53,280 nt of DNA from Bacteroidota bacterium (GTDB lineage Bacteria; Bacteroidota; Bacteroidia; Chitinophagales; Chitinophagaceae): NCBI GenBank assembly GCA_003175695.1, contig PSRA01000257.1:1-53280 (forward strand). Direction: 5' to 3'. The position numbers and the translations under genes were made by a program. Positions 1-53,280 of the stretch are shown here, one piece after another. The notes below the pieces were generated by a model. It ran no database searches and was not told where the DNA came from. It saw only the letters and a program-made list of their open reading frames with translations. Every line of letters starts with the position of its first letter. Within the stretch, counting starts at the first letter, position 1.

Positions 1-9
1 CTGAAGTTT

Positions 10-2136
10 ATGATTAACAAAAGAAATCTGCCAATCGTTTTATTGATTTTGGCGACTGGAGTAGTCGTCGCATTTCGTGCCCTGGCTTTTCCAGAGCCCA
101 TTCCTAGTAAATATGAAAGGATCCTGCGTAATGTGGGAGAGATGCTGGATTATTATCATTATAGTCCGAAGAACATTGATGATAAGTTTTCCAGAGAAGT
201 GTTTAAGAAATACCTGGGCGAAGTTGACCAGGAAAAAAAGGGATTCCTTCAGTCCGATATCGATGCGTTGAGACGCTACGAAACAACTATCGATGATGAA
301 ATCCTCGGCAAGGCACCCATCCAGTTTGTGCCGGCCGTAATCGAATTAGCCAAGAAAAGGATGGCTGAAACTCAGGCACTTTGTAAAGAAATACTTTCTC
401 AGCCTTTTGATTTTTCAAAAGATGAGAATGTAAACCTCGACTTCGAAAAAATGGATTTTCCGAAGAATGAAGCAGACAGAAGAGAAGAATTGAGAAAGAG
501 GTTGAAATATCTCGCACTCGAAAAATATTCTGATCTTCTTGATCAGCAGGAGGCTTCAAAAAATAAACCCGGCTTCGTTGCCAAGAGCAAAGCTGACCTG
601 GAAAAAGAAGCCAGGGAAAAAGCTTTGAAAATAATGGATCGCTACTATGATCACATGAAGCTAAAGGCCAATGATGAAGATATGTTCAATCTTTTTGTTG
701 AAACTATCGTTCAATGCATGGATCCCCACACAGATTATTTCCCTCCCATAGAGAAAAGATCTTTTGATGAAGATATGAGTGGTCATTTTTACGGTATTGG
801 CGCCTCACTTCGCGATGAAGATGGTAACATAAAAATTGCTACTCTTCTCACAGGCAGCCCTGCCTGGAAATCAGGCCAGATAACCGTCGGCGACGTAATC
901 ATGAAAGTTGGACAAGGTGCACAGGAACCAGTTGACCTGACTGGTTACCTCGTCGAAGATGCAGTAAAAATCATCCGTGGTTCGAAGGGGACTGAGGTCA
1001 GACTTACTCTCAGAAAAGCTGATGGCACACTCAAAACGGTATCGTTGATCCGTGATGAAATTGTGCAGGACGAAAAATTCGCTAAGAGTGTAATTGTAAA
1101 TTCTGAAAAAGGAAAGATCGGATACATATTCTTACCTGAATTTTATGCCGACTTCGACAATCCAAAAGGAAGCCGTTGCTCTATTGACGTGGCTCGTGAG
1201 CTTCAGAAATTAAAGGAGCAAAAAGTAGATGGAATAGTACTTGACCTTCGCAATAATGGTGGTGGTTCTTTGTATGATGTCGTTCAAATGGTAGGATTAT
1301 TTATCGACCAGGGTCCGGTCGTGCAGGTAAAAGATCGTGATGGAAAACCTCAGATTCTTAGCGATCACGATAAAACTGTTCTATATGACGGTCCATTTGC
1401 TGTCATGGTGAACGAACTGAGCGCCTCAGCTTCTGAAATATTCGCTGCGGCTATACAGGATTATAAGAGAGGTGTCATCATAGGAAGCACAACTACTTAC
1501 GGTAAGGGAACTGTTCAACGTAATATTGGTTTGGATAAGAGCATGGCATTTTCAGATGCAAACAGTCCTTTGGGCACCGTAAAGCTGACGCTTCAAAAGT
1601 TCTATCGCATCAACGGTGGTTCTACTCAATTACGCGGAGTATCTTCTGACATCGTATTGCCTGACCTGTACGAACATTATAAAATCCGCGAAAAAGATCA
1701 GCCGGATGCATTGCCCTGGGATGAAATTGCGAAAGCAGATTATACTCCATGGAAGTATGCCTACGACGTGAATAGCATCCGGAATGCCAGCGATGAAAGA
1801 ATCCGCAACAACAATGCTTTCAAGAAAATAGATTCGAATGCAACCTGGCTCGATAAGCAAAACGATAAGTTGTATTCTCTGAATTTTGATAAATACAAGG
1901 AAGAACAAAAGCAGATTCGCGCGGCTGTCAAACAAATCGAATCAGCAAGCAAACTGCAGGCTGGTATGGATATACAAACCTTGCTACAGGATGCGAATAA
2001 GTACGACAACGATAAAGACAAGGCAGATCGTTACAAACAATGGCTCGATAGCAGGAAGACAGATATTTATTTAAAAGAAGCAGTGAACGTGATGGGAGAT
2101 ATGATAGCAACAAAAAACCTTGTGTATAATAAATAA
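10..2136 (+). CDS. Tail-specific (C-terminal processing) protease, S41 family
   Basis: A periplasmic serine protease of the Tsp/Prc type, which degrades or trims proteins by recognising their C-termini. The 708-residue product is full length for the long Tsp form. It starts with a hydrophobic signal/anchor (about residues 6-27), followed by a helical N-terminal region, a PDZ domain (about 255-350), the S41 catalytic core (about 365-560) and a C-terminal helical domain typical of Tsp. The motif SASASE (471-476) aligns with the active-site region of E. coli Tsp, making Ser473 the probable nucleophile and Lys499 in YGKGT the general base. A good terminator follows the stop codon. The gene lies at the window edge, so its upstream partner is unknown. 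Family assignment is secure; substrates are unknown. Confidence 0.95.
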   Translation: MINKRNLPIVLLILATGVVVAFRALAFPEPIPSKYERILRNVGEMLDYYHYSPKNIDDKFSREVFKKYLGEVDQEKKGFLQSDIDALRRYETTIDDEILGKAPIQFVPAVIELAKKRMAETQALCKEILSQPFDFSKDENVNLDFEKMDFPKNEADRREELRKRLKYLALEKYSDLLDQQEASKNKPGFVAKSKADLEKEAREKALKIMDRYYDHMKLKANDEDMFNLFVETIVQCMDPHTDYFPPIEKRSFDEDMSGHFYGIGASLRDEDGNIKIATLLTGSPAWKSGQITVGDVIMKVGQGAQEPVDLTGYLVEDAVKIIRGSKGTEVRLTLRKADGTLKTVSLIRDEIVQDEKFAKSVIVNSEKGKIGYIFLPEFYADFDNPKGSRCSIDVARELQKLKEQKVDGIVLDLRNNGGGSLYDVVQMVGLFIDQGPVVQVKDRDGKPQILSDHDKTVLYDGPFAVMVNELSASASEIFAAAIQDYKRGVIIGSTTTYGKGTVQRNIGLDKSMAFSDANSPLGTVKLTLQKFYRINGGSTQLRGVSSDIVLPDLYEHYKIREKDQPDALPWDEIAKADYTPWKYAYDVNSIRNASDERIRNNNAFKKIDSNATWLDKQNDKLYSLNFDKYKEEQKQIRAAVKQIESASKLQAGMDIQTLLQDANKYDNDKDKADRYKQWLDSRKTDIYLKEAVNVMGDMIATKNLVYNK

Positions 2137-2155
2137 TTGTTGATTTAATTCATGA

Positions 2156-2192
2156 AAATCCCGGCGTAAGCAATTGCGTCGGGATTTTTTTT
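2156..2192 (+). terminator. Rho-independent terminator of the tail-specific protease gene
   Basis: An 11-bp stem (2156-2166 with 2177-2187, one G-U pair in RNA) has a 10-nt loop and runs directly into eight T residues ending at 2192. It begins 20 bp after the protease stop codon. Confidence 0.9.
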
Positions 2193-2280
2193 GCAATGGC
2201 TTACATTAAGAAAAGCGCTTTTTTTATCATATGGTTAAGAAAAGAAGTGACAATTTGGTGGGACTCATGAAGTTTTTATT

Positions 2281-2371
2281 TGAGCGCGGAGAGCGCGGAG
2301 GACGCAGAGAATATGCGGCGGCACGCCAGGGGAGGAGGTGTGCCTCCGTGTATTCTTACCGCCGCCGCGGT
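2281..2371. repeat. Intergenic G/C-rich repeat element with inverted arms
   Basis: The stretch opens with a short tandem of GAGCGCGGA units (2282-2299). It continues with an imperfect inverted repeat: 2309-2324 pairs with 2340-2355 at 13 of 16 positions, around a purine-rich loop. A small ACCGC/GCGGT hairpin follows at 2358-2371. It resembles a diverged form of the GCAAAGG-type elements seen at 9386, 14371 and 33574, but the relationship is inferred. There is no coding potential. The rest of 2193-2415 shows nothing recognisable. Confidence 0.5.
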
Positions 2372-2415
2372 TAAATAATTGCCTGGCAGGCGAAGTTGTA
2401 AGGTGGAAAAGCCGA

Positions 2416-3576
2416 CTATTGAAATTTGTTCCGGGTAGCTATTAGCGCAATGATGGATCCAAGCACGGCAACCAATCCCAGTGAAATTCTCAAACTGCTT
2501 GCTTGTGCAATAAATCCAATAAAAGGAGGTCCAAATAAAAATCCGAGGTAACCAATGGTAGAAACAGCTGCAATAGCCACGCCGGGAGAAAGGATCTTTG
2601 ACTTACCGGCAGAACTATAAATAAGAGGTACAACCGAAGATACGCCTGCCCCTACAAACAAAAAACCAGTCACGGCTGTAACAAAATAAGGAAAGAGAAC
2701 AGCAATGAGCAATCCTCCTGCAGTCAGTATGCCGCTTATTTGAAGCGTCTTCTTTTTTCCAAACCGGGTGGCCACCCAATCACCGACAAACCGGCCAGTT
2801 GCCATGGTACTCATAAATGCAGTAAAGCCGAGTGTCACGAGTCCATTTTCTGGTTGCACCACTTTTCTGAAATAAACGCCACTCCAATCAAACATGGCAC
2901 CTTCACAGATCATGCAACAAAAGGCGATTAGTCCGAGATTGATAAGTGAACGGTCTGGTTTGACAAATATGGGTCGTTCTTCCTGCTTGTTTACATCTTC
3001 CGTTAACAGGTACCGGTAAGCTACAAAAATCATGGCAAGAGCAAGAATGCAAATGACAAAGAAATGTTGCCAGGGCAGAATCCCAGCTTTCACAGCCAAA
3101 GTTCCGATGGCCGCGCCAGAAAATCCAGCCAGGCTCCATAAGCCGTGGTAGGACGCCATGATTGATCGTTGGTAGATAGCTTCCGTACCAACTGCCTGGG
3201 TATTGACAGAAATATTCAACATATTACCTCCCATTCCGAAAATGAATAAGCAGGCCACCAGTTCAGGCGTATTATTGGCCAGACCGAGCAAGGGTAACGT
3301 TAATGCATACAGGAAGGAGGCTCCAATGACAACGAGACGGCTTCCAAATTTTGCCACCAGCCAGCCGGCAAAGGGAAGAGAAATCAGGAGCCCCGTTGGC
3401 AGGCTGAGTAATACGGCGCCCAGGCTTGCATTGTTCAGGTGTAATTTGGCCTGCACATCCGGAATGCGGGAAGCCCAACTCGAAAAACAGAGTCCTGCGA
3501 GAAAGAAAAAACTGCTCACCGCAATCCTGTACACTCTTTTTTGCGAGAGCTTTAATATTGAAACTTCTGTAGACAA
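2416..3576 (-). CDS. MFS transporter, YbjJ/fucose-permease-like
   Basis: A major facilitator superfamily membrane transporter of about 386 residues with roughly twelve hydrophobic segments. The N-terminal pattern FSSWASRIPDVQ and the inter-helix LISLPFAGWLVAKFGSR (the MFS G-x3-D/KxxGRR-type loop) are like the E. coli YbjJ subgroup; the substrate cannot be told. The start is unusual: the frame has no ATG near the expected N-terminus. The best candidates are TTG at 3576 or GTG at 3534, the latter giving an N-terminus just before the first helix. The stop of the upstream DinB gene is only 12 bp away, so the two are probably co-transcribed and perhaps translationally coupled. Confidence 0.85.
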   Translation of the reverse strand: MSTEVSILKLSQKRVYRIAVSSFFFLAGLCFSSWASRIPDVQAKLHLNNASLGAVLLSLPTGLLISLPFAGWLVAKFGSRLVVIGASFLYALTLPLLGLANNTPELVACLFIFGMGGNMLNISVNTQAVGTEAIYQRSIMASYHGLWSLAGFSGAAIGTLAVKAGILPWQHFFVICILALAMIFVAYRYLLTEDVNKQEERPIFVKPDRSLINLGLIAFCCMICEGAMFDWSGVYFRKVVQPENGLVTLGFTAFMSTMATGRFVGDWVATRFGKKKTLQISGILTAGGLLIAVLFPYFVTAVTGFLFVGAGVSSVVPLIYSSAGKSKILSPGVAIAAVSTIGYLGFLFGPPFIGFIAQASSLRISLGLVAVLGSIIALIATRNKFQ

Positions 3577-3587
3577 TTCTGTGCGAA

Positions 3588-4097
3588 CTATAAATACCTT
3601 TCTTTAATGATCTTCATATGATGTGCAACATGACCTGAACAAATATATCCTATTGCAAGGGTATTAATATTCTTGTTGTTGGCCACACCGCCTGAGAGTA
3701 ATTGATCCTGGTCGAACGATGCAAACAGGACTTCCGTACCTTTCCGGATCGATTTGAATTCCTTCACCAGGTCGTCCCATTTTCTATTTTTAATATGCGC
3801 ATTAGCTGTCCATTGCTTTTCATCAAAGCCGGGAAGGGGAGTGGTATCCATACGGGCAAACCTTAGCGCCCGATATGCAAAGACTCTCTCCGAGTCGATC
3901 ATGTGCTGCAGAACTTCTTTGATCGTCCATTTACCTTCTCCGTATGCATAGTCGATCTTCTTTGAAGGGATCTTTTTCAGGAATTTTTTGAAATCTGATG
4001 TGTTTTTCTTCAAAGCCTTGACTACATCATTTTCCTTCACCTGGTTGATGTAATTCCAATAAAATTCTGCCGCAATGGCTTCTTTTTTCGACACCAT
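3588..4097 (-). CDS. DinB/YfiT-fold metal-dependent protein
   Basis: A 169-residue four-helix-bundle protein of the DinB/YfiT superfamily. The expected metal-ligand histidines are visible as His65 in the LQHMIDSE segment and His156/His160 in SGHVAHH, spaced as in Bacillus YfiT. Members of the fold include thiol-S-transferases and uncharacterised proteins; the specific reaction here is not known. It is the first gene of a probable two-gene unit with the MFS transporter. A second member of the fold, closer to BstA, is encoded at 43627-44154. Confidence 0.85.
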   Translation of the reverse strand: MVSKKEAIAAEFYWNYINQVKENDVVKALKKNTSDFKKFLKKIPSKKIDYAYGEGKWTIKEVLQHMIDSERVFAYRALRFARMDTTPLPGFDEKQWTANAHIKNRKWDDLVKEFKSIRKGTEVLFASFDQDQLLSGGVANNKNINTLAIGYICSGHVAHHMKIIKERYL

Positions 4098-4264
4098 TTT
4101 TTAAGGTAAATGTAAAAAAATATGCGGGAATTTTTGGCCCCGGAAGGCTATTTCACGTCAAGACGCAAAAAATTTGACACTTGTCTGTCGTCTGTCATGG
4201 TTGCGGGTCTGTTGATGTAAACTCTAGTTCTTTAATAGAATAATAGGCCGACAACTCTGCTCCC

Positions 4265-4302
4265 GAAATAAAAAAGGCTGTCACATAATCTGAGACAGCC
4301 TT
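4265..4302 (-). terminator. Rho-independent terminator of the S8 protease gene
   Basis: A perfect 9-bp stem (4274-4282 with 4294-4302) has an 11-nt loop. On the minus strand it is followed by a T-rich tail (TTTTT in 4271-4275, then TATTTC). It lies 23 bp beyond the end of the protease gene. Confidence 0.85.
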
Positions 4303-4324
4303 CGCCGGATAATATAATTGAAAA

Positions 4325-6040
4325 CTAGTTCTTTGAATTTTCCAGTGTTGATTTAGGAAGCTGGTCCTTTTGCTTCTCATTAGAAGAGAGGGAAGCTGCC
4401 AGCTTAATAGCACCGTAGGCGTTAATAATCCCACCTGACTTGCTGATATCAGACAAATTCACGGTCTCATTTTCACTACCGGGCTTTTTGATTTTTGCAT
4501 CGGGGCGAACCGCGGATTTTTCAATGCAATATTTTACCTGCTCTGCCGTCAGGTTGGGGTAATACTCCATGATGAATGCAGCAACACCTGTTACAACAGG
4601 AGCAGCCATGCTGGTACCATCGAGATTACCATATTTGTTGCCACCGGGAAGTGTTGAATAGATCCTTGTTCCAGGTGCAAATACATCCACTTCATTCTTG
4701 CCATAATTGGAAAAAGAAGCAGTATAGCTTTTGAATTCCGTTTCTGCTAACGGGTCGCTGCTTGCACCAACTGTGATCCAATTGCTAGCACGCTCTTTGG
4801 TACCCTTGAAAACAGGATTGGGGAAATTACCCACTGTATCGACGTCTGCGGCATCGTTACCGGCAGCATGAATCAAAAGTACGTTCTTACTTTCCGCATA
4901 TTTAACCGCTTCATCCACCCACTTTTTTTCAGGTGAAAGATTCTTGCCAAAACTCATATTGATAACCTTGGCTCCATTGTCAACTGCATACCGGATAGCC
5001 AGGGCGATGTCCTTGTCATGTTCGTCACCGTTAGGTACAGCGCGGATCATCATGATCCTGACATTATCTGCGATTCCATTCATGCCTTTGCCATTATCTC
5101 TCTCCGCTCCGATGATCCCGGCAACATGTGTACCGTGCATCGGATCTCCTGCCATTACATCATTATTACCATAATATTTATCGTTGATATCAGACTCATC
5201 ATCTTTCACTATGTCCTTACGGTATTCCTTGGGTGCAGTTTCTTTGATCTCGATCTTTTTTTCTTCTCTGTCTGCCTGTTCCTTAAAATCGGAGAGGAAA
5301 GTAGTGTTGGTCATATCCATGATATGATTCTCCTTGAAGAGATAGAGAAGCACTGACTTGGCAGTCTTGCTTTCAGGCGTTACAGTTTGAAAAGTATCCA
5401 GGTCATTGCCGGTGTATTCGGCCTTACCCATGGCTTTTTGAAGAATGCTGTCGCTCTTTACACATGCGGCTACAACACGTTTCAACATGATCAGGTCAAC
5501 GCCTGACTCGGTGCCATCACCCATGATTTTCTTTTTTGCCTTTACCCACATGTCGTAGTTATCACGATCCTCAGGGCTCAATGTGGCAGGATTTACATTC
5601 TTATTATCAAATTTATCTTTGAACTCATAATATACTCTCCCTTCTTCCTGGGAGTCATCCTTTACATTTTGCCCATCTTTTCCTCCGATGAAATTCCATC
5701 CATGAATATCATCCACATATCCATTGTGATCGTCATCAATTCCGTTTCCTGGTATTTCTTTGGGATTGGTCCACAGGATGCCTTTTAAGTCTTCCTGCAA
5801 AGTGTCCACCCCTGAATCGATGACAGCAACCAGCACTGTCTTGCTCTTCAGGTTTTTGGATTTAACGAAGTCGTATGCTCTGTCGACACTGATGCCATAC
5901 ACACCATCTTTTTCTTTGTCCAACAAATGCCAACCTTTTGGCAGGTCGGGTTTAGCGGACTTTCCCTGTGCAAAAGTGAAACAGGGCGCGGCAAGAATCA
6001 TCAGGTACGCAAGAATTCCCCAAGTCAAACTACGCATCAT
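4325..6040 (-). CDS. Secreted subtilisin-like serine protease (S8 family)
   Basis: A 571-residue exported protease. A signal peptide covers about residues 1-25, ending in FTFAQ. The catalytic triad is Asp75 in VAVIDSG, His302 in HGTHVAG and Ser477 in GTSMAAP, with the oxyanion Asn395 in AAGND. About 170 mostly charged residues (roughly 118-290) separate the Asp and His blocks, far more than in subtilisin, and form a large insert. There is no visible pro-domain or T9SS-type C-terminal domain, so the mature enzyme is probably periplasmic or released. The gene is monocistronic, with a terminator directly downstream. The insert has no recognised motif. Confidence 0.93.
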   Translation of the reverse strand: MMRSLTWGILAYLMILAAPCFTFAQGKSAKPDLPKGWHLLDKEKDGVYGISVDRAYDFVKSKNLKSKTVLVAVIDSGVDTLQEDLKGILWTNPKEIPGNGIDDDHNGYVDDIHGWNFIGGKDGQNVKDDSQEEGRVYYEFKDKFDNKNVNPATLSPEDRDNYDMWVKAKKKIMGDGTESGVDLIMLKRVVAACVKSDSILQKAMGKAEYTGNDLDTFQTVTPESKTAKSVLLYLFKENHIMDMTNTTFLSDFKEQADREEKKIEIKETAPKEYRKDIVKDDESDINDKYYGNNDVMAGDPMHGTHVAGIIGAERDNGKGMNGIADNVRIMMIRAVPNGDEHDKDIALAIRYAVDNGAKVINMSFGKNLSPEKKWVDEAVKYAESKNVLLIHAAGNDAADVDTVGNFPNPVFKGTKERASNWITVGASSDPLAETEFKSYTASFSNYGKNEVDVFAPGTRIYSTLPGGNKYGNLDGTSMAAPVVTGVAAFIMEYYPNLTAEQVKYCIEKSAVRPDAKIKKPGSENETVNLSDISKSGGIINAYGAIKLAASLSSNEKQKDQLPKSTLENSKN

Positions 6041-6224
6041 TTAGTGTTTTTTTGATAAGAATGTATTTAATTTCATTGTTCCCAATACGAGAATCCGCAA
6101 TATCGAAATTTTTTTCATAATAATAATTTAAACTGAACAAAGAAAACCAGGAACCGGGCATTTTTACAAGAATGGTATTATAATGTTGTTAAAAAGCCGT
6201 GCCAATCCTTTAATGCCGGTGAAT

Positions 6225-7700
6225 TTATCTATTTTGAGAATCCAGCTTGAACTGAACCCGTCGGTTGGCGGCCTTTCCAGATTTCGTTTTATTATCTCCA
6301 ATTGGATTTTCATTACCATAACCTATGGCCGTAATTCGATCTGCCGGAATACCTTTTCCTACCAGGTAATTTTTGACTTTGTCTGCTCTTTTTTGGGAGA
6401 GTGTTTTGTTGTAATCGGCGCTGCCCGTATTGTCGGTGAATCCCGAGATGGTGAGCGTTAGATCCGGATATTTTCTCAATGTATCAGCAAGCTCATTCAA
6501 TGCTGAAAAAGAGTTTTGTGTAAGGGTACTGCTGGCGGTTTTGAACATTACATTGCTCCCCAGCCATTGCACTTTGCGTTGGATCTCTTTTATCGCCACG
6601 GGACATCCATTGTTTTCCGGCGTTCCCGGCTCATTCGGACATTTGTCTTCTTCATCGTTCACTCCATCGTGATCAGAATCAGGAATTGGACATCCATGGT
6701 ACCTGGCGACTCCCGCTATGTTTTTGCATGAATCGTGCTCATCATCCACACCGTCTCCATCAGTATCCGGAATTGGGCATCCATGATATCGTGCGAGTCC
6801 GGCTACCGTTTTACATGAATCATGTTCGTCGTCAATCCCATCATGGTCTGTATCGGGAATCGGACAGCCATGATACTTTGGAATGCCGGGTATGGTAATG
6901 CAACTATCCTGATCGTCAGGCGTTCCATCATTGTCGCTATCTTTCACAGTTTTTGGCGCAGGTGCAGATTTGGCTAGCCAAATGCCCAGCGTTGCACCAG
7001 CCATCTGATGATGAATATGGGCGTCGTACCCTGGGTCGTAGGCATTAGTGAGTCCGTGACTAAAAAATCCATTAATAGTAACATTGGTGAATTCGAAACC
7101 TGCTTTCAAATTAATTCCAATATCGTAGGTCTTGAATTTTCCTACGGCATTGCCTACCTGCAGATCGATGTTGTCACTATTGTATTCATATTTCGATGGT
7201 GCGCTGTTTGGAACAAGGGTCCGGCTCTGCTCGCTCTGCGATGCGCTATATATAAAAGAAAAATAGGGTCCCGCTCCAATAAAGAAATTGTTCTTCTTAT
7301 CCTTTGAGAGGGGGAGCTTGTAGACCATGTACATGGGCAGGTCGATATATGCTAATTTTATCGTTGTCTGATAATACAATGTATCATAGACTGCGTGGCT
7401 GGTGTCATTGGATTTTTCAAAATTTTTCCCTCTTGTGCTGAATCCGATTCCCGGTTGAAAATAAAATCCCTTATGTCCAACAGGAATTTCTCCTTCAACG
7501 CCAAGATGGAGACCTGTTCTAGGAGAATAATACTTTCCATAGGCCGTGTCCCAACCAGGTATATTATTCTTTTCGATCAGGTTTGCTGAGTGAACACCTC
7601 CGTAAATGGCGAGCCTGATTTGAGCTTTCGAAGAAAGACTGGCAGCACTGGCAAGTAAAAGCAGAAGCAATATTTTGTTCAGGGAGGTAGCAATTCTCAT
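6225..7700 (-). CDS. Outer-membrane protein: beta-barrel, TSP3 repeats and OmpA domain
   Basis: A 491-residue envelope protein in three parts. After a signal peptide (1-26, ending SSKAQ) comes a PorT-like outer-membrane beta-barrel (about 28-245). Next is a calcium-binding thrombospondin type 3 segment (254-368) made of DxDxDGxxD repeats. Last is an OmpA C-terminal peptidoglycan-binding domain (384-487) carrying the diaminopimelate-contacting Asp423 and Arg438. Such proteins tether the outer membrane to the cell wall. The repeats are near-identical copies of 29 residues. It is separated from its neighbours by more than 130 bp on each side, so it is probably transcribed alone. Confidence 0.93.
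   Translation of the reverse strand: MRIATSLNKILLLLLLASAASLSSKAQIRLAIYGGVHSANLIEKNNIPGWDTAYGKYYSPRTGLHLGVEGEIPVGHKGFYFQPGIGFSTRGKNFEKSNDTSHAVYDTLYYQTTIKLAYIDLPMYMVYKLPLSKDKKNNFFIGAGPYFSFIYSASQSEQSRTLVPNSAPSKYEYNSDNIDLQVGNAVGKFKTYDIGINLKAGFEFTNVTINGFFSHGLTNAYDPGYDAHIHHQMAGATLGIWLAKSAPAPKTVKDSDNDGTPDDQDSCITIPGIPKYHGCPIPDTDHDGIDDEHDSCKTVAGLARYHGCPIPDTDGDGVDDEHDSCKNIAGVARYHGCPIPDSDHDGVNDEEDKCPNEPGTPENNGCPVAIKEIQRKVQWLGSNVMFKTASSTLTQNSFSALNELADTLRKYPDLTLTISGFTDNTGSADYNKTLSQKRADKVKNYLVGKGIPADRITAIGYGNENPIGDNKTKSGKAANRRVQFKLDSQNR
6597..6941 (-). repeat. 87-bp tandem repeats encoding TSP3 modules
   Basis: Inside the OmpA-family gene, equivalent positions recur every 87 bp (for example 6688, 6775 and about 6862, each near a GGNCATCCATG-like string). 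Each unit encodes one 29-residue module that contains ARYHGCPIPD or a close variant. The high DNA similarity suggests recent duplication or gene conversion, so copy number may vary between strains. Confidence 0.8.
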
Positions 7701-7833
7701 AGCAGTGAACTAGTGTATTCCTTTATAACGGATTTATAAAGGGTTTATTTTGAGGAAGTAGGAGCAAAAAGGGGCTTGTTGAACAGATACTACTGGACAG
7801 TTGACACCGGATGCGTTTCAAGAGTCCCGGCTG

Positions 7834-9357
7834 CTAGATATCAAATTTAATCCCTTGCGCCAGCGGTAATTTTGTCGAGAAATTGATCGTATTTGTTTGC
7901 CTCCGCATGTAAGCTTTCCATGCGTCTGACCCGCTTTCGCGGCCGCCCCCTGTTTCCTTTTCTCCACCAAACGCGCCGCCAATCTCGGCCCCCGAAGTGC
8001 CAATATTGACATTGGCAATACCGCAGTCGCTGCCGGCAAAAGAAAGAAATTGCTCAGCCTCGCGAAGGTTTAATGTCATGATGGATGAGGAAAGCCCTTG
8101 TGGTACGCCATTTTGAATGGCAATGGCTTCTTCCAGCGAATGATATTTTAACAGGTAAAGAATGGGAGCAAAAGTTTCCTGTTGAACAATCCTGGCATCC
8201 GGTTTTGCTTCAGCGATGCAGGGTTTAACGTAGCAGCCGCTTTCGTAACCATCTCCATGTAAAACGCCTCCTTCTACCACGAATTGCCCGCCGTCTTCCT
8301 TACAGGTTTCAATCGCTTTTTCATACATCGCTACCGCCTGCTTATCGATCAAGGGACCTACGTGATTTTTTGGATCCAACGGATTGCCAATTCGTAATTG
8401 CTTATATGCGCCGATTAATTTTTGCTTAAATTTTTCGTATATACTATCATGGATGATCAGACGCCGGGTGGTGGTGCAACGTTGGCCAGCGGTTCCAACA
8501 GCACCAAAAAGCGCTCCAACCATGGCCATGTCCAGGTCCGCACTTTCTGAAATGATGATAGCATTATTGCCTCCTAATTCAAGCAGGGACTTTCCTAACC
8601 GGGTTGCTACGGCCACACCAACGGCCTTGCCCATGCGCGTAGATCCCGTGGCTGAAATCAAAGGAATTCTTTCATCATTTGCCATCCATTCACCTACTTC
8701 TCCGTCACCAATTACCAGGCAGCTGACACCTTCGGGAACTTCGCTGTTCCTAAAAACTTCTTCAACGATATGTTGGCAGGCAAGTGCACATAAGGGCGTT
8801 TTTTCGGAGGGCTTCCAAATGCAGGTATTGCCGCAAACCCAGGCGAGCATACTGTTCCAACTCCACACTGCGACAGGAAAGTTGAATGCGGAGATGATTC
8901 CAACGGCTCCGAGTGGATGCCATTGCTCGTACATTCTATGACCAGGTCTTTCACTATGCATGGTGAGTCCATACAATTGTCGTGACAGTCCCACGGCAAA
9001 ATCACAGATATCGATCATCTCCTGCACTTCACCCAAACCTTCCTGCAGGCTTTTTCCCATTTCATAGGAAACGAGTTTACCGAGGGGTTCTTTCTTTTCT
9101 CGCAGAGCTTCGCCGAGTTGGCGAACGACCTCACCTCTTTTTGCTGCAGGCCAACTCCGCCACACCTGGAACGCAGAATTGGCTTTTTCTACAAGTGCAT
9201 CATAGGTCTCACGGTCGGTTGAAGAAACACTGGCAATTAATTTTCCATCAACGGGCGAAAAGGATTCTATCTTTTTTCCTTTTGTCGGATACCATTGCGA
9301 TCCTGTTGAAGTGCCGGCATTGTTGTTATTGATGCCGAGTCGATGTAAAAAGTCCAT
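7834..9357 (-). CDS. ALDH7-type aldehyde dehydrogenase (aminoadipate semialdehyde / piperideine-6-carboxylate dehydrogenase)
   Basis: A 507-residue NAD(P)-dependent aldehyde dehydrogenase. The features match the ALDH7 (antiquitin) group, whose best-known role is oxidising alpha-aminoadipate semialdehyde in lysine breakdown: GQRCTTTRRL around the catalytic Cys294, ELGGNNAI with Glu260, and the FNFPVAVWSWN nucleotide-binding segment. The enzyme is cytoplasmic, as there is no signal peptide. No lysine aminotransferase or saccharopine enzyme is adjacent, so the pathway is inferred from family alone. It lies downstream of the LytTR regulator, separated from it by a repeat element. It is distinct from the ketoglutarate-semialdehyde-type enzyme at 26352. 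Confidence 0.9.
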   Translation of the reverse strand: MDFLHRLGINNNNAGTSTGSQWYPTKGKKIESFSPVDGKLIASVSSTDRETYDALVEKANSAFQVWRSWPAAKRGEVVRQLGEALREKKEPLGKLVSYEMGKSLQEGLGEVQEMIDICDFAVGLSRQLYGLTMHSERPGHRMYEQWHPLGAVGIISAFNFPVAVWSWNSMLAWVCGNTCIWKPSEKTPLCALACQHIVEEVFRNSEVPEGVSCLVIGDGEVGEWMANDERIPLISATGSTRMGKAVGVAVATRLGKSLLELGGNNAIIISESADLDMAMVGALFGAVGTAGQRCTTTRRLIIHDSIYEKFKQKLIGAYKQLRIGNPLDPKNHVGPLIDKQAVAMYEKAIETCKEDGGQFVVEGGVLHGDGYESGCYVKPCIAEAKPDARIVQQETFAPILYLLKYHSLEEAIAIQNGVPQGLSSSIMTLNLREAEQFLSFAGSDCGIANVNIGTSGAEIGGAFGGEKETGGGRESGSDAWKAYMRRQTNTINFSTKLPLAQGIKFDI

Positions 9358-9385
9358 TGTCGAAGAATTGAACCTGCAATTTAGT

Positions 9386-9498
9386 CAAAGAATTTCACCC
9401 GCCACGGCGGGCAAAGGAGACGCAAAGACACGCAAAGGTAGCGCCCTGCCAGCTTTGCGACTTTACACCCCCTTGTCGCCTTTGCTTGAAAATTCTTT
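9386..9498. repeat. GCAAAGG-type interspersed element, copy A
   Basis: Fills the gap between the LytTR gene and the aldehyde dehydrogenase gene. Its ends are inverted copies of CAAAGAATTTCA (9386-9397 and 9486-9498, one base inserted). Inside are a CCCGCC/GGCGGG mini-hairpin (9398-9411), direct copies of GCAAAG (9411, 9422, 9432) and their complements CTTTGCG and GCCTTTGC. The core AAAGGTAGCG...CAGCTTTGCG is shared with the copy at 14371. It has no coding potential and could act as a terminator or mobile palindromic unit. Confidence 0.7.
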
Positions 9499-9500
9499 GA

Positions 9501-10199
9501 TTAACTCATTCTCCCTTCCATCGCAGCAAAGAAACTTTCACTGTAACTAACTCCGATAGGAATTTCTTTGTCTGCAATGCGCACTTTACTCTTGCTGACA
9601 TTTTCAATTTTGCTGACGGGAACAATGTACGAGCGGTGAACGCGGAGGAATTCCTTGGAAGGCAATTTTTGCATGATCGTTTTCAGCGTCATGAGCGTAA
9701 GGATAGATTTTTGCGGAAGATAGATCTTGATGTAGTCATCCAATCCTTCGATATAAAGAATGTCTTTCAAATTTACTTTGACCATCTGGTAATCAGACTT
9801 CACAAATATATATCCCTGGTGCAACTCCTGGTTACTGATGTATTCGAGGTATTCTTTCGCCTTATAAATCGCTTTGAGGAAGCGGTCATATTCGATCGGC
9901 TTCAGCAAATAATCTATAGCATCAACGTTAAATCCATCTACTGCATATTCTCCATAAGCTGTAGTGAAGATGACAGCCGTATTCTTCGGCTGGAATGTCC
10001 TGAGAAAATCAATCCCATTAATATCGGGCATCTGAATGTCCAGAAAAAGAATGTCTACAGGATTTGCCTCGAGCGCTTTCTTTGCTTCAAAAGGATCAGT
10101 ATATACGGCCTTGAGTTCCAGGAAATAAATTTTTGCGATGTATTTCTTGATCACTTCAAGAGCTAAGGGCTCATCATCAATGGCTATACATGTATACAT
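9501..10199 (-). CDS. LytTR-family response regulator
   Basis: A 232-residue two-component response regulator. An N-terminal receiver domain (1-118) has the acidic pocket IDDE near residue 8 and the phospho-acceptor Asp54 in FLDIQMPD. It is followed by a LytTR DNA-binding domain (about 130-230) with the typical FLRVHRSYIV segment. It is the partner of the histidine kinase immediately upstream. The genes overlap by one base (TAATG), which implies translational coupling. Possible targets are unknown; the neighbouring TonB-dependent receptor and aldehyde dehydrogenase are candidates by position only. Confidence 0.95.
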   Translation of the reverse strand: MYTCIAIDDEPLALEVIKKYIAKIYFLELKAVYTDPFEAKKALEANPVDILFLDIQMPDINGIDFLRTFQPKNTAVIFTTAYGEYAVDGFNVDAIDYLLKPIEYDRFLKAIYKAKEYLEYISNQELHQGYIFVKSDYQMVKVNLKDILYIEGLDDYIKIYLPQKSILTLMTLKTIMQKLPSKEFLRVHRSYIVPVSKIENVSKSKVRIADKEIPIGVSYSESFFAAMEGRMS

Positions 10200-11263
10200 T
10201 ACAGATCAATATTTAGATGAACAGTATGAGAGGATGCCGCATCTTCAATTTTGAGATCATAGTGATTCGGATATAAAAGATCCAGGCGCCTCCTTGTATT
10301 GTTAATACCAATTCCGGTCTTGTCAATTGGACTTGAATTGGCAACGAGGTGCTTATTATTTTTTATTCTGAAATAAATGCTGTCTCCACTGCCATTATTG
10401 TTATGGATTTCCAACAAGATAGATATTGGTGACATCTCTCTTGTGCTTACACCATACTTAAACGCGTTTTCTACAAATGGCAGGAAAAGCATGGGAGAAA
10501 TTTGCTTGCCGGTAGGATCACCCGCAATAGTAAAACCAATGCATGTTTTATCCGTCGTCCGGATCTTTTGCAATTCCAGGTAATCGGTAATAAATTGAAT
10601 CTCTTTTTCCAGCGACACCTGGTCGTTCTTGGCTTCCGTCAGCACATATCTCATGATATTGGAAAGCTTCAACACGGCAGTTCCTGTTTCGTCGGATTTC
10701 ACTTCTGCCAGCGAATAAATATTATTGAGTGTATTAAAAAGAAAATGCGGGTTGATCTGCGCTTTCAAAAACGATAATTCAGCCTGCAGCTTTTCATTTT
10801 CTATTTGCTTGTTTCTTCTTTCGGTTTGTAACCATTTATTGATCACTTTGAGACCAGTACTAAAGATGAAAACCAGCAGAAATATTGCGCTCGATCCGGG
10901 TGACAGGATTGGAGGCTTGAAATTGCGCGGCCTGTTCGGACGCAGGTTACTTGAAAACCGCTGTATATCTCCCACCAGGAGTTGATAGAGCCTGGGAAAA
11001 ATTCCAAAGAATATCAGCAGGACTACGATGAGAGAAAAATATGCAAAGGTCCTGTTGCGTTCGAGCAATTTAGGTATGAATACGTTCGTGTTGAGATAGT
11101 AAAATGCGATATAACATATATTACTCAACAAGAAGTAAAGTGTCAGGGCCTGTTCAGGAAAAAATGAAGCGTCAAGTGGCCGAGGAAAAAAGAAAAGCGG
11201 TAGCATGAGAAAACATCCCCATGCGGCTATATGTATGATGATCTGAATTATTCTCTTATTCAT
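10199..11263 (-). CDS. LytS-type sensor histidine kinase
   Basis: A 354-residue inner-membrane histidine kinase. Four predicted transmembrane helices (about 7-27, 38-58, 74-95 and 124-142) form the sensor part, with little periplasmic loop. A short coiled linker (145-168) leads to the His_kinase domain, with His173 in INPHFLFN as the phosphorylated residue. The C-terminal ATPase domain has the LPFVENAFKYG N-box and a GIGINN G-box. It signals to the LytTR regulator whose start codon overlaps its stop codon. The ligand is not apparent. A promoter-like box and an inverted repeat lie just upstream. Confidence 0.95.
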   Translation of the reverse strand: MNKRIIQIIIHIAAWGCFLMLPLFFFPRPLDASFFPEQALTLYFLLSNICYIAFYYLNTNVFIPKLLERNRTFAYFSLIVVLLIFFGIFPRLYQLLVGDIQRFSSNLRPNRPRNFKPPILSPGSSAIFLLVFIFSTGLKVINKWLQTERRNKQIENEKLQAELSFLKAQINPHFLFNTLNNIYSLAEVKSDETGTAVLKLSNIMRYVLTEAKNDQVSLEKEIQFITDYLELQKIRTTDKTCIGFTIAGDPTGKQISPMLFLPFVENAFKYGVSTREMSPISILLEIHNNNGSGDSIYFRIKNNKHLVANSSPIDKTGIGINNTRRRLDLLYPNHYDLKIEDAASSHTVHLNIDL

Positions 11264-11272
11264 CTCAGGTAG

Positions 11273-11290
11273 GCTGGTAAATATACCAGC
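11273..11290 (-). promoter_or_regulatory. Inverted repeat at the predicted 5' end of the kinase-regulator mRNA
   Basis: A perfect 7-bp dyad, GCTGGTA-AATA-TACCAGC, ends 10 bp before the histidine kinase start codon. It coincides with the transcription start predicted from the promoter box at 11295. It could be an operator or a 5'-terminal RNA hairpin. Confidence 0.5.
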
Positions 11291-11294
11291 TGAT

Positions 11295-11324
11295 CAAAAC
11301 TATAATTCTTTTGGCAGGAATAAA
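11295..11324 (-). promoter_or_regulatory. Promoter-like sequence for the two-component operon
   Basis: Read on the minus strand, TAGTTTTG (11302-11295) matches the Bacteroidota -7 consensus TAnnTTTG. A TTTA in the -33 position lies 18 bp upstream. The predicted start of transcription is about 25 bp before the kinase ATG. Confidence 0.5.
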
Positions 11325-11429
11325 GTTAAAGCTTTATGGGTAGGCAACTGCTAAGGAGTAAAATAGATGAAAGTGCTTTAAAAATCGGTGAATTTTTATC
11401 GCGGTTGCCTGCTAGAAATCATTACGTCG

Positions 11430-11468
11430 AGGATGTAGCTTTTTTCTGAAAAAAAAAAGCTACATCCT
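11430..11468. terminator. Strong hairpin downstream of the TonB-dependent receptor gene
   Basis: Perfect 10-bp arms AGGATGTAGC/GCTACATCCT enclose a T6...A10 segment that can itself pair, giving about 16 bp of continuous stem with a 3-nt loop. It sits 32 bp past the receptor stop codon. No clear T-run follows on the minus strand, so termination or 3'-end stabilisation is inferred. The remainder of 11303-11499 shows nothing else. Confidence 0.5.
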
Positions 11469-11499
11469 TATTGAGATCAATCAAGATTTCGGTCCATTA

Positions 11500-14331
11500 T
11501 CAAAAGTTCAAAGCCAGTTTTCCAAACAACCTCACGCCATTAAATCCCATTTGCACAGAATCCCACGGCCCGCCAGATTCATTATCAAATGCCCAGTTTC
11601 TTGCCAATGGATTGACACCCAGGTCCGGGTGAACATTGAAAATATTATCCGCTCCTACGAAAAGCGTGACGTTCTTGTTGAATTTGTATGATGCATAGAC
11701 ATCAGTTGTCATTTTACCATTATAATTGAAATTCTCAGGTACAAGAACGTTAGGGTCGGCATCCGTTGGTACCATTGGATTTATACCAGTTTGATTCGGA
11801 TTGTCTGCGGTTGCATCGCCAAAACCCAGCAACACTATTTTTCCGAAATAAGTGAGATGGGCACCGAGGCCAACCTTTGCCATATTGTATTCCAAACCGA
11901 GCGAGAATTTTGAGTTGGGAGCCGAAGCCACCAGGAACGCCTCTTCTCTATCACTGAAGAATGTTTTTTGATGAAGTTTCGTGTCATTCAAAATATCCGG
12001 GATATGAATTTCATCGACAGTCATGTTTTGAATATTTCCGGCAAGCAGGAATTTGACGCTTTGGTTGCCCCATCTCTTCGTATAATCAATTACAATGTCG
12101 ATGCCTTTATTGGTTGTACTGACCGCGTTGGCAAAAAACTGAGCCGTTGACACACCAATCGCTTTCAGCTTGTCCGTGAACTCAGCGGGCAATGTATTGT
12201 CGTCTGCACTAAATAAACCCGACAGCACTATTCTGTTTTTTACTTTGACAATGTATCCATCGACCGTTACGATCAAGCCCGGCGTCGGTTTCCATGAGAA
12301 TCCAAGACTGCCATTGACTGACGTCTCCTGTTTTAATTCCGGAATACCCGCTGCTTTTGTTATCGGATCATTGTTGTTTGCGATGCGGGATTGAATGAGT
12401 ACACCGCCACTGAAAGAAGTGAGTGTGTTACTAAAATTGATCTGCTGCAAAGAAGGCGCTCTATATCCAGTGCTGACGGAACCCCGGATATTGAAATCTT
12501 CTGAAATCTTATAGCGTGTAGCCAGTTTGTACGTACTCACAAATCCAAAATCAGAATAATTTTCAATTCTAACAGCACCATCCAGTAGCCAGTTCCTGGT
12601 CACATTCAATTCGGCATCCACATAGGCTGCAAAATTGGACCTGTTTGCATTCACGACGTCATTTGGACTGAACCCCGGGAAGCCCTGAGCTCCTGGGGCA
12701 GGCGTCCGCAAAGAATCAGAAGTAAGGTTAGGATAAACCATAGGTGTCGTGCTGTAACTGCCATATGAACCGAATTCGCCTTTATAGATCGTATATCTCT
12801 CAAAACGAAATTCTGCTCCCATTCCGAGGTTCAAACCCGATGCCACGGAGCTATATGATTTGCTAAAGTCGAGATTGAGCGTTTCCTGGAGAAAATTGAA
12901 ACCACCGTCGTCAAAATGATTAGGAGAAGAAAACCCAATGTTAGAAGCATTGAAAGTCTTGTCGCCAAAATAATTAAAGTCATTTTTGCCCAACGTGTTG
13001 CTCAGGTCCCAATTCCATCCATTGTTGGTAACTCCCTTGAATCCGAATGCAACTGAAGCATCCAGGATGCGCGTTTGGATGTGTGGGTTATAATAAATTT
13101 CTCCGTCCCCCGCAGTCCGCATAATATCGGGCCGGTAGAGCAAATGCCCATTTTGGTCTACGGGAAAACGTTCCGGCTTGGCGCTCCAGTTTCTCGTATA
13201 GGCATAGGCGTCAGAATATTTATAGTTGTATCCGCCGAAAGAATAAAAGGTCGTTTTGGTGCCGGGAGCGACAGGCAGCTCCATATTATACATAATGCCT
13301 GCGGCAGCCAAAGATGCATCACCAAATGCACGACGGCTGGTATTTAGAGGCAAGGCGTCAGGGTGACTGAAATCATTGTCTGCAACCTGCCTGAACGTTT
13401 TACCCTGACTAAGCAGATCGACAGCAACATTTACATAGCCACCTTGTTTACCGATGGCAAATCCGTTATCAGCAGAAAGTGCAAACGTGTTTCCATCGAG
13501 AGGTTGGCTGTAATAATATTGATTACCGGCCCTTGCCTGGTATGCGTTGAATTTCTTATCATAATATCCGGCCCAACCTGCATTTACATTCCAGTGATTG
13601 ATATCTTTTTTTAGAATGATGTTGATGACGCCAGCGATCGCATCAGACCCGTATTGTGCCGATGCCCCGTCACGAAGAATTTCGATACGATCAACCGCAG
13701 CTTCAGGAAATGCGTTCAGATCAACCCCCGAATTTCCTCTTCCCCGGGTCCCAAAAAGAGTAACGAATGCTGTTTGATGCCTTCTTTTGCCGTTGATCAT
13801 TACAAGCGTTTGATCGGGACCTAATCCGCGTAACGTACCCAAATCAATATGGTCCGCGCCATCTGCGCCACTTTGTTTATTGTAATTGAAGGAAGGTGCT
13901 GCATAATTCAGAACCGAAGTCAGGTCCATCCTGGCTGTAGGAAGTCCAATCTGGTTCACTTTTAACACATCAACCGGAACGGCAGTTTCAGTTTTTGCTC
14001 GCCCGGCAGTACGCGTTCCTACAAATACAATTTCTGACAACTCGGATGTGTTCGGGTTGAGAAAAAGTGACAATTTTGAAAGATCGCCCACCGTCACTTC
14101 CATCGTTTCATAACTGACAAAACTTACCTGAATCGTTTCGCCATCTGAAGCCGTAATCTGGAAACTGCCATCATTATTGGTAACGGTGCCGGAACTCTTT
14201 CCTTTGATTTTTACCGATACACCTGAGAGTGGTTGCTTGGTTCGGGAATCTTTTACTGTACCGGTTATGGTTTTTTGGCCGAATGCCAGGTAGGTGCTGA
14301 ACAATAGCAGTAAGGTCAGGTAATTTTTCAT
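11500..14331 (-). CDS. TonB-dependent outer-membrane receptor with CarboxypepD_reg-like domain
   Basis: A 943-residue outer-membrane active transporter powered by TonB. A signal peptide (1-18, ending AFGQ) precedes a carboxypeptidase-regulatory-like domain (about 20-100), then a plug domain (about 115-245, with the typical GASAQYGSDAIAGVINI segment) and a 22-strand barrel ending in a terminal aromatic, LALNF. No SusD-like lipoprotein is adjacent, so it is not a classical SusCD glycan system. The substrate may be a siderophore, cofactor or peptide and cannot be told from sequence. It is followed on the same strand by the LytS/LytTR pair after 236 bp. Confidence 0.93.
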   Translation of the reverse strand: MKNYLTLLLLFSTYLAFGQKTITGTVKDSRTKQPLSGVSVKIKGKSSGTVTNNDGSFQITASDGETIQVSFVSYETMEVTVGDLSKLSLFLNPNTSELSEIVFVGTRTAGRAKTETAVPVDVLKVNQIGLPTARMDLTSVLNYAAPSFNYNKQSGADGADHIDLGTLRGLGPDQTLVMINGKRRHQTAFVTLFGTRGRGNSGVDLNAFPEAAVDRIEILRDGASAQYGSDAIAGVINIILKKDINHWNVNAGWAGYYDKKFNAYQARAGNQYYYSQPLDGNTFALSADNGFAIGKQGGYVNVAVDLLSQGKTFRQVADNDFSHPDALPLNTSRRAFGDASLAAAGIMYNMELPVAPGTKTTFYSFGGYNYKYSDAYAYTRNWSAKPERFPVDQNGHLLYRPDIMRTAGDGEIYYNPHIQTRILDASVAFGFKGVTNNGWNWDLSNTLGKNDFNYFGDKTFNASNIGFSSPNHFDDGGFNFLQETLNLDFSKSYSSVASGLNLGMGAEFRFERYTIYKGEFGSYGSYSTTPMVYPNLTSDSLRTPAPGAQGFPGFSPNDVVNANRSNFAAYVDAELNVTRNWLLDGAVRIENYSDFGFVSTYKLATRYKISEDFNIRGSVSTGYRAPSLQQINFSNTLTSFSGGVLIQSRIANNNDPITKAAGIPELKQETSVNGSLGFSWKPTPGLIVTVDGYIVKVKNRIVLSGLFSADDNTLPAEFTDKLKAIGVSTAQFFANAVSTTNKGIDIVIDYTKRWGNQSVKFLLAGNIQNMTVDEIHIPDILNDTKLHQKTFFSDREEAFLVASAPNSKFSLGLEYNMAKVGLGAHLTYFGKIVLLGFGDATADNPNQTGINPMVPTDADPNVLVPENFNYNGKMTTDVYASYKFNKNVTLFVGADNIFNVHPDLGVNPLARNWAFDNESGGPWDSVQMGFNGVRLFGKLALNF

Positions 14332-14370
14332 GACTTGTTAGTTTGGTTACTGTAATTTAATAAGAAATTA

Positions 14371-14430
14371 CACGCAAAGGAGCAAAAGAAGCGTAAAGGT
14401 AACGGGCTGTCAGCTTTGCGTTTTTGGGTG
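14371..14430. repeat. GCAAAGG-type interspersed element, copy B
   Basis: Lies between panB and the TonB-dependent receptor gene. CGCAAAGGAGC...GTAAAGGTAACGGGCTGTCAGCTTTGCG repeats the core of copy A (9386-9498) with a few substitutions. CGCAAAG and CTTTGCG form the inverted arms. No reading frame. Confidence 0.65.
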
Positions 14431-14445
14431 AAACCTACTTTAGTA

Positions 14446-15261
14446 CTAATACTGCTCTTGTTCGCTCGGGAAATCCAGACTCTTCACATCCTTGATATAG
14501 GATTGAACTGCCTTGGTCACTTCGTCGTGAAGTGACAAATACTGGCGCAGAAAACGGGGTTTGAATTCATTGTTAATGCCCAGCAGATCATGCATAACCA
14601 GCACCTGTCCATCGCAATATCTTCCGGCACCGATACCTATAACCGGGATGCTTAATTGCAAGGCAACTTCCCTTGCCAGGAGTGCCGGTATTTTTTCGAG
14701 AACAATGGCAAAGCAGCCCGCCTCTTCCAACAACCTGGCATCCTTCTTAAGTTTCTCCGCTTCGGCCTCTTCTTTGGCCCTGACAGTATATGTACCGAAT
14801 TTATAGATGGATTGAGGCGTCAGCCCCAAATGTCCCATTACGGGTACTCCGGCAGCTATGATCTTCTTCACCGACTCCAGAACCTCTTCGCCACCTTCTA
14901 ATTTAATGGCATGTGCACCAGTTTCCTTCATGATGCGAAAGGTGGAGATCAGTGCTTCATTGGAATTAGACTGATATGAACCAAAGGGGAGGTCGACAAC
15001 CACCAGGCTGCGATTAACACCACGGATCACGGAAGAAGCATGATAGATCATTTGATCCAGTGTGATAGGCAGGGTAGTTTCATGACCCGCCATCACATTC
15101 GATGCAGAGTCGCCCACCAGGATGACGTCGATCCCTGCGCCATCAAATATTTTGGCGAAAGAAAAATCGTAGGCCGTGATCATAGAGATCTTTTCTTTGT
15201 TCGCCTTCATCATTTGCAGGGAATGGGTAGTAACCTTTTTGAATTCTTTCTTTGCTGGCAT
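14446..15261 (-). CDS. panB: 3-methyl-2-oxobutanoate hydroxymethyltransferase (PanB)
   Basis: The cytoplasmic enzyme that transfers a hydroxymethyl group from methylene-tetrahydrofolate to 2-oxoisovalerate, giving ketopantoate, the first committed step to pantothenate and coenzyme A. The 271-residue length is standard. Family motifs are present: [29 protein letters not shown] with metal-ligand Asp, HLGLTPQS and [18 protein letters not shown]. The start ATG gives the usual N-terminus. No other pantothenate gene is adjacent. Upstream is the intergenic hairpin at 15342. Confidence 0.97.
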
Positions 15262-15341
15262 GATCAGTAAATTAAATTCAGTTGAGTCAATAGTGGAGAG
15301 AAATGGCTCTGCATTTAGAATAAAACATGACTCTCAGAGTG

Positions 15342-15358
15342 TTCCCGCAAAGCGGGAA
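15342..15358. repeat. Short perfect hairpin between ppx and panB
   Basis: TTCCCGC-AAA-GCGGGAA forms a 7-bp stem with a triloop, next to a second small palindrome (ACTCTcAGAGT, 15330-15340). Neither is followed by a T-run on the minus strand. It may mark the 3' end of the ppk1-ppx transcript or be a palindromic repeat unit. Confidence 0.4.
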
Positions 15359-15414
15359 ATTTGAAGCGGTGCTAAGGTAGGAAAATTTAAAATAATGAAG
15401 CTGCGAGTAACCGA

Positions 15415-16311
15415 TCAGGCCCTGATCCCTTTCCTGATCAACTCTCCATACAAATGCTGGATGAGGCCGTCCGCCAACCCAATTTTGGGTACGAAAATTT
15501 CCGTCGCGTTTGCCCATCTCATAACGTTGATGTATATCTGAAGGGCAGGAACGATTACGTCTGCGCGATCCTCCTTAAGGTGGTACAATCTCATACGCTC
15601 TTTCACTGAAAAGCTTCCAAGTTCTTTGTAATAATCCTTGAGCAGATCAAGACTCAGGGGTTTGCCATCTTTCCTTTTAGACAAAGAAAAAACCTTGTTG
15701 ATGTTTCCGCCGGAACCAATGGCCACTACATCATTGTCATGCCCCTTCATTTCTTTCTTAATGAAATCTTTCATTTCTTCCCAAGAATTTTCCTGCACCT
15801 GATTCTTGAGCAGGCGTATTGTTCCAATGTTAAATGATTCTTTGAAAATCAATTTATTTACCGCGAAGAAAGTGAGTTCGGTACTACCGCCCCCCACGTC
15901 AATGTACAAATAGGAATGTTCCGTATCCAGGTTTTCAGCAATATGATTTTCATACACCAGCGTGGCCTCATCATCGCCAGTGATTACTTCTATTTCAATG
16001 CCCGTCTCATGTTTCACTTGCTCCAGTATGGACCGGGCATTCACGGCATCACGCATAGCAGAGGTGGCAGCTGCCTTAAAGTATTTTACATCATATGCGT
16101 CGATCAGATACCTGAAAGCCTGGATGGTGTTGATGATCATCGTCACCTTTTCCTGGGAGATTCTTGTTTTCTCAAATACATCAAACCCAAGCCGTAGAGG
16201 TACGCGGATTAAATTGAGTTTGTTGAATTCAGGTTTGTTGTTAATCATCACAACATCTGAGATGAGCAACCTTGCTGCGTTGCTCCCGATGTCTATTGCT
16301 GCCAGTCTCAT
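15415..16311 (-). CDS. Ppx/GppA-family exopolyphosphatase
   Basis: A 298-residue phosphatase of the ASKHA fold that removes terminal phosphate from polyphosphate or from pppGpp. The N-terminal phosphate-binding loop AIDIGSNAARLL and the second motif YIDVGGGSTEL are intact, along with the GSGGNINK adenosine-type motif. It is the short, two-domain form without the C-terminal HD extension, which is normal in Bacteroidota. It starts 15 bp after ppk1 on the same strand, so synthesis and breakdown of polyphosphate are encoded in one operon. Exopolyphosphatase is favoured over guanosine pentaphosphatase from this context only. Confidence 0.92.
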   Translation of the reverse strand: MRLAAIDIGSNAARLLISDVVMINNKPEFNKLNLIRVPLRLGFDVFEKTRISQEKVTMIINTIQAFRYLIDAYDVKYFKAAATSAMRDAVNARSILEQVKHETGIEIEVITGDDEATLVYENHIAENLDTEHSYLYIDVGGGSTELTFFAVNKLIFKESFNIGTIRLLKNQVQENSWEEMKDFIKKEMKGHDNDVVAIGSGGNINKVFSLSKRKDGKPLSLDLLKDYYKELGSFSVKERMRLYHLKEDRADVIVPALQIYINVMRWANATEIFVPKIGLADGLIQHLYGELIRKGIRA

Positions 16312-16326
16312 TTAATGGGTCAGTTT

Positions 16327-18453
16327 TCACACTGCAGAAACAATTTCCCTGTTCATTTCCGTTGTGGCCAGGTGGATAGTTTCTGCCGTTTTAATATTTT
16401 TTTGATGCAGATAATTATAGATTTCAATCTGGGAGCGGATCTTTTTCTTCGAATGATCCCGTTTATATTCGTTACTCAATTCATTGTCGAGCCACCTCGC
16501 CTTCACATTGTCCGACAATTGAATTTCCAGTATTGCCTTCAATTCACTAATGATCTGTTCGTCCAGAACCGGGCAAGTCGCTTCGACACGATGATCGAGG
16601 TTGCGTACCATCCAGTCGGCCGAAGATATATAAACTTTTTCTTTGCCTCCATTGTGAAATATAAACACCCTGGCGTGTTCAAGGTATTCATCAACTATAC
16701 TGATAGCTGAGACTGGTTTGATGAATTTTTTATTTTGGGAGAACATGCAAAAGATGCCACGAACGATCAATTTTAATTCGACTCCTGCACGGGCCGCGTC
16801 ATATAGTTTGTAGATCAACTCTTCGTCTGAAAGTGAATTCATCTTCAGGATGATCGAAGCGGGACGCTTGGCGCGGGCAAATTTTATCTCCCTGTTAATC
16901 ATTCTCAGCAATTCTTTCCGAAGCATGATGGGGCAGGGGATCAGCGTTTTACAGGACTTCAGGCTGGCAGTACCTTCTTTCCATTTTTCTAAATAGTTGA
17001 ACATCCTGTTGACATCCGCCATGATATTGCGGTTTGAAGTCAACAGGCAATGATCTCCATATAATTTGGCAGTTTTCTCATTCAAATTTCCCGTGCTTAC
17101 GAATCCATAGTGAATAGTTCTTGCGTCAACGCGCTTCTTGATGAGACACATTTTCGCATGCACCTTTTGGTTAGGAATGCTGACAATCACTTTCACTCCC
17201 TCTTCTTCCAGCCTGTCCTTCCATTCCAGGTTGGCTTCCTCTTCAAAACGGGCGCGGAGCTCTACCATGGCCGTTACACTCTTTCCATTTCTGACAGCGT
17301 TGATCAATGCATTGACCACTTTTGAGTTAGCAGCCAACCGGTAGCAGGTAATCTTGATTGAAGTAACATTCGGGTCGATGGCCGCCTCGCGCAGCAAATC
17401 AATAACAGGATTGAAGGAATGATATGGAAAATGGAGCATGACGTCCTGCTCTAGAACTATATCTGTTACCCGCTGTGTCTTCATCAGTGCGGGATGCATG
17501 AATGGTTTTTTTCTCTGGCCTTTTTTGGTGAAGACATCCGGAAAATCAATGAAATGCCTGAAATTATGTATCCGGCCACCGGGAATCAGGTTGCCTTTTT
17601 TTACCAGGTTCAGTCTTTTGATTAGAAATTGCAGCAGCCCCACATCCATCTCCCGGTCGTACACAAAGCGCACGGGTTTTCCTTTGCGCCGGTTCTTTAA
17701 ACCTCTTTCAATCTTTTGGATGAGCGACGTGGAGATATCATTATCTATGTCGATTTCGGCGTCTTTGGTCACTTTGAAAACCCATGACTGGTATTTGTCA
17801 TAACCAAAATATGAAAATATCCTGCTTAGATTGTACCTGACGACATCCTCCAGGAGGATGATATAATTTTCATCCGGACTCGTCGAAGGCAAGATCACAA
17901 ACCTTCCCAAAAGACGACTGGGTATTTCAATTAAAGCATAGGTCCTCTTCAGAGTCGCATCTTTCCGGGAAAGAACAACCCCCAGGTAGATGGATTTATC
18001 CCGCAAATAGGGAAACTGCGGAATGCTTTCAATCATCAGAGGAATAATATTCGGACGGACCTCCTCCTCAAAATAAGTCTGTACAAATTTTTGCTGGTCC
18101 TTATTGAGATCTTTTTCCGTTAGCAGAAAGATCTTTTCCTTTTCCAACTCTTCTGTAATCGACTCCCAGATTTCGTTGAACCGGTCCTGTTGCTCCAATA
18201 CTGTGTACTGTATTTCGTCCAGAATCTTTTCGGGGGCAATTTCCATGTGCATGTTTACCTTCCGGCCACTGAATTCTATCATGCGGTTTAAAGTGGCAAC
18301 CCTTACCCGGAAGAATTCATCCAGGTTATTGGAAAAAATGCCAAGGAAACGGAGTCTTTCTCTTAAAGGCACGGTGGGGTCGGCAGCTTCTTGTAATACA
18401 CGTCCATTAAATGACAGCCAACTAATATCCCGTGGAATCGTCTTTCTTTTCAT
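16327..18453 (-). CDS. ppk1: Polyphosphate kinase 1
   Basis: Polymerises the gamma-phosphate of ATP into inorganic polyphosphate. The 708-residue protein has the PPK1 N-terminal helical domain starting at RDISWLSFN, the head domain, and two PLD-like C-terminal domains. These include NQKVHAKM, whose His is the expected autophosphorylated residue, and STGNLNEKTAKLYGDH. I chose the ATG at 18453, which leads straight into the conserved KRKTIPRDISWL. The frame remains open upstream to a TTG at 18495, but that would add 14 residues not expected for the family. It forms an operon with ppx and is divergent from rpmB. Confidence 0.96.
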   Translation of the reverse strand: MKRKTIPRDISWLSFNGRVLQEAADPTVPLRERLRFLGIFSNNLDEFFRVRVATLNRMIEFSGRKVNMHMEIAPEKILDEIQYTVLEQQDRFNEIWESITEELEKEKIFLLTEKDLNKDQQKFVQTYFEEEVRPNIIPLMIESIPQFPYLRDKSIYLGVVLSRKDATLKRTYALIEIPSRLLGRFVILPSTSPDENYIILLEDVVRYNLSRIFSYFGYDKYQSWVFKVTKDAEIDIDNDISTSLIQKIERGLKNRRKGKPVRFVYDREMDVGLLQFLIKRLNLVKKGNLIPGGRIHNFRHFIDFPDVFTKKGQRKKPFMHPALMKTQRVTDIVLEQDVMLHFPYHSFNPVIDLLREAAIDPNVTSIKITCYRLAANSKVVNALINAVRNGKSVTAMVELRARFEEEANLEWKDRLEEEGVKVIVSIPNQKVHAKMCLIKKRVDARTIHYGFVSTGNLNEKTAKLYGDHCLLTSNRNIMADVNRMFNYLEKWKEGTASLKSCKTLIPCPIMLRKELLRMINREIKFARAKRPASIILKMNSLSDEELIYKLYDAARAGVELKLIVRGIFCMFSQNKKFIKPVSAISIVDEYLEHARVFIFHNGGKEKVYISSADWMVRNLDHRVEATCPVLDEQIISELKAILEIQLSDNVKARWLDNELSNEYKRDHSKKKIRSQIEIYNYLHQKNIKTAETIHLATTEMNREIVSAV

Positions 18454-18559
18454 ATCCTCGTTTGTCACTTTCTGCTGTTTTACAGTTGCTTGCAATGTAG
18501 ATAAACAAAAAGCTATCGGTAAATTAAGGAATTATTAAATACGTTTCCAAGTACCTTCC

Positions 18560-18571
18560 CTCATTAATGAG
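18560..18571. promoter_or_regulatory. Palindrome in the ppk1/rpmB divergent region
   Basis: CTCATTAATGAG is a perfect 12-bp palindrome. Its half ATTAATGAG recurs at 18641-18649, inside the rpmB promoter spacer. A regulator-binding role is possible but unproven. Confidence 0.35.
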
Positions 18572-18633
18572 TTAAAAACCAATCCTCCCAGTTTATAAGA
18601 TTGTTAGAATCTCCGAAAAAACTGTCGAATCTT

Positions 18634-18664
18634 TTTGAGAATTAATGAGATTTTACGACCTTTG
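18634..18664 (+). promoter_or_regulatory. Promoter of the rpmB-rpmG-DUF4295-ftsY operon
   Basis: TTTG (18634-18637), then exactly 19 bp, then GACCTTTG (18657-18664). This fits the Bacteroidota TTTG-N19-TAnnTTTG promoter with one mismatch. The rpmB ATG lies 21 bp further on. Confidence 0.6.
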
Positions 18665-18685
18665 CCGTCCAAAATTCCGATCATC

Positions 18686-18922
18686 ATGTCAAGAGTATGC
18701 CAGGTTACGGGAAAGAGACCGGTTTCGGGACACAAGGTTTCCCACTCAAATATTAAGACAAAACGCAGGTTTTTACCCAATTTGCAGATCAAACGCTTTT
18801 TCCTTACAGAGGAGAATAAGTGGATTACTTTGAAAGTTTCTTCTGAAGGATTGCGCACGATCAACAAAAGGGGTCTTTATGCTGTGGTGAAGGAACTCAG
18901 GGCCGCAGGCGAAAAAATCTGA
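18686..18922 (+). CDS. rpmB: 50S ribosomal protein L28
   Basis: A 78-residue large-subunit ribosomal protein. It begins [12 protein letters not shown] and keeps the family pattern of a basic core ([14 protein letters not shown]) and the C-terminal [14 protein letters not shown]. The frame is open 51 bp further upstream, but the ATG at 18686 gives the conserved N-terminus and lies just after the promoter box. First gene of the operon with rpmG, DUF4295 and ftsY, an order common in Bacteroidota. Confidence 0.97.
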
Positions 18923-18961
18923 GGTTAACAATAACTTTTCCATCGATTTAAAAATATTCTT

Positions 18962-19144
18962 ATGGCAAAAAAAGGAAACAGGGTTCAGGTGATTTTGGAG
19001 TGCACTGAGCACAAGAATAGTGGTAAACCGGGAACTAGCCGTTATATCACCACTAAGAACAAAAAGAATACACCGGAAAGACTTGAGTTGAAGAAGTTCA
19101 ACCCGATCTTAAAGAAAGTGACGATTCACAAAGAAATTAAATAA
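18962..19144 (+). CDS. rpmG: 50S ribosomal protein L33
   Basis: A 60-residue large-subunit protein, [18 protein letters not shown]..., with the family's [21 protein letters not shown] segment. It has a single Cys (Cys14) rather than the four of the zinc-binding form, so it is the zinc-free paralogue type. It lies 39 bp after rpmB. Confidence 0.97.
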
Positions 19145-19210
19145 ATCCTGCAAGCTGCCCAGGCGATGGTGAAGTTCGTTTGGCTGGCTTTCTAAACTCA
19201 AAATACTAAT

Positions 19211-19384
19211 ATGGCAAAGCAAGCTAAAACCGCGATTAAATCGAAAGATGCCAAAGCAGCTGCTGAAGCAAAGAACTGGACCAAGGTGATCCGTGCGGTG
19301 CGCAGCGCTAAAACAGGTGCATATACCTTTAAAGAGGCAATCGTGCACAAGGATAAGGTTAAACAATTTCTTGCACAGAAATAA
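19211..19384 (+). CDS. DUF4295 small ribosome-associated protein
   Basis: A 57-residue, strongly basic protein starting MAKQAKTAIKSKDAKAAAEAK, with KNWTKVIRAVRSAKTGAYTFKE in the middle. It is the Bacteroidota-specific DUF4295 family that regularly sits between rpmG and ftsY. I recall that a Flavobacterium ribosome structure assigned a new large-subunit protein, bL38, to this family; I am not certain of that equation. It lies 66 bp after rpmG and is too short for many gene callers. Confidence 0.9.
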   Translation: MAKQAKTAIKSKDAKAAAEAKNWTKVIRAVRSAKTGAYTFKEAIVHKDKVKQFLAQK

Positions 19385-19440
19385 ATTATTATCAAGGTAA
19401 GTTGAATGGAAATAAGCTGTCTCGCAAGGGCAGCTTTTTT

Positions 19441-19536
19441 AGTCACCAGTCGCAAGTCGCAAATCATAGCCAAAAACGCGAAATCTGCAAACGACCAGTA
19501 ACTACCAACAGTCAACTGCCAAATAAAACTTGTCAA
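19441..19536 (+). other. A/C-rich leader with short direct repeats before ftsY
   Basis: The region just upstream of the ftsY ATG is poor in G and T on the plus strand. It contains tandem GTCGCAA units (about 19449-19465) and CAACAGTCAACTGCC near 19506-19520. It stays open in the ftsY frame but encodes nothing family-like, so it is read as a 5' leader. Confidence 0.45.
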
Positions 19537-20499
19537 ATGGGATTTTTTGATAAACTTTTCGGTAAGAAAGAGAAGGAAAGTCTCGATCAGGGATTAGAAA
19601 AAACCAAACGGGGCTTCTTTTCTAAAATCAGTAAGGCCGTAGCGGGCAAGAGTACAGTAGATGAAGAAGTGCTTGACAACCTGGAAGAGGCACTTGTCAG
19701 TGCCGATGTGGGTATCGATACCACGATAGAAATTATTAAACGAATTGAAAAACGGGTTGCAAACGACAAATATCTTAATACAGCAGAATTAAACAGCATT
19801 CTCCAGGACGAGATTGAATCGATCCTGATAGGCGATAAAGATCATTCCTATACAGATTTTGAAACAACTTTTTCCTCTAAACCCTATGTAATCCTGGTGG
19901 TTGGTGTCAATGGCGTGGGCAAGACGACCACCATTGGAAAGCTGGCTTATAATTTCAGGAAAGCAGGTAAATCGGTTCTTCTCGGTGCTGCCGACACATT
20001 CCGGGCAGCCGCGGTGGATCAATTAACAATTTGGGGAGAACGCGTAGGCGTTCCCGTTGTTAAACAGGGAATGGGTGCAGATCCCGCTGCCGTTGCATTT
20101 GATTCGGTTCAAAGTGGGGTTGCAAGAGGAACTGATGTTGTTATCATCGACACTGCCGGTCGCTTGCATAACAAAGCTCACCTGATGGAAGAACTCAGTA
20201 AGATTAGAAGGGTGATAGGGAAAGTTAATCCTGATATGCCTCATGAGGTGCTTCTTGTTCTCGATGGTTCGACAGGACAAAATGCGATTGAACAGGCAAA
20301 GCAATTTACGGCCGCCACAGCCGTGACGGCAATTGCAATCACCAAGTTAGACGGAACAGCCAAGGGTGGCGTCGTTCTCGCCATAGCCAATCAATTCAAA
20401 ATTCCGGTTAAGTTCATTGGCGTGGGTGAAAAAATGGAAGATCTGTTGGTCTTCGACAAACATGAATTTGTAGACAGCCTCTTTAGCCTGGAACATTAA
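19537..20499 (+). CDS. ftsY: Signal recognition particle receptor FtsY
   Basis: The membrane-associated GTPase that docks SRP-ribosome complexes at the Sec translocon. The 320-residue product has a short amphipathic N-terminus (MGFFDKLFGKK) for membrane contact, lacks the long acidic domain of E. coli FtsY, and carries the NG domain. GTPase motifs are GVNGVGKT (123-130), DTFRAAA, DTAGR, TKLDGTAKGG and the closing GVGEKMEDL. The in-frame extension upstream to 19402 was rejected because it reads through the A/C-rich leader and the conserved N-terminus starts at 19537. Last gene of the rpmB operon. Confidence 0.97.
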   Translation: MGFFDKLFGKKEKESLDQGLEKTKRGFFSKISKAVAGKSTVDEEVLDNLEEALVSADVGIDTTIEIIKRIEKRVANDKYLNTAELNSILQDEIESILIGDKDHSYTDFETTFSSKPYVILVVGVNGVGKTTTIGKLAYNFRKAGKSVLLGAADTFRAAAVDQLTIWGERVGVPVVKQGMGADPAAVAFDSVQSGVARGTDVVIIDTAGRLHNKAHLMEELSKIRRVIGKVNPDMPHEVLLVLDGSTGQNAIEQAKQFTAATAVTAIAITKLDGTAKGGVVLAIANQFKIPVKFIGVGEKMEDLLVFDKHEFVDSLFSLEH

Positions 20500-20583
20500 A
20501 AATTCATTTCCAATCTTTTACTAAGTCATTTGGATCCGCGTGTGGGTCGGATGAGGAGGTCTTTTGCAAAATTTAAAAATAAA

Positions 20584-20631
20584 TTTGCGTAGTTAAATGG
20601 CTACACATATATTTGTAGTCAAATAGCTACA
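20584..20631 (+). promoter_or_regulatory. Promoter with two operator copies for the ArsR operon
   Basis: TTTG (20584-20587), 20 bp, then TATATTTG (20608-20615) is a near-consensus Bacteroidota promoter. Two copies of a dyad, GTAGTTAAATGGCTACA (20589-20605) and GTAGTCAAATAGCTACA (20615-20631), lie 26 bp apart, one in the spacer and one over the start region. The second ends 2 bp before the ArsR ATG. This arrangement strongly suggests autorepression. Confidence 0.8.
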
Positions 20632-20633
20632 TA

Positions 20634-20957
20634 ATGAATCTTCGCAGAGACGTTTTCCAGGCAATTGCCGATCCCACCAGGAGAGCCATCTTATCGTTGG
20701 TGGCATTTCAATCCATGACAGCCGGGGCGATTGCATCTAATTTTGGTACCGCCAGACCCACTGTTTCAAAGCACCTTGCCATTCTTACGGAATGCGAATT
20801 GCTGGAACAAACACAAAACGGCCGGGAAATTTATTATCACTTAAATGCAAAGAAAATGAAAGAAGTCGCAGACTTTATTGAACCATTCCGCAAGATGTGG
20901 GATGAGCGATTTAATAAGTTGGAAACAGTCATGAAAAAATATAAAACAAAAAAATAA
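20634..20957 (+). CDS. ArsR-family winged-helix repressor
   Basis: A 107-residue winged-helix DNA-binding protein. The segment [14 protein letters not shown] and the recognition helix [13 protein letters not shown] are typical of the SdpR/YczG-like branch of ArsR that partners SRPBCC genes. It lacks the ELCVCDL metal site, so it is probably not a metal sensor. It is expected to bind the duplicated operator directly upstream and to control itself and the three following genes. It lies 6 bp before the SRPBCC gene. Confidence 0.93.
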
Positions 20958-20963
20958 AATACT

Positions 20964-21446
20964 ATGGAACATAAAACCAAAGTCACTGCCGAAAACGGCA
21001 AGCTGGATTTAGTGATCACGAGAGAATTTGAATTGCCATTGGAATTGCTTTTTCGGGCCCATGCTGATCCTGACATTGTTGAACAGTGGATGTCAAATGA
21101 ATATTCTACAACAAAATTGCTGAAACTCGAGAGCAAAAAGCATGGTAGTTGGCAATTAGAAACATCGGATCCGCAGGGAAAGGTGGTATTTCGGGCTAAC
21201 GGCGTGATCCATGAATTTGTTCCCGACAAGAAAATTACACGCACTTTCGAAATGGAAAATACTCCTTTCGGAGTTCAACTTGAGGTGTATGAATTTGAAA
21301 AAATCAATGACGATTCCAGCAAGCTCAACCTCCATGTAATTTATGAATCAGTCGCGCAAAGGGACCAGGTGCTGCAGTTGCCATTTACGCAGGGTATAAA
21401 TCTGGCGCATAACCGATTGCAGGAAACGGTCATGAAACTAAAATAA
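20964..21446 (+). CDS. SRPBCC (AHSA1-type) domain protein
   Basis: A 160-residue protein of the START/Bet v1-like fold, with a hydrophobic ligand cavity. The opening ITREFELPLELLFRAHADPDIVEQWM is the signature of the AHSA1/CalC-related group. These proteins usually occur next to an ArsR repressor, as here, but their ligand and function are generally unknown. It is cytoplasmic and part of the four-gene operon. Confidence 0.9.
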   Translation: MEHKTKVTAENGKLDLVITREFELPLELLFRAHADPDIVEQWMSNEYSTTKLLKLESKKHGSWQLETSDPQGKVVFRANGVIHEFVPDKKITRTFEMENTPFGVQLEVYEFEKINDDSSKLNLHVIYESVAQRDQVLQLPFTQGINLAHNRLQETVMKLK

Positions 21447-21452
21447 CAAGCT

Positions 21453-21857
21453 ATGACAAAGAGAAACAAGATTATCTACTGGATTTCCACGCTTTGGCTG
21501 TCATTAGGAATGGTAGCCACAGGAACAATACAATTACTCAGAAAGAAGGCTGAAGGTGCAGTCGCCCCGCCCGGTGTGGAAGGTATTACGCATTTGGGCT
21601 ATCCTGTTTATTTCCTGACGATAATAGGCCTTTGGAAAATACTTGGTGTCCTGGCCTTGCTGGTTCCTAAATTTCCTTTGTTAAAAGAATGGGCTTACGC
21701 CGGGTTCTTCTTCATCATGTCCGGCGCAATCTTTTCGCATATCGCTATGGGTGATCCCATCAATGAGATATTTCCCTCCCTGCTGCTTTTAGGCCTGACG
21801 CTCGTTTCTTGGTATTTCAGGCCGGCTGATAGAAAAATCATTTTAGCCAGTCGATAG
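21453..21857 (+). CDS. DoxX-like membrane protein
   Basis: A 134-residue integral membrane protein with four hydrophobic segments and the DoxX-like pattern GVEGITHLGYPVYFLTIIGLWKILGVLALL. Members are often associated with ArsR/SRPBCC modules and with oxidative or thiol stress. The biochemical role is unknown. It starts 6 bp after the SRPBCC gene. Confidence 0.88.
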   Translation: MTKRNKIIYWISTLWLSLGMVATGTIQLLRKKAEGAVAPPGVEGITHLGYPVYFLTIIGLWKILGVLALLVPKFPLLKEWAYAGFFFIMSGAIFSHIAMGDPINEIFPSLLLLGLTLVSWYFRPADRKIILASR

Positions 21858-21897
21858 CCGTGCATAACTTTATTGCAGCATATCAAAAAATAATGAG

Positions 21898-22476
21898 ATG
21901 AATTCTAGCATTGATTTCTTCTTTGACAAAGCCCAAAAATGGCATGATGAATTCGATAAATTAAGAGCGATTATTCTCGATTGTGGATTGGATGAAGAAT
22001 TGAAGTGGGGGCAGGCTTGTTACAGCTACCAGAAGAAAAATATAGTCCTCATTCATGGATTTAAGGAATACTGCGCACTCTTGTTTTTCAAAGGTGCATT
22101 ATTAAATGACCCGGAAGGTATTCTCATCCAACAAACCGAAAATGTGCAATCTGCCCGCCAGATCCGCTTTACCAGCGCTAAGGAGATAGTGAAGATGGAA
22201 CGTGTTCTGAAAGCCTATATTTATGAAGCCATCGAGATTGAAAAAGCGGGCATGAAAGTAAAGCTTAAGAAGACAGCAGACTTCAAGATGCCTGATGAAT
22301 TTAAAAATAAGTTGGACAAAAGCCCTGCTTTGAAGACTGCCTTCGATGCATTAACTCCGGGGCGGCAGAGAGCTTACATCTATTATTTTTCCCAGCCCAA
22401 ACTTTCTAAAACACGGGCGGAAAGAGTTAAAAAATATGCCAAGCAAATTCTCAGTGGTAAGGGAATAGATGATTAA
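21898..22476 (+). CDS. YdeI/OmpD-associated family protein (DUF1801)
   Basis: A 192-residue cytoplasmic protein. The N-terminal half is a DUF1801 domain (ELKWGQACYSYQKKNIVLIHGFKEYCALLFFKGALL) and the C-terminal half carries the YdeI/OmdA helical segment (FDALTPGRQRAYIYYF ... SKTRAERVKKY). Bacillus YdeI-type members have been linked to peptide resistance, but the mechanism is unclear. It is the last gene of the ArsR operon, 40 bp after the DoxX gene, and converges with nhaA. Confidence 0.88.
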   Translation: MNSSIDFFFDKAQKWHDEFDKLRAIILDCGLDEELKWGQACYSYQKKNIVLIHGFKEYCALLFFKGALLNDPEGILIQQTENVQSARQIRFTSAKEIVKMERVLKAYIYEAIEIEKAGMKVKLKKTADFKMPDEFKNKLDKSPALKTAFDALTPGRQRAYIYYFSQPKLSKTRAERVKKYAKQILSGKGIDD

Positions 22477-22518
22477 ATCATTATTAGAATTTTATATCCA
22501 ATAAAGGCAAATAATGTA

Positions 22519-23730
22519 TTAGCCATCTACTTCCGCAATGACTGGATGTTTAGTTGCAATTTTTTTGGGAAGAACTAGGCTGAGAATTACTAACCCAAAG
22601 GTCGAAGCACTCAAAGAGGCCAACAATATAGCGATCTTTGAATGCAGAACAAGAGTGGGATCACCCTTAAAAGCCAGGTTGGTGATAAATATGGACATGG
22701 TGAATCCAATACCAGCCAAAACGCCGCTTCCAAACAAAATTTTCCAATTTATACCATACGGAAGCCGGGCCCATTTCAGTTTCGTTGCAATCCAGCTGAA
22801 ACTAAAAACTCCAAGTGGCTTTCCCACGACCAATCCCATCATTATGCCGAGGCTATTGTTAGATCGAAGATTTGGGTACCAGTCGGGAGGAATGTGTATG
22901 CCGGTATTTGCCAGGGCGAACAATGGAACTATAAAATAATTTACTGGCTTATGCAAAGCGCGCTCCCAGGAATCCGATGGATTTTTTTTGTTACCATTTC
23001 TAAATGGAATAGCAAACGCCAGAAGAACTCCCGTGATTGCAGCATGAATGCCGGACTTGAACATGAAATACCACATGATGGCACCGGCAGCCAAATAAAT
23101 CCAGAATGAATATACTTTCAGCCGGTTCAAAACAACTAATATTACAAATATGCTTAAGGCCAAGAAAAGATGAAAGAGAGACAAATTTCTTGAATAAAAG
23201 ACGGCTATGATTATTATGGCTCCTAGATCATCGATTATGGCCAATGCAGTTAGAAAGATTTTCAGTGAAACAGGAACTCGATTCCCTAACAAGGAGAGAA
23301 TTCCCAGTGAAAAGGCAATATCAGTTGCCATCGGGATCCCGATTCCTTGTTGTGTAGGTTTACCATGATTAAACAAAAAATGAGTCAAAGAAGGAATGGC
23401 CATGCCTCCAATTGCTGCGAGAATAGGCAGTATAGCGTTCCTGAATTGCGAAAGTTCGCCGCTATACAGCTCACGCTCGATTTCAAGACCAACCAACAGA
23501 AAGAAAACGGCCATTAGCCCGTCGTTAATCCATTCTTCCAAAGAATGATTCAAATCAACTTGCCCAAAAGACAGATTGATATGTAAATGCCATAGATGAT
23601 CATATTCATGCGAAAGGGAACTATTGGCGATCAACAAAGAGATGATCGTGCAAATGACCAAAATAAGTCCCCCTGTTCTTTCCGATTGGAAGAACTCTTT
23701 GAATAGCTGTGTCAGTTTGATGCGTCCCAT
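22519..23730 (-). CDS. nhaA: Na+/H+ antiporter NhaA
   Basis: An inner-membrane sodium/proton antiporter that maintains sodium and pH homeostasis. The 403-residue length and about twelve helices are standard. The ion-binding residues are present: Asp167-Asp168 in ALAIIDDLGAI (equivalent to Asp163-164 of E. coli) and Asp137 in MATDIAF. The pH-sensing N-terminal region FFQSERTGG is also conserved. Single gene, divergent from rimO. Expression signals were not identified. Confidence 0.96.
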   Translation of the reverse strand: MGRIKLTQLFKEFFQSERTGGLILVICTIISLLIANSSLSHEYDHLWHLHINLSFGQVDLNHSLEEWINDGLMAVFFLLVGLEIERELYSGELSQFRNAILPILAAIGGMAIPSLTHFLFNHGKPTQQGIGIPMATDIAFSLGILSLLGNRVPVSLKIFLTALAIIDDLGAIIIIAVFYSRNLSLFHLFLALSIFVILVVLNRLKVYSFWIYLAAGAIMWYFMFKSGIHAAITGVLLAFAIPFRNGNKKNPSDSWERALHKPVNYFIVPLFALANTGIHIPPDWYPNLRSNNSLGIMMGLVVGKPLGVFSFSWIATKLKWARLPYGINWKILFGSGVLAGIGFTMSIFITNLAFKGDPTLVLHSKIAILLASLSASTFGLVILSLVLPKKIATKHPVIAEVDG

Positions 23731-23857
23731 GAATTAGGCGTCCGGCCGAAGTTACAATTCTTATACATGCCTGCATAAGTCATATGAGTGCCTTGTTAAG
23801 ACATTTTATCGCGGTCAATTGACGCTGCCCGACATTATTTATCCGCTCATTCCGACG

Positions 23858-23865
23858 TACCTTTG
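23858..23865 (+). promoter_or_regulatory. Promoter box for rimO
   Basis: TACCTTTG matches TAnnTTTG exactly. The chosen ATG begins only 7 bp after it, so the mRNA would be nearly leaderless. The -33 region is weak (TTAT at 23835-23838). Confidence 0.5.
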
Positions 23866-23872
23866 CAACCGC

Positions 23873-25183
23873 ATGAAAACAAAAACGATCAAGCGGGACA
23901 AGGTAAACATTATCACGCTGGGCTGTAGTAAAAACATGGTTGACAGTGAAGTGCTGAGTGCACAATTGTCGGCTAATGATATTGATGTCATCCATGAAAA
24001 TAAAAAGACAGATCACAATATAGTCGTGGTGAATACTTGTGGTTTTATCGACAAAGCGAAAGAAGAGTCAGTTGACACGATTCTTCAACAAGTAGATTTG
24101 AAAAAACGTGGAAAGCTAGACAAAGTATATGTTACGGGTTGTTTAAGTCACCGTTACCGCGATGATTTGGAAAAAGAAATTCCCGAAGTGGATGCCTGGT
24201 TTGGGACGATGGAATTGCCTTTACTATTAAAGCGATTTGAAGCAGACTATAAAGCGGAACTGGTTGGAGAACGTATGCTTGCAACCCCCAGCCATTATGC
24301 ATATTTGAAGATATCGGAGGGATGTAACCGCACTTGTGCTTTTTGTGCGATACCATTGATGAGAGGCCAGCACGTCAGCAAATCCATGGATGATTTAGTG
24401 AAAGAGGCAGAAGGCCTGGTGAAGAAAGGTGTGAAGGAAGTCATGCTGATCGCACAGGAATTAACCTATTATGGCCTGGATCTTTATAAGAAGCGAATGT
24501 TGGGTGATCTTCTACATCGATTAGCAGATGTAAAAGGATTGGAATGGATCCGTTTGCACTATGCTTATCCGTCGAAATTTCCGCTCGAAGTGATCGATGT
24601 GATGAAGGAAAGGGAAAATATTTGCAACTATCTCGATATGCCTTTGCAGCATGCAAGTGACAAAATGTTGAAGGCGATGCGTCGCCAGATAACGCGTTCA
24701 GAAATGACTGACCTTATTCATGGCATTCGCGAAAAAATTCCAGGTATTTGTTTGCGCACAACGTTAATTGCCGGTTTTCCAGGCGAAACAGAAGAAGACG
24801 TTGATGAATTGAAGGATTTTTTGCAGCAGCATCGATTCGATCGGGTTGGTATTTTTACCTATTCACATGAAGAAGGAACCAGTGCTCATGATTTGCCAGA
24901 CGATGTACCTTCTGAAGAAAAGGAGAGGCGGGCGCAGGATGTGATGGAGTTGCAACAGGAGATATCCTATGAAAAGAACCAGGAAAAAGTCGGAAAATTA
25001 TTTAAGACGATCATAGATAAAAAAGAAGCCGGCAGATGGCTGGGAAGGACTGAATTTGATTCCGTGGAAGTAGACAATGAAGTGATTATTCATTCCGAAA
25101 AGAAATTGCAGATCGGGGAATTTGCACAGGTTCGCATCACCAAGGCATATGATTTTGACATAGAAGGTGTGGTTGAAGACTGA
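23873..25183 (+). CDS. rimO: Ribosomal protein S12 methylthiotransferase RimO
   Basis: A radical-SAM enzyme that methylthiolates an aspartate of ribosomal protein S12. Of its 436 residues, the N-terminal MTTase domain binds one Fe-S cluster through Cys18, Cys56 and Cys90. The radical-SAM core uses Cys151, Cys155 and Cys158 (CNRTCAFC), and a TRAM domain ends the protein. An open frame to a TTG at 23819 exists, but the ATG at 23873 gives the usual N-terminus. In many Bacteroidota rimO follows ftsY directly; here about 3.4 kb lies between them. Confidence 0.95.
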   Translation: MKTKTIKRDKVNIITLGCSKNMVDSEVLSAQLSANDIDVIHENKKTDHNIVVVNTCGFIDKAKEESVDTILQQVDLKKRGKLDKVYVTGCLSHRYRDDLEKEIPEVDAWFGTMELPLLLKRFEADYKAELVGERMLATPSHYAYLKISEGCNRTCAFCAIPLMRGQHVSKSMDDLVKEAEGLVKKGVKEVMLIAQELTYYGLDLYKKRMLGDLLHRLADVKGLEWIRLHYAYPSKFPLEVIDVMKERENICNYLDMPLQHASDKMLKAMRRQITRSEMTDLIHGIREKIPGICLRTTLIAGFPGETEEDVDELKDFLQQHRFDRVGIFTYSHEEGTSAHDLPDDVPSEEKERRAQDVMELQQEISYEKNQEKVGKLFKTIIDKKEAGRWLGRTEFDSVEVDNEVIIHSEKKLQIGEFAQVRITKAYDFDIEGVVED

Positions 25184-25254
25184 TTTGTAAAATAGGGTTG
25201 CAATTTCTTCCGGAAAAACCTGATCGTCCAGTCAGCACAAAATCTTATTCTCAT

Positions 25255-26169
25255 ATGGCAGTCCAATGGAAGGGCGTATTCCCGGCCCTGGTTACACCTT
25301 TTACTCCGGATGACAGATTAGATATACGCGTGTTTGGCGAAAACCTGTCTCAACAAATCTCGGCAGGTATCGATGGAATTATTATTGGAGGTAGCCTCGG
25401 TGAGGCCAGCACCCTGACACAGGATGAAAAAGAATCCCTGGTCAAATTTTCAGTTCAAAAAATTAAAGGTAAGCTTCCGGTGATCCTGAACATTGCTGAA
25501 GGTTCCACCCATGAGGCCATTGAACAGGCATCGCTGGCCCAGGCGTGGGGAGCGCAGGGTTTGATGTTATTGCCGCCTATGCGATATAAGAGCGACGACC
25601 GTGAAACAGTTCAATTTTTTCGCGATGTCTCAGCTTCCACAGACTTGCCTATTCTTTTGTACAATAATCCCATTGATTATAAGATTGAAATTACACTCGA
25701 CATGTTTGCCTCCTTGACCGATTGTGTCAATATCCAGGCGGTTAAGGAGTCTACCCGCGACGTGACGAATGTAACCAGAATGATTAATCGATTTGGCGAA
25801 AGGTATAAACTGCTATGCGGTGTGGATACAATCATTATGGAAGAGCTTAGTCTGGGCGCAGTGGGATGGGTGGCGGGACTGGTCAATGCTTTTCCCCGTG
25901 AAACCGTTGCCATTTATCGGTTAATGATCGCCGGTAGGACAACGGAGGCCCGGGAGATTTTCCGGTGGTTTCTGCCAGTGCTGGAATTGGACATTCATCC
26001 TAAATTGGTTCAATATATAAAGTTCGCTTCATCCATGACCGGCATGGGAAGTGAAACGGTGCGAAAGCCAAGACTGACGTTAGAGGGCGAAGAAAGAAAA
26101 AAGATTGAGGGGATCGTGAAACAGGCCATTGCGACCCGGCCTGACTTGCCGGATTACCTTGCTTTATAA
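25255..26169 (+). CDS. Dihydrodipicolinate-synthase-family lyase, candidate pyrroline-4-hydroxy-2-carboxylate deaminase
   Basis: A 304-residue class I aldolase-fold enzyme. The Schiff-base Lys164 (QAVKEST) and Tyr136 (LLYNNP) are present; the usual GTTGE loop is GGSLGE (45-50). DHDPS-family members include the deaminase that turns 1-pyrroline-4-hydroxy-2-carboxylate into 2-oxoglutarate semialdehyde in hydroxyproline catabolism, and 2-keto-3-deoxy-arabonate dehydratase, which makes the same product. The downstream semialdehyde dehydrogenase and hydroxyproline epimerase favour the first. Dedicated lysine biosynthesis is less likely. The ATG at 25255 was chosen because the earlier in-frame start adds an atypical 19 residues. 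Confidence 0.85.
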   Translation: MAVQWKGVFPALVTPFTPDDRLDIRVFGENLSQQISAGIDGIIIGGSLGEASTLTQDEKESLVKFSVQKIKGKLPVILNIAEGSTHEAIEQASLAQAWGAQGLMLLPPMRYKSDDRETVQFFRDVSASTDLPILLYNNPIDYKIEITLDMFASLTDCVNIQAVKESTRDVTNVTRMINRFGERYKLLCGVDTIIMEELSLGAVGWVAGLVNAFPRETVAIYRLMIAGRTTEAREIFRWFLPVLELDIHPKLVQYIKFASSMTGMGSETVRKPRLTLEGEERKKIEGIVKQAIATRPDLPDYLAL

Positions 26170-26351
26170 AGATAACGAGGCCCGGATTTTGCCGATATAA
26201 AGTTGACCCTTGACAGCCGTACAATTCAAAGGAGCTGAGTTAATGTAGGTAGACCAAATTAACGGCCGATAACTGACATCTGTCAACTAAATTGCGTTTA
26301 TCCGCCAAATGGGAGATCGGCATCATAAATTGTCACCCAAAAAGAATTCTT

Positions 26352-27845
26352 ATGTTCAAGGATACATCGAAAGAAGAAATTGATCTCATAGCGAAACAGG
26401 CTTGGCAGGCGTTTCTTCAATACAGCAAAATGCCTTTGAAAAAAAGAGCAGAATTTATGCGAATGGCGGCATCGGAATTAGAAGCATTAGGGGACGATCT
26501 GATCGTCCTCGCTCAATCTGAGACCAACTTGCCTGAAGCCAGACTCAAGAACGAAAGAGCACGCACCATATTCCAATTGCAAAGTTATGCGGATGCTTGT
26601 GAAAAAGGTGATTGGATGGAAATAAGGATTGACACCTCCATTCCTGACAGGAATCCACCCAAACCTGATCTTCGAAAGATGCTCGTTCCGCTTGGACCTG
26701 TCGTGGTGTATGGGGCCAGCACTTTTCCTTTCGCCTATTCTACCGCCGGGGGAGATACGGCCTGTGCTTTTGCAGCGGGCTGTCCCGTCATTGTAAAAGC
26801 ACATCCGGCGCATGCAGGCACTTCAACAGCGGTCGCCAAAGCATTGACCAAGGCAGCAGAGAAGTTAAATATGCCAAAAGGAATTTTTTCCCATGTTTAT
26901 GGAGAAGGATTTGAAGTGGGTAAGGCGTTGGTTACGCATCCGCTTGTAAAAGCGGTGGGATTTACTGGTTCTTTTGGAGGGGGTAAAGCCTTATTTGATT
27001 GGGCGAATCAGCGAAAGGAGCCCATACCCGTATTCTCCGAAATGGGTAGTATCAATCCGGTTTTCTTGCTACCAGGAAAACTGAAGGAATCCGCGGCTGA
27101 CATAGCTAAAAGCTATGCGGGCTCTATCACGCTTGGTGTTGGACAATTTTGTACCAACCCGGGATTAATAATAGGTCTGGCAGGAGAGGACCTGGATTTT
27201 TTTATTTCAATACTGGGCACAGAAATCAGGAAGGCAGCACCGGGCACCATGCTACACCCGGGGATATCAAAAGCGTATATCGATAAACGTAAGGTTGCTT
27301 TGGAGCAGTCCGGTGTTGAAACTATAGCTGTGAGTGAATCAGAACCGAAGGAAAACCAGGGGACACCGACGATTAGTTCTGCCAGCGGTCAGGCCTTTTT
27401 GAATAATCCTGTTCTTCACCAGGAAGTCTTCGGCCCATATTCCCTGGTGATCCGTTGTAAAGATATCCAGGAAATGCAATCGGTGACTGAACATACAGAA
27501 GGACAACTTACCTGCACGCTCATGGCCACAGAGAACGATATTCTCGAAAACGAAAGCCTGGTAGATGCTGTGCGCAATATATGTGGAAGGCTCATCCTGA
27601 ACGGCGTACCAACAGGTGTCGAGGTGTGCCTCAGTATGCAGCACGGCGGCCCTTTTCCAGCAAGTACTGATAGCCGTTATACATCAGTCGGTGCTGATGG
27701 AATCAGGAGATTTGCACGTCCTCTTTGTTACCAGAATTGGAAAGATGAATTGTTGCCCGAGGAATTGAAAGATGGAAATCCTCTCGAGATGTGGCGGACT
27801 GTCAACAACGAACTAACAAAAAATAAAGTAACCAGTAGCCGGTAG
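26352..27845 (+). CDS. 2-oxoglutarate (alpha-ketoglutarate) semialdehyde dehydrogenase-type ALDH
   Basis: A 497-residue NAD(P)-dependent aldehyde dehydrogenase related to 2,5-dioxovalerate dehydrogenases. Features include FGASTFPFAYSTAGGDTACAF-like nucleotide-site residues (about 121-140), GFTGSFGGGKALFD, Glu230 in SEMGSINP and catalytic Cys267 in GQFCTNPG. It would oxidise 2-oxoglutarate semialdehyde to 2-oxoglutarate, the last step shared by the hydroxyproline and oxidative pentose routes. ATG at 26352 chosen; the frame upstream to a TTG at 26292 is unlikely. It lies between the DHDPS-family lyase (182 bp gap) and the hydroxyproline epimerase (57 bp gap). Confidence 0.9.
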   Translation: MFKDTSKEEIDLIAKQAWQAFLQYSKMPLKKRAEFMRMAASELEALGDDLIVLAQSETNLPEARLKNERARTIFQLQSYADACEKGDWMEIRIDTSIPDRNPPKPDLRKMLVPLGPVVVYGASTFPFAYSTAGGDTACAFAAGCPVIVKAHPAHAGTSTAVAKALTKAAEKLNMPKGIFSHVYGEGFEVGKALVTHPLVKAVGFTGSFGGGKALFDWANQRKEPIPVFSEMGSINPVFLLPGKLKESAADIAKSYAGSITLGVGQFCTNPGLIIGLAGEDLDFFISILGTEIRKAAPGTMLHPGISKAYIDKRKVALEQSGVETIAVSESEPKENQGTPTISSASGQAFLNNPVLHQEVFGPYSLVIRCKDIQEMQSVTEHTEGQLTCTLMATENDILENESLVDAVRNICGRLILNGVPTGVEVCLSMQHGGPFPASTDSRYTSVGADGIRRFARPLCYQNWKDELLPEELKDGNPLEMWRTVNNELTKNKVTSSR

Positions 27846-27902
27846 AAATAAATTTCTAACAGGATCTGTTCTCATAAAACCATTTTTGTACCAGCCCCAG
27901 TC

Positions 27903-28922
27903 ATGAAGAGTGTTTTTGCCTGTATTGATGCACATACCTGTGGCAACCCGGTCCGCCTGGTTGTGCAGGGTGCGCCGGCACTCATTGGCCGCGATATGTC
28001 TGAAAAGCGGCAACATTTCATCAAGGAATTTGATTGGATACGCAGAGGATTGATGTTTGAACCGCGTGGACATGATATGATGAGCGGAAGTATGCTTTAC
28101 CGCCCACACGATCCTTCCAATGATATCGCCGTATTATTCATTGAAACCAGTGGTTGCCTGCCCATGTGTGGACATGGTACCATTGGCACGATAACCATTG
28201 CGATTGAAGAAGGATTGATTAAACCACAAACTCCGGGAGCCGTGCGGATGGAAGCCCCCGCAGGGCTGATCAATGTGGAATATGAATCGAAAATTGATTC
28301 CCTCTCGGGCAAAGAGAAAGTGAAATCAGTCAAACTCACCAATGTTGCTTCCTACCTGGCGATGGAAAATATCGAGATCGATGTCCCGGTTCTCGGAAAA
28401 TTATGCGTGGATATTTCCTATGGGGGCAATTTTTATGCGATCATCGATCAGCAGGAAAACTTCCCGGGGCTCGAACATTTTACTGCGGATCAGTTGATAG
28501 GTTGGAGCCGGATCATTAGAACCAGACTCAATGAGAAATACAAGATCGTTCATCCCGAAAATCCTACGATACATGGCTGTTCCCATGTGCTGTGGGCGGG
28601 AAAACCTCTGGACAGGGGTTCAACTGCACGGAATGCAGTTTTTTATGGAGATAAGGCGATTGACAGGTCGCCCTGCGGCACCGGAACGTCAGCCAGGATG
28701 GCTCAATGGTATGCTAAAGGAAAATTAAAAGAAGGTGAGATATTTGTTCATGAAAGTATAATCGGCTCAAAATTTATCGGGAAATTGGAAAAGGTTGTGC
28801 GGGTAGGAGACCGGACTGCAATTGTTCCCAGTATTACCGGATGGGCCAGGATTTATGGAAGGAATATTATTACCATTGACCCTGACGATGACCCTTATGC
28901 GTACGGGTTCCAAGTGATGTAA
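27903..28922 (+). CDS. 4-hydroxyproline 2-epimerase
   Basis: A 339-residue proline-racemase-family enzyme that interconverts trans-4-hydroxy-L-proline and cis-4-hydroxy-D-proline, the entry step of bacterial hydroxyproline use. Both catalytic cysteines are present, Cys89 in PMCGHGTIG and Cys258 in SPCGTGTSAR. This separates it from trans-3-hydroxyproline dehydratases, which lack the first Cys. Context (lyase and semialdehyde dehydrogenase upstream) supports hydroxyproline over proline as substrate. It is cytoplasmic and is followed after 38 bp by a secreted glycosidase on the same strand. Confidence 0.93.
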   Translation: MKSVFACIDAHTCGNPVRLVVQGAPALIGRDMSEKRQHFIKEFDWIRRGLMFEPRGHDMMSGSMLYRPHDPSNDIAVLFIETSGCLPMCGHGTIGTITIAIEEGLIKPQTPGAVRMEAPAGLINVEYESKIDSLSGKEKVKSVKLTNVASYLAMENIEIDVPVLGKLCVDISYGGNFYAIIDQQENFPGLEHFTADQLIGWSRIIRTRLNEKYKIVHPENPTIHGCSHVLWAGKPLDRGSTARNAVFYGDKAIDRSPCGTGTSARMAQWYAKGKLKEGEIFVHESIIGSKFIGKLEKVVRVGDRTAIVPSITGWARIYGRNIITIDPDDDPYAYGFQVM

Positions 28923-28960
28923 GAGTCTGAAATTTATAATAAATTCCACGCGAGAGATCC

Positions 28961-30943
28961 ATGCCTGAAAAATTTGCTATGTATACCAAAAATCAAATAA
29001 TCCTCGGCCTTTGCCTCGCAGCTTCGCCATCAATTTTTGCTCAGCAACCTTTTTCAGAATTAACACCCGTCGGATTTGATCAGGTACAGATCAATGATGC
29101 ATTTTGGAAACCTAAAATGGATAAGGTTTCTACAGTAACATTAAATGCCTGCATTAACTACACTGAATTTAAAACTGCCCGGATCAGGAATTTCGAAAAC
29201 GCCGCAAAAAAAACCGGTCATCATGAAGGAATATATTATGACGATTCCGATGTTTATAAAGCTTTGGAAGCAATAGCTTACTCTCTTCAAAACCGTCGTG
29301 ATACAGTATTAGAGAAAAAAGCAGACGAATGGATAGAAAAAATTGAGGCGGCTCAGATGCCGGATGGTTACCTGGACACCTATTTTCAGCTTCGTGATAT
29401 TAGCAAGCGTTGGACAGACATTGAAAAACATGAAGACTATAATGCCGGCCATTTGATTGAAGCTGCCGTCGCATATTACCATGCAACCGGCAAAGATCGA
29501 TTGCTACAGGTAGCAACACGTCTTGCCAATCATATAGATTCGACTTTTCGTTTGGCAGGAAAACATTGGGTGAGCGGGCATGAAGAAATTGAATTGGCTC
29601 TGATAAAACTCTATCATCTAACGGGCAGTGACCGTTATTATAAACTAGCCAATTGGTACCTTGAACAACGTGGTCACGGATATGGGTACAGCCCGATGTG
29701 GACAAGCAAAGAATCACATGAATATTACCAGGATGATGTGCCTGTCAAAGAAGCAAGCAATATAAAAGGTCATGCAGTTCGGGCTATGTATTTATACACG
29801 GGAACAGCCGATGTGGCCGCTATCAGTCGTGATACGGGCTATCTTAACGCCATGGAAAGAGTTTGGCAGGACGTTGTATATCGGAATATGTACCTCACAG
29901 GTGGCATAGGGTCCTCAGGAAACAACGAGGGCTTCACTCGAGACTACGATCTGCCTAACGTAGATGCCTACTGTGAAACTTGTGCTTCAGTTGGCATGGT
30001 ATTCTGGAACCAAAGAATGAATTTATTGACTGGTGAAAGTAAATACATTGATGTGTTGGAAAGGACACTCTATAACGGTGCATTGTCTGGTCTGGCACTA
30101 AATGGCGATCATTTCTTTTACGGCAATCCACTTGCATCACCTGGGAAATATGAAAGAAGTGAGTGGTTTGGCACAGCTTGTTGTCCTGCAAATATTGCCC
30201 GACTCATTGCTTCTTTGGGCAACTACATATACAACAAGTCAAATGATGGAATTTGGGTCAATCTATTTATTGGCAGCAAAACAACTATACCGATCCATCA
30301 ATCGAAAATGACTGTTGAACAAGAGACCAACTATCCCTGGGATGGTGAGGTAAAAATAAAATTGTCACCAGACAAGAAAACGAAAATGGGTCTCCATGTT
30401 CGGATTCCGGGGTGGGTAGAAGGCCAGCCTGTGCCTGGTGATTTATATCGTTTCGAACATAGCGAGGCGAGCCCTTTTTATGTTCTAGTTAATGGCGCAA
30501 AAGTTGATTTCAAAGTAGATAAGGGATACATGGTGATTGAACGAGAATGGCAAAAAGGTGATATTCTCACAATTAACTTTCCTGTGGAAGTAAAAAAAAT
30601 TTTGGCTAAGGATTCTGTTAAGGAAGATCTTGACAGAATTGCTGTTCAGCGTGGTCCATTAGTATATTGCTTTGAGCAAACAGATAACAAGGGTAAGGTT
30701 TGGAACATGATGTTACCTCCAAACACCGAATTCAGCACGAAATTTGAAAAGGACCTGTTGGGTGGCGTTACTGTTATTCATTGCAGTTTACCCGCGATAG
30801 AAATCAATGCTGACGGGACTACTCTTAGCACGCAAACCAAGACAGTTACAGCAATTCCATATTTTGCCTGGGCTAATCGTGAACCTGCTGCCATGCAGGT
30901 ATGGTTGCCCGTGAGGATAAAAGATGTGAAACTGAATTACTAA
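28961..30943 (+). CDS. Secreted GH127 beta-L-arabinofuranosidase (HypBA1-like)
   Basis: A 660-residue glycoside hydrolase (DUF1680/GH127) with a signal peptide ending near SIFAQ (about residue 28). The active-site layout of Bifidobacterium HypBA1 is preserved with the same spacing: acid/base Glu323, zinc-site Glu339 and Cys341 in YCETC, and Cys407-Cys408 in ACCPAN, where Cys407 is the expected nucleophile. HypBA1 releases L-arabinose from beta-arabinofuranosides attached to hydroxyproline in extensin. The location just after a hydroxyproline epimerase fits that substrate. Alternative starts (ATG at 28961 or 28979) both give a signal peptide. Exact linkage specificity is unproven. Confidence 0.93.
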   Translation: MPEKFAMYTKNQIILGLCLAASPSIFAQQPFSELTPVGFDQVQINDAFWKPKMDKVSTVTLNACINYTEFKTARIRNFENAAKKTGHHEGIYYDDSDVYKALEAIAYSLQNRRDTVLEKKADEWIEKIEAAQMPDGYLDTYFQLRDISKRWTDIEKHEDYNAGHLIEAAVAYYHATGKDRLLQVATRLANHIDSTFRLAGKHWVSGHEEIELALIKLYHLTGSDRYYKLANWYLEQRGHGYGYSPMWTSKESHEYYQDDVPVKEASNIKGHAVRAMYLYTGTADVAAISRDTGYLNAMERVWQDVVYRNMYLTGGIGSSGNNEGFTRDYDLPNVDAYCETCASVGMVFWNQRMNLLTGESKYIDVLERTLYNGALSGLALNGDHFFYGNPLASPGKYERSEWFGTACCPANIARLIASLGNYIYNKSNDGIWVNLFIGSKTTIPIHQSKMTVEQETNYPWDGEVKIKLSPDKKTKMGLHVRIPGWVEGQPVPGDLYRFEHSEASPFYVLVNGAKVDFKVDKGYMVIEREWQKGDILTINFPVEVKKILAKDSVKEDLDRIAVQRGPLVYCFEQTDNKGKVWNMMLPPNTEFSTKFEKDLLGGVTVIHCSLPAIEINADGTTLSTQTKTVTAIPYFAWANREPAAMQVWLPVRIKDVKLNY

Positions 30944-30992
30944 GAGGCCTCACTTATGAATCCGGAATTTAACGCAGGAAGTATTTATTAAT

Positions 30993-31000
30993 TAATTTTG
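30993..31000 (+). promoter_or_regulatory. Promoter-like box before the SMP-30-like gene
   Basis: TAATTTTG matches TAnnTTTG, with a TTTA about 21 bp upstream. It lies 50 bp before the chosen ATG. If real, the SMP-30-like gene can be expressed apart from the cluster. Confidence 0.35.
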
Positions 31001-31050
31001 TTTTGACCGAACAAGAAAATCTATTCTTTGTTAACAGATCAAATTGTCTT

Positions 31051-31893
31051 ATGAAAAGGATTTTTTTGAATTTATTCGTATTGATAACCGGGGGACTGAT
31101 TGTGGGCTTACCATCAATAGCCCAACAACATCAATTGGTGAAGAAATGGCAGACTGATTCTGTTCTGAAGGTTCCGGAATCTGTTTATTACGATGCTGCC
31201 AATAAAGTACTCTACACTTCCAATATAGACGGCGCACCCGATGGCAAAGACGGAAAAGGATCTATCGGAAAAATTGGATTGGATGGGAAAATTATCCAGG
31301 TGGATTGGGTCACTGGTTTGAATGCTCCGAAAGGTCTGGGAAAATTCAATAATTTGCTTTACGCGGCCGACCTTGATGAAGTAGCAGTCATTGACCTCAA
31401 TGCTGGAAAGATCGTCCAGCGGATTCCTGTAGAGGGCGCCGCCTTTCTCAATGATATTACGGTGGATAGTAAAGGTGTGGTGTATGTTTCGGATACCAAA
31501 ACAGGAAAGGTTCACAGGATAGAAAATGGCAATGTAAGTACTTATGCCACCGGTATCGAAGGCGCAAATGGTGTATTGGCGGATGGAACCGATCTTTATG
31601 TTTTAGGAAATGGAAATCTCTGGAAAATTTCGAAGGATAAGCAGCGGACCAAAGTCGCTTCAGGCATGGACGCGAGCACAGATGGGATAGAAAAAGTCAA
31701 AGACAACGAATTTGTCGTTTCCAGCTGGAATGGTGTCATATATTATGTGAAATCGGATGGAAGTAAACAGCAGTTGTTAGATACAAGGCCACAAAAAATA
31801 AATTCGGCTGATATAGGATATGACGCAGTAAATCGAATTGTTTACGTGCCAACCTTTTTCAGGAATTCAGTGGCTGCTTATGAATTAAAATAG
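31051..31893 (+). CDS. Secreted SMP-30/gluconolactonase-fold protein
   Basis: A 280-residue six-bladed beta-propeller with a signal peptide (1-25, ending SIAQQ). The metal-ligand positions of SMP-30 lactonases can be seen: Glu43 (VPESV), Asn134 (FLND), Asn173 (GANGVL) and Asp211 (STDG). Family members hydrolyse aldonolactones, including arabinonolactone, but many exported Bacteroidota homologues are uncharacterised. Its position after the arabinofuranosidase makes a sugar-lactone substrate attractive but not shown. ATG at 31051 was preferred over the in-frame TTG at 31003, which would spoil the signal peptide. Confidence 0.8.
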   Translation: MKRIFLNLFVLITGGLIVGLPSIAQQHQLVKKWQTDSVLKVPESVYYDAANKVLYTSNIDGAPDGKDGKGSIGKIGLDGKIIQVDWVTGLNAPKGLGKFNNLLYAADLDEVAVIDLNAGKIVQRIPVEGAAFLNDITVDSKGVVYVSDTKTGKVHRIENGNVSTYATGIEGANGVLADGTDLYVLGNGNLWKISKDKQRTKVASGMDASTDGIEKVKDNEFVVSSWNGVIYYVKSDGSKQQLLDTRPQKINSADIGYDAVNRIVYVPTFFRNSVAAYELK

Positions 31894-31959
31894 GATCAGA
31901 TTGTTAAATTTTATTAATGGTTCTTGTGTCTCTTGAAGAGTGATTATTTTACCAGGCTT

Positions 31960-33564
31960 ATGAATTGTATTGCGAATTTTTTACCTTACCAACATACAGG
32001 ATATTTTTCCAGATTAATTGTAGATTATCTTGAGGACGCAGCTTCCCTGCGTCCTTTTTATTCGCACCGTCCTACGCTAGAGGGGATTTTATCGGCTATC
32101 CATGATCGCCGGCAGTACCCGACCAACAGAAAGGTTTTGGTTAAAGAACTAAAAAATCAATATAGAGGATTTGAACTAAATGAAATTACGAGCAGGAATC
32201 TTGACCAGCTGCTCGATGACAATTGTTTTACGGTGACTACGGCACATCAGCCAGCGATATTCACTGGGCCTTTATATTTTATTTATAAGATTCTTCATAC
32301 GATTAAACTTGCGGATTTTCTTGCTAAAGAAATTCCGGACAACAAATTTGTTCCTGTATTTTTTATGGGGAGTGAAGATGCTGACCTGCAGGAATTGGGC
32401 CAAATTTACCTGGATCATGAAAAGATCACCTGGGATGCCCGACAATCAGGCGCAGTCGGAAGAATGAAGCCAAAGGAGTTGGATCCGATTTTTAGTCGGA
32501 TAGAGGGTGAATATTCTGTGCAGCCTTTTGGCCGTGAACTGCTTGATCTGTTGAAACGATGTTACCTGGAAAGTGACAGCATTCAGACTGCCACTTTTAA
32601 ATTAGTTCATTCTTTATTTGAAAATTACGGGTTGATCATCCTGATTCCTGACAATGCCAATTTCAAAAAATTGATGTTGCCAGTATTTGAAGATGACTTA
32701 TTTAACCACAAACCTTCACTGCTTGTAGGCAAAACCATTCATGATCTTTCAGCAGAATATGAAATTCAGGCAAATCCTCGCGATATTAATTTGTTTTATC
32801 TTAAAGGTGATATTCGCGAACGGATTGCTATTGAAGAAGGAACTTATCATGTAGTCGGTACTGATATTCATTTTTCAGAGGAAGAAATGAGAAAAGAGTT
32901 GAAAGAGTATCCCGAACGTTTTAGTCCAAATGTTATTCTGCGGGGATTATTCCAGGAAACCATCCTGCCCAATATTGCTTTCCTGGGTGGTGGTAGCGAG
33001 ATTGGATATTGGTTGGAATTCAAAAATATGTTTGGACATTACCAGGTCCCGTATCCGGTGCAGATTATGCGCAATTCATTTCTGATCATTGAAAAGCGAT
33101 GGCGTGATAAGTTGGAAAAGGCAAGGATTGCGATGGATGATATTTTTAAATCAGAAGAAGATCTTGTTGGTGAACTGGTAAAAAAAGAGTCAAGGCATCA
33201 ATTAAATCTTGAAAAAGAGATTGAAGATGCCAATGCTTACTATGAAAATTTGAAGAGAATATCGCTTCCCATAGATCCTACCTTAACACAATATGTAGAT
33301 GCGCTGAAAACTAAGGCGGTCAAGCCCATCGTGGATCTTGAAAAAAAGTTACTGAAGGCTGAAAAAAGAAAATTCGAAGATCAGCGCATGCATATTCATA
33401 GTATTAAGTCGGCGCTTTTTCCCATGGACAATCTCCAGGAAAGAATTGAAAATTTCATGCCTTACTATGCCGAATGGGGCAGGGAGTTCATTAACATGAT
33501 ATACCAGCATTCACTTGCACTCGAACAGCAATTCGTAGTGTTGGAGGAAGTTAATGCTAGCTAA
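31960..33564 (+). CDS. bshC: Bacillithiol biosynthesis cysteine-adding enzyme BshC
   Basis: Adds cysteine to glucosaminyl-malate in the last step of bacillithiol synthesis. The 534-residue protein begins MNCIANFLPYQHTGYFS and has the Rossmann-type core with TTAHQPAIFTGPLYFIYK and FFMGSEDADLQE, the usual BshC landmarks, followed by a long coiled-coil segment (about 390-500). The ATG at 31960 is preferred to a TTG at 31924. bshA and bshB are not in the window. A BstA-like bacillithiol transferase is encoded at 43627-44154, consistent with this thiol being used. Confidence 0.95.
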   Translation: MNCIANFLPYQHTGYFSRLIVDYLEDAASLRPFYSHRPTLEGILSAIHDRRQYPTNRKVLVKELKNQYRGFELNEITSRNLDQLLDDNCFTVTTAHQPAIFTGPLYFIYKILHTIKLADFLAKEIPDNKFVPVFFMGSEDADLQELGQIYLDHEKITWDARQSGAVGRMKPKELDPIFSRIEGEYSVQPFGRELLDLLKRCYLESDSIQTATFKLVHSLFENYGLIILIPDNANFKKLMLPVFEDDLFNHKPSLLVGKTIHDLSAEYEIQANPRDINLFYLKGDIRERIAIEEGTYHVVGTDIHFSEEEMRKELKEYPERFSPNVILRGLFQETILPNIAFLGGGSEIGYWLEFKNMFGHYQVPYPVQIMRNSFLIIEKRWRDKLEKARIAMDDIFKSEEDLVGELVKKESRHQLNLEKEIEDANAYYENLKRISLPIDPTLTQYVDALKTKAVKPIVDLEKKLLKAEKRKFEDQRMHIHSIKSALFPMDNLQERIENFMPYYAEWGREFINMIYQHSLALEQQFVVLEEVNAS

Positions 33565-33573
33565 ATCCTTTTT

Positions 33574-33645
33574 CTTTAAAGCAAAGGCGCAAAGGTAGCA
33601 GCGTTCTACCTGTGCGCCCTTACGCTCTCTCTTTGCGCCTTGGCA
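33574..33645. repeat. GCAAAGG-type interspersed element, copy C
   Basis: Lies between the convergent bshC and esterase genes. An outer perfect 11-bp inverted repeat (AAGGCGCAAAG at 33584-33594 with 33631-33641) encloses an inner hairpin, 33586-33598 with 33606-33618 (12 of 13 pairs, 7-nt loop). The two structures are mutually exclusive. It could terminate both genes. Confidence 0.7.
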
Positions 33646-33655
33646 TCGATCAATC

Positions 33656-34549
33656 CTACTGTTGCCGGAATGACCATCCAATGAATTGCAGGGCATCAGT
33701 AATGCCTGTTCTCCAATAAGTCCAGTTATGTGCTCCGTCGCGCATTCTGAATTCATGAGGAATGCCTTTTTCTGTCAATGCAATATGCAATTCACAATTC
33801 CCTATTGTAAGATAATCATCGTCTCCGCAATCGATCCAATAGCGAACTTTTTTTAACTCATCAGCAGATTTTGTATCTACAATCTTCAATACGGAATTCT
33901 TGTACCATGCTGCAGAGAGTCGGTCCTTACCCTTCAATCCTATGCCATACATACGAGCATATGTCGTATTATATTCTTCGTCCTGCATACTTACCATATG
34001 TTCGTCATCATGCATGGCTGAACTCATTGCTCCTACTGCAGCAAATAAGTCGGGATATTTAAGGCCATAGATCAAGGAACCATATCCACCCATGGAGAGA
34101 CCGGCGACGCCGCGATACTTTTTCTCGGCTTTGATGCGAAAAGCCTTTTCGACTGTTGGCATAAATTCCTTTACAAAAAAGTCCTCATAGTTTTCTTTAC
34201 CATCAAATGAATTGACATAAAAGCTCGAGTCACCATTCGGCATGATGATAATCATGGGAGGGATAGTGCCATCAGCGATAGCCTTGTCGGCAAACCGATT
34301 GATTTCGCCGAATTGCAGCCATCCTGTATTGTCATCCGTGAACCCGTGAAGTAAATACACGACAGGATATGTTCTATCTGAATGATCATAACCGGCTGGC
34401 AAGTAAACAGAATAGTTAACATCTTTTTTGAGAATGGAGCTCTTAAGAGTATTCTTTTCAATGACTATGCCGTTTGTTTGTGCTAAACCGGTCAGGGTTG
34501 AAAATAGTGAAAGAAGGAACCAGGTCGTTTTCTTTAGGTACGTGATCAT
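33656..34549 (-). CDS. Secreted alpha/beta-hydrolase esterase (esterase D / feruloyl-esterase-like)
   Basis: A 297-residue exported hydrolase. The signal peptide covers 1-23 (ending TGLAQ). The alpha/beta-hydrolase core has the oxyanion HG in LLHGFTDDNTGW, nucleophile Ser in GLSMGGYGS, and a late His in GAHNWTYW. This is the putative-esterase family that includes S-formylglutathione hydrolases and xylanase-attached feruloyl/acetyl esterases. Being secreted and near a plant-glycan enzyme favours a cell-wall ester, but no substrate can be assigned. Confidence 0.88.
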   Translation of the reverse strand: MITYLKKTTWFLLSLFSTLTGLAQTNGIVIEKNTLKSSILKKDVNYSVYLPAGYDHSDRTYPVVYLLHGFTDDNTGWLQFGEINRFADKAIADGTIPPMIIIMPNGDSSFYVNSFDGKENYEDFFVKEFMPTVEKAFRIKAEKKYRGVAGLSMGGYGSLIYGLKYPDLFAAVGAMSSAMHDDEHMVSMQDEEYNTTYARMYGIGLKGKDRLSAAWYKNSVLKIVDTKSADELKKVRYWIDCGDDDYLTIGNCELHIALTEKGIPHEFRMRDGAHNWTYWRTGITDALQFIGWSFRQQ

Positions 34550-34621
34550 AATTGGTTTAAAAAATTAAGGATTGAAAGTAAATAAAAACTAAATCATGGA
34601 GCCATTTGGCCTAAAATTTTG

Positions 34622-35554
34622 TCAAATCCAGGAGAAAGGATCTCCGGACGCAATATGCTGAATTTTTAATTCCGGCAATTTTGGTTGTAACCATTCTGCA
34701 AGCCACTGCATGCCCGGTTCTTCGCTGACAGAATGGCCCAGAACGATCAGGGATATCGGGGTGCCTTGCAACCTGGCATCACGGATATATTCGGCAGTTT
34801 CCCATTCCTGCACTTCGCCGACGATGAGTACATCGGGCTTTTCCTTTTCTGCCAAGGCGATATGAACCTGGCCCCCTGCAGCGCCCGGAACCAGGACGAT
34901 TTTTTCGCATCGTTGTGCAGGGTCCCCAATAAATCGAAGATGGTTAATTGATAAAGAAGTCCGGAGATGATCAATGAGTTCAGAAAGGGAAGTAGGGGGT
35001 AATTGAAGTGTATGGCTACCCGCTTTGAAATAGGGAAGCCAGTTGGCTGCCTTAACGAAACCATACATAATTCCATCTGGGTGAAAGCTGTGCCAATAAT
35101 CGTGGAATCGCCAGACAGCCATATCGTGTTCACTCAATAAATCCTGTTTTCTTTTGACTACCGAATTATTTTGAACCCAGTTTATATCATCTGTATGGTT
35201 GTAGAAGGTAGGCTCATGCGCTATAATAAAATTTGCCTGCGACCTGGCAGCTTCCTGTATTACGTGCGTGGTTGCAAACATCGTCGTTACAATTCCCGTA
35301 ACATTTTGGTTGGCTGAACCACTCTTAACAGTATCTACTGACTTGGGATAAGGAGTTCCGGGGATTTCTTTCAGGATCAAATCGATAATATCCTGAACGG
35401 TATAAGATTTATTTGAAAATTTTTCTTTGGCTGAGGAGAAACCTGGTTTGGATATTAAGGTTGCTGCTGAGGTTAATTGTAAAGCCGTCTGGATGAATTC
35501 TCTTCTTTTGAATGGACCGAGAGATTGATGATTGGTCCAAAAACTATCATGCAT
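34622..35554 (-). CDS. Exported Nif3-like dinuclear-metal protein
   Basis: A 310-residue Nif3/YbgI-family protein with an unusual twin-arginine signal: FKRREFIQTA at about 16-25 followed by a short hydrophobic stretch and a likely cleavage site near residue 41. Nif3 metal-site elements are recognisable as HEP (113-115, normally HHP), HDYWH (151-155) and GHSVSE (273-278). Family members are ordinarily cytoplasmic and of unknown or disputed activity. Tat export fits a protein that folds with metal before transport. It lies 6 bp downstream of the membrane protein gene at 35561 and is probably co-transcribed with it. Confidence 0.88.
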   Translation of the reverse strand: MHDSFWTNHQSLGPFKRREFIQTALQLTSAATLISKPGFSSAKEKFSNKSYTVQDIIDLILKEIPGTPYPKSVDTVKSGSANQNVTGIVTTMFATTHVIQEAARSQANFIIAHEPTFYNHTDDINWVQNNSVVKRKQDLLSEHDMAVWRFHDYWHSFHPDGIMYGFVKAANWLPYFKAGSHTLQLPPTSLSELIDHLRTSLSINHLRFIGDPAQRCEKIVLVPGAAGGQVHIALAEKEKPDVLIVGEVQEWETAEYIRDARLQGTPISLIVLGHSVSEEPGMQWLAEWLQPKLPELKIQHIASGDPFSWI

Positions 35555-35560
35555 AAAGGA

Positions 35561-36217
35561 TTATTTTAATTGAGCGATGGCAAGATCATATTCTTTGAGC
35601 AATCCGGGAGCCCTGTCGACTGCCCAGCCTTTGTATGTGTCACGCATGAGTATAAGTGTTATCCTGATATTTTCCGAATTCCGGGAAGCCCTGTCGAAAA
35701 GCACTTTTGCCAATTCGTCCTCTGATCTCATGACTCTTTCCTGTTCCTGGTAAATATGTGTGAGCAGTGACAAGTCCGGCAATCCAATCCTGGATTCTAT
35801 ATTTTTTTGTTTTGCTATTTGCCAGGCGATATCCGTGAGGTAACGATGCAAAAGTCCGTCGGGGGCAATTAATTTAAGATTGAATTCGCCATGGGTAACT
35901 ATCAGTTGCTGGAAAGCCAGGTTGTTTAGGGCCGAATCAATGTTAGACAAAACTTTTTGCTGGTAGGCGAGTTGATCAGTTTCTTTAGCCCTGTTCTCAC
36001 TCAATTCATTCCTGATGTCCCGTATAATTTGGCTGGTTTCCTTCGATTCATGCCATTGATTTATTAATTCTGTCAGAATAAGTGCAAGTAAGACACTGAA
36101 TATGATCAACAATGATTCTCCAAGGTATTCCTTCCATCCTCTCACTATGGTTACTTCCTGATGAACACGTTTTGGTGGCGCTCCGTGCCCGGCTTCTTCA
36201 ATTAATGGTTCTGCCAT
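35561..36217 (-). CDS. Single-pass membrane protein, DUF6090-like
   Basis: A 218-residue protein with one transmembrane helix (about 32-52, GESLLIIFSVLLALILTELI) preceded by a charged N-terminal tail and followed by a long helical, charged C-terminal part. The layout resembles the DUF6090 group of Bacteroidota, though I am not certain of membership. Function unknown. It is the first gene of a pair with the exported Nif3-like protein. Confidence 0.7.
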   Translation of the reverse strand: MAEPLIEEAGHGAPPKRVHQEVTIVRGWKEYLGESLLIIFSVLLALILTELINQWHESKETSQIIRDIRNELSENRAKETDQLAYQQKVLSNIDSALNNLAFQQLIVTHGEFNLKLIAPDGLLHRYLTDIAWQIAKQKNIESRIGLPDLSLLTHIYQEQERVMRSEDELAKVLFDRASRNSENIRITLILMRDTYKGWAVDRAPGLLKEYDLAIAQLK

Positions 36218-36314
36218 AAAATCCTGCTTTCATTTTGGATCGATGGTGGTATATCCATATTGCAGAAAAGAAGAAAATTTGAGTGAAAATTTTTTACACT
36301 AGATGTAGGCTTCC

Positions 36315-36830
36315 TCACTGATCATCGAATTTATTTTCCCATCCTTCTTTTTTCAACTTATCTATCTTCTTGATTACATCAGATTCCAGGTTCTTTTTAT
36401 AAGCTTCCACCTCAGCTCCAATTATTTCATCGAAAGCGCCCATGATCGTTGCGGCAAGTATTCCCGCATTTTTTGCGGCATTCAAAGCAACAGTTGCTAC
36501 CGGAATTCCATTGGGCATTTGCAGGATAGAAAGAACGGAATCCCAGCCATCAATAGAATTGGAGGATTTGATAGGAACTCCAATCACGGGAAGGGAAGTA
36601 ACAGACGCGACCATGCCAGGTAAATGTGCAGCACCGCCGGCTCCGGCAATGATTACTTTAAGTCCGCGATCTCTTGCCTTGGAAGCATATTCGATCATTC
36701 GCATGGGAGTTCGATGGGCAGACACTACTGTCAGTTCAAATTCAATCCCGAATTCTTTTAGGATGTCTGCAGCAGCTTGCATAACGGGCAGGTCGCTGTC
36801 GCTACCCATGATAATGCCAACCTGGATCAT
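36315..36830 (-). CDS. purE: N5-carboxyaminoimidazole ribonucleotide mutase
   Basis: Class I PurE, which moves the carboxyl group of N5-CAIR to give CAIR in purine synthesis. The 171-residue length is normal. Substrate-binding motifs are [27 protein letters not shown] and GVPIKSS. It lies downstream of purK on the same strand, with 164 bp between them that hold a long inverted repeat. Confidence 0.97.
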
Positions 36831-36892
36831 GTCAAATTGTGTTAGCTTATTCAGTTAGTTCGGGATAAAGTTCGATAATTCTTTTCTATTTG

Positions 36893-36980
36893 CTTCTAGG
36901 TTTCTATGTGTTCATGTCGTGGAATGACTCGCCGAGGCTGCAACTTTTTCCACCACATAATCACCTTAGAAGAATAGAAG
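36893..36980. repeat. Long imperfect inverted repeat between purK and purE
   Basis: The arm 36893-36924 (starting CTTCTAGG, ending GTGGAA) pairs with 36948-36980 at about 25 of 33 positions. A 23-nt middle contains CTCGCCGAG. The TTCTATGTG string resembles dispersed repeats I associate with related genomes, but no second copy is in this window. Confidence 0.6.
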
Positions 36981-36994
36981 TACCCAGAAGGCGG

Positions 36995-38125
36995 CTATGA
37001 TTTTGAACCAACAATGCTTATCGCGTTTTTTATCCTGTGTGCCTTATGAATCAAATCGCTCTTGTCTGTGCTTAGAATGGTAGCATGCCCCATTTTTCTG
37101 CCACCTCTTGTTTCTTTTTTACCGTATAAATGAACAAATACATTGTCCATCTGCAAAATTTCAGTCAATCCATCATATTGTGCAGGTCCAGAAGAACCTG
37201 CTGCGCCCAACAAATTCACAATAGCAGCTGGTAAGATATGATCTGTATTTCCCAGCGGGTAACCCAACATGATGCGCCAAAGCATATCAAATTGTGAACT
37301 AAAATTAGCTTCAATCGTATGATGCCCGCTGTTATGAACCCGGGGAGCTGTTTCGTTTACGTACACTTCATTTTGCTTGTCGACAAACAGTTCAACAGCA
37401 AATATTCCAGGAGACCCTAGGCTCCGGGCCACTTTCAATGCGATCGCTTCCGCCTTCCATAATATCCGTTCCGGAAGGTCAGCAGGACTTATCTGGTAAT
37501 CCAACAAATTCAAATTGGAGTCAAAAACCATTTCTACAGGAGGATAGATGGCTGCTTCAAACTTGTCATTGATAGCAATTATCTGCGCAATCTCTTTTGA
37601 TATAACAACCAATTTCTCTAATACGGCAGGTGCATCAAATCCTTTCTCCAGGTCCGATTTCCCCCGGATGATCTTTACGCCACGGCCATCATATCCACCA
37701 AGCGCAATTTTGTGTACAGCCGGAATAAATTCTTCACTAGATTTGAGTTCTTCCAGGTCTTTGGTAACTACGAAAGCAGGAGATGGAATTTCATTCTTGG
37801 CGTAGAATTCTTTTTGTTTGATTTTGTTCTTAATAGTTCGGAGAGTGGAAGGTTTCGGGTAAATTTTTACCCCTTCATTCTCCAATTTTTCCAGGGCATC
37901 TTCATTGACAGATTCAATTTCAATGGTGATGGCATCTAACCCTTTGCCAAAATTGTAAACATCCTGAAAATCTCTGAAATCTCCCTTGACAAAATGATGG
38001 CATAAGTGAGCAGCAGGACAATCTTCCTCCTTCTCCATGACAAAAGTTTCTACCGGGTAATTGACAGCAGCCTGCAATAACATTCTTCCCAATTGTCCGC
38101 CACCCAAAATTCCAATTTTACGCAT
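36995..38125 (-). CDS. purK: N5-carboxyaminoimidazole ribonucleotide synthase
   Basis: An ATP-grasp enzyme that carboxylates aminoimidazole ribonucleotide with bicarbonate, feeding PurE. Of 376 residues, the N-terminus IGILGGGQLGRML is the family hallmark. The ATP-grasp centre (HKIALGGYDGRGVKII) and the substrate segment NETAPRVHNSGHHTIEA follow. Same strand as purE and divergent from hppD across a region with a perfect palindrome. Confidence 0.97.
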   Translation of the reverse strand: MRKIGILGGGQLGRMLLQAAVNYPVETFVMEKEEDCPAAHLCHHFVKGDFRDFQDVYNFGKGLDAITIEIESVNEDALEKLENEGVKIYPKPSTLRTIKNKIKQKEFYAKNEIPSPAFVVTKDLEELKSSEEFIPAVHKIALGGYDGRGVKIIRGKSDLEKGFDAPAVLEKLVVISKEIAQIIAINDKFEAAIYPPVEMVFDSNLNLLDYQISPADLPERILWKAEAIALKVARSLGSPGIFAVELFVDKQNEVYVNETAPRVHNSGHHTIEANFSSQFDMLWRIMLGYPLGNTDHILPAAIVNLLGAAGSSGPAQYDGLTEILQMDNVFVHLYGKKETRGGRKMGHATILSTDKSDLIHKAHRIKNAISIVGSKS

Positions 38126-38203
38126 TCATACCGATTATGGCGTGAAGATAGGGAAATTCAAAGTCCGTCAGTGATTCCACGGTTGAGCCGGTTAACGAAT
38201 ATT

Positions 38204-38217
38204 TAACCCCGGGGTTA
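38204..38217. promoter_or_regulatory. Perfect palindrome between purK and hppD
   Basis: TAACCCCGGGGTTA is a perfect 14-bp palindrome, 79 bp before the purK ATG and 47 bp upstream of the TACCTTTG box facing hppD. Its size and position suit a dimeric regulator. No family can be named. The rest of the 324-bp gap 38126-38449 holds the box and leader frame listed next. Confidence 0.5.
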
Positions 38218-38263
38218 CAAACATTCAATATTTACCGCTACATCCATCAACAAAAAATATTTC

Positions 38264-38271
38264 TACCTTTG
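38264..38271 (+). promoter_or_regulatory. Promoter box upstream of hppD
   Basis: TACCTTTG matches TAnnTTTG. The matching -33 element is not obvious. Transcription would start near 38278, about 170 bp before hppD. Confidence 0.45.
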
Positions 38272-38278
38272 TTTCAGC

Positions 38279-38395
38279 ATGTGCCCGGATTATCCTCATA
38301 AAATTTTTGACGACAAGCGCTTCAACTATTGCCTTCTGATGGAAGCACTTGCATTGGACGCGGGTAGCCAGCTTTTTAATCCGGAACGGATCTAG
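38279..38395 (+). CDS. Possible 38-residue leader ORF upstream of hppD
   Basis: An ATG lies 7 bp after the promoter box and opens a 38-codon frame, MCPDYPHKIFDDKRFN...LFNPERI, ending with TAG. Composition looks protein-like, but I recognise no family. There is no ribosome-binding site, as is usual here. It could be a regulatory leader peptide or chance. Confidence 0.3.
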   Translation: MCPDYPHKIFDDKRFNYCLLMEALALDAGSQLFNPERI

Positions 38396-38449
38396 AAATT
38401 GCCGTAAATGATGGCACAATTCAATCACCCGTCTTAACAAACCAATCTT

Positions 38450-39580
38450 ATGACTACATTAATGACCGCCAGCGCAAGGCAGGCAAAGCCAGCTGATTTC
38501 CTTCCTTTATTCGGAACTGACTTTATCGAATTTTATGTAGGCAATGCCAAACAGGCTGCACATTATTATAAGTCTGCATTTGGATTCCAGTCCCTGGCTT
38601 ACTCAGGACCTGAAACAGGCGTAAAAAATAAAGTCAGCTACGCTTTGCGGCAAAATAAAATGACTTTCGTGTTCACCACAGCTTTGCGGACGGGCAATGC
38701 GATTGCAGACCATGTCTACCTTCATGGGGATGGGATCAAGATCATAGCACTGATGGTAGAAGATGCTGAAACCGCGTGGAAGGAAACGACAAAACGAGGA
38801 GGCAAACCTTATATGGAACCTACTGTTTTGAAAGACGAGTTTGGCGAATTGCATCTGAGTGGCATCTACACCTTCGGGGAGACAGTTCATCTTTTCGTTG
38901 ATCGTACTAAATATAATGGTCCATTTATGCCTGGTTACCGGGCTTGGGAGACGACTTATAATCCCTCCGCAACCGGCCTTCAATTCGTGGACCATTGTGT
39001 TGGAAATGTTGGATGGAATCAAATGGAGCCATGGGTGCGGTTTTATGAAGAGGTGATGGGTTTCAAGAATATTCTTTCTTTCGATGATGAAGACATATCT
39101 ACTGAGTATTCCGCATTAATGAGCAAAGTGATGAGTAACGGAAATGGTTATGTCAAATTTCCTATTAATGAACCGGCGGAGGGCAAGAAAAAATCGCAGG
39201 TGGAAGAATACCTGGAATTTTTCAATGGAGAGGGAGTACAACATGTAGCCATGGCAACCAACAATATTTTGGAAACAGTTACCGACTTGAAAAATCGAGG
39301 CGTAGAATTTTTGCGTGTACCTTCATCTTATTATACCGAACTTCGCAAGAGGGTTGGGACCATAGATGAAGATGTTACCTCTTTGGGCGAACTTGGTATT
39401 TTGGTGGACCGTGATGAAGAAGGGTACCTTCTTCAAATATTTACCAAACCCGTGGAAGATCGTCCCACTTTATTCTTTGAAATTATCCAGCGAAAGGGCG
39501 CAAAAAGTTTTGGAAAAGGTAATTTTAAAGCTTTGTTTGAAGCTATAGAAAGGGAACAGGAAGCCAGGGGCAATTTGTGA
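38450..39580 (+). CDS. hppD: 4-hydroxyphenylpyruvate dioxygenase
   Basis: The iron- and oxygen-dependent enzyme that converts 4-hydroxyphenylpyruvate to homogentisate in tyrosine degradation. The 376-residue protein has two vicinal-oxygen-chelate halves. The iron ligands of the C-terminal half are His182 (VDHCVGNV), His265 (VQHVAM) and Glu344 (FFEIIQRKG), followed by the conserved FGKGNFKALFEAIE tail. No other tyrosine-degradation gene is adjacent. A weak hairpin (39586-39604) follows the stop. Confidence 0.97.
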   Translation: MTTLMTASARQAKPADFLPLFGTDFIEFYVGNAKQAAHYYKSAFGFQSLAYSGPETGVKNKVSYALRQNKMTFVFTTALRTGNAIADHVYLHGDGIKIIALMVEDAETAWKETTKRGGKPYMEPTVLKDEFGELHLSGIYTFGETVHLFVDRTKYNGPFMPGYRAWETTYNPSATGLQFVDHCVGNVGWNQMEPWVRFYEEVMGFKNILSFDDEDISTEYSALMSKVMSNGNGYVKFPINEPAEGKKKSQVEEYLEFFNGEGVQHVAMATNNILETVTDLKNRGVEFLRVPSSYYTELRKRVGTIDEDVTSLGELGILVDRDEEGYLLQIFTKPVEDRPTLFFEIIQRKGAKSFGKGNFKALFEAIEREQEARGNL

Positions 39581-39737
39581 CAATTCAATAAAAATTCTTT
39601 ATTGAGCGTCAATTGTATGCGTATCGAAAAAGAAGTCAATTCACACCTGTTTATATAATAATCTAGCCGTTTTTTTGTTTTTATTATAACTTTATCAATG
39701 GTTTATAGCAATAAACACATGAATCTATTCCCTTTGC

Positions 39738-40937
39738 ATGACTAACAAGAAAAATCTCAGGCGGTACATCCTCATAAATATTATTTTGGCTATTCCAGCC
39801 ATCAGCCTGGTGGCACAAATGTCATCTTATTCGGTAAATTTCCTGGATTATCAGCGATCAATTCCTAAAGTCAGCGATCTGATGAGAAGGAAAGAGGACA
39901 CGCTAAGGAAACAATTCCAGGCCAAGGGATTGGTTTGGCCTGCTAAATACATTTATATCCGGTCATTTAAATATGACAGCGAGTTGGAGCTATGGGTAAA
40001 AAACAAACCTGCTGACAAATATAAACTTTTCAAAACGTACAAAATTTGTGCGCTGGCAGGGTCTTTAGGGCCAAAGCGCATGGCAGGCGACTACCAGGTA
40101 CCGGAGGGATTCTATTATATAAATGAATTCAACCCCAGAAGTATTTATCATTTATCGTTAGGTCTGAATTATCCGAATGAATCAGACAAAATGCTCTGCG
40201 ACCTTTCGTCCCCTGGAGGTGATATTTATATACATGGCAGTTGCGTTACTACCGGTTGCATTCCAATCACCGACGACCAGATAGAGGAATTATATATCCT
40301 TGCCGCCCACGCTAAGGATCTGGGGCAGGATTTTATTCCGGTTCATATTTTTCCTGTCAATTTTAAAAGCCCCCGCAGTGTCACCTACCTGAATAAGTAT
40401 TTGCAGACTTTTACGGAGTATGGGAATTTTGAAAAAAGCCTGAAAAATGCCTTTTACTACTTTGAAAAAAATCACCAGGTGCCCGTTGTACTGGTGAATG
40501 GCAAGGGTGAATATGTGATGGAAGAAGTAGCTGCCAATCCGGCTGACGAACCAAGCAGGGTTACTGAATCGAAACCTGCGAAAAAAGAGCCGCATGCTCC
40601 GCAGCCAATCAAGGAAGAAGATCTTGCAAAAGTAGTAGACAACCAACCAGTGTATGCTGGGGGCAATGAAGCTTTCAAGAATTTTATTGATAAGTTGAGT
40701 AAGGACATGGTGAATGAATTGTCACCAGGACAAAAAAAGACTTTCGTGATGGTTGAGTACATCATCGATAAAACAGGTAAACCAGTTTATGCTCTCGTAG
40801 TTAGCGGAGGCAACGACAAGATGAATGCACTAATTGAAGATGCATTCATGAAAATGCCGGACTGGTCACCAGCTAATAAGTCTGGCGTGAGTGTTCCCAT
40901 TAAATTAAAGCAGACAGTGATGGTCGAGTCTGAATAG
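39738..40937 (+). CDS. YafK-type L,D-transpeptidase fused to a TonB-like C-terminal domain
   Basis: A 399-residue exported protein. After a signal peptide (about 1-26) comes a YkuD-fold catalytic domain (about 65-215) with His166 and Cys174 in IHGSCVTTGCIP, the YafK form of the motif. A Pro/Lys/Glu-rich linker (about 263-300) leads to a C-terminal domain (310-397) that looks like TonB_C: EYIIDKTGKPVYALVVSGG then FMKMPDWSPANKSGVSV. The catalytic part would cleave or form bonds at meso-diaminopimelate in peptidoglycan. The TonB-like tail has no transmembrane helix of its own, so energy transduction is doubtful and a binding role is more likely. Confidence 0.85.
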   Translation: MTNKKNLRRYILINIILAIPAISLVAQMSSYSVNFLDYQRSIPKVSDLMRRKEDTLRKQFQAKGLVWPAKYIYIRSFKYDSELELWVKNKPADKYKLFKTYKICALAGSLGPKRMAGDYQVPEGFYYINEFNPRSIYHLSLGLNYPNESDKMLCDLSSPGGDIYIHGSCVTTGCIPITDDQIEELYILAAHAKDLGQDFIPVHIFPVNFKSPRSVTYLNKYLQTFTEYGNFEKSLKNAFYYFEKNHQVPVVLVNGKGEYVMEEVAANPADEPSRVTESKPAKKEPHAPQPIKEEDLAKVVDNQPVYAGGNEAFKNFIDKLSKDMVNELSPGQKKTFVMVEYIIDKTGKPVYALVVSGGNDKMNALIEDAFMKMPDWSPANKSGVSVPIKLKQTVMVESE

Positions 40938-40966
40938 TGTTCGTTTTCACCTTTCTTTCAATGAGT

Positions 40967-42229
40967 TTATTTCATCAACACCTGCACAGTTTCCGGTGAT
41001 TGTTGCTTAAGTACAATATTCTTGTCCTTTGTTAAGCTCTTGAGTGTGGCTTCATCATAATGCCTGATCGTCAATAAGGTGAGGCCCTTTTCAACCTGCA
41101 CGTCAAATATAGATGTGGCGTCATGGGCCAGCTTGTCAATTTTGTCAGGTTTATCATCCATACATACATGCAGGGTTACAGCACCACTTTGCATCAGATT
41201 GGGCTTGACTTTGATCTCCGAAAACAGGTGATACAATTCTCCAGTTGGTTTTTCTCCAACAAACGAAAAATCTTTGGAGTGAAGATGAATGAGCGCCTGG
41301 TTTTGTTTGATTACGATAATGGGAGGGAGATGATTTACATTTTTTGCATGAATAACAGTTCCGGGCAGCGCGGGGTCCATGAAGCATTTTACATAGAGAG
41401 GAATCCCTTTATTTTCCAGAGGCTTAATGGTCTTTGGATGGATCACCTGCGCGCCGTAAAAAGCCATCTCGATCACTTCATCATAACTTAACTCACTAAT
41501 AAATTTTGCATCAGGAAATTCTTTTGGGTCAGCATTCATGACTCCTTGCACGTCCTTCCAGATCGTTTGGCTCTCTGCATTAAGCAAATTGGCAAAGACG
41601 GCCGCCGAGTAGTCACTTCCTTCTCTCCCGAGTGTTGTACTTTCATTCTCGTCAGTAGATCCAATAAATCCCTGCGTCAACACCATTGGGCTGATCTGGA
41701 AAAGAGGGATAATATCACTCTCAGTTTTTTTGCCTGTCCATTTCCAGTCAATATTCGCATCACGAAAATTGTCATCGGTCCGAAAGATATCACGGACATC
41801 GACCCATTCATTTTTTAATCCATTTTCATTCAGGTAGGCACTGACGATAGCAGTTGAAAGCAATTCGCCAACGCAAACGATCTGATCATAGTAATAATCA
41901 AAATCGCGCTTAGGTTGATCTTGTAGTAACCATTCGACTTCTGTAAAAAAATCTCTTAACCTTTCTTCTGTGGCAGAAAGACAGGATTTTAACAATGCCC
42001 TGGCTGTGTCAAGATGGCTCTTTTTAACTATTTCAAAAAGTTGAATGGATTCTTCTTTGTTTTTCCTGAAGAATGCTTCCGCTACCTTCTCCAATGCATT
42101 GGTGTTTTTTCCCATGGCGGATATAACAACGAGGATATGTTGACCGTTATATGTCTGGAGAATGGGTAAGAGGTTCCTGATTCTTTCAACGCTGTTGACA
42201 CTGGCACCTCCAAATTTGAATACTTTCAT
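40967..42229 (-). CDS. Aspartate kinase
   Basis: Phosphorylates aspartate in the first step of lysine, threonine and methionine synthesis. The 420-residue monofunctional form has the amino-acid-kinase core with KFGGASVNS, SAMGKNTNALE and TLGREGSDYSA, and a C-terminal ACT-type regulatory region (about 300-415), so feedback control is expected. Convergent with the L,D-transpeptidase gene (29-bp gap) and divergent from the CAP gene. An 8-bp palindrome TACGCGTA touches its start. Confidence 0.95.
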   Translation of the reverse strand: MKVFKFGGASVNSVERIRNLLPILQTYNGQHILVVISAMGKNTNALEKVAEAFFRKNKEESIQLFEIVKKSHLDTARALLKSCLSATEERLRDFFTEVEWLLQDQPKRDFDYYYDQIVCVGELLSTAIVSAYLNENGLKNEWVDVRDIFRTDDNFRDANIDWKWTGKKTESDIIPLFQISPMVLTQGFIGSTDENESTTLGREGSDYSAAVFANLLNAESQTIWKDVQGVMNADPKEFPDAKFISELSYDEVIEMAFYGAQVIHPKTIKPLENKGIPLYVKCFMDPALPGTVIHAKNVNHLPPIIVIKQNQALIHLHSKDFSFVGEKPTGELYHLFSEIKVKPNLMQSGAVTLHVCMDDKPDKIDKLAHDATSIFDVQVEKGLTLLTIRHYDEATLKSLTKDKNIVLKQQSPETVQVLMK

Positions 42230-42317
42230 GTACGCGTAATTTTTTTGCCCAAAAATGGGTCACAAAAATGGTCGACAATCTAAAACGAAATTTTCATATT
42301 AAACAAAGAAATCAATT

Positions 42318-42776
42318 ATGGGTTTGAAATTATGCTTATTAATTGTAGGATTAATGGTGGCGGTTCAGTTACCTGCGAACAAAATATACAGTCCAACAAA
42401 AAATAGGATTGAAGAAGACATATTGTATTACGTAAACCTTCATAGAAAATCAAAGGGCCTTCGGCCACTGAGATTGAATTCAGTTGAATCATCTGTGGCG
42501 ACCAGGCACAGTAAAGACATGGCAACCGGGAAGGTACCCTTCGGACACCAGGGATTTGATGATCGGGCAAAGACGTTGAGGAAAAAATTAGGTTCTATTA
42601 CGATGGTTGGGGAGAATGTTGCTTCCGGCCAGATGACAGCAAAAGAAGCTGTAGATGGCTGGCTGCATAGCCCGGGGCATCGGAGAAATATTGAAGGTGA
42701 TTTTAGCATGACAGGAATCGGCTGGGCCAAGGATAGGAGAGGGATGATTTATTATACGCAGATTTTTACTAAATAG
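42318..42776 (+). CDS. Small secreted CAP-domain protein
   Basis: A 152-residue protein, mostly a single SCP/CAP domain (about 33-150) after a short signal peptide. Typical CAP motifs are present: LHRKSKGLRPLRLN, RHSKDMA with a conserved His, GENVASG, and GWLHSPGHRRNI with a second His. Bacterial CAP proteins are extracellular, and their activity is mostly unknown. It precedes the ABC ATPase gene by 60 bp on the same strand. Confidence 0.9.
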   Translation: MGLKLCLLIVGLMVAVQLPANKIYSPTKNRIEEDILYYVNLHRKSKGLRPLRLNSVESSVATRHSKDMATGKVPFGHQGFDDRAKTLRKKLGSITMVGENVASGQMTAKEAVDGWLHSPGHRRNIEGDFSMTGIGWAKDRRGMIYYTQIFTK

Positions 42777-42836
42777 TATCCTGCGCTCTTTCTTTTGCGA
42801 CTTTGTGTGAAACAACTAAACACCGTAAATTGCCGC

Positions 42837-43604
42837 ATGATTAATAATCAGGCAATCATTTCCGTCAAAGACCTCGTGAAAAAATATGGAGAATTTGAAG
42901 CGGTGAAGGGCATCAGTTTTGAAGTATTTGAAGGCGAGATTTTTGGTTTGCTTGGACCGAACGGTGCCGGTAAATCAACCACGCTCGAGATCATCGAAAC
43001 ACTTAGAGAAAAAACCGGCGGGACCGTTATTGTGGATGGAATAAATCTGGATAAAAAGCCGGATGAGATTAAGAAAATTATTGGCGTTCAGCTTCAAACA
43101 TCAGGTTATTACCCCAATCTCAACCTGGTGGAGTTAATTGAATTGTTTGGTGGCCTGTATAATGAGTCGGTCATACCTCTTGAACTGCTTGAAAGAGTGA
43201 ACCTGAAGGATAAAGCAAGGTCAAAATATAAGCAGTTAAGCGGCGGCCAAAAGCAGAGGTTCTCCATTGCGACTACTTTAATAAATCATCCCAAGATTAT
43301 TTTTTTGGATGAACCAACTACCGGCCTCGATCCGCAGGCACGCAGGAATCTTTGGGACCTGGTGAAGGATATACGCTCCAAGGGAACAACTGTTATTATC
43401 ACTACGCATTACATGGACGAAGCAGAAGTATTGTGCGACAGAGTAGCCATCATTGATTCCGGGAAAATAATCGCGATGGATTCTCCCGATAAATTGATTG
43501 ACCGGCTCGTAGCTACCGGTTTCGAGCGGCCGAAAGAAGTCAAAAAAGCCAACCTGGAAGATGTCTTTATTAATTTGACAGGTCATGCTCTCCGTGAAGA
43601 ATAG
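42837..43604 (+). CDS. ABC transporter ATP-binding protein (ABC-2/CcmA type)
   Basis: A 255-residue ATPase subunit. Walker A GPNGAGKST, signature LSGGQKQRF, Walker B IIFLDEPTTGLD and the switch His in IITTHYMDEAEVL are intact. The pattern is that of ABC-2-type exporters (drug, lipid or Na+ efflux). No ABC-2 permease is adjacent, so its membrane partner must be elsewhere. It is 22 bp before the BstA-like gene. The ATG at 42837 was preferred to a TTG at 42795 located in a degenerate repeat. Confidence 0.93.
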   Translation: MINNQAIISVKDLVKKYGEFEAVKGISFEVFEGEIFGLLGPNGAGKSTTLEIIETLREKTGGTVIVDGINLDKKPDEIKKIIGVQLQTSGYYPNLNLVELIELFGGLYNESVIPLELLERVNLKDKARSKYKQLSGGQKQRFSIATTLINHPKIIFLDEPTTGLDPQARRNLWDLVKDIRSKGTTVIITTHYMDEAEVLCDRVAIIDSGKIIAMDSPDKLIDRLVATGFERPKEVKKANLEDVFINLTGHALREE

Positions 43605-43626
43605 TTCTAATCTAATCAAATAAAGT

Positions 43627-44154
43627 ATGTCTACCGACGTTCGCTATCCTATAGGTAAATATGAAGAATTGCCATTTTCTCATAGGCAAAAAGAGGCCTG
43701 GTTGAACGACATAAAATTTCTTCCGCAGGCGATTGAAAATGCTCTGTTGAACCTGGATAAAACTCAGCTTGATACACCATACAGGGAGGGCGGATGGACC
43801 GTTAATCAATTGGTGCATCACGTTGCCGACAGTCATATCAATGCCTATTGCAGGTTCAAGTTGGGGTTGACTGAAGACAACGCGGTGATACGTCCATATG
43901 AAGAAAAACTGTGGGCCGAGTTGAATGATGTAAAGCATTTGCCCGTGAATATTTCAGTTACCTTACTCTACGCATTGCATACGCGCTGGTACGAAACGTT
44001 AAAAAATATTCCAGATGAAGCCTGGCAAAGAAAGGTTGTTCACCCTGAACACAAAAAAACTTTCACCCTGTGGTACCTGCTGGGTATGTACGCCTGGCAT
44101 GGGAGGCATCATGTTGCTCATATAACGGAATTGCGTAATCGTAATAATTGGTAG
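43627..44154 (+). CDS. BstA/YfiT-like bacillithiol transferase
   Basis: A 175-residue DinB-fold protein close to Bacillus YfiT (BstA), a metal-dependent S-transferase that attaches bacillithiol to electrophiles. Metal ligands are His65 (or His64) in LVHHVADSH, and His161 and His165 in RHHVAHI, matching His67, His160 and His164 of YfiT. The opening RYPIGKYE and the YREGGWTVNQL segment are family signatures. BshC in the same window shows that bacillithiol is probably made. Operon with the ABC ATPase and a NUDIX gene. Confidence 0.9.
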   Translation: MSTDVRYPIGKYEELPFSHRQKEAWLNDIKFLPQAIENALLNLDKTQLDTPYREGGWTVNQLVHHVADSHINAYCRFKLGLTEDNAVIRPYEEKLWAELNDVKHLPVNISVTLLYALHTRWYETLKNIPDEAWQRKVVHPEHKKTFTLWYLLGMYAWHGRHHVAHITELRNRNNW

Positions 44155-44185
44155 GTGGTGAAGAAACTCATTTAAGAGAATATGC

Positions 44186-44743
44186 ATGAAAGATTTAAGC
44201 TGGAAAACATTATCGTCAGAATATCTTTTCAAGGATGATTGGTTTACCATTCGCAAAGACAGCTGCCAGGCGCAAGATGGGAAAATTATATCCCCCTATT
44301 ATGTCTACGAATTTCCCACCTGGGTCACAGCCGTTGCATTGACGGAAGATGGGAAAATTATCATGGAGCGGCAATACAGGCATGCATTGGGCCAGACCAA
44401 TTACGAAATACCCGGCGGATGTGTTGATTCCACCGATAGTTCCCTGGAAGAAGCCGTCGCGAGAGAGTTGCTGGAAGAGACTGGCTACCGATTCCGGCAA
44501 TTTGAATATTTAGGAAAAACCTCTGCCAATCCCTCCACCAACAACAATTGGATGCATATGTTCCTGGTTACTGGCGGTTACCACGCCCAGGACCAGGAAC
44601 TGGATCACAATGAAGAAATAGAAATTTATTTGTTTTCAATCGAAGAAGTGAAACAATTGCTTAAAGAAAACAAGATTGTTCAAAGCATGCATGTGACCGC
44701 ACTCTTATATGCTTTGGAAAGATTGGGCAAGTTGAGTTATTAA
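44186..44743 (+). CDS. NUDIX hydrolase (ADP-ribose pyrophosphatase-like)
   Basis: A 185-residue pyrophosphohydrolase. The NUDIX box reads GGCVDSTDSSLEEAVARELLEETGY. The catalytic RELLEE half is intact, but the upstream half has an extra residue relative to the consensus and lacks its usual Glu. The N-terminal domain (WKTLSSEYLFKDDWFTIRKD) is that of ADP-ribose/GDP-sugar pyrophosphatases. It begins 31 bp after the BstA-like gene and converges with the permease gene. Confidence 0.9.
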   Translation: MKDLSWKTLSSEYLFKDDWFTIRKDSCQAQDGKIISPYYVYEFPTWVTAVALTEDGKIIMERQYRHALGQTNYEIPGGCVDSTDSSLEEAVARELLEETGYRFRQFEYLGKTSANPSTNNNWMHMFLVTGGYHAQDQELDHNEEIEIYLFSIEEVKQLLKENKIVQSMHVTALLYALERLGKLSY

Positions 44744-44753
44744 TCATCTTCTC

Positions 44754-47132
44754 TCATTCGGTCCTTAAATTGTTGACAGGACTAGCTAATCCTGCCTGAA
44801 CCGTATGATATCCTACCGTTAATAATGCGATGACAAGTGATGCTAGTCCGGCAGTGACGAATATCCAGCCACTCAATTCAATGTGGTAAGAAAACTCCTG
44901 CAGCCAATTTTGCATACTGATCCAGGAAACCGGAATGGCAATGAATGCAGCAAAGATGACAAGCTTGATTGTATCACGCGAAAGCAACCAGACGATGTCG
45001 AACACTTCTGCACCTATTACTTTTCTGACACCGATTTCTTTGGTTCTTTGTGCTGTGACGAACATGGTTAATCCAAAAAGACCCATACAGGAAATTATAA
45101 TTGCCAGTCCGGCGAAATAATCAGACAACCTGCTCACCAGTTGCTCACTTTTATAAAGCTTGGTAAACTCTTCGTCTGAAAATTGATAACTGAATGGAAA
45201 TTGGGGGTTGATTGATTTGCAAATCTTCTCTAATTCACCAAGCGTTTCTTTTGTTGAACCTGTTTTGAATCGAATGAGAATCGTGCCCCAGGGCCATTTT
45301 TCGTCCAATCTCAGAATAAGTGGATCAATGGCCTCGTGCATAGAATTGAAATGAAAATCCTTCACAACGCCAATGATTTTGCCGGGATGATTACCCCATA
45401 TGACTGTTTTGCCTATGGGATGATCAATTCCCATTTTTTCAATGGCTGTTTCATTCATGATGAATGCCCCAGAGTCACTTACATATGCCGAAGAAAAATC
45501 GCGACCTTCTTTTAGCCGTAATTTCAAAGTCTTTACAAAATCGTAACCAACGACACCATCTGCGAAGGAGACTACCGAGTTCGGATTTTTTCCTGGCCAA
45601 TCAATGCTGCCGGTGTGATGAAAAATAACAGTGGGTGAATTTCTCATTTTTGAAATCGCAAGCACATTCGGCATTTTAGCAGCTTCCTGCTTGAATAGGT
45701 CGTAATTCTTTGTTAACTCGCCTTCGATTGGAATATAGATTAGATTTTCCCTATCATAGCCGAGGTTTCGGGTTTGTATATAGTCCATTTGCCTGTACGT
45801 GACAATCATGCATACGATCAGGATAATTGTAAGTGCAAATTGAAAAACTACGAGACTCTTTCGGAAAAACGTAGCACTCCGTTTAAATCGAAGCGTTCCT
45901 TTTAAAACGCGGATGGGTTTTAGGGAAGACAAGAACAATGCGGGATAACTTCCAGCGATGATTCCCGTTATGAAAATCAATCCTGCAGATAAACCTAGGA
46001 AATTGATATCATACCAGGGGATATGCATTTGTTTTCCTGTTAATTCATTGAATGCAGGAAGGATGGCAATTGCCAGGATCCAGGCCAAAACAAAAGAACA
46101 GAAAGTGAATACAAGTGCTTCCCCAATGAATTGCGCGATGAGGGAACTTCTCATGGCGCCAATCACTTTTCTCAATCCTACTTCTTTCGCTCTTTTTGTT
46201 GCCCGGGCAGTTGCCAGATTCATGAAATTGATGCAGGCGATAAGCAAGATGAATATCGCAATAACTGTAAACAGCCGTACATATTCTATTCTTCCGCCGC
46301 CAACTGATCCATTTTTGAAATTTGAGTGAAGGTATTTTTCGGAATAGGGCTGCAATCCAAGTTCAGTGCGGTTTCCGGCGCTTTTGCCCATATACCTGTA
46401 GATGAAATCTTTTATTTTTCCTTCTACCTCTGCAGGGCTCGAATTTTTACGCAATTGAATGACGGTCGTTGGACTTGTATTCCCCCAATTGTGAACCCAA
46501 TCGTTTTGCTTTACATAATCGATCCAGTTTCGCATGAAGTCAAATTGCAGGGAAGAGTTTTTTGGAATATCTTCAAATACCGCTGTGACCTGCAGGTTTT
46601 CATTATTATCAAATCGCAAAACTTTTCCCAAGGCTCCATCAGGGTTCCCAAAAAAAATTCTTGCCATCCGGGCTGAAATCGCAATTGTATTTGGTCTATC
46701 CAGGCAGCGTTTCGGACTGCCAGCCAGCAACGGAAAACTAAACATGTTAAAAAAATCGGCTCCTCCAAAAAATCCAGTCATCTTCATGAACTTATTTCCG
46801 GCAGCGAAAGTATTCTGGTTTCCAGGAGCGGCCGCATAGTCAATACCGGTAGCATGCTCAATGTCGGGGATCACTCTTTTAAGTTCTTCGGCAAGTAATC
46901 CTTGCGTGGTATAACCGGCATCTACTTTTCCATCATAAAAATTCCGCTCATAAACCTGGTACAGAAATTTACCGTTCTGGTGAAACTGATCCATGTTTCT
47001 TTCGTCCATCACCCAGAGCATAATCAGGAGGCTGCAGCATATTCCAAGTGCAAGGCCGATGATATTGATGAAGGAAAAAAGTTTGTTGCGGCTTATAATA
47101 CGCCAGGTTGTTACAATATAATTCTTGATCAT
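44754..47132 (-). CDS. MacB/FtsX-type ABC transporter permease
   Basis: A 792-residue inner-membrane permease of the large, duplicated kind common in Bacteroidota. The N-terminal helix and MacB periplasmic domain (about 20-240) precede three helices of the first FtsX unit (about 285-420). A second periplasmic domain (about 440-660) and a second FtsX unit (about 675-785, with TKEIGVRKVIGA) follow. The twin TKEIGVRKVIGA / RAKEVGLRKVIGA coupling helices would contact a LolD/MacB-type ATPase, which is not encoded nearby. Confidence 0.93.
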   Translation of the reverse strand: MIKNYIVTTWRIISRNKLFSFINIIGLALGICCSLLIMLWVMDERNMDQFHQNGKFLYQVYERNFYDGKVDAGYTTQGLLAEELKRVIPDIEHATGIDYAAAPGNQNTFAAGNKFMKMTGFFGGADFFNMFSFPLLAGSPKRCLDRPNTIAISARMARIFFGNPDGALGKVLRFDNNENLQVTAVFEDIPKNSSLQFDFMRNWIDYVKQNDWVHNWGNTSPTTVIQLRKNSSPAEVEGKIKDFIYRYMGKSAGNRTELGLQPYSEKYLHSNFKNGSVGGGRIEYVRLFTVIAIFILLIACINFMNLATARATKRAKEVGLRKVIGAMRSSLIAQFIGEALVFTFCSFVLAWILAIAILPAFNELTGKQMHIPWYDINFLGLSAGLIFITGIIAGSYPALFLSSLKPIRVLKGTLRFKRSATFFRKSLVVFQFALTIILIVCMIVTYRQMDYIQTRNLGYDRENLIYIPIEGELTKNYDLFKQEAAKMPNVLAISKMRNSPTVIFHHTGSIDWPGKNPNSVVSFADGVVGYDFVKTLKLRLKEGRDFSSAYVSDSGAFIMNETAIEKMGIDHPIGKTVIWGNHPGKIIGVVKDFHFNSMHEAIDPLILRLDEKWPWGTILIRFKTGSTKETLGELEKICKSINPQFPFSYQFSDEEFTKLYKSEQLVSRLSDYFAGLAIIISCMGLFGLTMFVTAQRTKEIGVRKVIGAEVFDIVWLLSRDTIKLVIFAAFIAIPVSWISMQNWLQEFSYHIELSGWIFVTAGLASLVIALLTVGYHTVQAGLASPVNNLRTE

Positions 47133-47391
47133 GTGCTAAAGTAGATTTGCTCTTAAGATAGAAGAGGAAGAAGGGAACTATTTTTTCCTACCAAGAGAAT
47201 GCCAACTAATTAAATGCTTGATTCTCAGTCAAAAATTGATGCCGGTCTCATTCAAACTGTTCGATTTTAATGCGTTATTGTTCGCTGGTGATCACTTTTT
47301 TCATTCTGAAACACGGAAGCTGGCAGGATAAATTCTAAAGATTAGATGGCTGGCTTTGGTCTGACAGGGATGTTGGTTGAAGAAAGCCTAT

Positions 47392-48705
47392 TTAGCCAAT
47401 TATTTCTGAAAGATCAACTTCTCCGACTACGAATACACTTCCGCAGACAACAATCAAATCCTTTTTTGTTGCATGCCCATATGCTGCTGCCAGTGATGAG
47501 CGCACGGTGGGATAGGCCTTGCCAGTTAATCCTGCTGTCCTTCCGAAATCTGCCAATTCCTTTTCGTCTAATGCACGAGGAATTTGCGCTTTAGTAAAAT
47601 AGTAGGTGGCATTTTTGGGAAGGAGTGATAATATTTTTTTTGTCTCTTTATCCATGACCATTCCGAGGACTATATGCAACCCTTCGTGGTCGGTCAATTC
47701 AATTTGCCTGGCTATCTGGTGAATTCCATCTTCATTGTGCCCCACATCAAGTATTACAAGAGGCGAAGTATGGATCGTCTCCCATCGACCGTGCAATCCC
47801 GTTAGTTTCCTGACATGGCTTAAACCTTTTTGGATTTGAGCGTCCTTAATCCTGAATTGCTTATCCTGCAATATCCGAATTGCTTCAATTACCGTAATCA
47901 GGTTCTTGACCTGGTAAATCCCTGTCAGATCGAGTCTGAAATAGGATTTTTCATTATTGTGTTTTTCTGTTACTTCTGCAATCAGTTCATTCTTTTCAAA
48001 TCTCCAATCTGCAACGAAACGTTTTTGATCTGCAAATTGAATGGGTGCATCTTCTTCATTCGCTTTTTGAAGGAATACTGCACTTGTTAAAGGATTACTT
48101 TCACCGACGACGACAGGTGTTTGGTATTTTATAATACCGGCCTTTTCATAGGCGATTTTTTCGAGCGTGTTACCCAACATGTTCATGTGATCATATCCGA
48201 TATTGGTGATCACCGACAATTCAGGCTGAATTATATTTGTACTGTCCAGCCTCCCTCCCAGTCCTACTTCAATGATAGCAATATCCACTTGCTGCTGGGC
48301 AAAATATTCAAAAGCCATAGCTACTGTGATCTCAAAAAAGGAAGGCTCGATCGATTCAATCAATGGCTTTACTCTTTCAACAAATGAAACAACAAAATCC
48401 TCCTTCACTAATTCACCATTAATGCGGATCCTTTCCCTGAAATCCCTGAGATGCGGAGAAGTATACAGGCCTGTCTTATATCCTGCTGTCTGAAATATGG
48501 AGGCTAGCATATGGCTAGTAGACCCTTTGCCGTTGGTGCCCCCTACGTGGACAGTCTTAAATTTCGTTTGCGGGTTGCCGAGATATTCACAAAGGGCAAT
48601 TTCATTGGTGAGATCTTTCTTAAAAGCAGCCGCGCCAATCCTGCTGAACATAGGCAGTCGCGTAAAGAGAAAATCAATTGTTTGGGAATAGCTCATGGAA
48701 TCCAT
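47392..48705 (-). CDS. folC: Bifunctional folylpolyglutamate/dihydrofolate synthase
   Basis: A Mur-ligase-fold enzyme that adds glutamate to dihydropteroate and to folates. The 437-residue product has the P-loop GGTNGKGSTSHM, YTSPHLRDFRERI, and the central GLGGRLDSTNI and TNIGYDHMNMLGNT motifs, then the C-terminal ligase domain (LDVGHNEDG). The 259 bp between it and the downstream permease gene show no further gene or clear signal. Confidence 0.96.
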   Translation of the reverse strand: MDSMSYSQTIDFLFTRLPMFSRIGAAAFKKDLTNEIALCEYLGNPQTKFKTVHVGGTNGKGSTSHMLASIFQTAGYKTGLYTSPHLRDFRERIRINGELVKEDFVVSFVERVKPLIESIEPSFFEITVAMAFEYFAQQQVDIAIIEVGLGGRLDSTNIIQPELSVITNIGYDHMNMLGNTLEKIAYEKAGIIKYQTPVVVGESNPLTSAVFLQKANEEDAPIQFADQKRFVADWRFEKNELIAEVTEKHNNEKSYFRLDLTGIYQVKNLITVIEAIRILQDKQFRIKDAQIQKGLSHVRKLTGLHGRWETIHTSPLVILDVGHNEDGIHQIARQIELTDHEGLHIVLGMVMDKETKKILSLLPKNATYYFTKAQIPRALDEKELADFGRTAGLTGKAYPTVRSSLAAAYGHATKKDLIVVCGSVFVVGEVDLSEIIG

Positions 48706-48817
48706 GACAACAGCCTCAGATTGAAATTGGATGCAATCTATGTCAAAGGAGCTGAAATTGGCAAATGATATTTAGGGCTGCTCGCCTGGATTTATTCGGG
48801 CGATTAAATATCCGGAT

Positions 48818-49453
48818 TTAGTTATTGTTCTTGAAATCTCCGCGTTTCCAGGCTTGAATAAAATCTGCCCAGGCTAAAGGATTGAAGATATTTTGTGGAG
48901 GAGCCTGTCCCTGGTAATAATATTTGGTCGCACTTTGTTTCAGGTAATAACTAGCAGCTTCCTGCGCATCCTGCGGTAAAGTTCTTGCCAGTAGCCGTCG
49001 CTTGGCAGCGTCAGTATTTTGACGTGCAATCTCGATCTGGTCATCTGGCACCTTCGTGTTTACAAAGTCTCGCTCGAATTGTTCTCTCGTTGGTCTGGGT
49101 TTAATGATGGTCGCTGGCAAGTATTGTGCATCTGTCACCATTAATTTCAACATGCTGTATTGATTACCTTCCAAGTTGGTTGGGATCTCCACCAATTCAG
49201 GTTTGTAACCAATGCTGGTAAATTCCAATTTGTCTCCTTTTAACACGACAATGGAGAAAACACCTTGTTCATTTGAAATGGTACCCCTGTTTTGCCCTTT
49301 TACTACAATACTCACGGCGGGAATTCCTTTCAGGCTGTCAGCGGTCATCACGATTCCATAAAACTGGACCACTGAATCTTTCAGTTTGTCAAATTGTGCA
49401 CGCGTAACAAAAGGGGCGGAAATAAAGAATAGATATAGTAGAATTTTTTTCAT
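48818..49453 (-). CDS. Secreted protein with carboxypeptidase-regulatory-like domain
   Basis: A 211-residue exported protein: signal peptide (1-19, ending TRAQ), a CarboxypepD_reg-like beta-sandwich (about 28-115, with ISNEQGVFSIVVLKGDKLEFTSIGYK), and a helical C-terminal part rich in Gln, Arg and Tyr. The family is widespread in Bacteroidota and has no known function. It lies upstream of folC on the same strand (112 bp). Confidence 0.85.
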   Translation of the reverse strand: MKKILLYLFFISAPFVTRAQFDKLKDSVVQFYGIVMTADSLKGIPAVSIVVKGQNRGTISNEQGVFSIVVLKGDKLEFTSIGYKPELVEIPTNLEGNQYSMLKLMVTDAQYLPATIIKPRPTREQFERDFVNTKVPDDQIEIARQNTDAAKRRLLARTLPQDAQEAASYYLKQSATKYYYQGQAPPQNIFNPLAWADFIQAWKRGDFKNNN

Positions 49454-49662
49454 CAGGCCAACTTTTGGTTCTGTGATCCCGCTTTTACATTACTCCACAA
49501 TTATCATTTATTCTGTTAGGCCCAAGCAGTTCGGCAGCTTTGACGAGACATCACCCGGCTGCGATCAGAATAAACTATACCCATTTGAATAATGCATCCA
49601 AAGCTGGTCTCAAAATTAACTTTATTCGCTGAAATAGTAAACAAAGTAAGGGGCGCAATCAT

Positions 49663-49670
49663 TAATTTTG
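49663..49670 (+). promoter_or_regulatory. Promoter-like box before the Mrp gene
   Basis: TAATTTTG matches TAnnTTTG, 34 bp before the chosen ATG; the -33 element is weak. The rest of 49454-49704 holds nothing recognisable beyond this. Confidence 0.4.
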
Positions 49671-49704
49671 CTCCAAAATAAATGTTTTTAACAAATAATT
49701 GCGC

Positions 49705-50799
49705 ATGACAGAAGCAAAATTATTAGAGGCTTTAAAAAATGTACAAGAGCCAGATCTTGGAAGGGATATTGTTACGCTTAACATGGTAAAAGATGTTGTG
49801 ATTGAAAGCAATTATGTTTCATTTACAATAATATTAACTACACCCGCGTGCCCCTTGAAAGACCTGATTAAAAATGATTGTGTTAAGGCTATTCATCAGT
49901 TAGTAAATAAAGATGCAGTTGTAAATATCAAATTCACCGCTAATACAATTTCTAATAGGCAGGATCCTCACACGATTCTTCCGAAAGTCAAAAATATTAT
50001 CGCTGTGGTAAGTGGAAAAGGAGGTGTCGGGAAGAGCACCATCGCTTCAAATTTTGCCTTGGCATTGGCAAAGGATGGAGCAAAAGTGGGATTATTAGAT
50101 GCAGATATTTATGGTCCCAGCATACCCATCATGTTCGGCGTTCGCGGGGAGAGACCCAAGATGATGAATGTTGGTGAAAAGGGAATGATTGTCCCATTAG
50201 AGAAATACAATATAAAATTAATGAGCATCGGTCTGTTGATCGATGAAAAAAATGCAGTTGTGTGGAGGGGACCGATGGCCAGCAGCGCAATTAAACAATT
50301 TGTTTCAGAAGTGTTTTGGGATGAATTGGATTATTTGGTAATTGATATGCCGCCTGGCACAGGGGATATCCACCTCACACTGATGCAAACTGTTCCTGTC
50401 ACGGGTATAGTTGTAGTAACGACTCCACAGGATGTGGCGCTTGCTGATGCAAAAAAAGCAATTGCGATGTTTGGCCAGGCTCAGCTGCGCGTGCCGATTA
50501 TCGGATTAGTTGAAAACATGAGCTATTTTGTAGCGGAAGAATTACCTGCCAACAAATATTATATTTTTGGTAAAGAGGGTGGTAAAAGATTGGCAGAAGA
50601 GTATGATATTCCGTTCCTGGGACAAATTCCGCTGGTTCAAAATATCCGTGAAGGGGGAGATAGTGGAGTCCCTGTTATGGTGCAAGGCGATGAAATCAGC
50701 AGGAAAGCATTTTCCGAATTTGCAGGAAACGCTGCCCGCAGCATTTCTATGATCAACTCGAATGTTAAGGTCGAAAAAGTGGCAGAAGTAGTAGCTTGA
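49705..50799 (+). CDS. Mrp/NBP35-family Fe-S cluster carrier ATPase
   Basis: A 364-residue P-loop ATPase that binds and delivers Fe-S clusters. An N-terminal DUF59/MIP18 domain (about 1-95) is followed by a ParA/MinD-type ATPase with the deviant Walker A GKGGVGKSTIAS, the GLLDADIYGPSIP and VIDMPPGTGD motifs. The CxxC usually found after ENMSYF is replaced by AEELPANKYYIFG, a form I associate with Bacteroidota. ATG at 49705 chosen over the in-frame TTG at 49699. It heads a run with the PaiB-like and pyrF genes. Confidence 0.94.
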   Translation: MTEAKLLEALKNVQEPDLGRDIVTLNMVKDVVIESNYVSFTIILTTPACPLKDLIKNDCVKAIHQLVNKDAVVNIKFTANTISNRQDPHTILPKVKNIIAVVSGKGGVGKSTIASNFALALAKDGAKVGLLDADIYGPSIPIMFGVRGERPKMMNVGEKGMIVPLEKYNIKLMSIGLLIDEKNAVVWRGPMASSAIKQFVSEVFWDELDYLVIDMPPGTGDIHLTLMQTVPVTGIVVVTTPQDVALADAKKAIAMFGQAQLRVPIIGLVENMSYFVAEELPANKYYIFGKEGGKRLAEEYDIPFLGQIPLVQNIREGGDSGVPVMVQGDEISRKAFSEFAGNAARSISMINSNVKVEKVAEVVA

Positions 50800-50825
50800 T
50801 TTTAATTCAACTGCCTGTTTCATTC

Positions 50826-51446
50826 ATGTATAATATTCCCTATTTCAAAGCTGGTGATGAAAAAGAGGTGATAGCTTTCATGCATGCGCATCCTTTCATC
50901 ATTTTATGCGGGGCTGACCCTCTGGGCCAGCCTGTCGCAACGCATGTACCTGTTCTGTTTGAAGAGCGCGACAATAAATTATTTCTTCGTGCGCACGTGA
51001 TGAGAAAACAGGATCATACATTGGCATTTGGAGACAATCAAAAAGTGCTGGCAATTTTCTATGGTCCTCATACTTATGTCAGTGCCAGTCTATATGAAAA
51101 CAAACAAATCGCAAGCACATGGAACTACCAGGCAGTGCATGCGAAGGGAGTTTTAAAGTTTCTTAATGAAGATGGCCTCCTTCAAATCATTACTGATCTG
51201 ACGGAGAAATTTGAAAACAATCCGCACTCTCCATCATTGGTCCAGAAAATGGACAAAGAATATGTCTCAAGGATGATGCAGGCTATCATTGGGTTTGAAA
51301 TTGAGATACAGTCCATCGAACATGTATTTAAACTGAGCCAAAACAGGGATGAAAAATCTTATCATAATATCCACGATTCACTTTCATCTGGCGATCCCGA
51401 TGCGAAAGCGATCGCTGCTGAAATGAAAAAAAGGCAGCATCCCTAG
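50826..51446 (+). CDS. PaiB-like FMN-binding protein
   Basis: A 206-residue protein of the PaiB / FMN-binding negative transcriptional regulator family, with the opening YNIPYFKAGDEKEVIAFMHAHPF, a flavin-type split barrel, and FYGPHTYVSASLYENKQIASTWNYQAVHAKG. Whether it regulates transcription or is an enzyme is not settled for this family. It starts 26 bp after the Mrp gene ends; the ATG at 50826 avoids the earlier overlapping TTG. Confidence 0.9.
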   Translation: MYNIPYFKAGDEKEVIAFMHAHPFIILCGADPLGQPVATHVPVLFEERDNKLFLRAHVMRKQDHTLAFGDNQKVLAIFYGPHTYVSASLYENKQIASTWNYQAVHAKGVLKFLNEDGLLQIITDLTEKFENNPHSPSLVQKMDKEYVSRMMQAIIGFEIEIQSIEHVFKLSQNRDEKSYHNIHDSLSSGDPDAKAIAAEMKKRQHP

Positions 51447-51502
51447 CTTCTACATTCTCTCCGGCCAACAATTTTCCTTTTCTTTGCTTCAAATTTTATC
51501 GA

Positions 51503-52321
51503 ATGACCAGGCAGCAGCTGATCCGATTAATAAAGGAAAAAAAATCATATCTCTGTGTTGGTCTCGATACCGATCCTGACAAAGTTCCTGAACATCTTCA
51601 GGATTTTAAAGATCCCGCATTTGAATTCAACAAGGAAATAATTCAGGCGACGCAAAACTATTGCGTAGCTTATAAAATCAATACCGCTTTTTATGAGGCG
51701 CGCGGAGCCAAAGGATGGGAGACCCTCGAAAAAACTGCTGCAATAATACCAACATCTCATTTCAGGATTGCTGACGCCAAGCGTGGGGACATCGGAAATA
51801 CCTCTGCTCAATATGCGAAGACTTTCTTTGAAACGATGCCTTTTGACGCGGTAACTGTTGCACCATATATGGGCGAAGACAGCATTCGTCCGTTTCTTGA
51901 CTATCCCGGAAAGTGGACTATCGTCCTGGGATTGACTTCCAATCCCGGTGCTCGTGATTTTGAATTGCTCGAATCAGGAGGTATGGCCATTTATGAAAGG
52001 GTCCTGCAAACTGTATCACGGTGGGGCACACCTGAAAATACGATGTTTGTAATTGGCGCAACGCGGGCCGAATGGTTTGAGAAAGTTAGAAGACTTACCC
52101 CCCAACATTTCTACCTGGTTCCCGGTATTGGAACCCAGGGAGGATCTCTTGCCGAAGTATCTGAAAAAGCCATGAATAGTGATGGAGGGATACTGGTTAA
52201 CGTTAGTCGGGCCATTATGCACGCTTCTCAGGGTGTAGATTTTGCGAGTAAGGCTGCTGAAGCGGCAGCATCCTACCAGCGGGAAATGATTCCCTATGCT
52301 GAAAAGATTTCTGCAATTTGA
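51503..52321 (+). CDS. pyrF: Orotidine-5'-phosphate decarboxylase (type 2)
   Basis: Decarboxylates OMP to UMP, the last step of pyrimidine synthesis. The 272-residue protein is the longer type found in actinobacteria and Bacteroidota. Motifs are CVGLDTDPDKVP, YKINTAFYEARGAKGWE, catalytic DAKRGDIGNTS and the phosphate loop VPGIGTQGG. It follows the PaiB-like gene after 56 bp. No terminator of quality follows it. Confidence 0.97.
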   Translation: MTRQQLIRLIKEKKSYLCVGLDTDPDKVPEHLQDFKDPAFEFNKEIIQATQNYCVAYKINTAFYEARGAKGWETLEKTAAIIPTSHFRIADAKRGDIGNTSAQYAKTFFETMPFDAVTVAPYMGEDSIRPFLDYPGKWTIVLGLTSNPGARDFELLESGGMAIYERVLQTVSRWGTPENTMFVIGATRAEWFEKVRRLTPQHFYLVPGIGTQGGSLAEVSEKAMNSDGGILVNVSRAIMHASQGVDFASKAAEAAASYQREMIPYAEKISAI

Positions 52322-52422
52322 TGATTGTTTCATTTCAATTTCCAACTAAGTATTTTTCTTAGCGGTTAAAACTTTGAGGACCGTTAGGATTCGACTATTT
52401 TAGGTCATTCAACCCCTAACAA

Positions 52423-53280
52423 ATGAAATCCTGGTTGTCAACCGCCATGGGCTTAATGATTTTTGTATCAGCCCATTCCCAGAAAAATTTTGTTCCCGGA
52501 TATCTTTTGAAGCCAAATGGCGATAGTGTCCGTGGATTACTGCAGGAGGAAATCAAAGGAGAGCTTCTTAAGTCAGTCTCATTTAAAAAGTCAGATGCCA
52601 GTGAAACAAAGAATTATTCTGTCACAGAAATCAATGGCTTCAAATACGATGGTGGCAACTTATATAAGGCAATATCTTTTGCAGATCCCAGAGTGGATAG
52701 CTTTCAGAAGAAAACTTATTTTGCCAACGAGCTTTTGAAAGGCTATTATAGCCTATATGAGTTTGTAGAAGATGAGCGGATATATTACGTTGCTCAAAAT
52801 GACTCAAATTCCTGGCTTTTATACAATGTTGCTTATCGACCGACCGGTCAGGTTCTCGAGGAAGGTAATTACCTCAACAAACTCATATTACTGGCTGTTG
52901 GATGCGAATCTTTACAGGCGAGAGTGGAAAAGACGGAATATAATGTGAGGGCAATGATGACTTATTTCATTGATTTGAACAAATGTCTGTATCCTGAAAT
53001 GGCTGTCACCAACTTCTATAAAAAAGCCAAGGTCGAAACGTCTTTTTATTTATTTGCGGGGGGAATGGGTTCCACCCACGGGGAAATTACAGTGGACGGA
53101 CTTTTCAGATTTGTTAATCCGCAGATCAGTACAAAGACCTCCATTAACATCGGATTTCGGTTTTCAAACTTCGTTGTCACAACGGACGAGCTAAGTGGCG
53201 GCAACATCAGGTACCAAGCTCATACGCGACAAATGTTGTATTGTATACCCGCCACTGTTCAATATAATTTTACATCAGGA
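52423..53280 (+). CDS. Secreted protein of unknown function, partial (runs off the right edge)
   Basis: An ATG at 52423 opens a frame of 286 codons with no stop before the window ends. The product begins with a signal peptide (MKSWLSTAMGLMIFVSAHSQ), then a globular part (NFVPGYLLKPNGDSVRG ...). From about residue 200 it has alternating hydrophobic segments with aromatic residues that suggest an outer-membrane beta-barrel. The N-terminal block resembles the many Bacteroidota hypothetical proteins that carry a GY(I/L)xxxxGDxxxG opening. Function unknown. Confidence 0.8.
   Translation, partial: MKSWLSTAMGLMIFVSAHSQKNFVPGYLLKPNGDSVRGLLQEEIKGELLKSVSFKKSDASETKNYSVTEINGFKYDGGNLYKAISFADPRVDSFQKKTYFANELLKGYYSLYEFVEDERIYYVAQNDSNSWLLYNVAYRPTGQVLEEGNYLNKLILLAVGCESLQARVEKTEYNVRAMMTYFIDLNKCLYPEMAVTNFYKKAKVETSFYLFAGGMGSTHGEITVDGLFRFVNPQISTKTSINIGFRFSNFVVTTDELSGGNIRYQAHTRQMLYCIPATVQYNFTSG

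Follow-up and report, generated by a model that had tools for sequence, protein, structure and literature searches.

The cluster at 25255-31893 of the window (the whole 53,280-nucleotide stretch of DNA analysed) is best read, with a probability of about 0.68, as a reduced form of a locus type that recurs in Bacteroidota and is directed at arabinosylated hydroxyproline glycoproteins. Hydroxyproline arabinosides are regular in plant cell-wall proteins and also occur on some plant peptide hormones. The enzymes themselves belong to known families; what appears new is the pairing of an arabinosidase with hydroxyproline catabolism, of which no description was found in the open-access literature searched. 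Relatives repeat the pairing of a GH127 or GH146 gene with a hydroxyproline epimerase gene far above chance expectation.

Gene content of the cluster

All five same-strand genes proposed by the sequence-only reading are present according to open reading frames and Pfam/NCBIfam scans, flanked by housekeeping genes (Table 1). The framework of rimO, DHDPS-family lyase, aldehyde dehydrogenase, epimerase and bshC in one orientation recurs in 9 of 80 epimerase loci by tblastn and in 8 of 80 by clustering of open reading frames, the latter count leaving out L021, where bshC is broken by a contig end, and including L039, which is differently arranged. L021 has the order of the window plus an oxidase (rimO, lyase, aldehyde dehydrogenase, epimerase, GH127, oxidase, then bshC). 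The 80 loci were taken from the top of a ranking of 579 relatives by similarity to the window epimerase (best 80 of 579); being chosen in this way, they are not a random sample, and some are near-copies of one another.

Table 1. Features of the cluster and its flanks (gene starts assigned by inspection; GH127 residue numbers count from the open reading frame start at 28961)
Feature	Position	Strand	Evidence
rimO, ribosomal protein S12 methylthiotransferase	23873..25183	+	TIGR01125 481 bits, cut-off 357; housekeeping flank
DHDPS-family lyase	25255..26169	+	PF00701 201 bits; motifs YNNP and VKEST
Aldehyde dehydrogenase, predicted 2-oxoglutarate-semialdehyde dehydrogenase	26352..27845	+	PF00171 134 bits; motifs GQFCT, FSEMG
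4-hydroxyproline 2-epimerase (predicted)	27903..28922	+	NF010578 568 bits, cut-off 376; Cys89, Cys258
GH127 beta-L-arabinofuranosidase (predicted), probably secreted	28979..30943	+	PF07944/PF20736/PF20737
GH127 catalytic/zinc residues Glu323, Glu339, Cys341, Cys407, Cys408	29927..30184	+	Alignment to HypBA1
NHL/SMP-30-like beta-propeller	31051..31893	+	Weak PF01731; signal-peptide-like N-terminus by inspection
bshC, bacillithiol biosynthesis	31960..33564	+	TIGR03998 390 bits, cut-off 266; housekeeping flank

The beta-propeller had been counted as part of the system and is probably a neighbour instead. Pfam and NCBIfam yield nothing for it beyond the weak PF01731 match, from which no role is evident, and its PDB relatives are the propellers of Cj1041c and PknD and designed Pizza propellers; homologs are present in four of the epimerase loci (L052, L053, L067 and L098; best 80 of 579). 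No SusC/SusD pair, amino-acid permease or AraC-type regulator was found among the window open reading frames scanned with Pfam, and with no SusD there the cluster does not classify as a polysaccharide utilization locus. The lone TonB receptor of the window, at 11500-14331, lies far from the cluster. A Bacteroidota promoter pattern has one match in the window, which lies away from the cluster; chance alone would give 1.13 matches.

Hydroxyproline enzymes

The cytoplasmic epimerase, lyase and dehydrogenase had been taken to cover the hydroxyproline half; the three enzyme families are there, and the oxidase is missing from the window. Besides its match to the NCBIfam 4-hydroxyproline epimerase model, the epimerase (Pro_racemase, PF05544) falls below the cut-off of the proline racemase model (NF010576, 302 bits, cut-off 556), and this equivalog match together with the two catalytic cysteines predicts a 4-hydroxyproline 2-epimerase. 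The aldehyde dehydrogenase matches 39 NCBIfam models, none of the 25 among the matches listed reaching its own cut-off; its best solved relatives are 3v4c (436 bits) and 1eyy (429 bits). A DHDPS-family gene is a cluster member in 54 and an aldehyde dehydrogenase gene in 53 of the 80 loci (best 80 of 579). Neither an oxidase search nor a DAO family search detected a D-hydroxyproline oxidase on the window contig, and the four genes of a trans-4-hydroxyproline cluster are thus not all linked here. A likely ortholog is encoded on another contig of the same genome (G000:C220:6291-7541; 65% to the oxidase of locus L096). Genome-wide, candidates for epimerase, D-hydroxyproline oxidase, deaminase and KGSA dehydrogenase are all found, and by family the trans-4-hydroxyproline pathway would be complete.

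The GH127 enzyme

The catalytic domain (PF07944, 350 bits) and the middle and C-terminal domains (PF20736 and PF20737, 78 and 89 bits) all score above cut-off. The nearest solved relatives are BT3674 (6ex6, 530 bits) and Geobacillus Ara127N (4qjy, 492 bits), ahead of HypBA1 (3wkw, 357 bits) and BT_1003 (5mqo, 258 bits), and the AlphaFold model (pLDDT 82.5) matches BT3674 with a TM of 0.87. Equivalents of HypBA1 Glu322, Glu338, Cys340, Cys417 and Cys418 were found at Glu323, Glu339, Cys341, Cys407 and Cys408; HypBA1 Cys415 is replaced by Thr in the alignment. The assignment of individual Cys and Glu residues to zinc binding is partly provisional. The HypBA1 active-site residues pointed out by the sequence-only reading are invariant across 16 aligned GH127 enzymes; being family-wide, they mark the catalytic class of GH127 and do not identify a substrate. 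By alignment and fold match the enzyme appears to have the Cys nucleophile, Glu acid/base and (Cys)3-Glu zinc site described for the class in excerpts of PMC8106489. On sequence and model it should belong to the beta-L-arabinofuranosidase class, with a putative substrate, and it is probably secreted, as a signal-peptide-like N-terminus suggests on inspection.

Within the GH127 tree, HypBA1, a long branch, groups with Ara127N (99/96), and the window enzyme falls elsewhere, in a separate clade of 24 rows outside the HypBA1 subgroup. Other members of this clade are encoded at sites apart from any epimerase gene; of the 18 rows concerned, some have GH146, GH51 or arabinose genes nearby. Background rows of the tree were chosen for lying outside epimerase loci, so their share carries no meaning, and one of them, L132, is the linked gene of L069 itself. 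Given the clade-mates encoded elsewhere, the window enzyme may serve arabinans too.

Co-occurrence in other Bacteroidota

The sequence-only reading had asked whether GH127 and epimerase genes lie within about 10 kb of each other in other Bacteroidota, and they do: a GH127 or GH146 gene is found at 10 kb or less from the epimerase in 21 of the 80 loci (best 80 of 579), with 0.96 expected under uniform placement. Counted as genes, 27 are linked against 0.97 expected (uniform placement, same best 80 of 579). The commonest partner is GH146, with 16 genes in 15 loci, and all 11 GH127 genes in these best 80 of 579 loci are on the same strand as the epimerase and downstream of it. They follow it directly in L021, L049, L050, L083 and L091, with gaps between open reading frames of 220, 4, 331, 60 and 21 nt. 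The linked enzymes span two GH127 lineages plus GH146, and linkage mapped on the epimerase tree takes 14 changes, at least 7 of them forced. As a control, proline dehydrogenase was searched in the same genomes, and none of its 90 matches lies within 10 kb of a PF07944 gene among the PF07944 matches listed (300 of 320 rows compared); in the closest such pair among the matches listed (G073:C117) the two starts are separated by 11.7 kb. Linkage is common and not a rule, since 59 of the 80 loci (best 80 of 579) carry no GH127 or GH146 gene in the stretch fetched, 18 of the 59 ending early at a contig edge. The proposed pairing of arabinoside removal with hydroxyproline catabolism gains from the co-occurrence and its recurrence on the epimerase tree; extensin is a candidate substrate, and other arabinosylated hydroxyproline proteins or peptides would fit equally.

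Several related loci are richer than the window. GH51-type genes occur in L022, L029, L050 (by clustering) and L067, a GH27-type gene in L029, a GH43 gene in L043 and SusC/SusD pairs in L029, L043 and L050. Peptidase genes are of the DPP IV type in L022, L043, L061 and L074 and of the aminopeptidase P type in L050, L071 and L092, and 13 loci (best 80 of 579) have an amino-acid permease. Arabinose genes are found in L022 and L066, with kinase and aldolase also in L024. The window's own genome, an incomplete assembly (78.76%, 275 contigs), has a row of FGGY kinase, L-arabinose isomerase and SSF symporter genes outside the window.

Proposed function and alternatives

The GH127 enzyme, probably exported, would free beta-L-arabinofuranose from hydroxyproline arabinosides, e.g. 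those of extensins, and the arabinose could enter the kinase, isomerase and symporter row elsewhere in the genome. As the enzyme families suggest, hydroxyproline would be epimerised by the window epimerase, and oxidised by the likely D-hydroxyproline oxidase from the other contig, after which the DHDPS-family enzyme would deaminate the product and the aldehyde dehydrogenase would convert it to 2-oxoglutarate. Peptide cleavage and uptake would be supplied by genes beyond the window. A wider proposal stands at about even odds taken as a whole: that Bacteroidota hold an undescribed locus type taking plant arabinosylated hydroxyproline glycoproteins apart completely, with GH127, GH146, GH51, GH43, alpha-galactosidase, prolyl peptidases, SusC/SusD, the hydroxyproline and arabinose pathways, and DUF5695 as a dedicated, uncharacterised enzyme. 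No one locus examined carries every part, and the window would be a stripped-down form. For DUF5695 the AlphaFold model is poor (pLDDT 44.7) and a PDB sequence search gave no match. The GH127 clade of the window, DUF885 and DUF5695 are candidate enzymes with a clear substrate hypothesis, and cultured Pedobacter and Chitinophaga strains are candidates in which to pursue it.

An ordinary hydroxyproline cluster, fed by collagen, free or plant hydroxyproline, could have received by chance a GH127 gene whose product acts on arabinan or on the side chains of pectin, the two halves sharing no substrate. The absence of oxidase, SusC/SusD and permease from the window, the clade-mates encoded elsewhere in other genomes and the 59 unlinked loci (best 80 of 579) all fit such an arrival, which is nevertheless unlikely in view of the excess of linked loci over expectation, the involvement of two GH families and two GH127 lineages, the recurrence on the tree and the five loci with GH127 directly downstream of the epimerase.

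The cluster might also serve plant-protein hydroxyproline generally, its GH127 acting on arabinogalactan-protein glycans and not on extensin-type arabinosides; this is rather unlikely, and it overlaps with the preferred reading, so that the probabilities given to the readings do not sum to one. Beta-arabinofuranose occurs in arabinogalactan proteins, arabinan and rhamnogalacturonan II as well as in extensin, according to excerpts of PMC10850190, and the GH27- and GH43-type genes of some loci could act on arabinogalactan proteins. Against this, GH146 is the commonest partner, and according to excerpts of PMC6085000 XeHypBA1 frees arabinose mainly from Ara-Hyp, on which HypBA1 is also active. 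A function on rhamnogalacturonan II, as aceric acid hydrolase or in another role akin to that of BT1003, is highly improbable: NF049879 is the sole NCBIfam match of the window GH127 at the threshold used, but its 427 bits miss the curated cut-off of 950, for which this assignment was rejected. Moreover, among the 11 other epimerase-linked GH127 enzymes, the 8 that were scanned score 431-488 bits, and BT_1003 ranks below the other solved GH127 enzymes in both sequence and fold.

Comparison with known systems

The window cluster resembles the hypBA1-hypBA2 beta-arabinooligosaccharide system of Bifidobacterium longum (GH127, GH121 and an ABC transporter) in having a GH127 beta-L-arabinofuranosidase for arabinosides of hydroxyproline-rich glycoproteins. 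The B. longum enzyme is intracellular and the sugar is used, hydroxyproline catabolism not being mentioned in the available portions of PMC8106489 and PMC5928203, whereas the window GH127 appears exported and is linked to hydroxyproline genes. Xanthomonas euvesicatoria trims Ara4-Hyp to arabinose with XeHypAA, XeHypBA2 and XeHypBA1, an enzyme set different from that of the window, near a broken prolyl oligopeptidase gene; the main text of PMC6085000 mentions neither epimerase nor catabolism. In the genome neighbourhood network drawn up for the proline racemase superfamily, epimerase, oxidase, DHDPS and aldehyde dehydrogenase genes form clusters with the same four-step route to 2-oxoglutarate; the main text of PMC4113996 makes no mention of glycosidases, arabinose compounds or Bacteroidetes. 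GH127 has been proposed for extensin arabinose in Latescibacteria, as here, though for the sugar alone, with no link to hydroxyproline catabolism mentioned in the excerpts available (PMC4454575). The Colwellia collagen cluster, an M9 collagenase with proline and hydroxyproline catabolism, likewise joins a polymer-degrading half to a hydroxyproline half; it differs in acting on animal collagen with a peptidase as first step, and arabinosidases are not mentioned in the available part of PMC7883544. As far as these sources go, the bacterial systems compared use the sugar alone or the hydroxyproline of collagen. If the locus described here uses both halves, it would explain how some Bacteroidota recycle hydroxyproline-arabinosylated plant proteins and would provide a genomic marker for the trait.

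Gene content of the cluster

The five same-strand genes described in the sequence-only reading are all present on the + strand, and scans against family models bear out the family of each of the first four. For the epimerase, the NCBIfam model of 4-hydroxyproline epimerase scores above its cut-off (568 bits, cut-off 376) and that of proline racemase below (302 bits, cut-off 556). For the aldehyde dehydrogenase, 39 NCBIfam models give a match, with no cut-off reached among the 25 listed, and its best relatives among solved structures are 3v4c and 1eyy; we infer its role and that of the DHDPS-family gene from the company of neighbouring genes. The fifth gene gives a weak propeller match without a clear role. 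An NHL-type propeller precedes bshC in the window and in fetched loci L052, L053 and L098; L067 also carries one, with bshC out of view.

Features of the window, own genome (G000) and fetched loci (L) or genomes (G). Starts of the five window cluster genes were chosen by inspection.
Feature	Position	Strand	Remark
rimO	ends 25183		5' flank of cluster
DHDPS family gene	25255-26169	+	family scan
Aldehyde dehydrogenase	26352-27845	+	family scan
4-hydroxyproline epimerase	27903-28922	+	family scan
GH127	28979-30943	+	family scan
Beta-propeller	31051-31893	+	weak propeller match
bshC	begins 31960		3' flank of cluster
Likely D-hydroxyproline oxidase	G000:C220:6291-7541 (L102)		away from epimerase
Arabinose genes	L022:16220-20992		with AraR-like NUDIX regulator
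Arabinose genes	L066:16077-20996		with SSF symporter
DUF5695	L147-L151; L029:15068-17803; L061:94-2895; L071:2-1447
DUF885	L036:12267-13964		example
Split GH146-type gene	L122:8866-11219		two ORFs, 172 + 599 aa
Double PF07944 frame	G047:C2:947401-950832		1584 aa

Equivalents of HypBA1 Glu322, Glu338, Cys340, Cys417 and Cys418 are all present in the aligned GH127 enzyme, as had been claimed, but they are invariant in 16 aligned GH127 and thus name the catalytic class, not the substrate. The predicted model (pLDDT 82.5) matches the folds of BT3674, Ara127N, HypBA1 and BT_1003 (TM over query 0.87, 0.85, 0.81-0.83 and 0.76), and sequence matches fall in the same order (530, 492, 357 and 258 bits). 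In a 53-row tree the window enzyme lies inside a 24-row clade, separate from the BT3674 clade and the HypBA1/Ara127N pair.

Linkage of epimerase and GH127/GH146 genes

Co-occurrence within about 10 kb in other Bacteroidota, a check set beforehand, was borne out. Among the best 80 of 579 loci found with the epimerase as query, with flanks up to 10 kb each side, 21 hold a gene of the PF07944 (GH127 catalytic domain) type, against 0.96 loci (0.97 genes) expected under uniform placement; the Poisson-binomial tail is 8e-23, ignoring kinship. PF07944 matches total 320, fragments included, in 72/80 genomes. None of 90 matches to the control gene, proline dehydrogenase (present in 79/80 genomes), comes as close as 10 kb to any of the 300 of these 320 places that are listed (Fisher p = 2.7e-8 against epimerase linkage). 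When linkage is mapped on the tree of epimerases (81 rows, of which 22 are linked, the window included), the label requires 14 changes, 7 of them forced by well-supported branches.

All 11 GH127 genes in epimerase loci are downstream on the epimerase strand, and linked GH127 form two lineages of six rows each, window included. Fifteen loci hold 16 GH146 genes, named from 5opj as best solved match of one member (468 bits) and otherwise by clustering. Against the linkage, 59/80 loci have no GH127/GH146 gene within the fetched stretch, which is shortened in 18. Likewise, 18 sampled rows of the window GH127 clade, picked for lying elsewhere, have varied surroundings with no epimerase within about 7 kb; two adjoin GH146 (L115, L122), one of these also with arabinose genes. 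The GH146-type gene of L122, in a GH51-GH127-GH146-arabinose row, is split by a frameshift or assembly error. Genome G047 has one open frame with two PF07944 catalytic domains.

Richer loci in relatives

L021 has the gene order of the window plus the oxidase, followed by a piece of bshC at the contig end. Other loci are richer; some of their genes are assigned through a scanned member of the same cluster. L050 (Ilyomonas limi) holds DUF885, oxidase, SusC, SusD, AraC, DHDPS, epimerase, GH127, GH51-type, aminopeptidase P-type and TonB receptor genes; L029 (Pinibacter aurantiacus) an oxidase piece, SusC, SusD, AraC, DHDPS, ALDH, epimerase, GH27 type, permease, DUF5695 and GH51 type; L043 (Pedobacter sp. 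Leaf170) a DUF5695 piece, SusC, SusD, M1, DHDPS, ALDH, epimerase, oxidase, AraC, DUF885, permease, DPP IV type and GH43. Ribulokinase, AraD-like aldolase and isomerase genes lie near the hydroxyproline cluster in L022 and L066, and kinase and aldolase genes are in view in L024. By a hand tally, at least 26/80 loci (the 21 plus L022, L024, L029, L043 and L066) carry one or more genes linked to arabinose or glycoproteins; the tally may miss loci since only representatives were Pfam-scanned.

DUF5695 matches occur in 7 of 35 epimerase-bearing genomes hand-chosen among the 80; the five full-length ones score above 1290 bits, and their coordinates place each of them no more than 10 kb from the epimerase; the other two (G004, G014) are weak. 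DUF5695, whose predicted fold has low confidence (pLDDT 44.7), is a candidate for an enzyme dedicated to such loci. A DUF885 protein, perhaps a peptidase of the pathway, neighbours the epimerase in 21/80 loci.

Pathways in the own genome

Of the hydroxyproline route, the cluster has the epimerase, DHDPS-family and aldehyde dehydrogenase genes but no oxidase: neither a related-locus oxidase query nor a DAO family search finds a D-hydroxyproline oxidase on the window contig. The assembly (78.76% complete, 275 contigs) has a single candidate, on contig C220, with 43% identity to the L053 oxidase and up to 65% to an oxidase cluster that is broad (members down to 36%) and occurs in 69/80 epimerase loci, within 10 kb. 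For L-arabinose, C238 carries an FGGY kinase, an isomerase and an SSF symporter. Both C224 and C48 have GH51-type genes, and C48 also has a GH43/GH39/GH9 row that includes a single GH146-like gene, 34.5% identical to the GH146 of L083.

Proposed mechanism and known systems

Beyond the gene content, families, linkage and recurrence established by computation, the GH127 enzyme would be exported and would release beta-L-arabinofuranose from Hyp-arabinosides, and hydroxyproline would pass to 2-oxoglutarate in four steps, by the route in excerpts of PMC4113996. Putative substrates are extensin, other hydroxyproline-rich proteins and peptides. According to excerpts of PMC6085000, XeHypBA1 acts mainly on Ara-Hyp, and HypBA1 is active on it too.

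The enzyme families of the cluster are already known; the arabinosidase-hydroxyproline pairing, proposed as undescribed, had no description in the open-access literature searched. Among the nearest systems, as far as excerpts describe them, the arabinoside systems of B. longum and Xanthomonas use the sugar, and the Colwellia collagen cluster brings a polymer-degrading half and hydroxyproline catabolism together.
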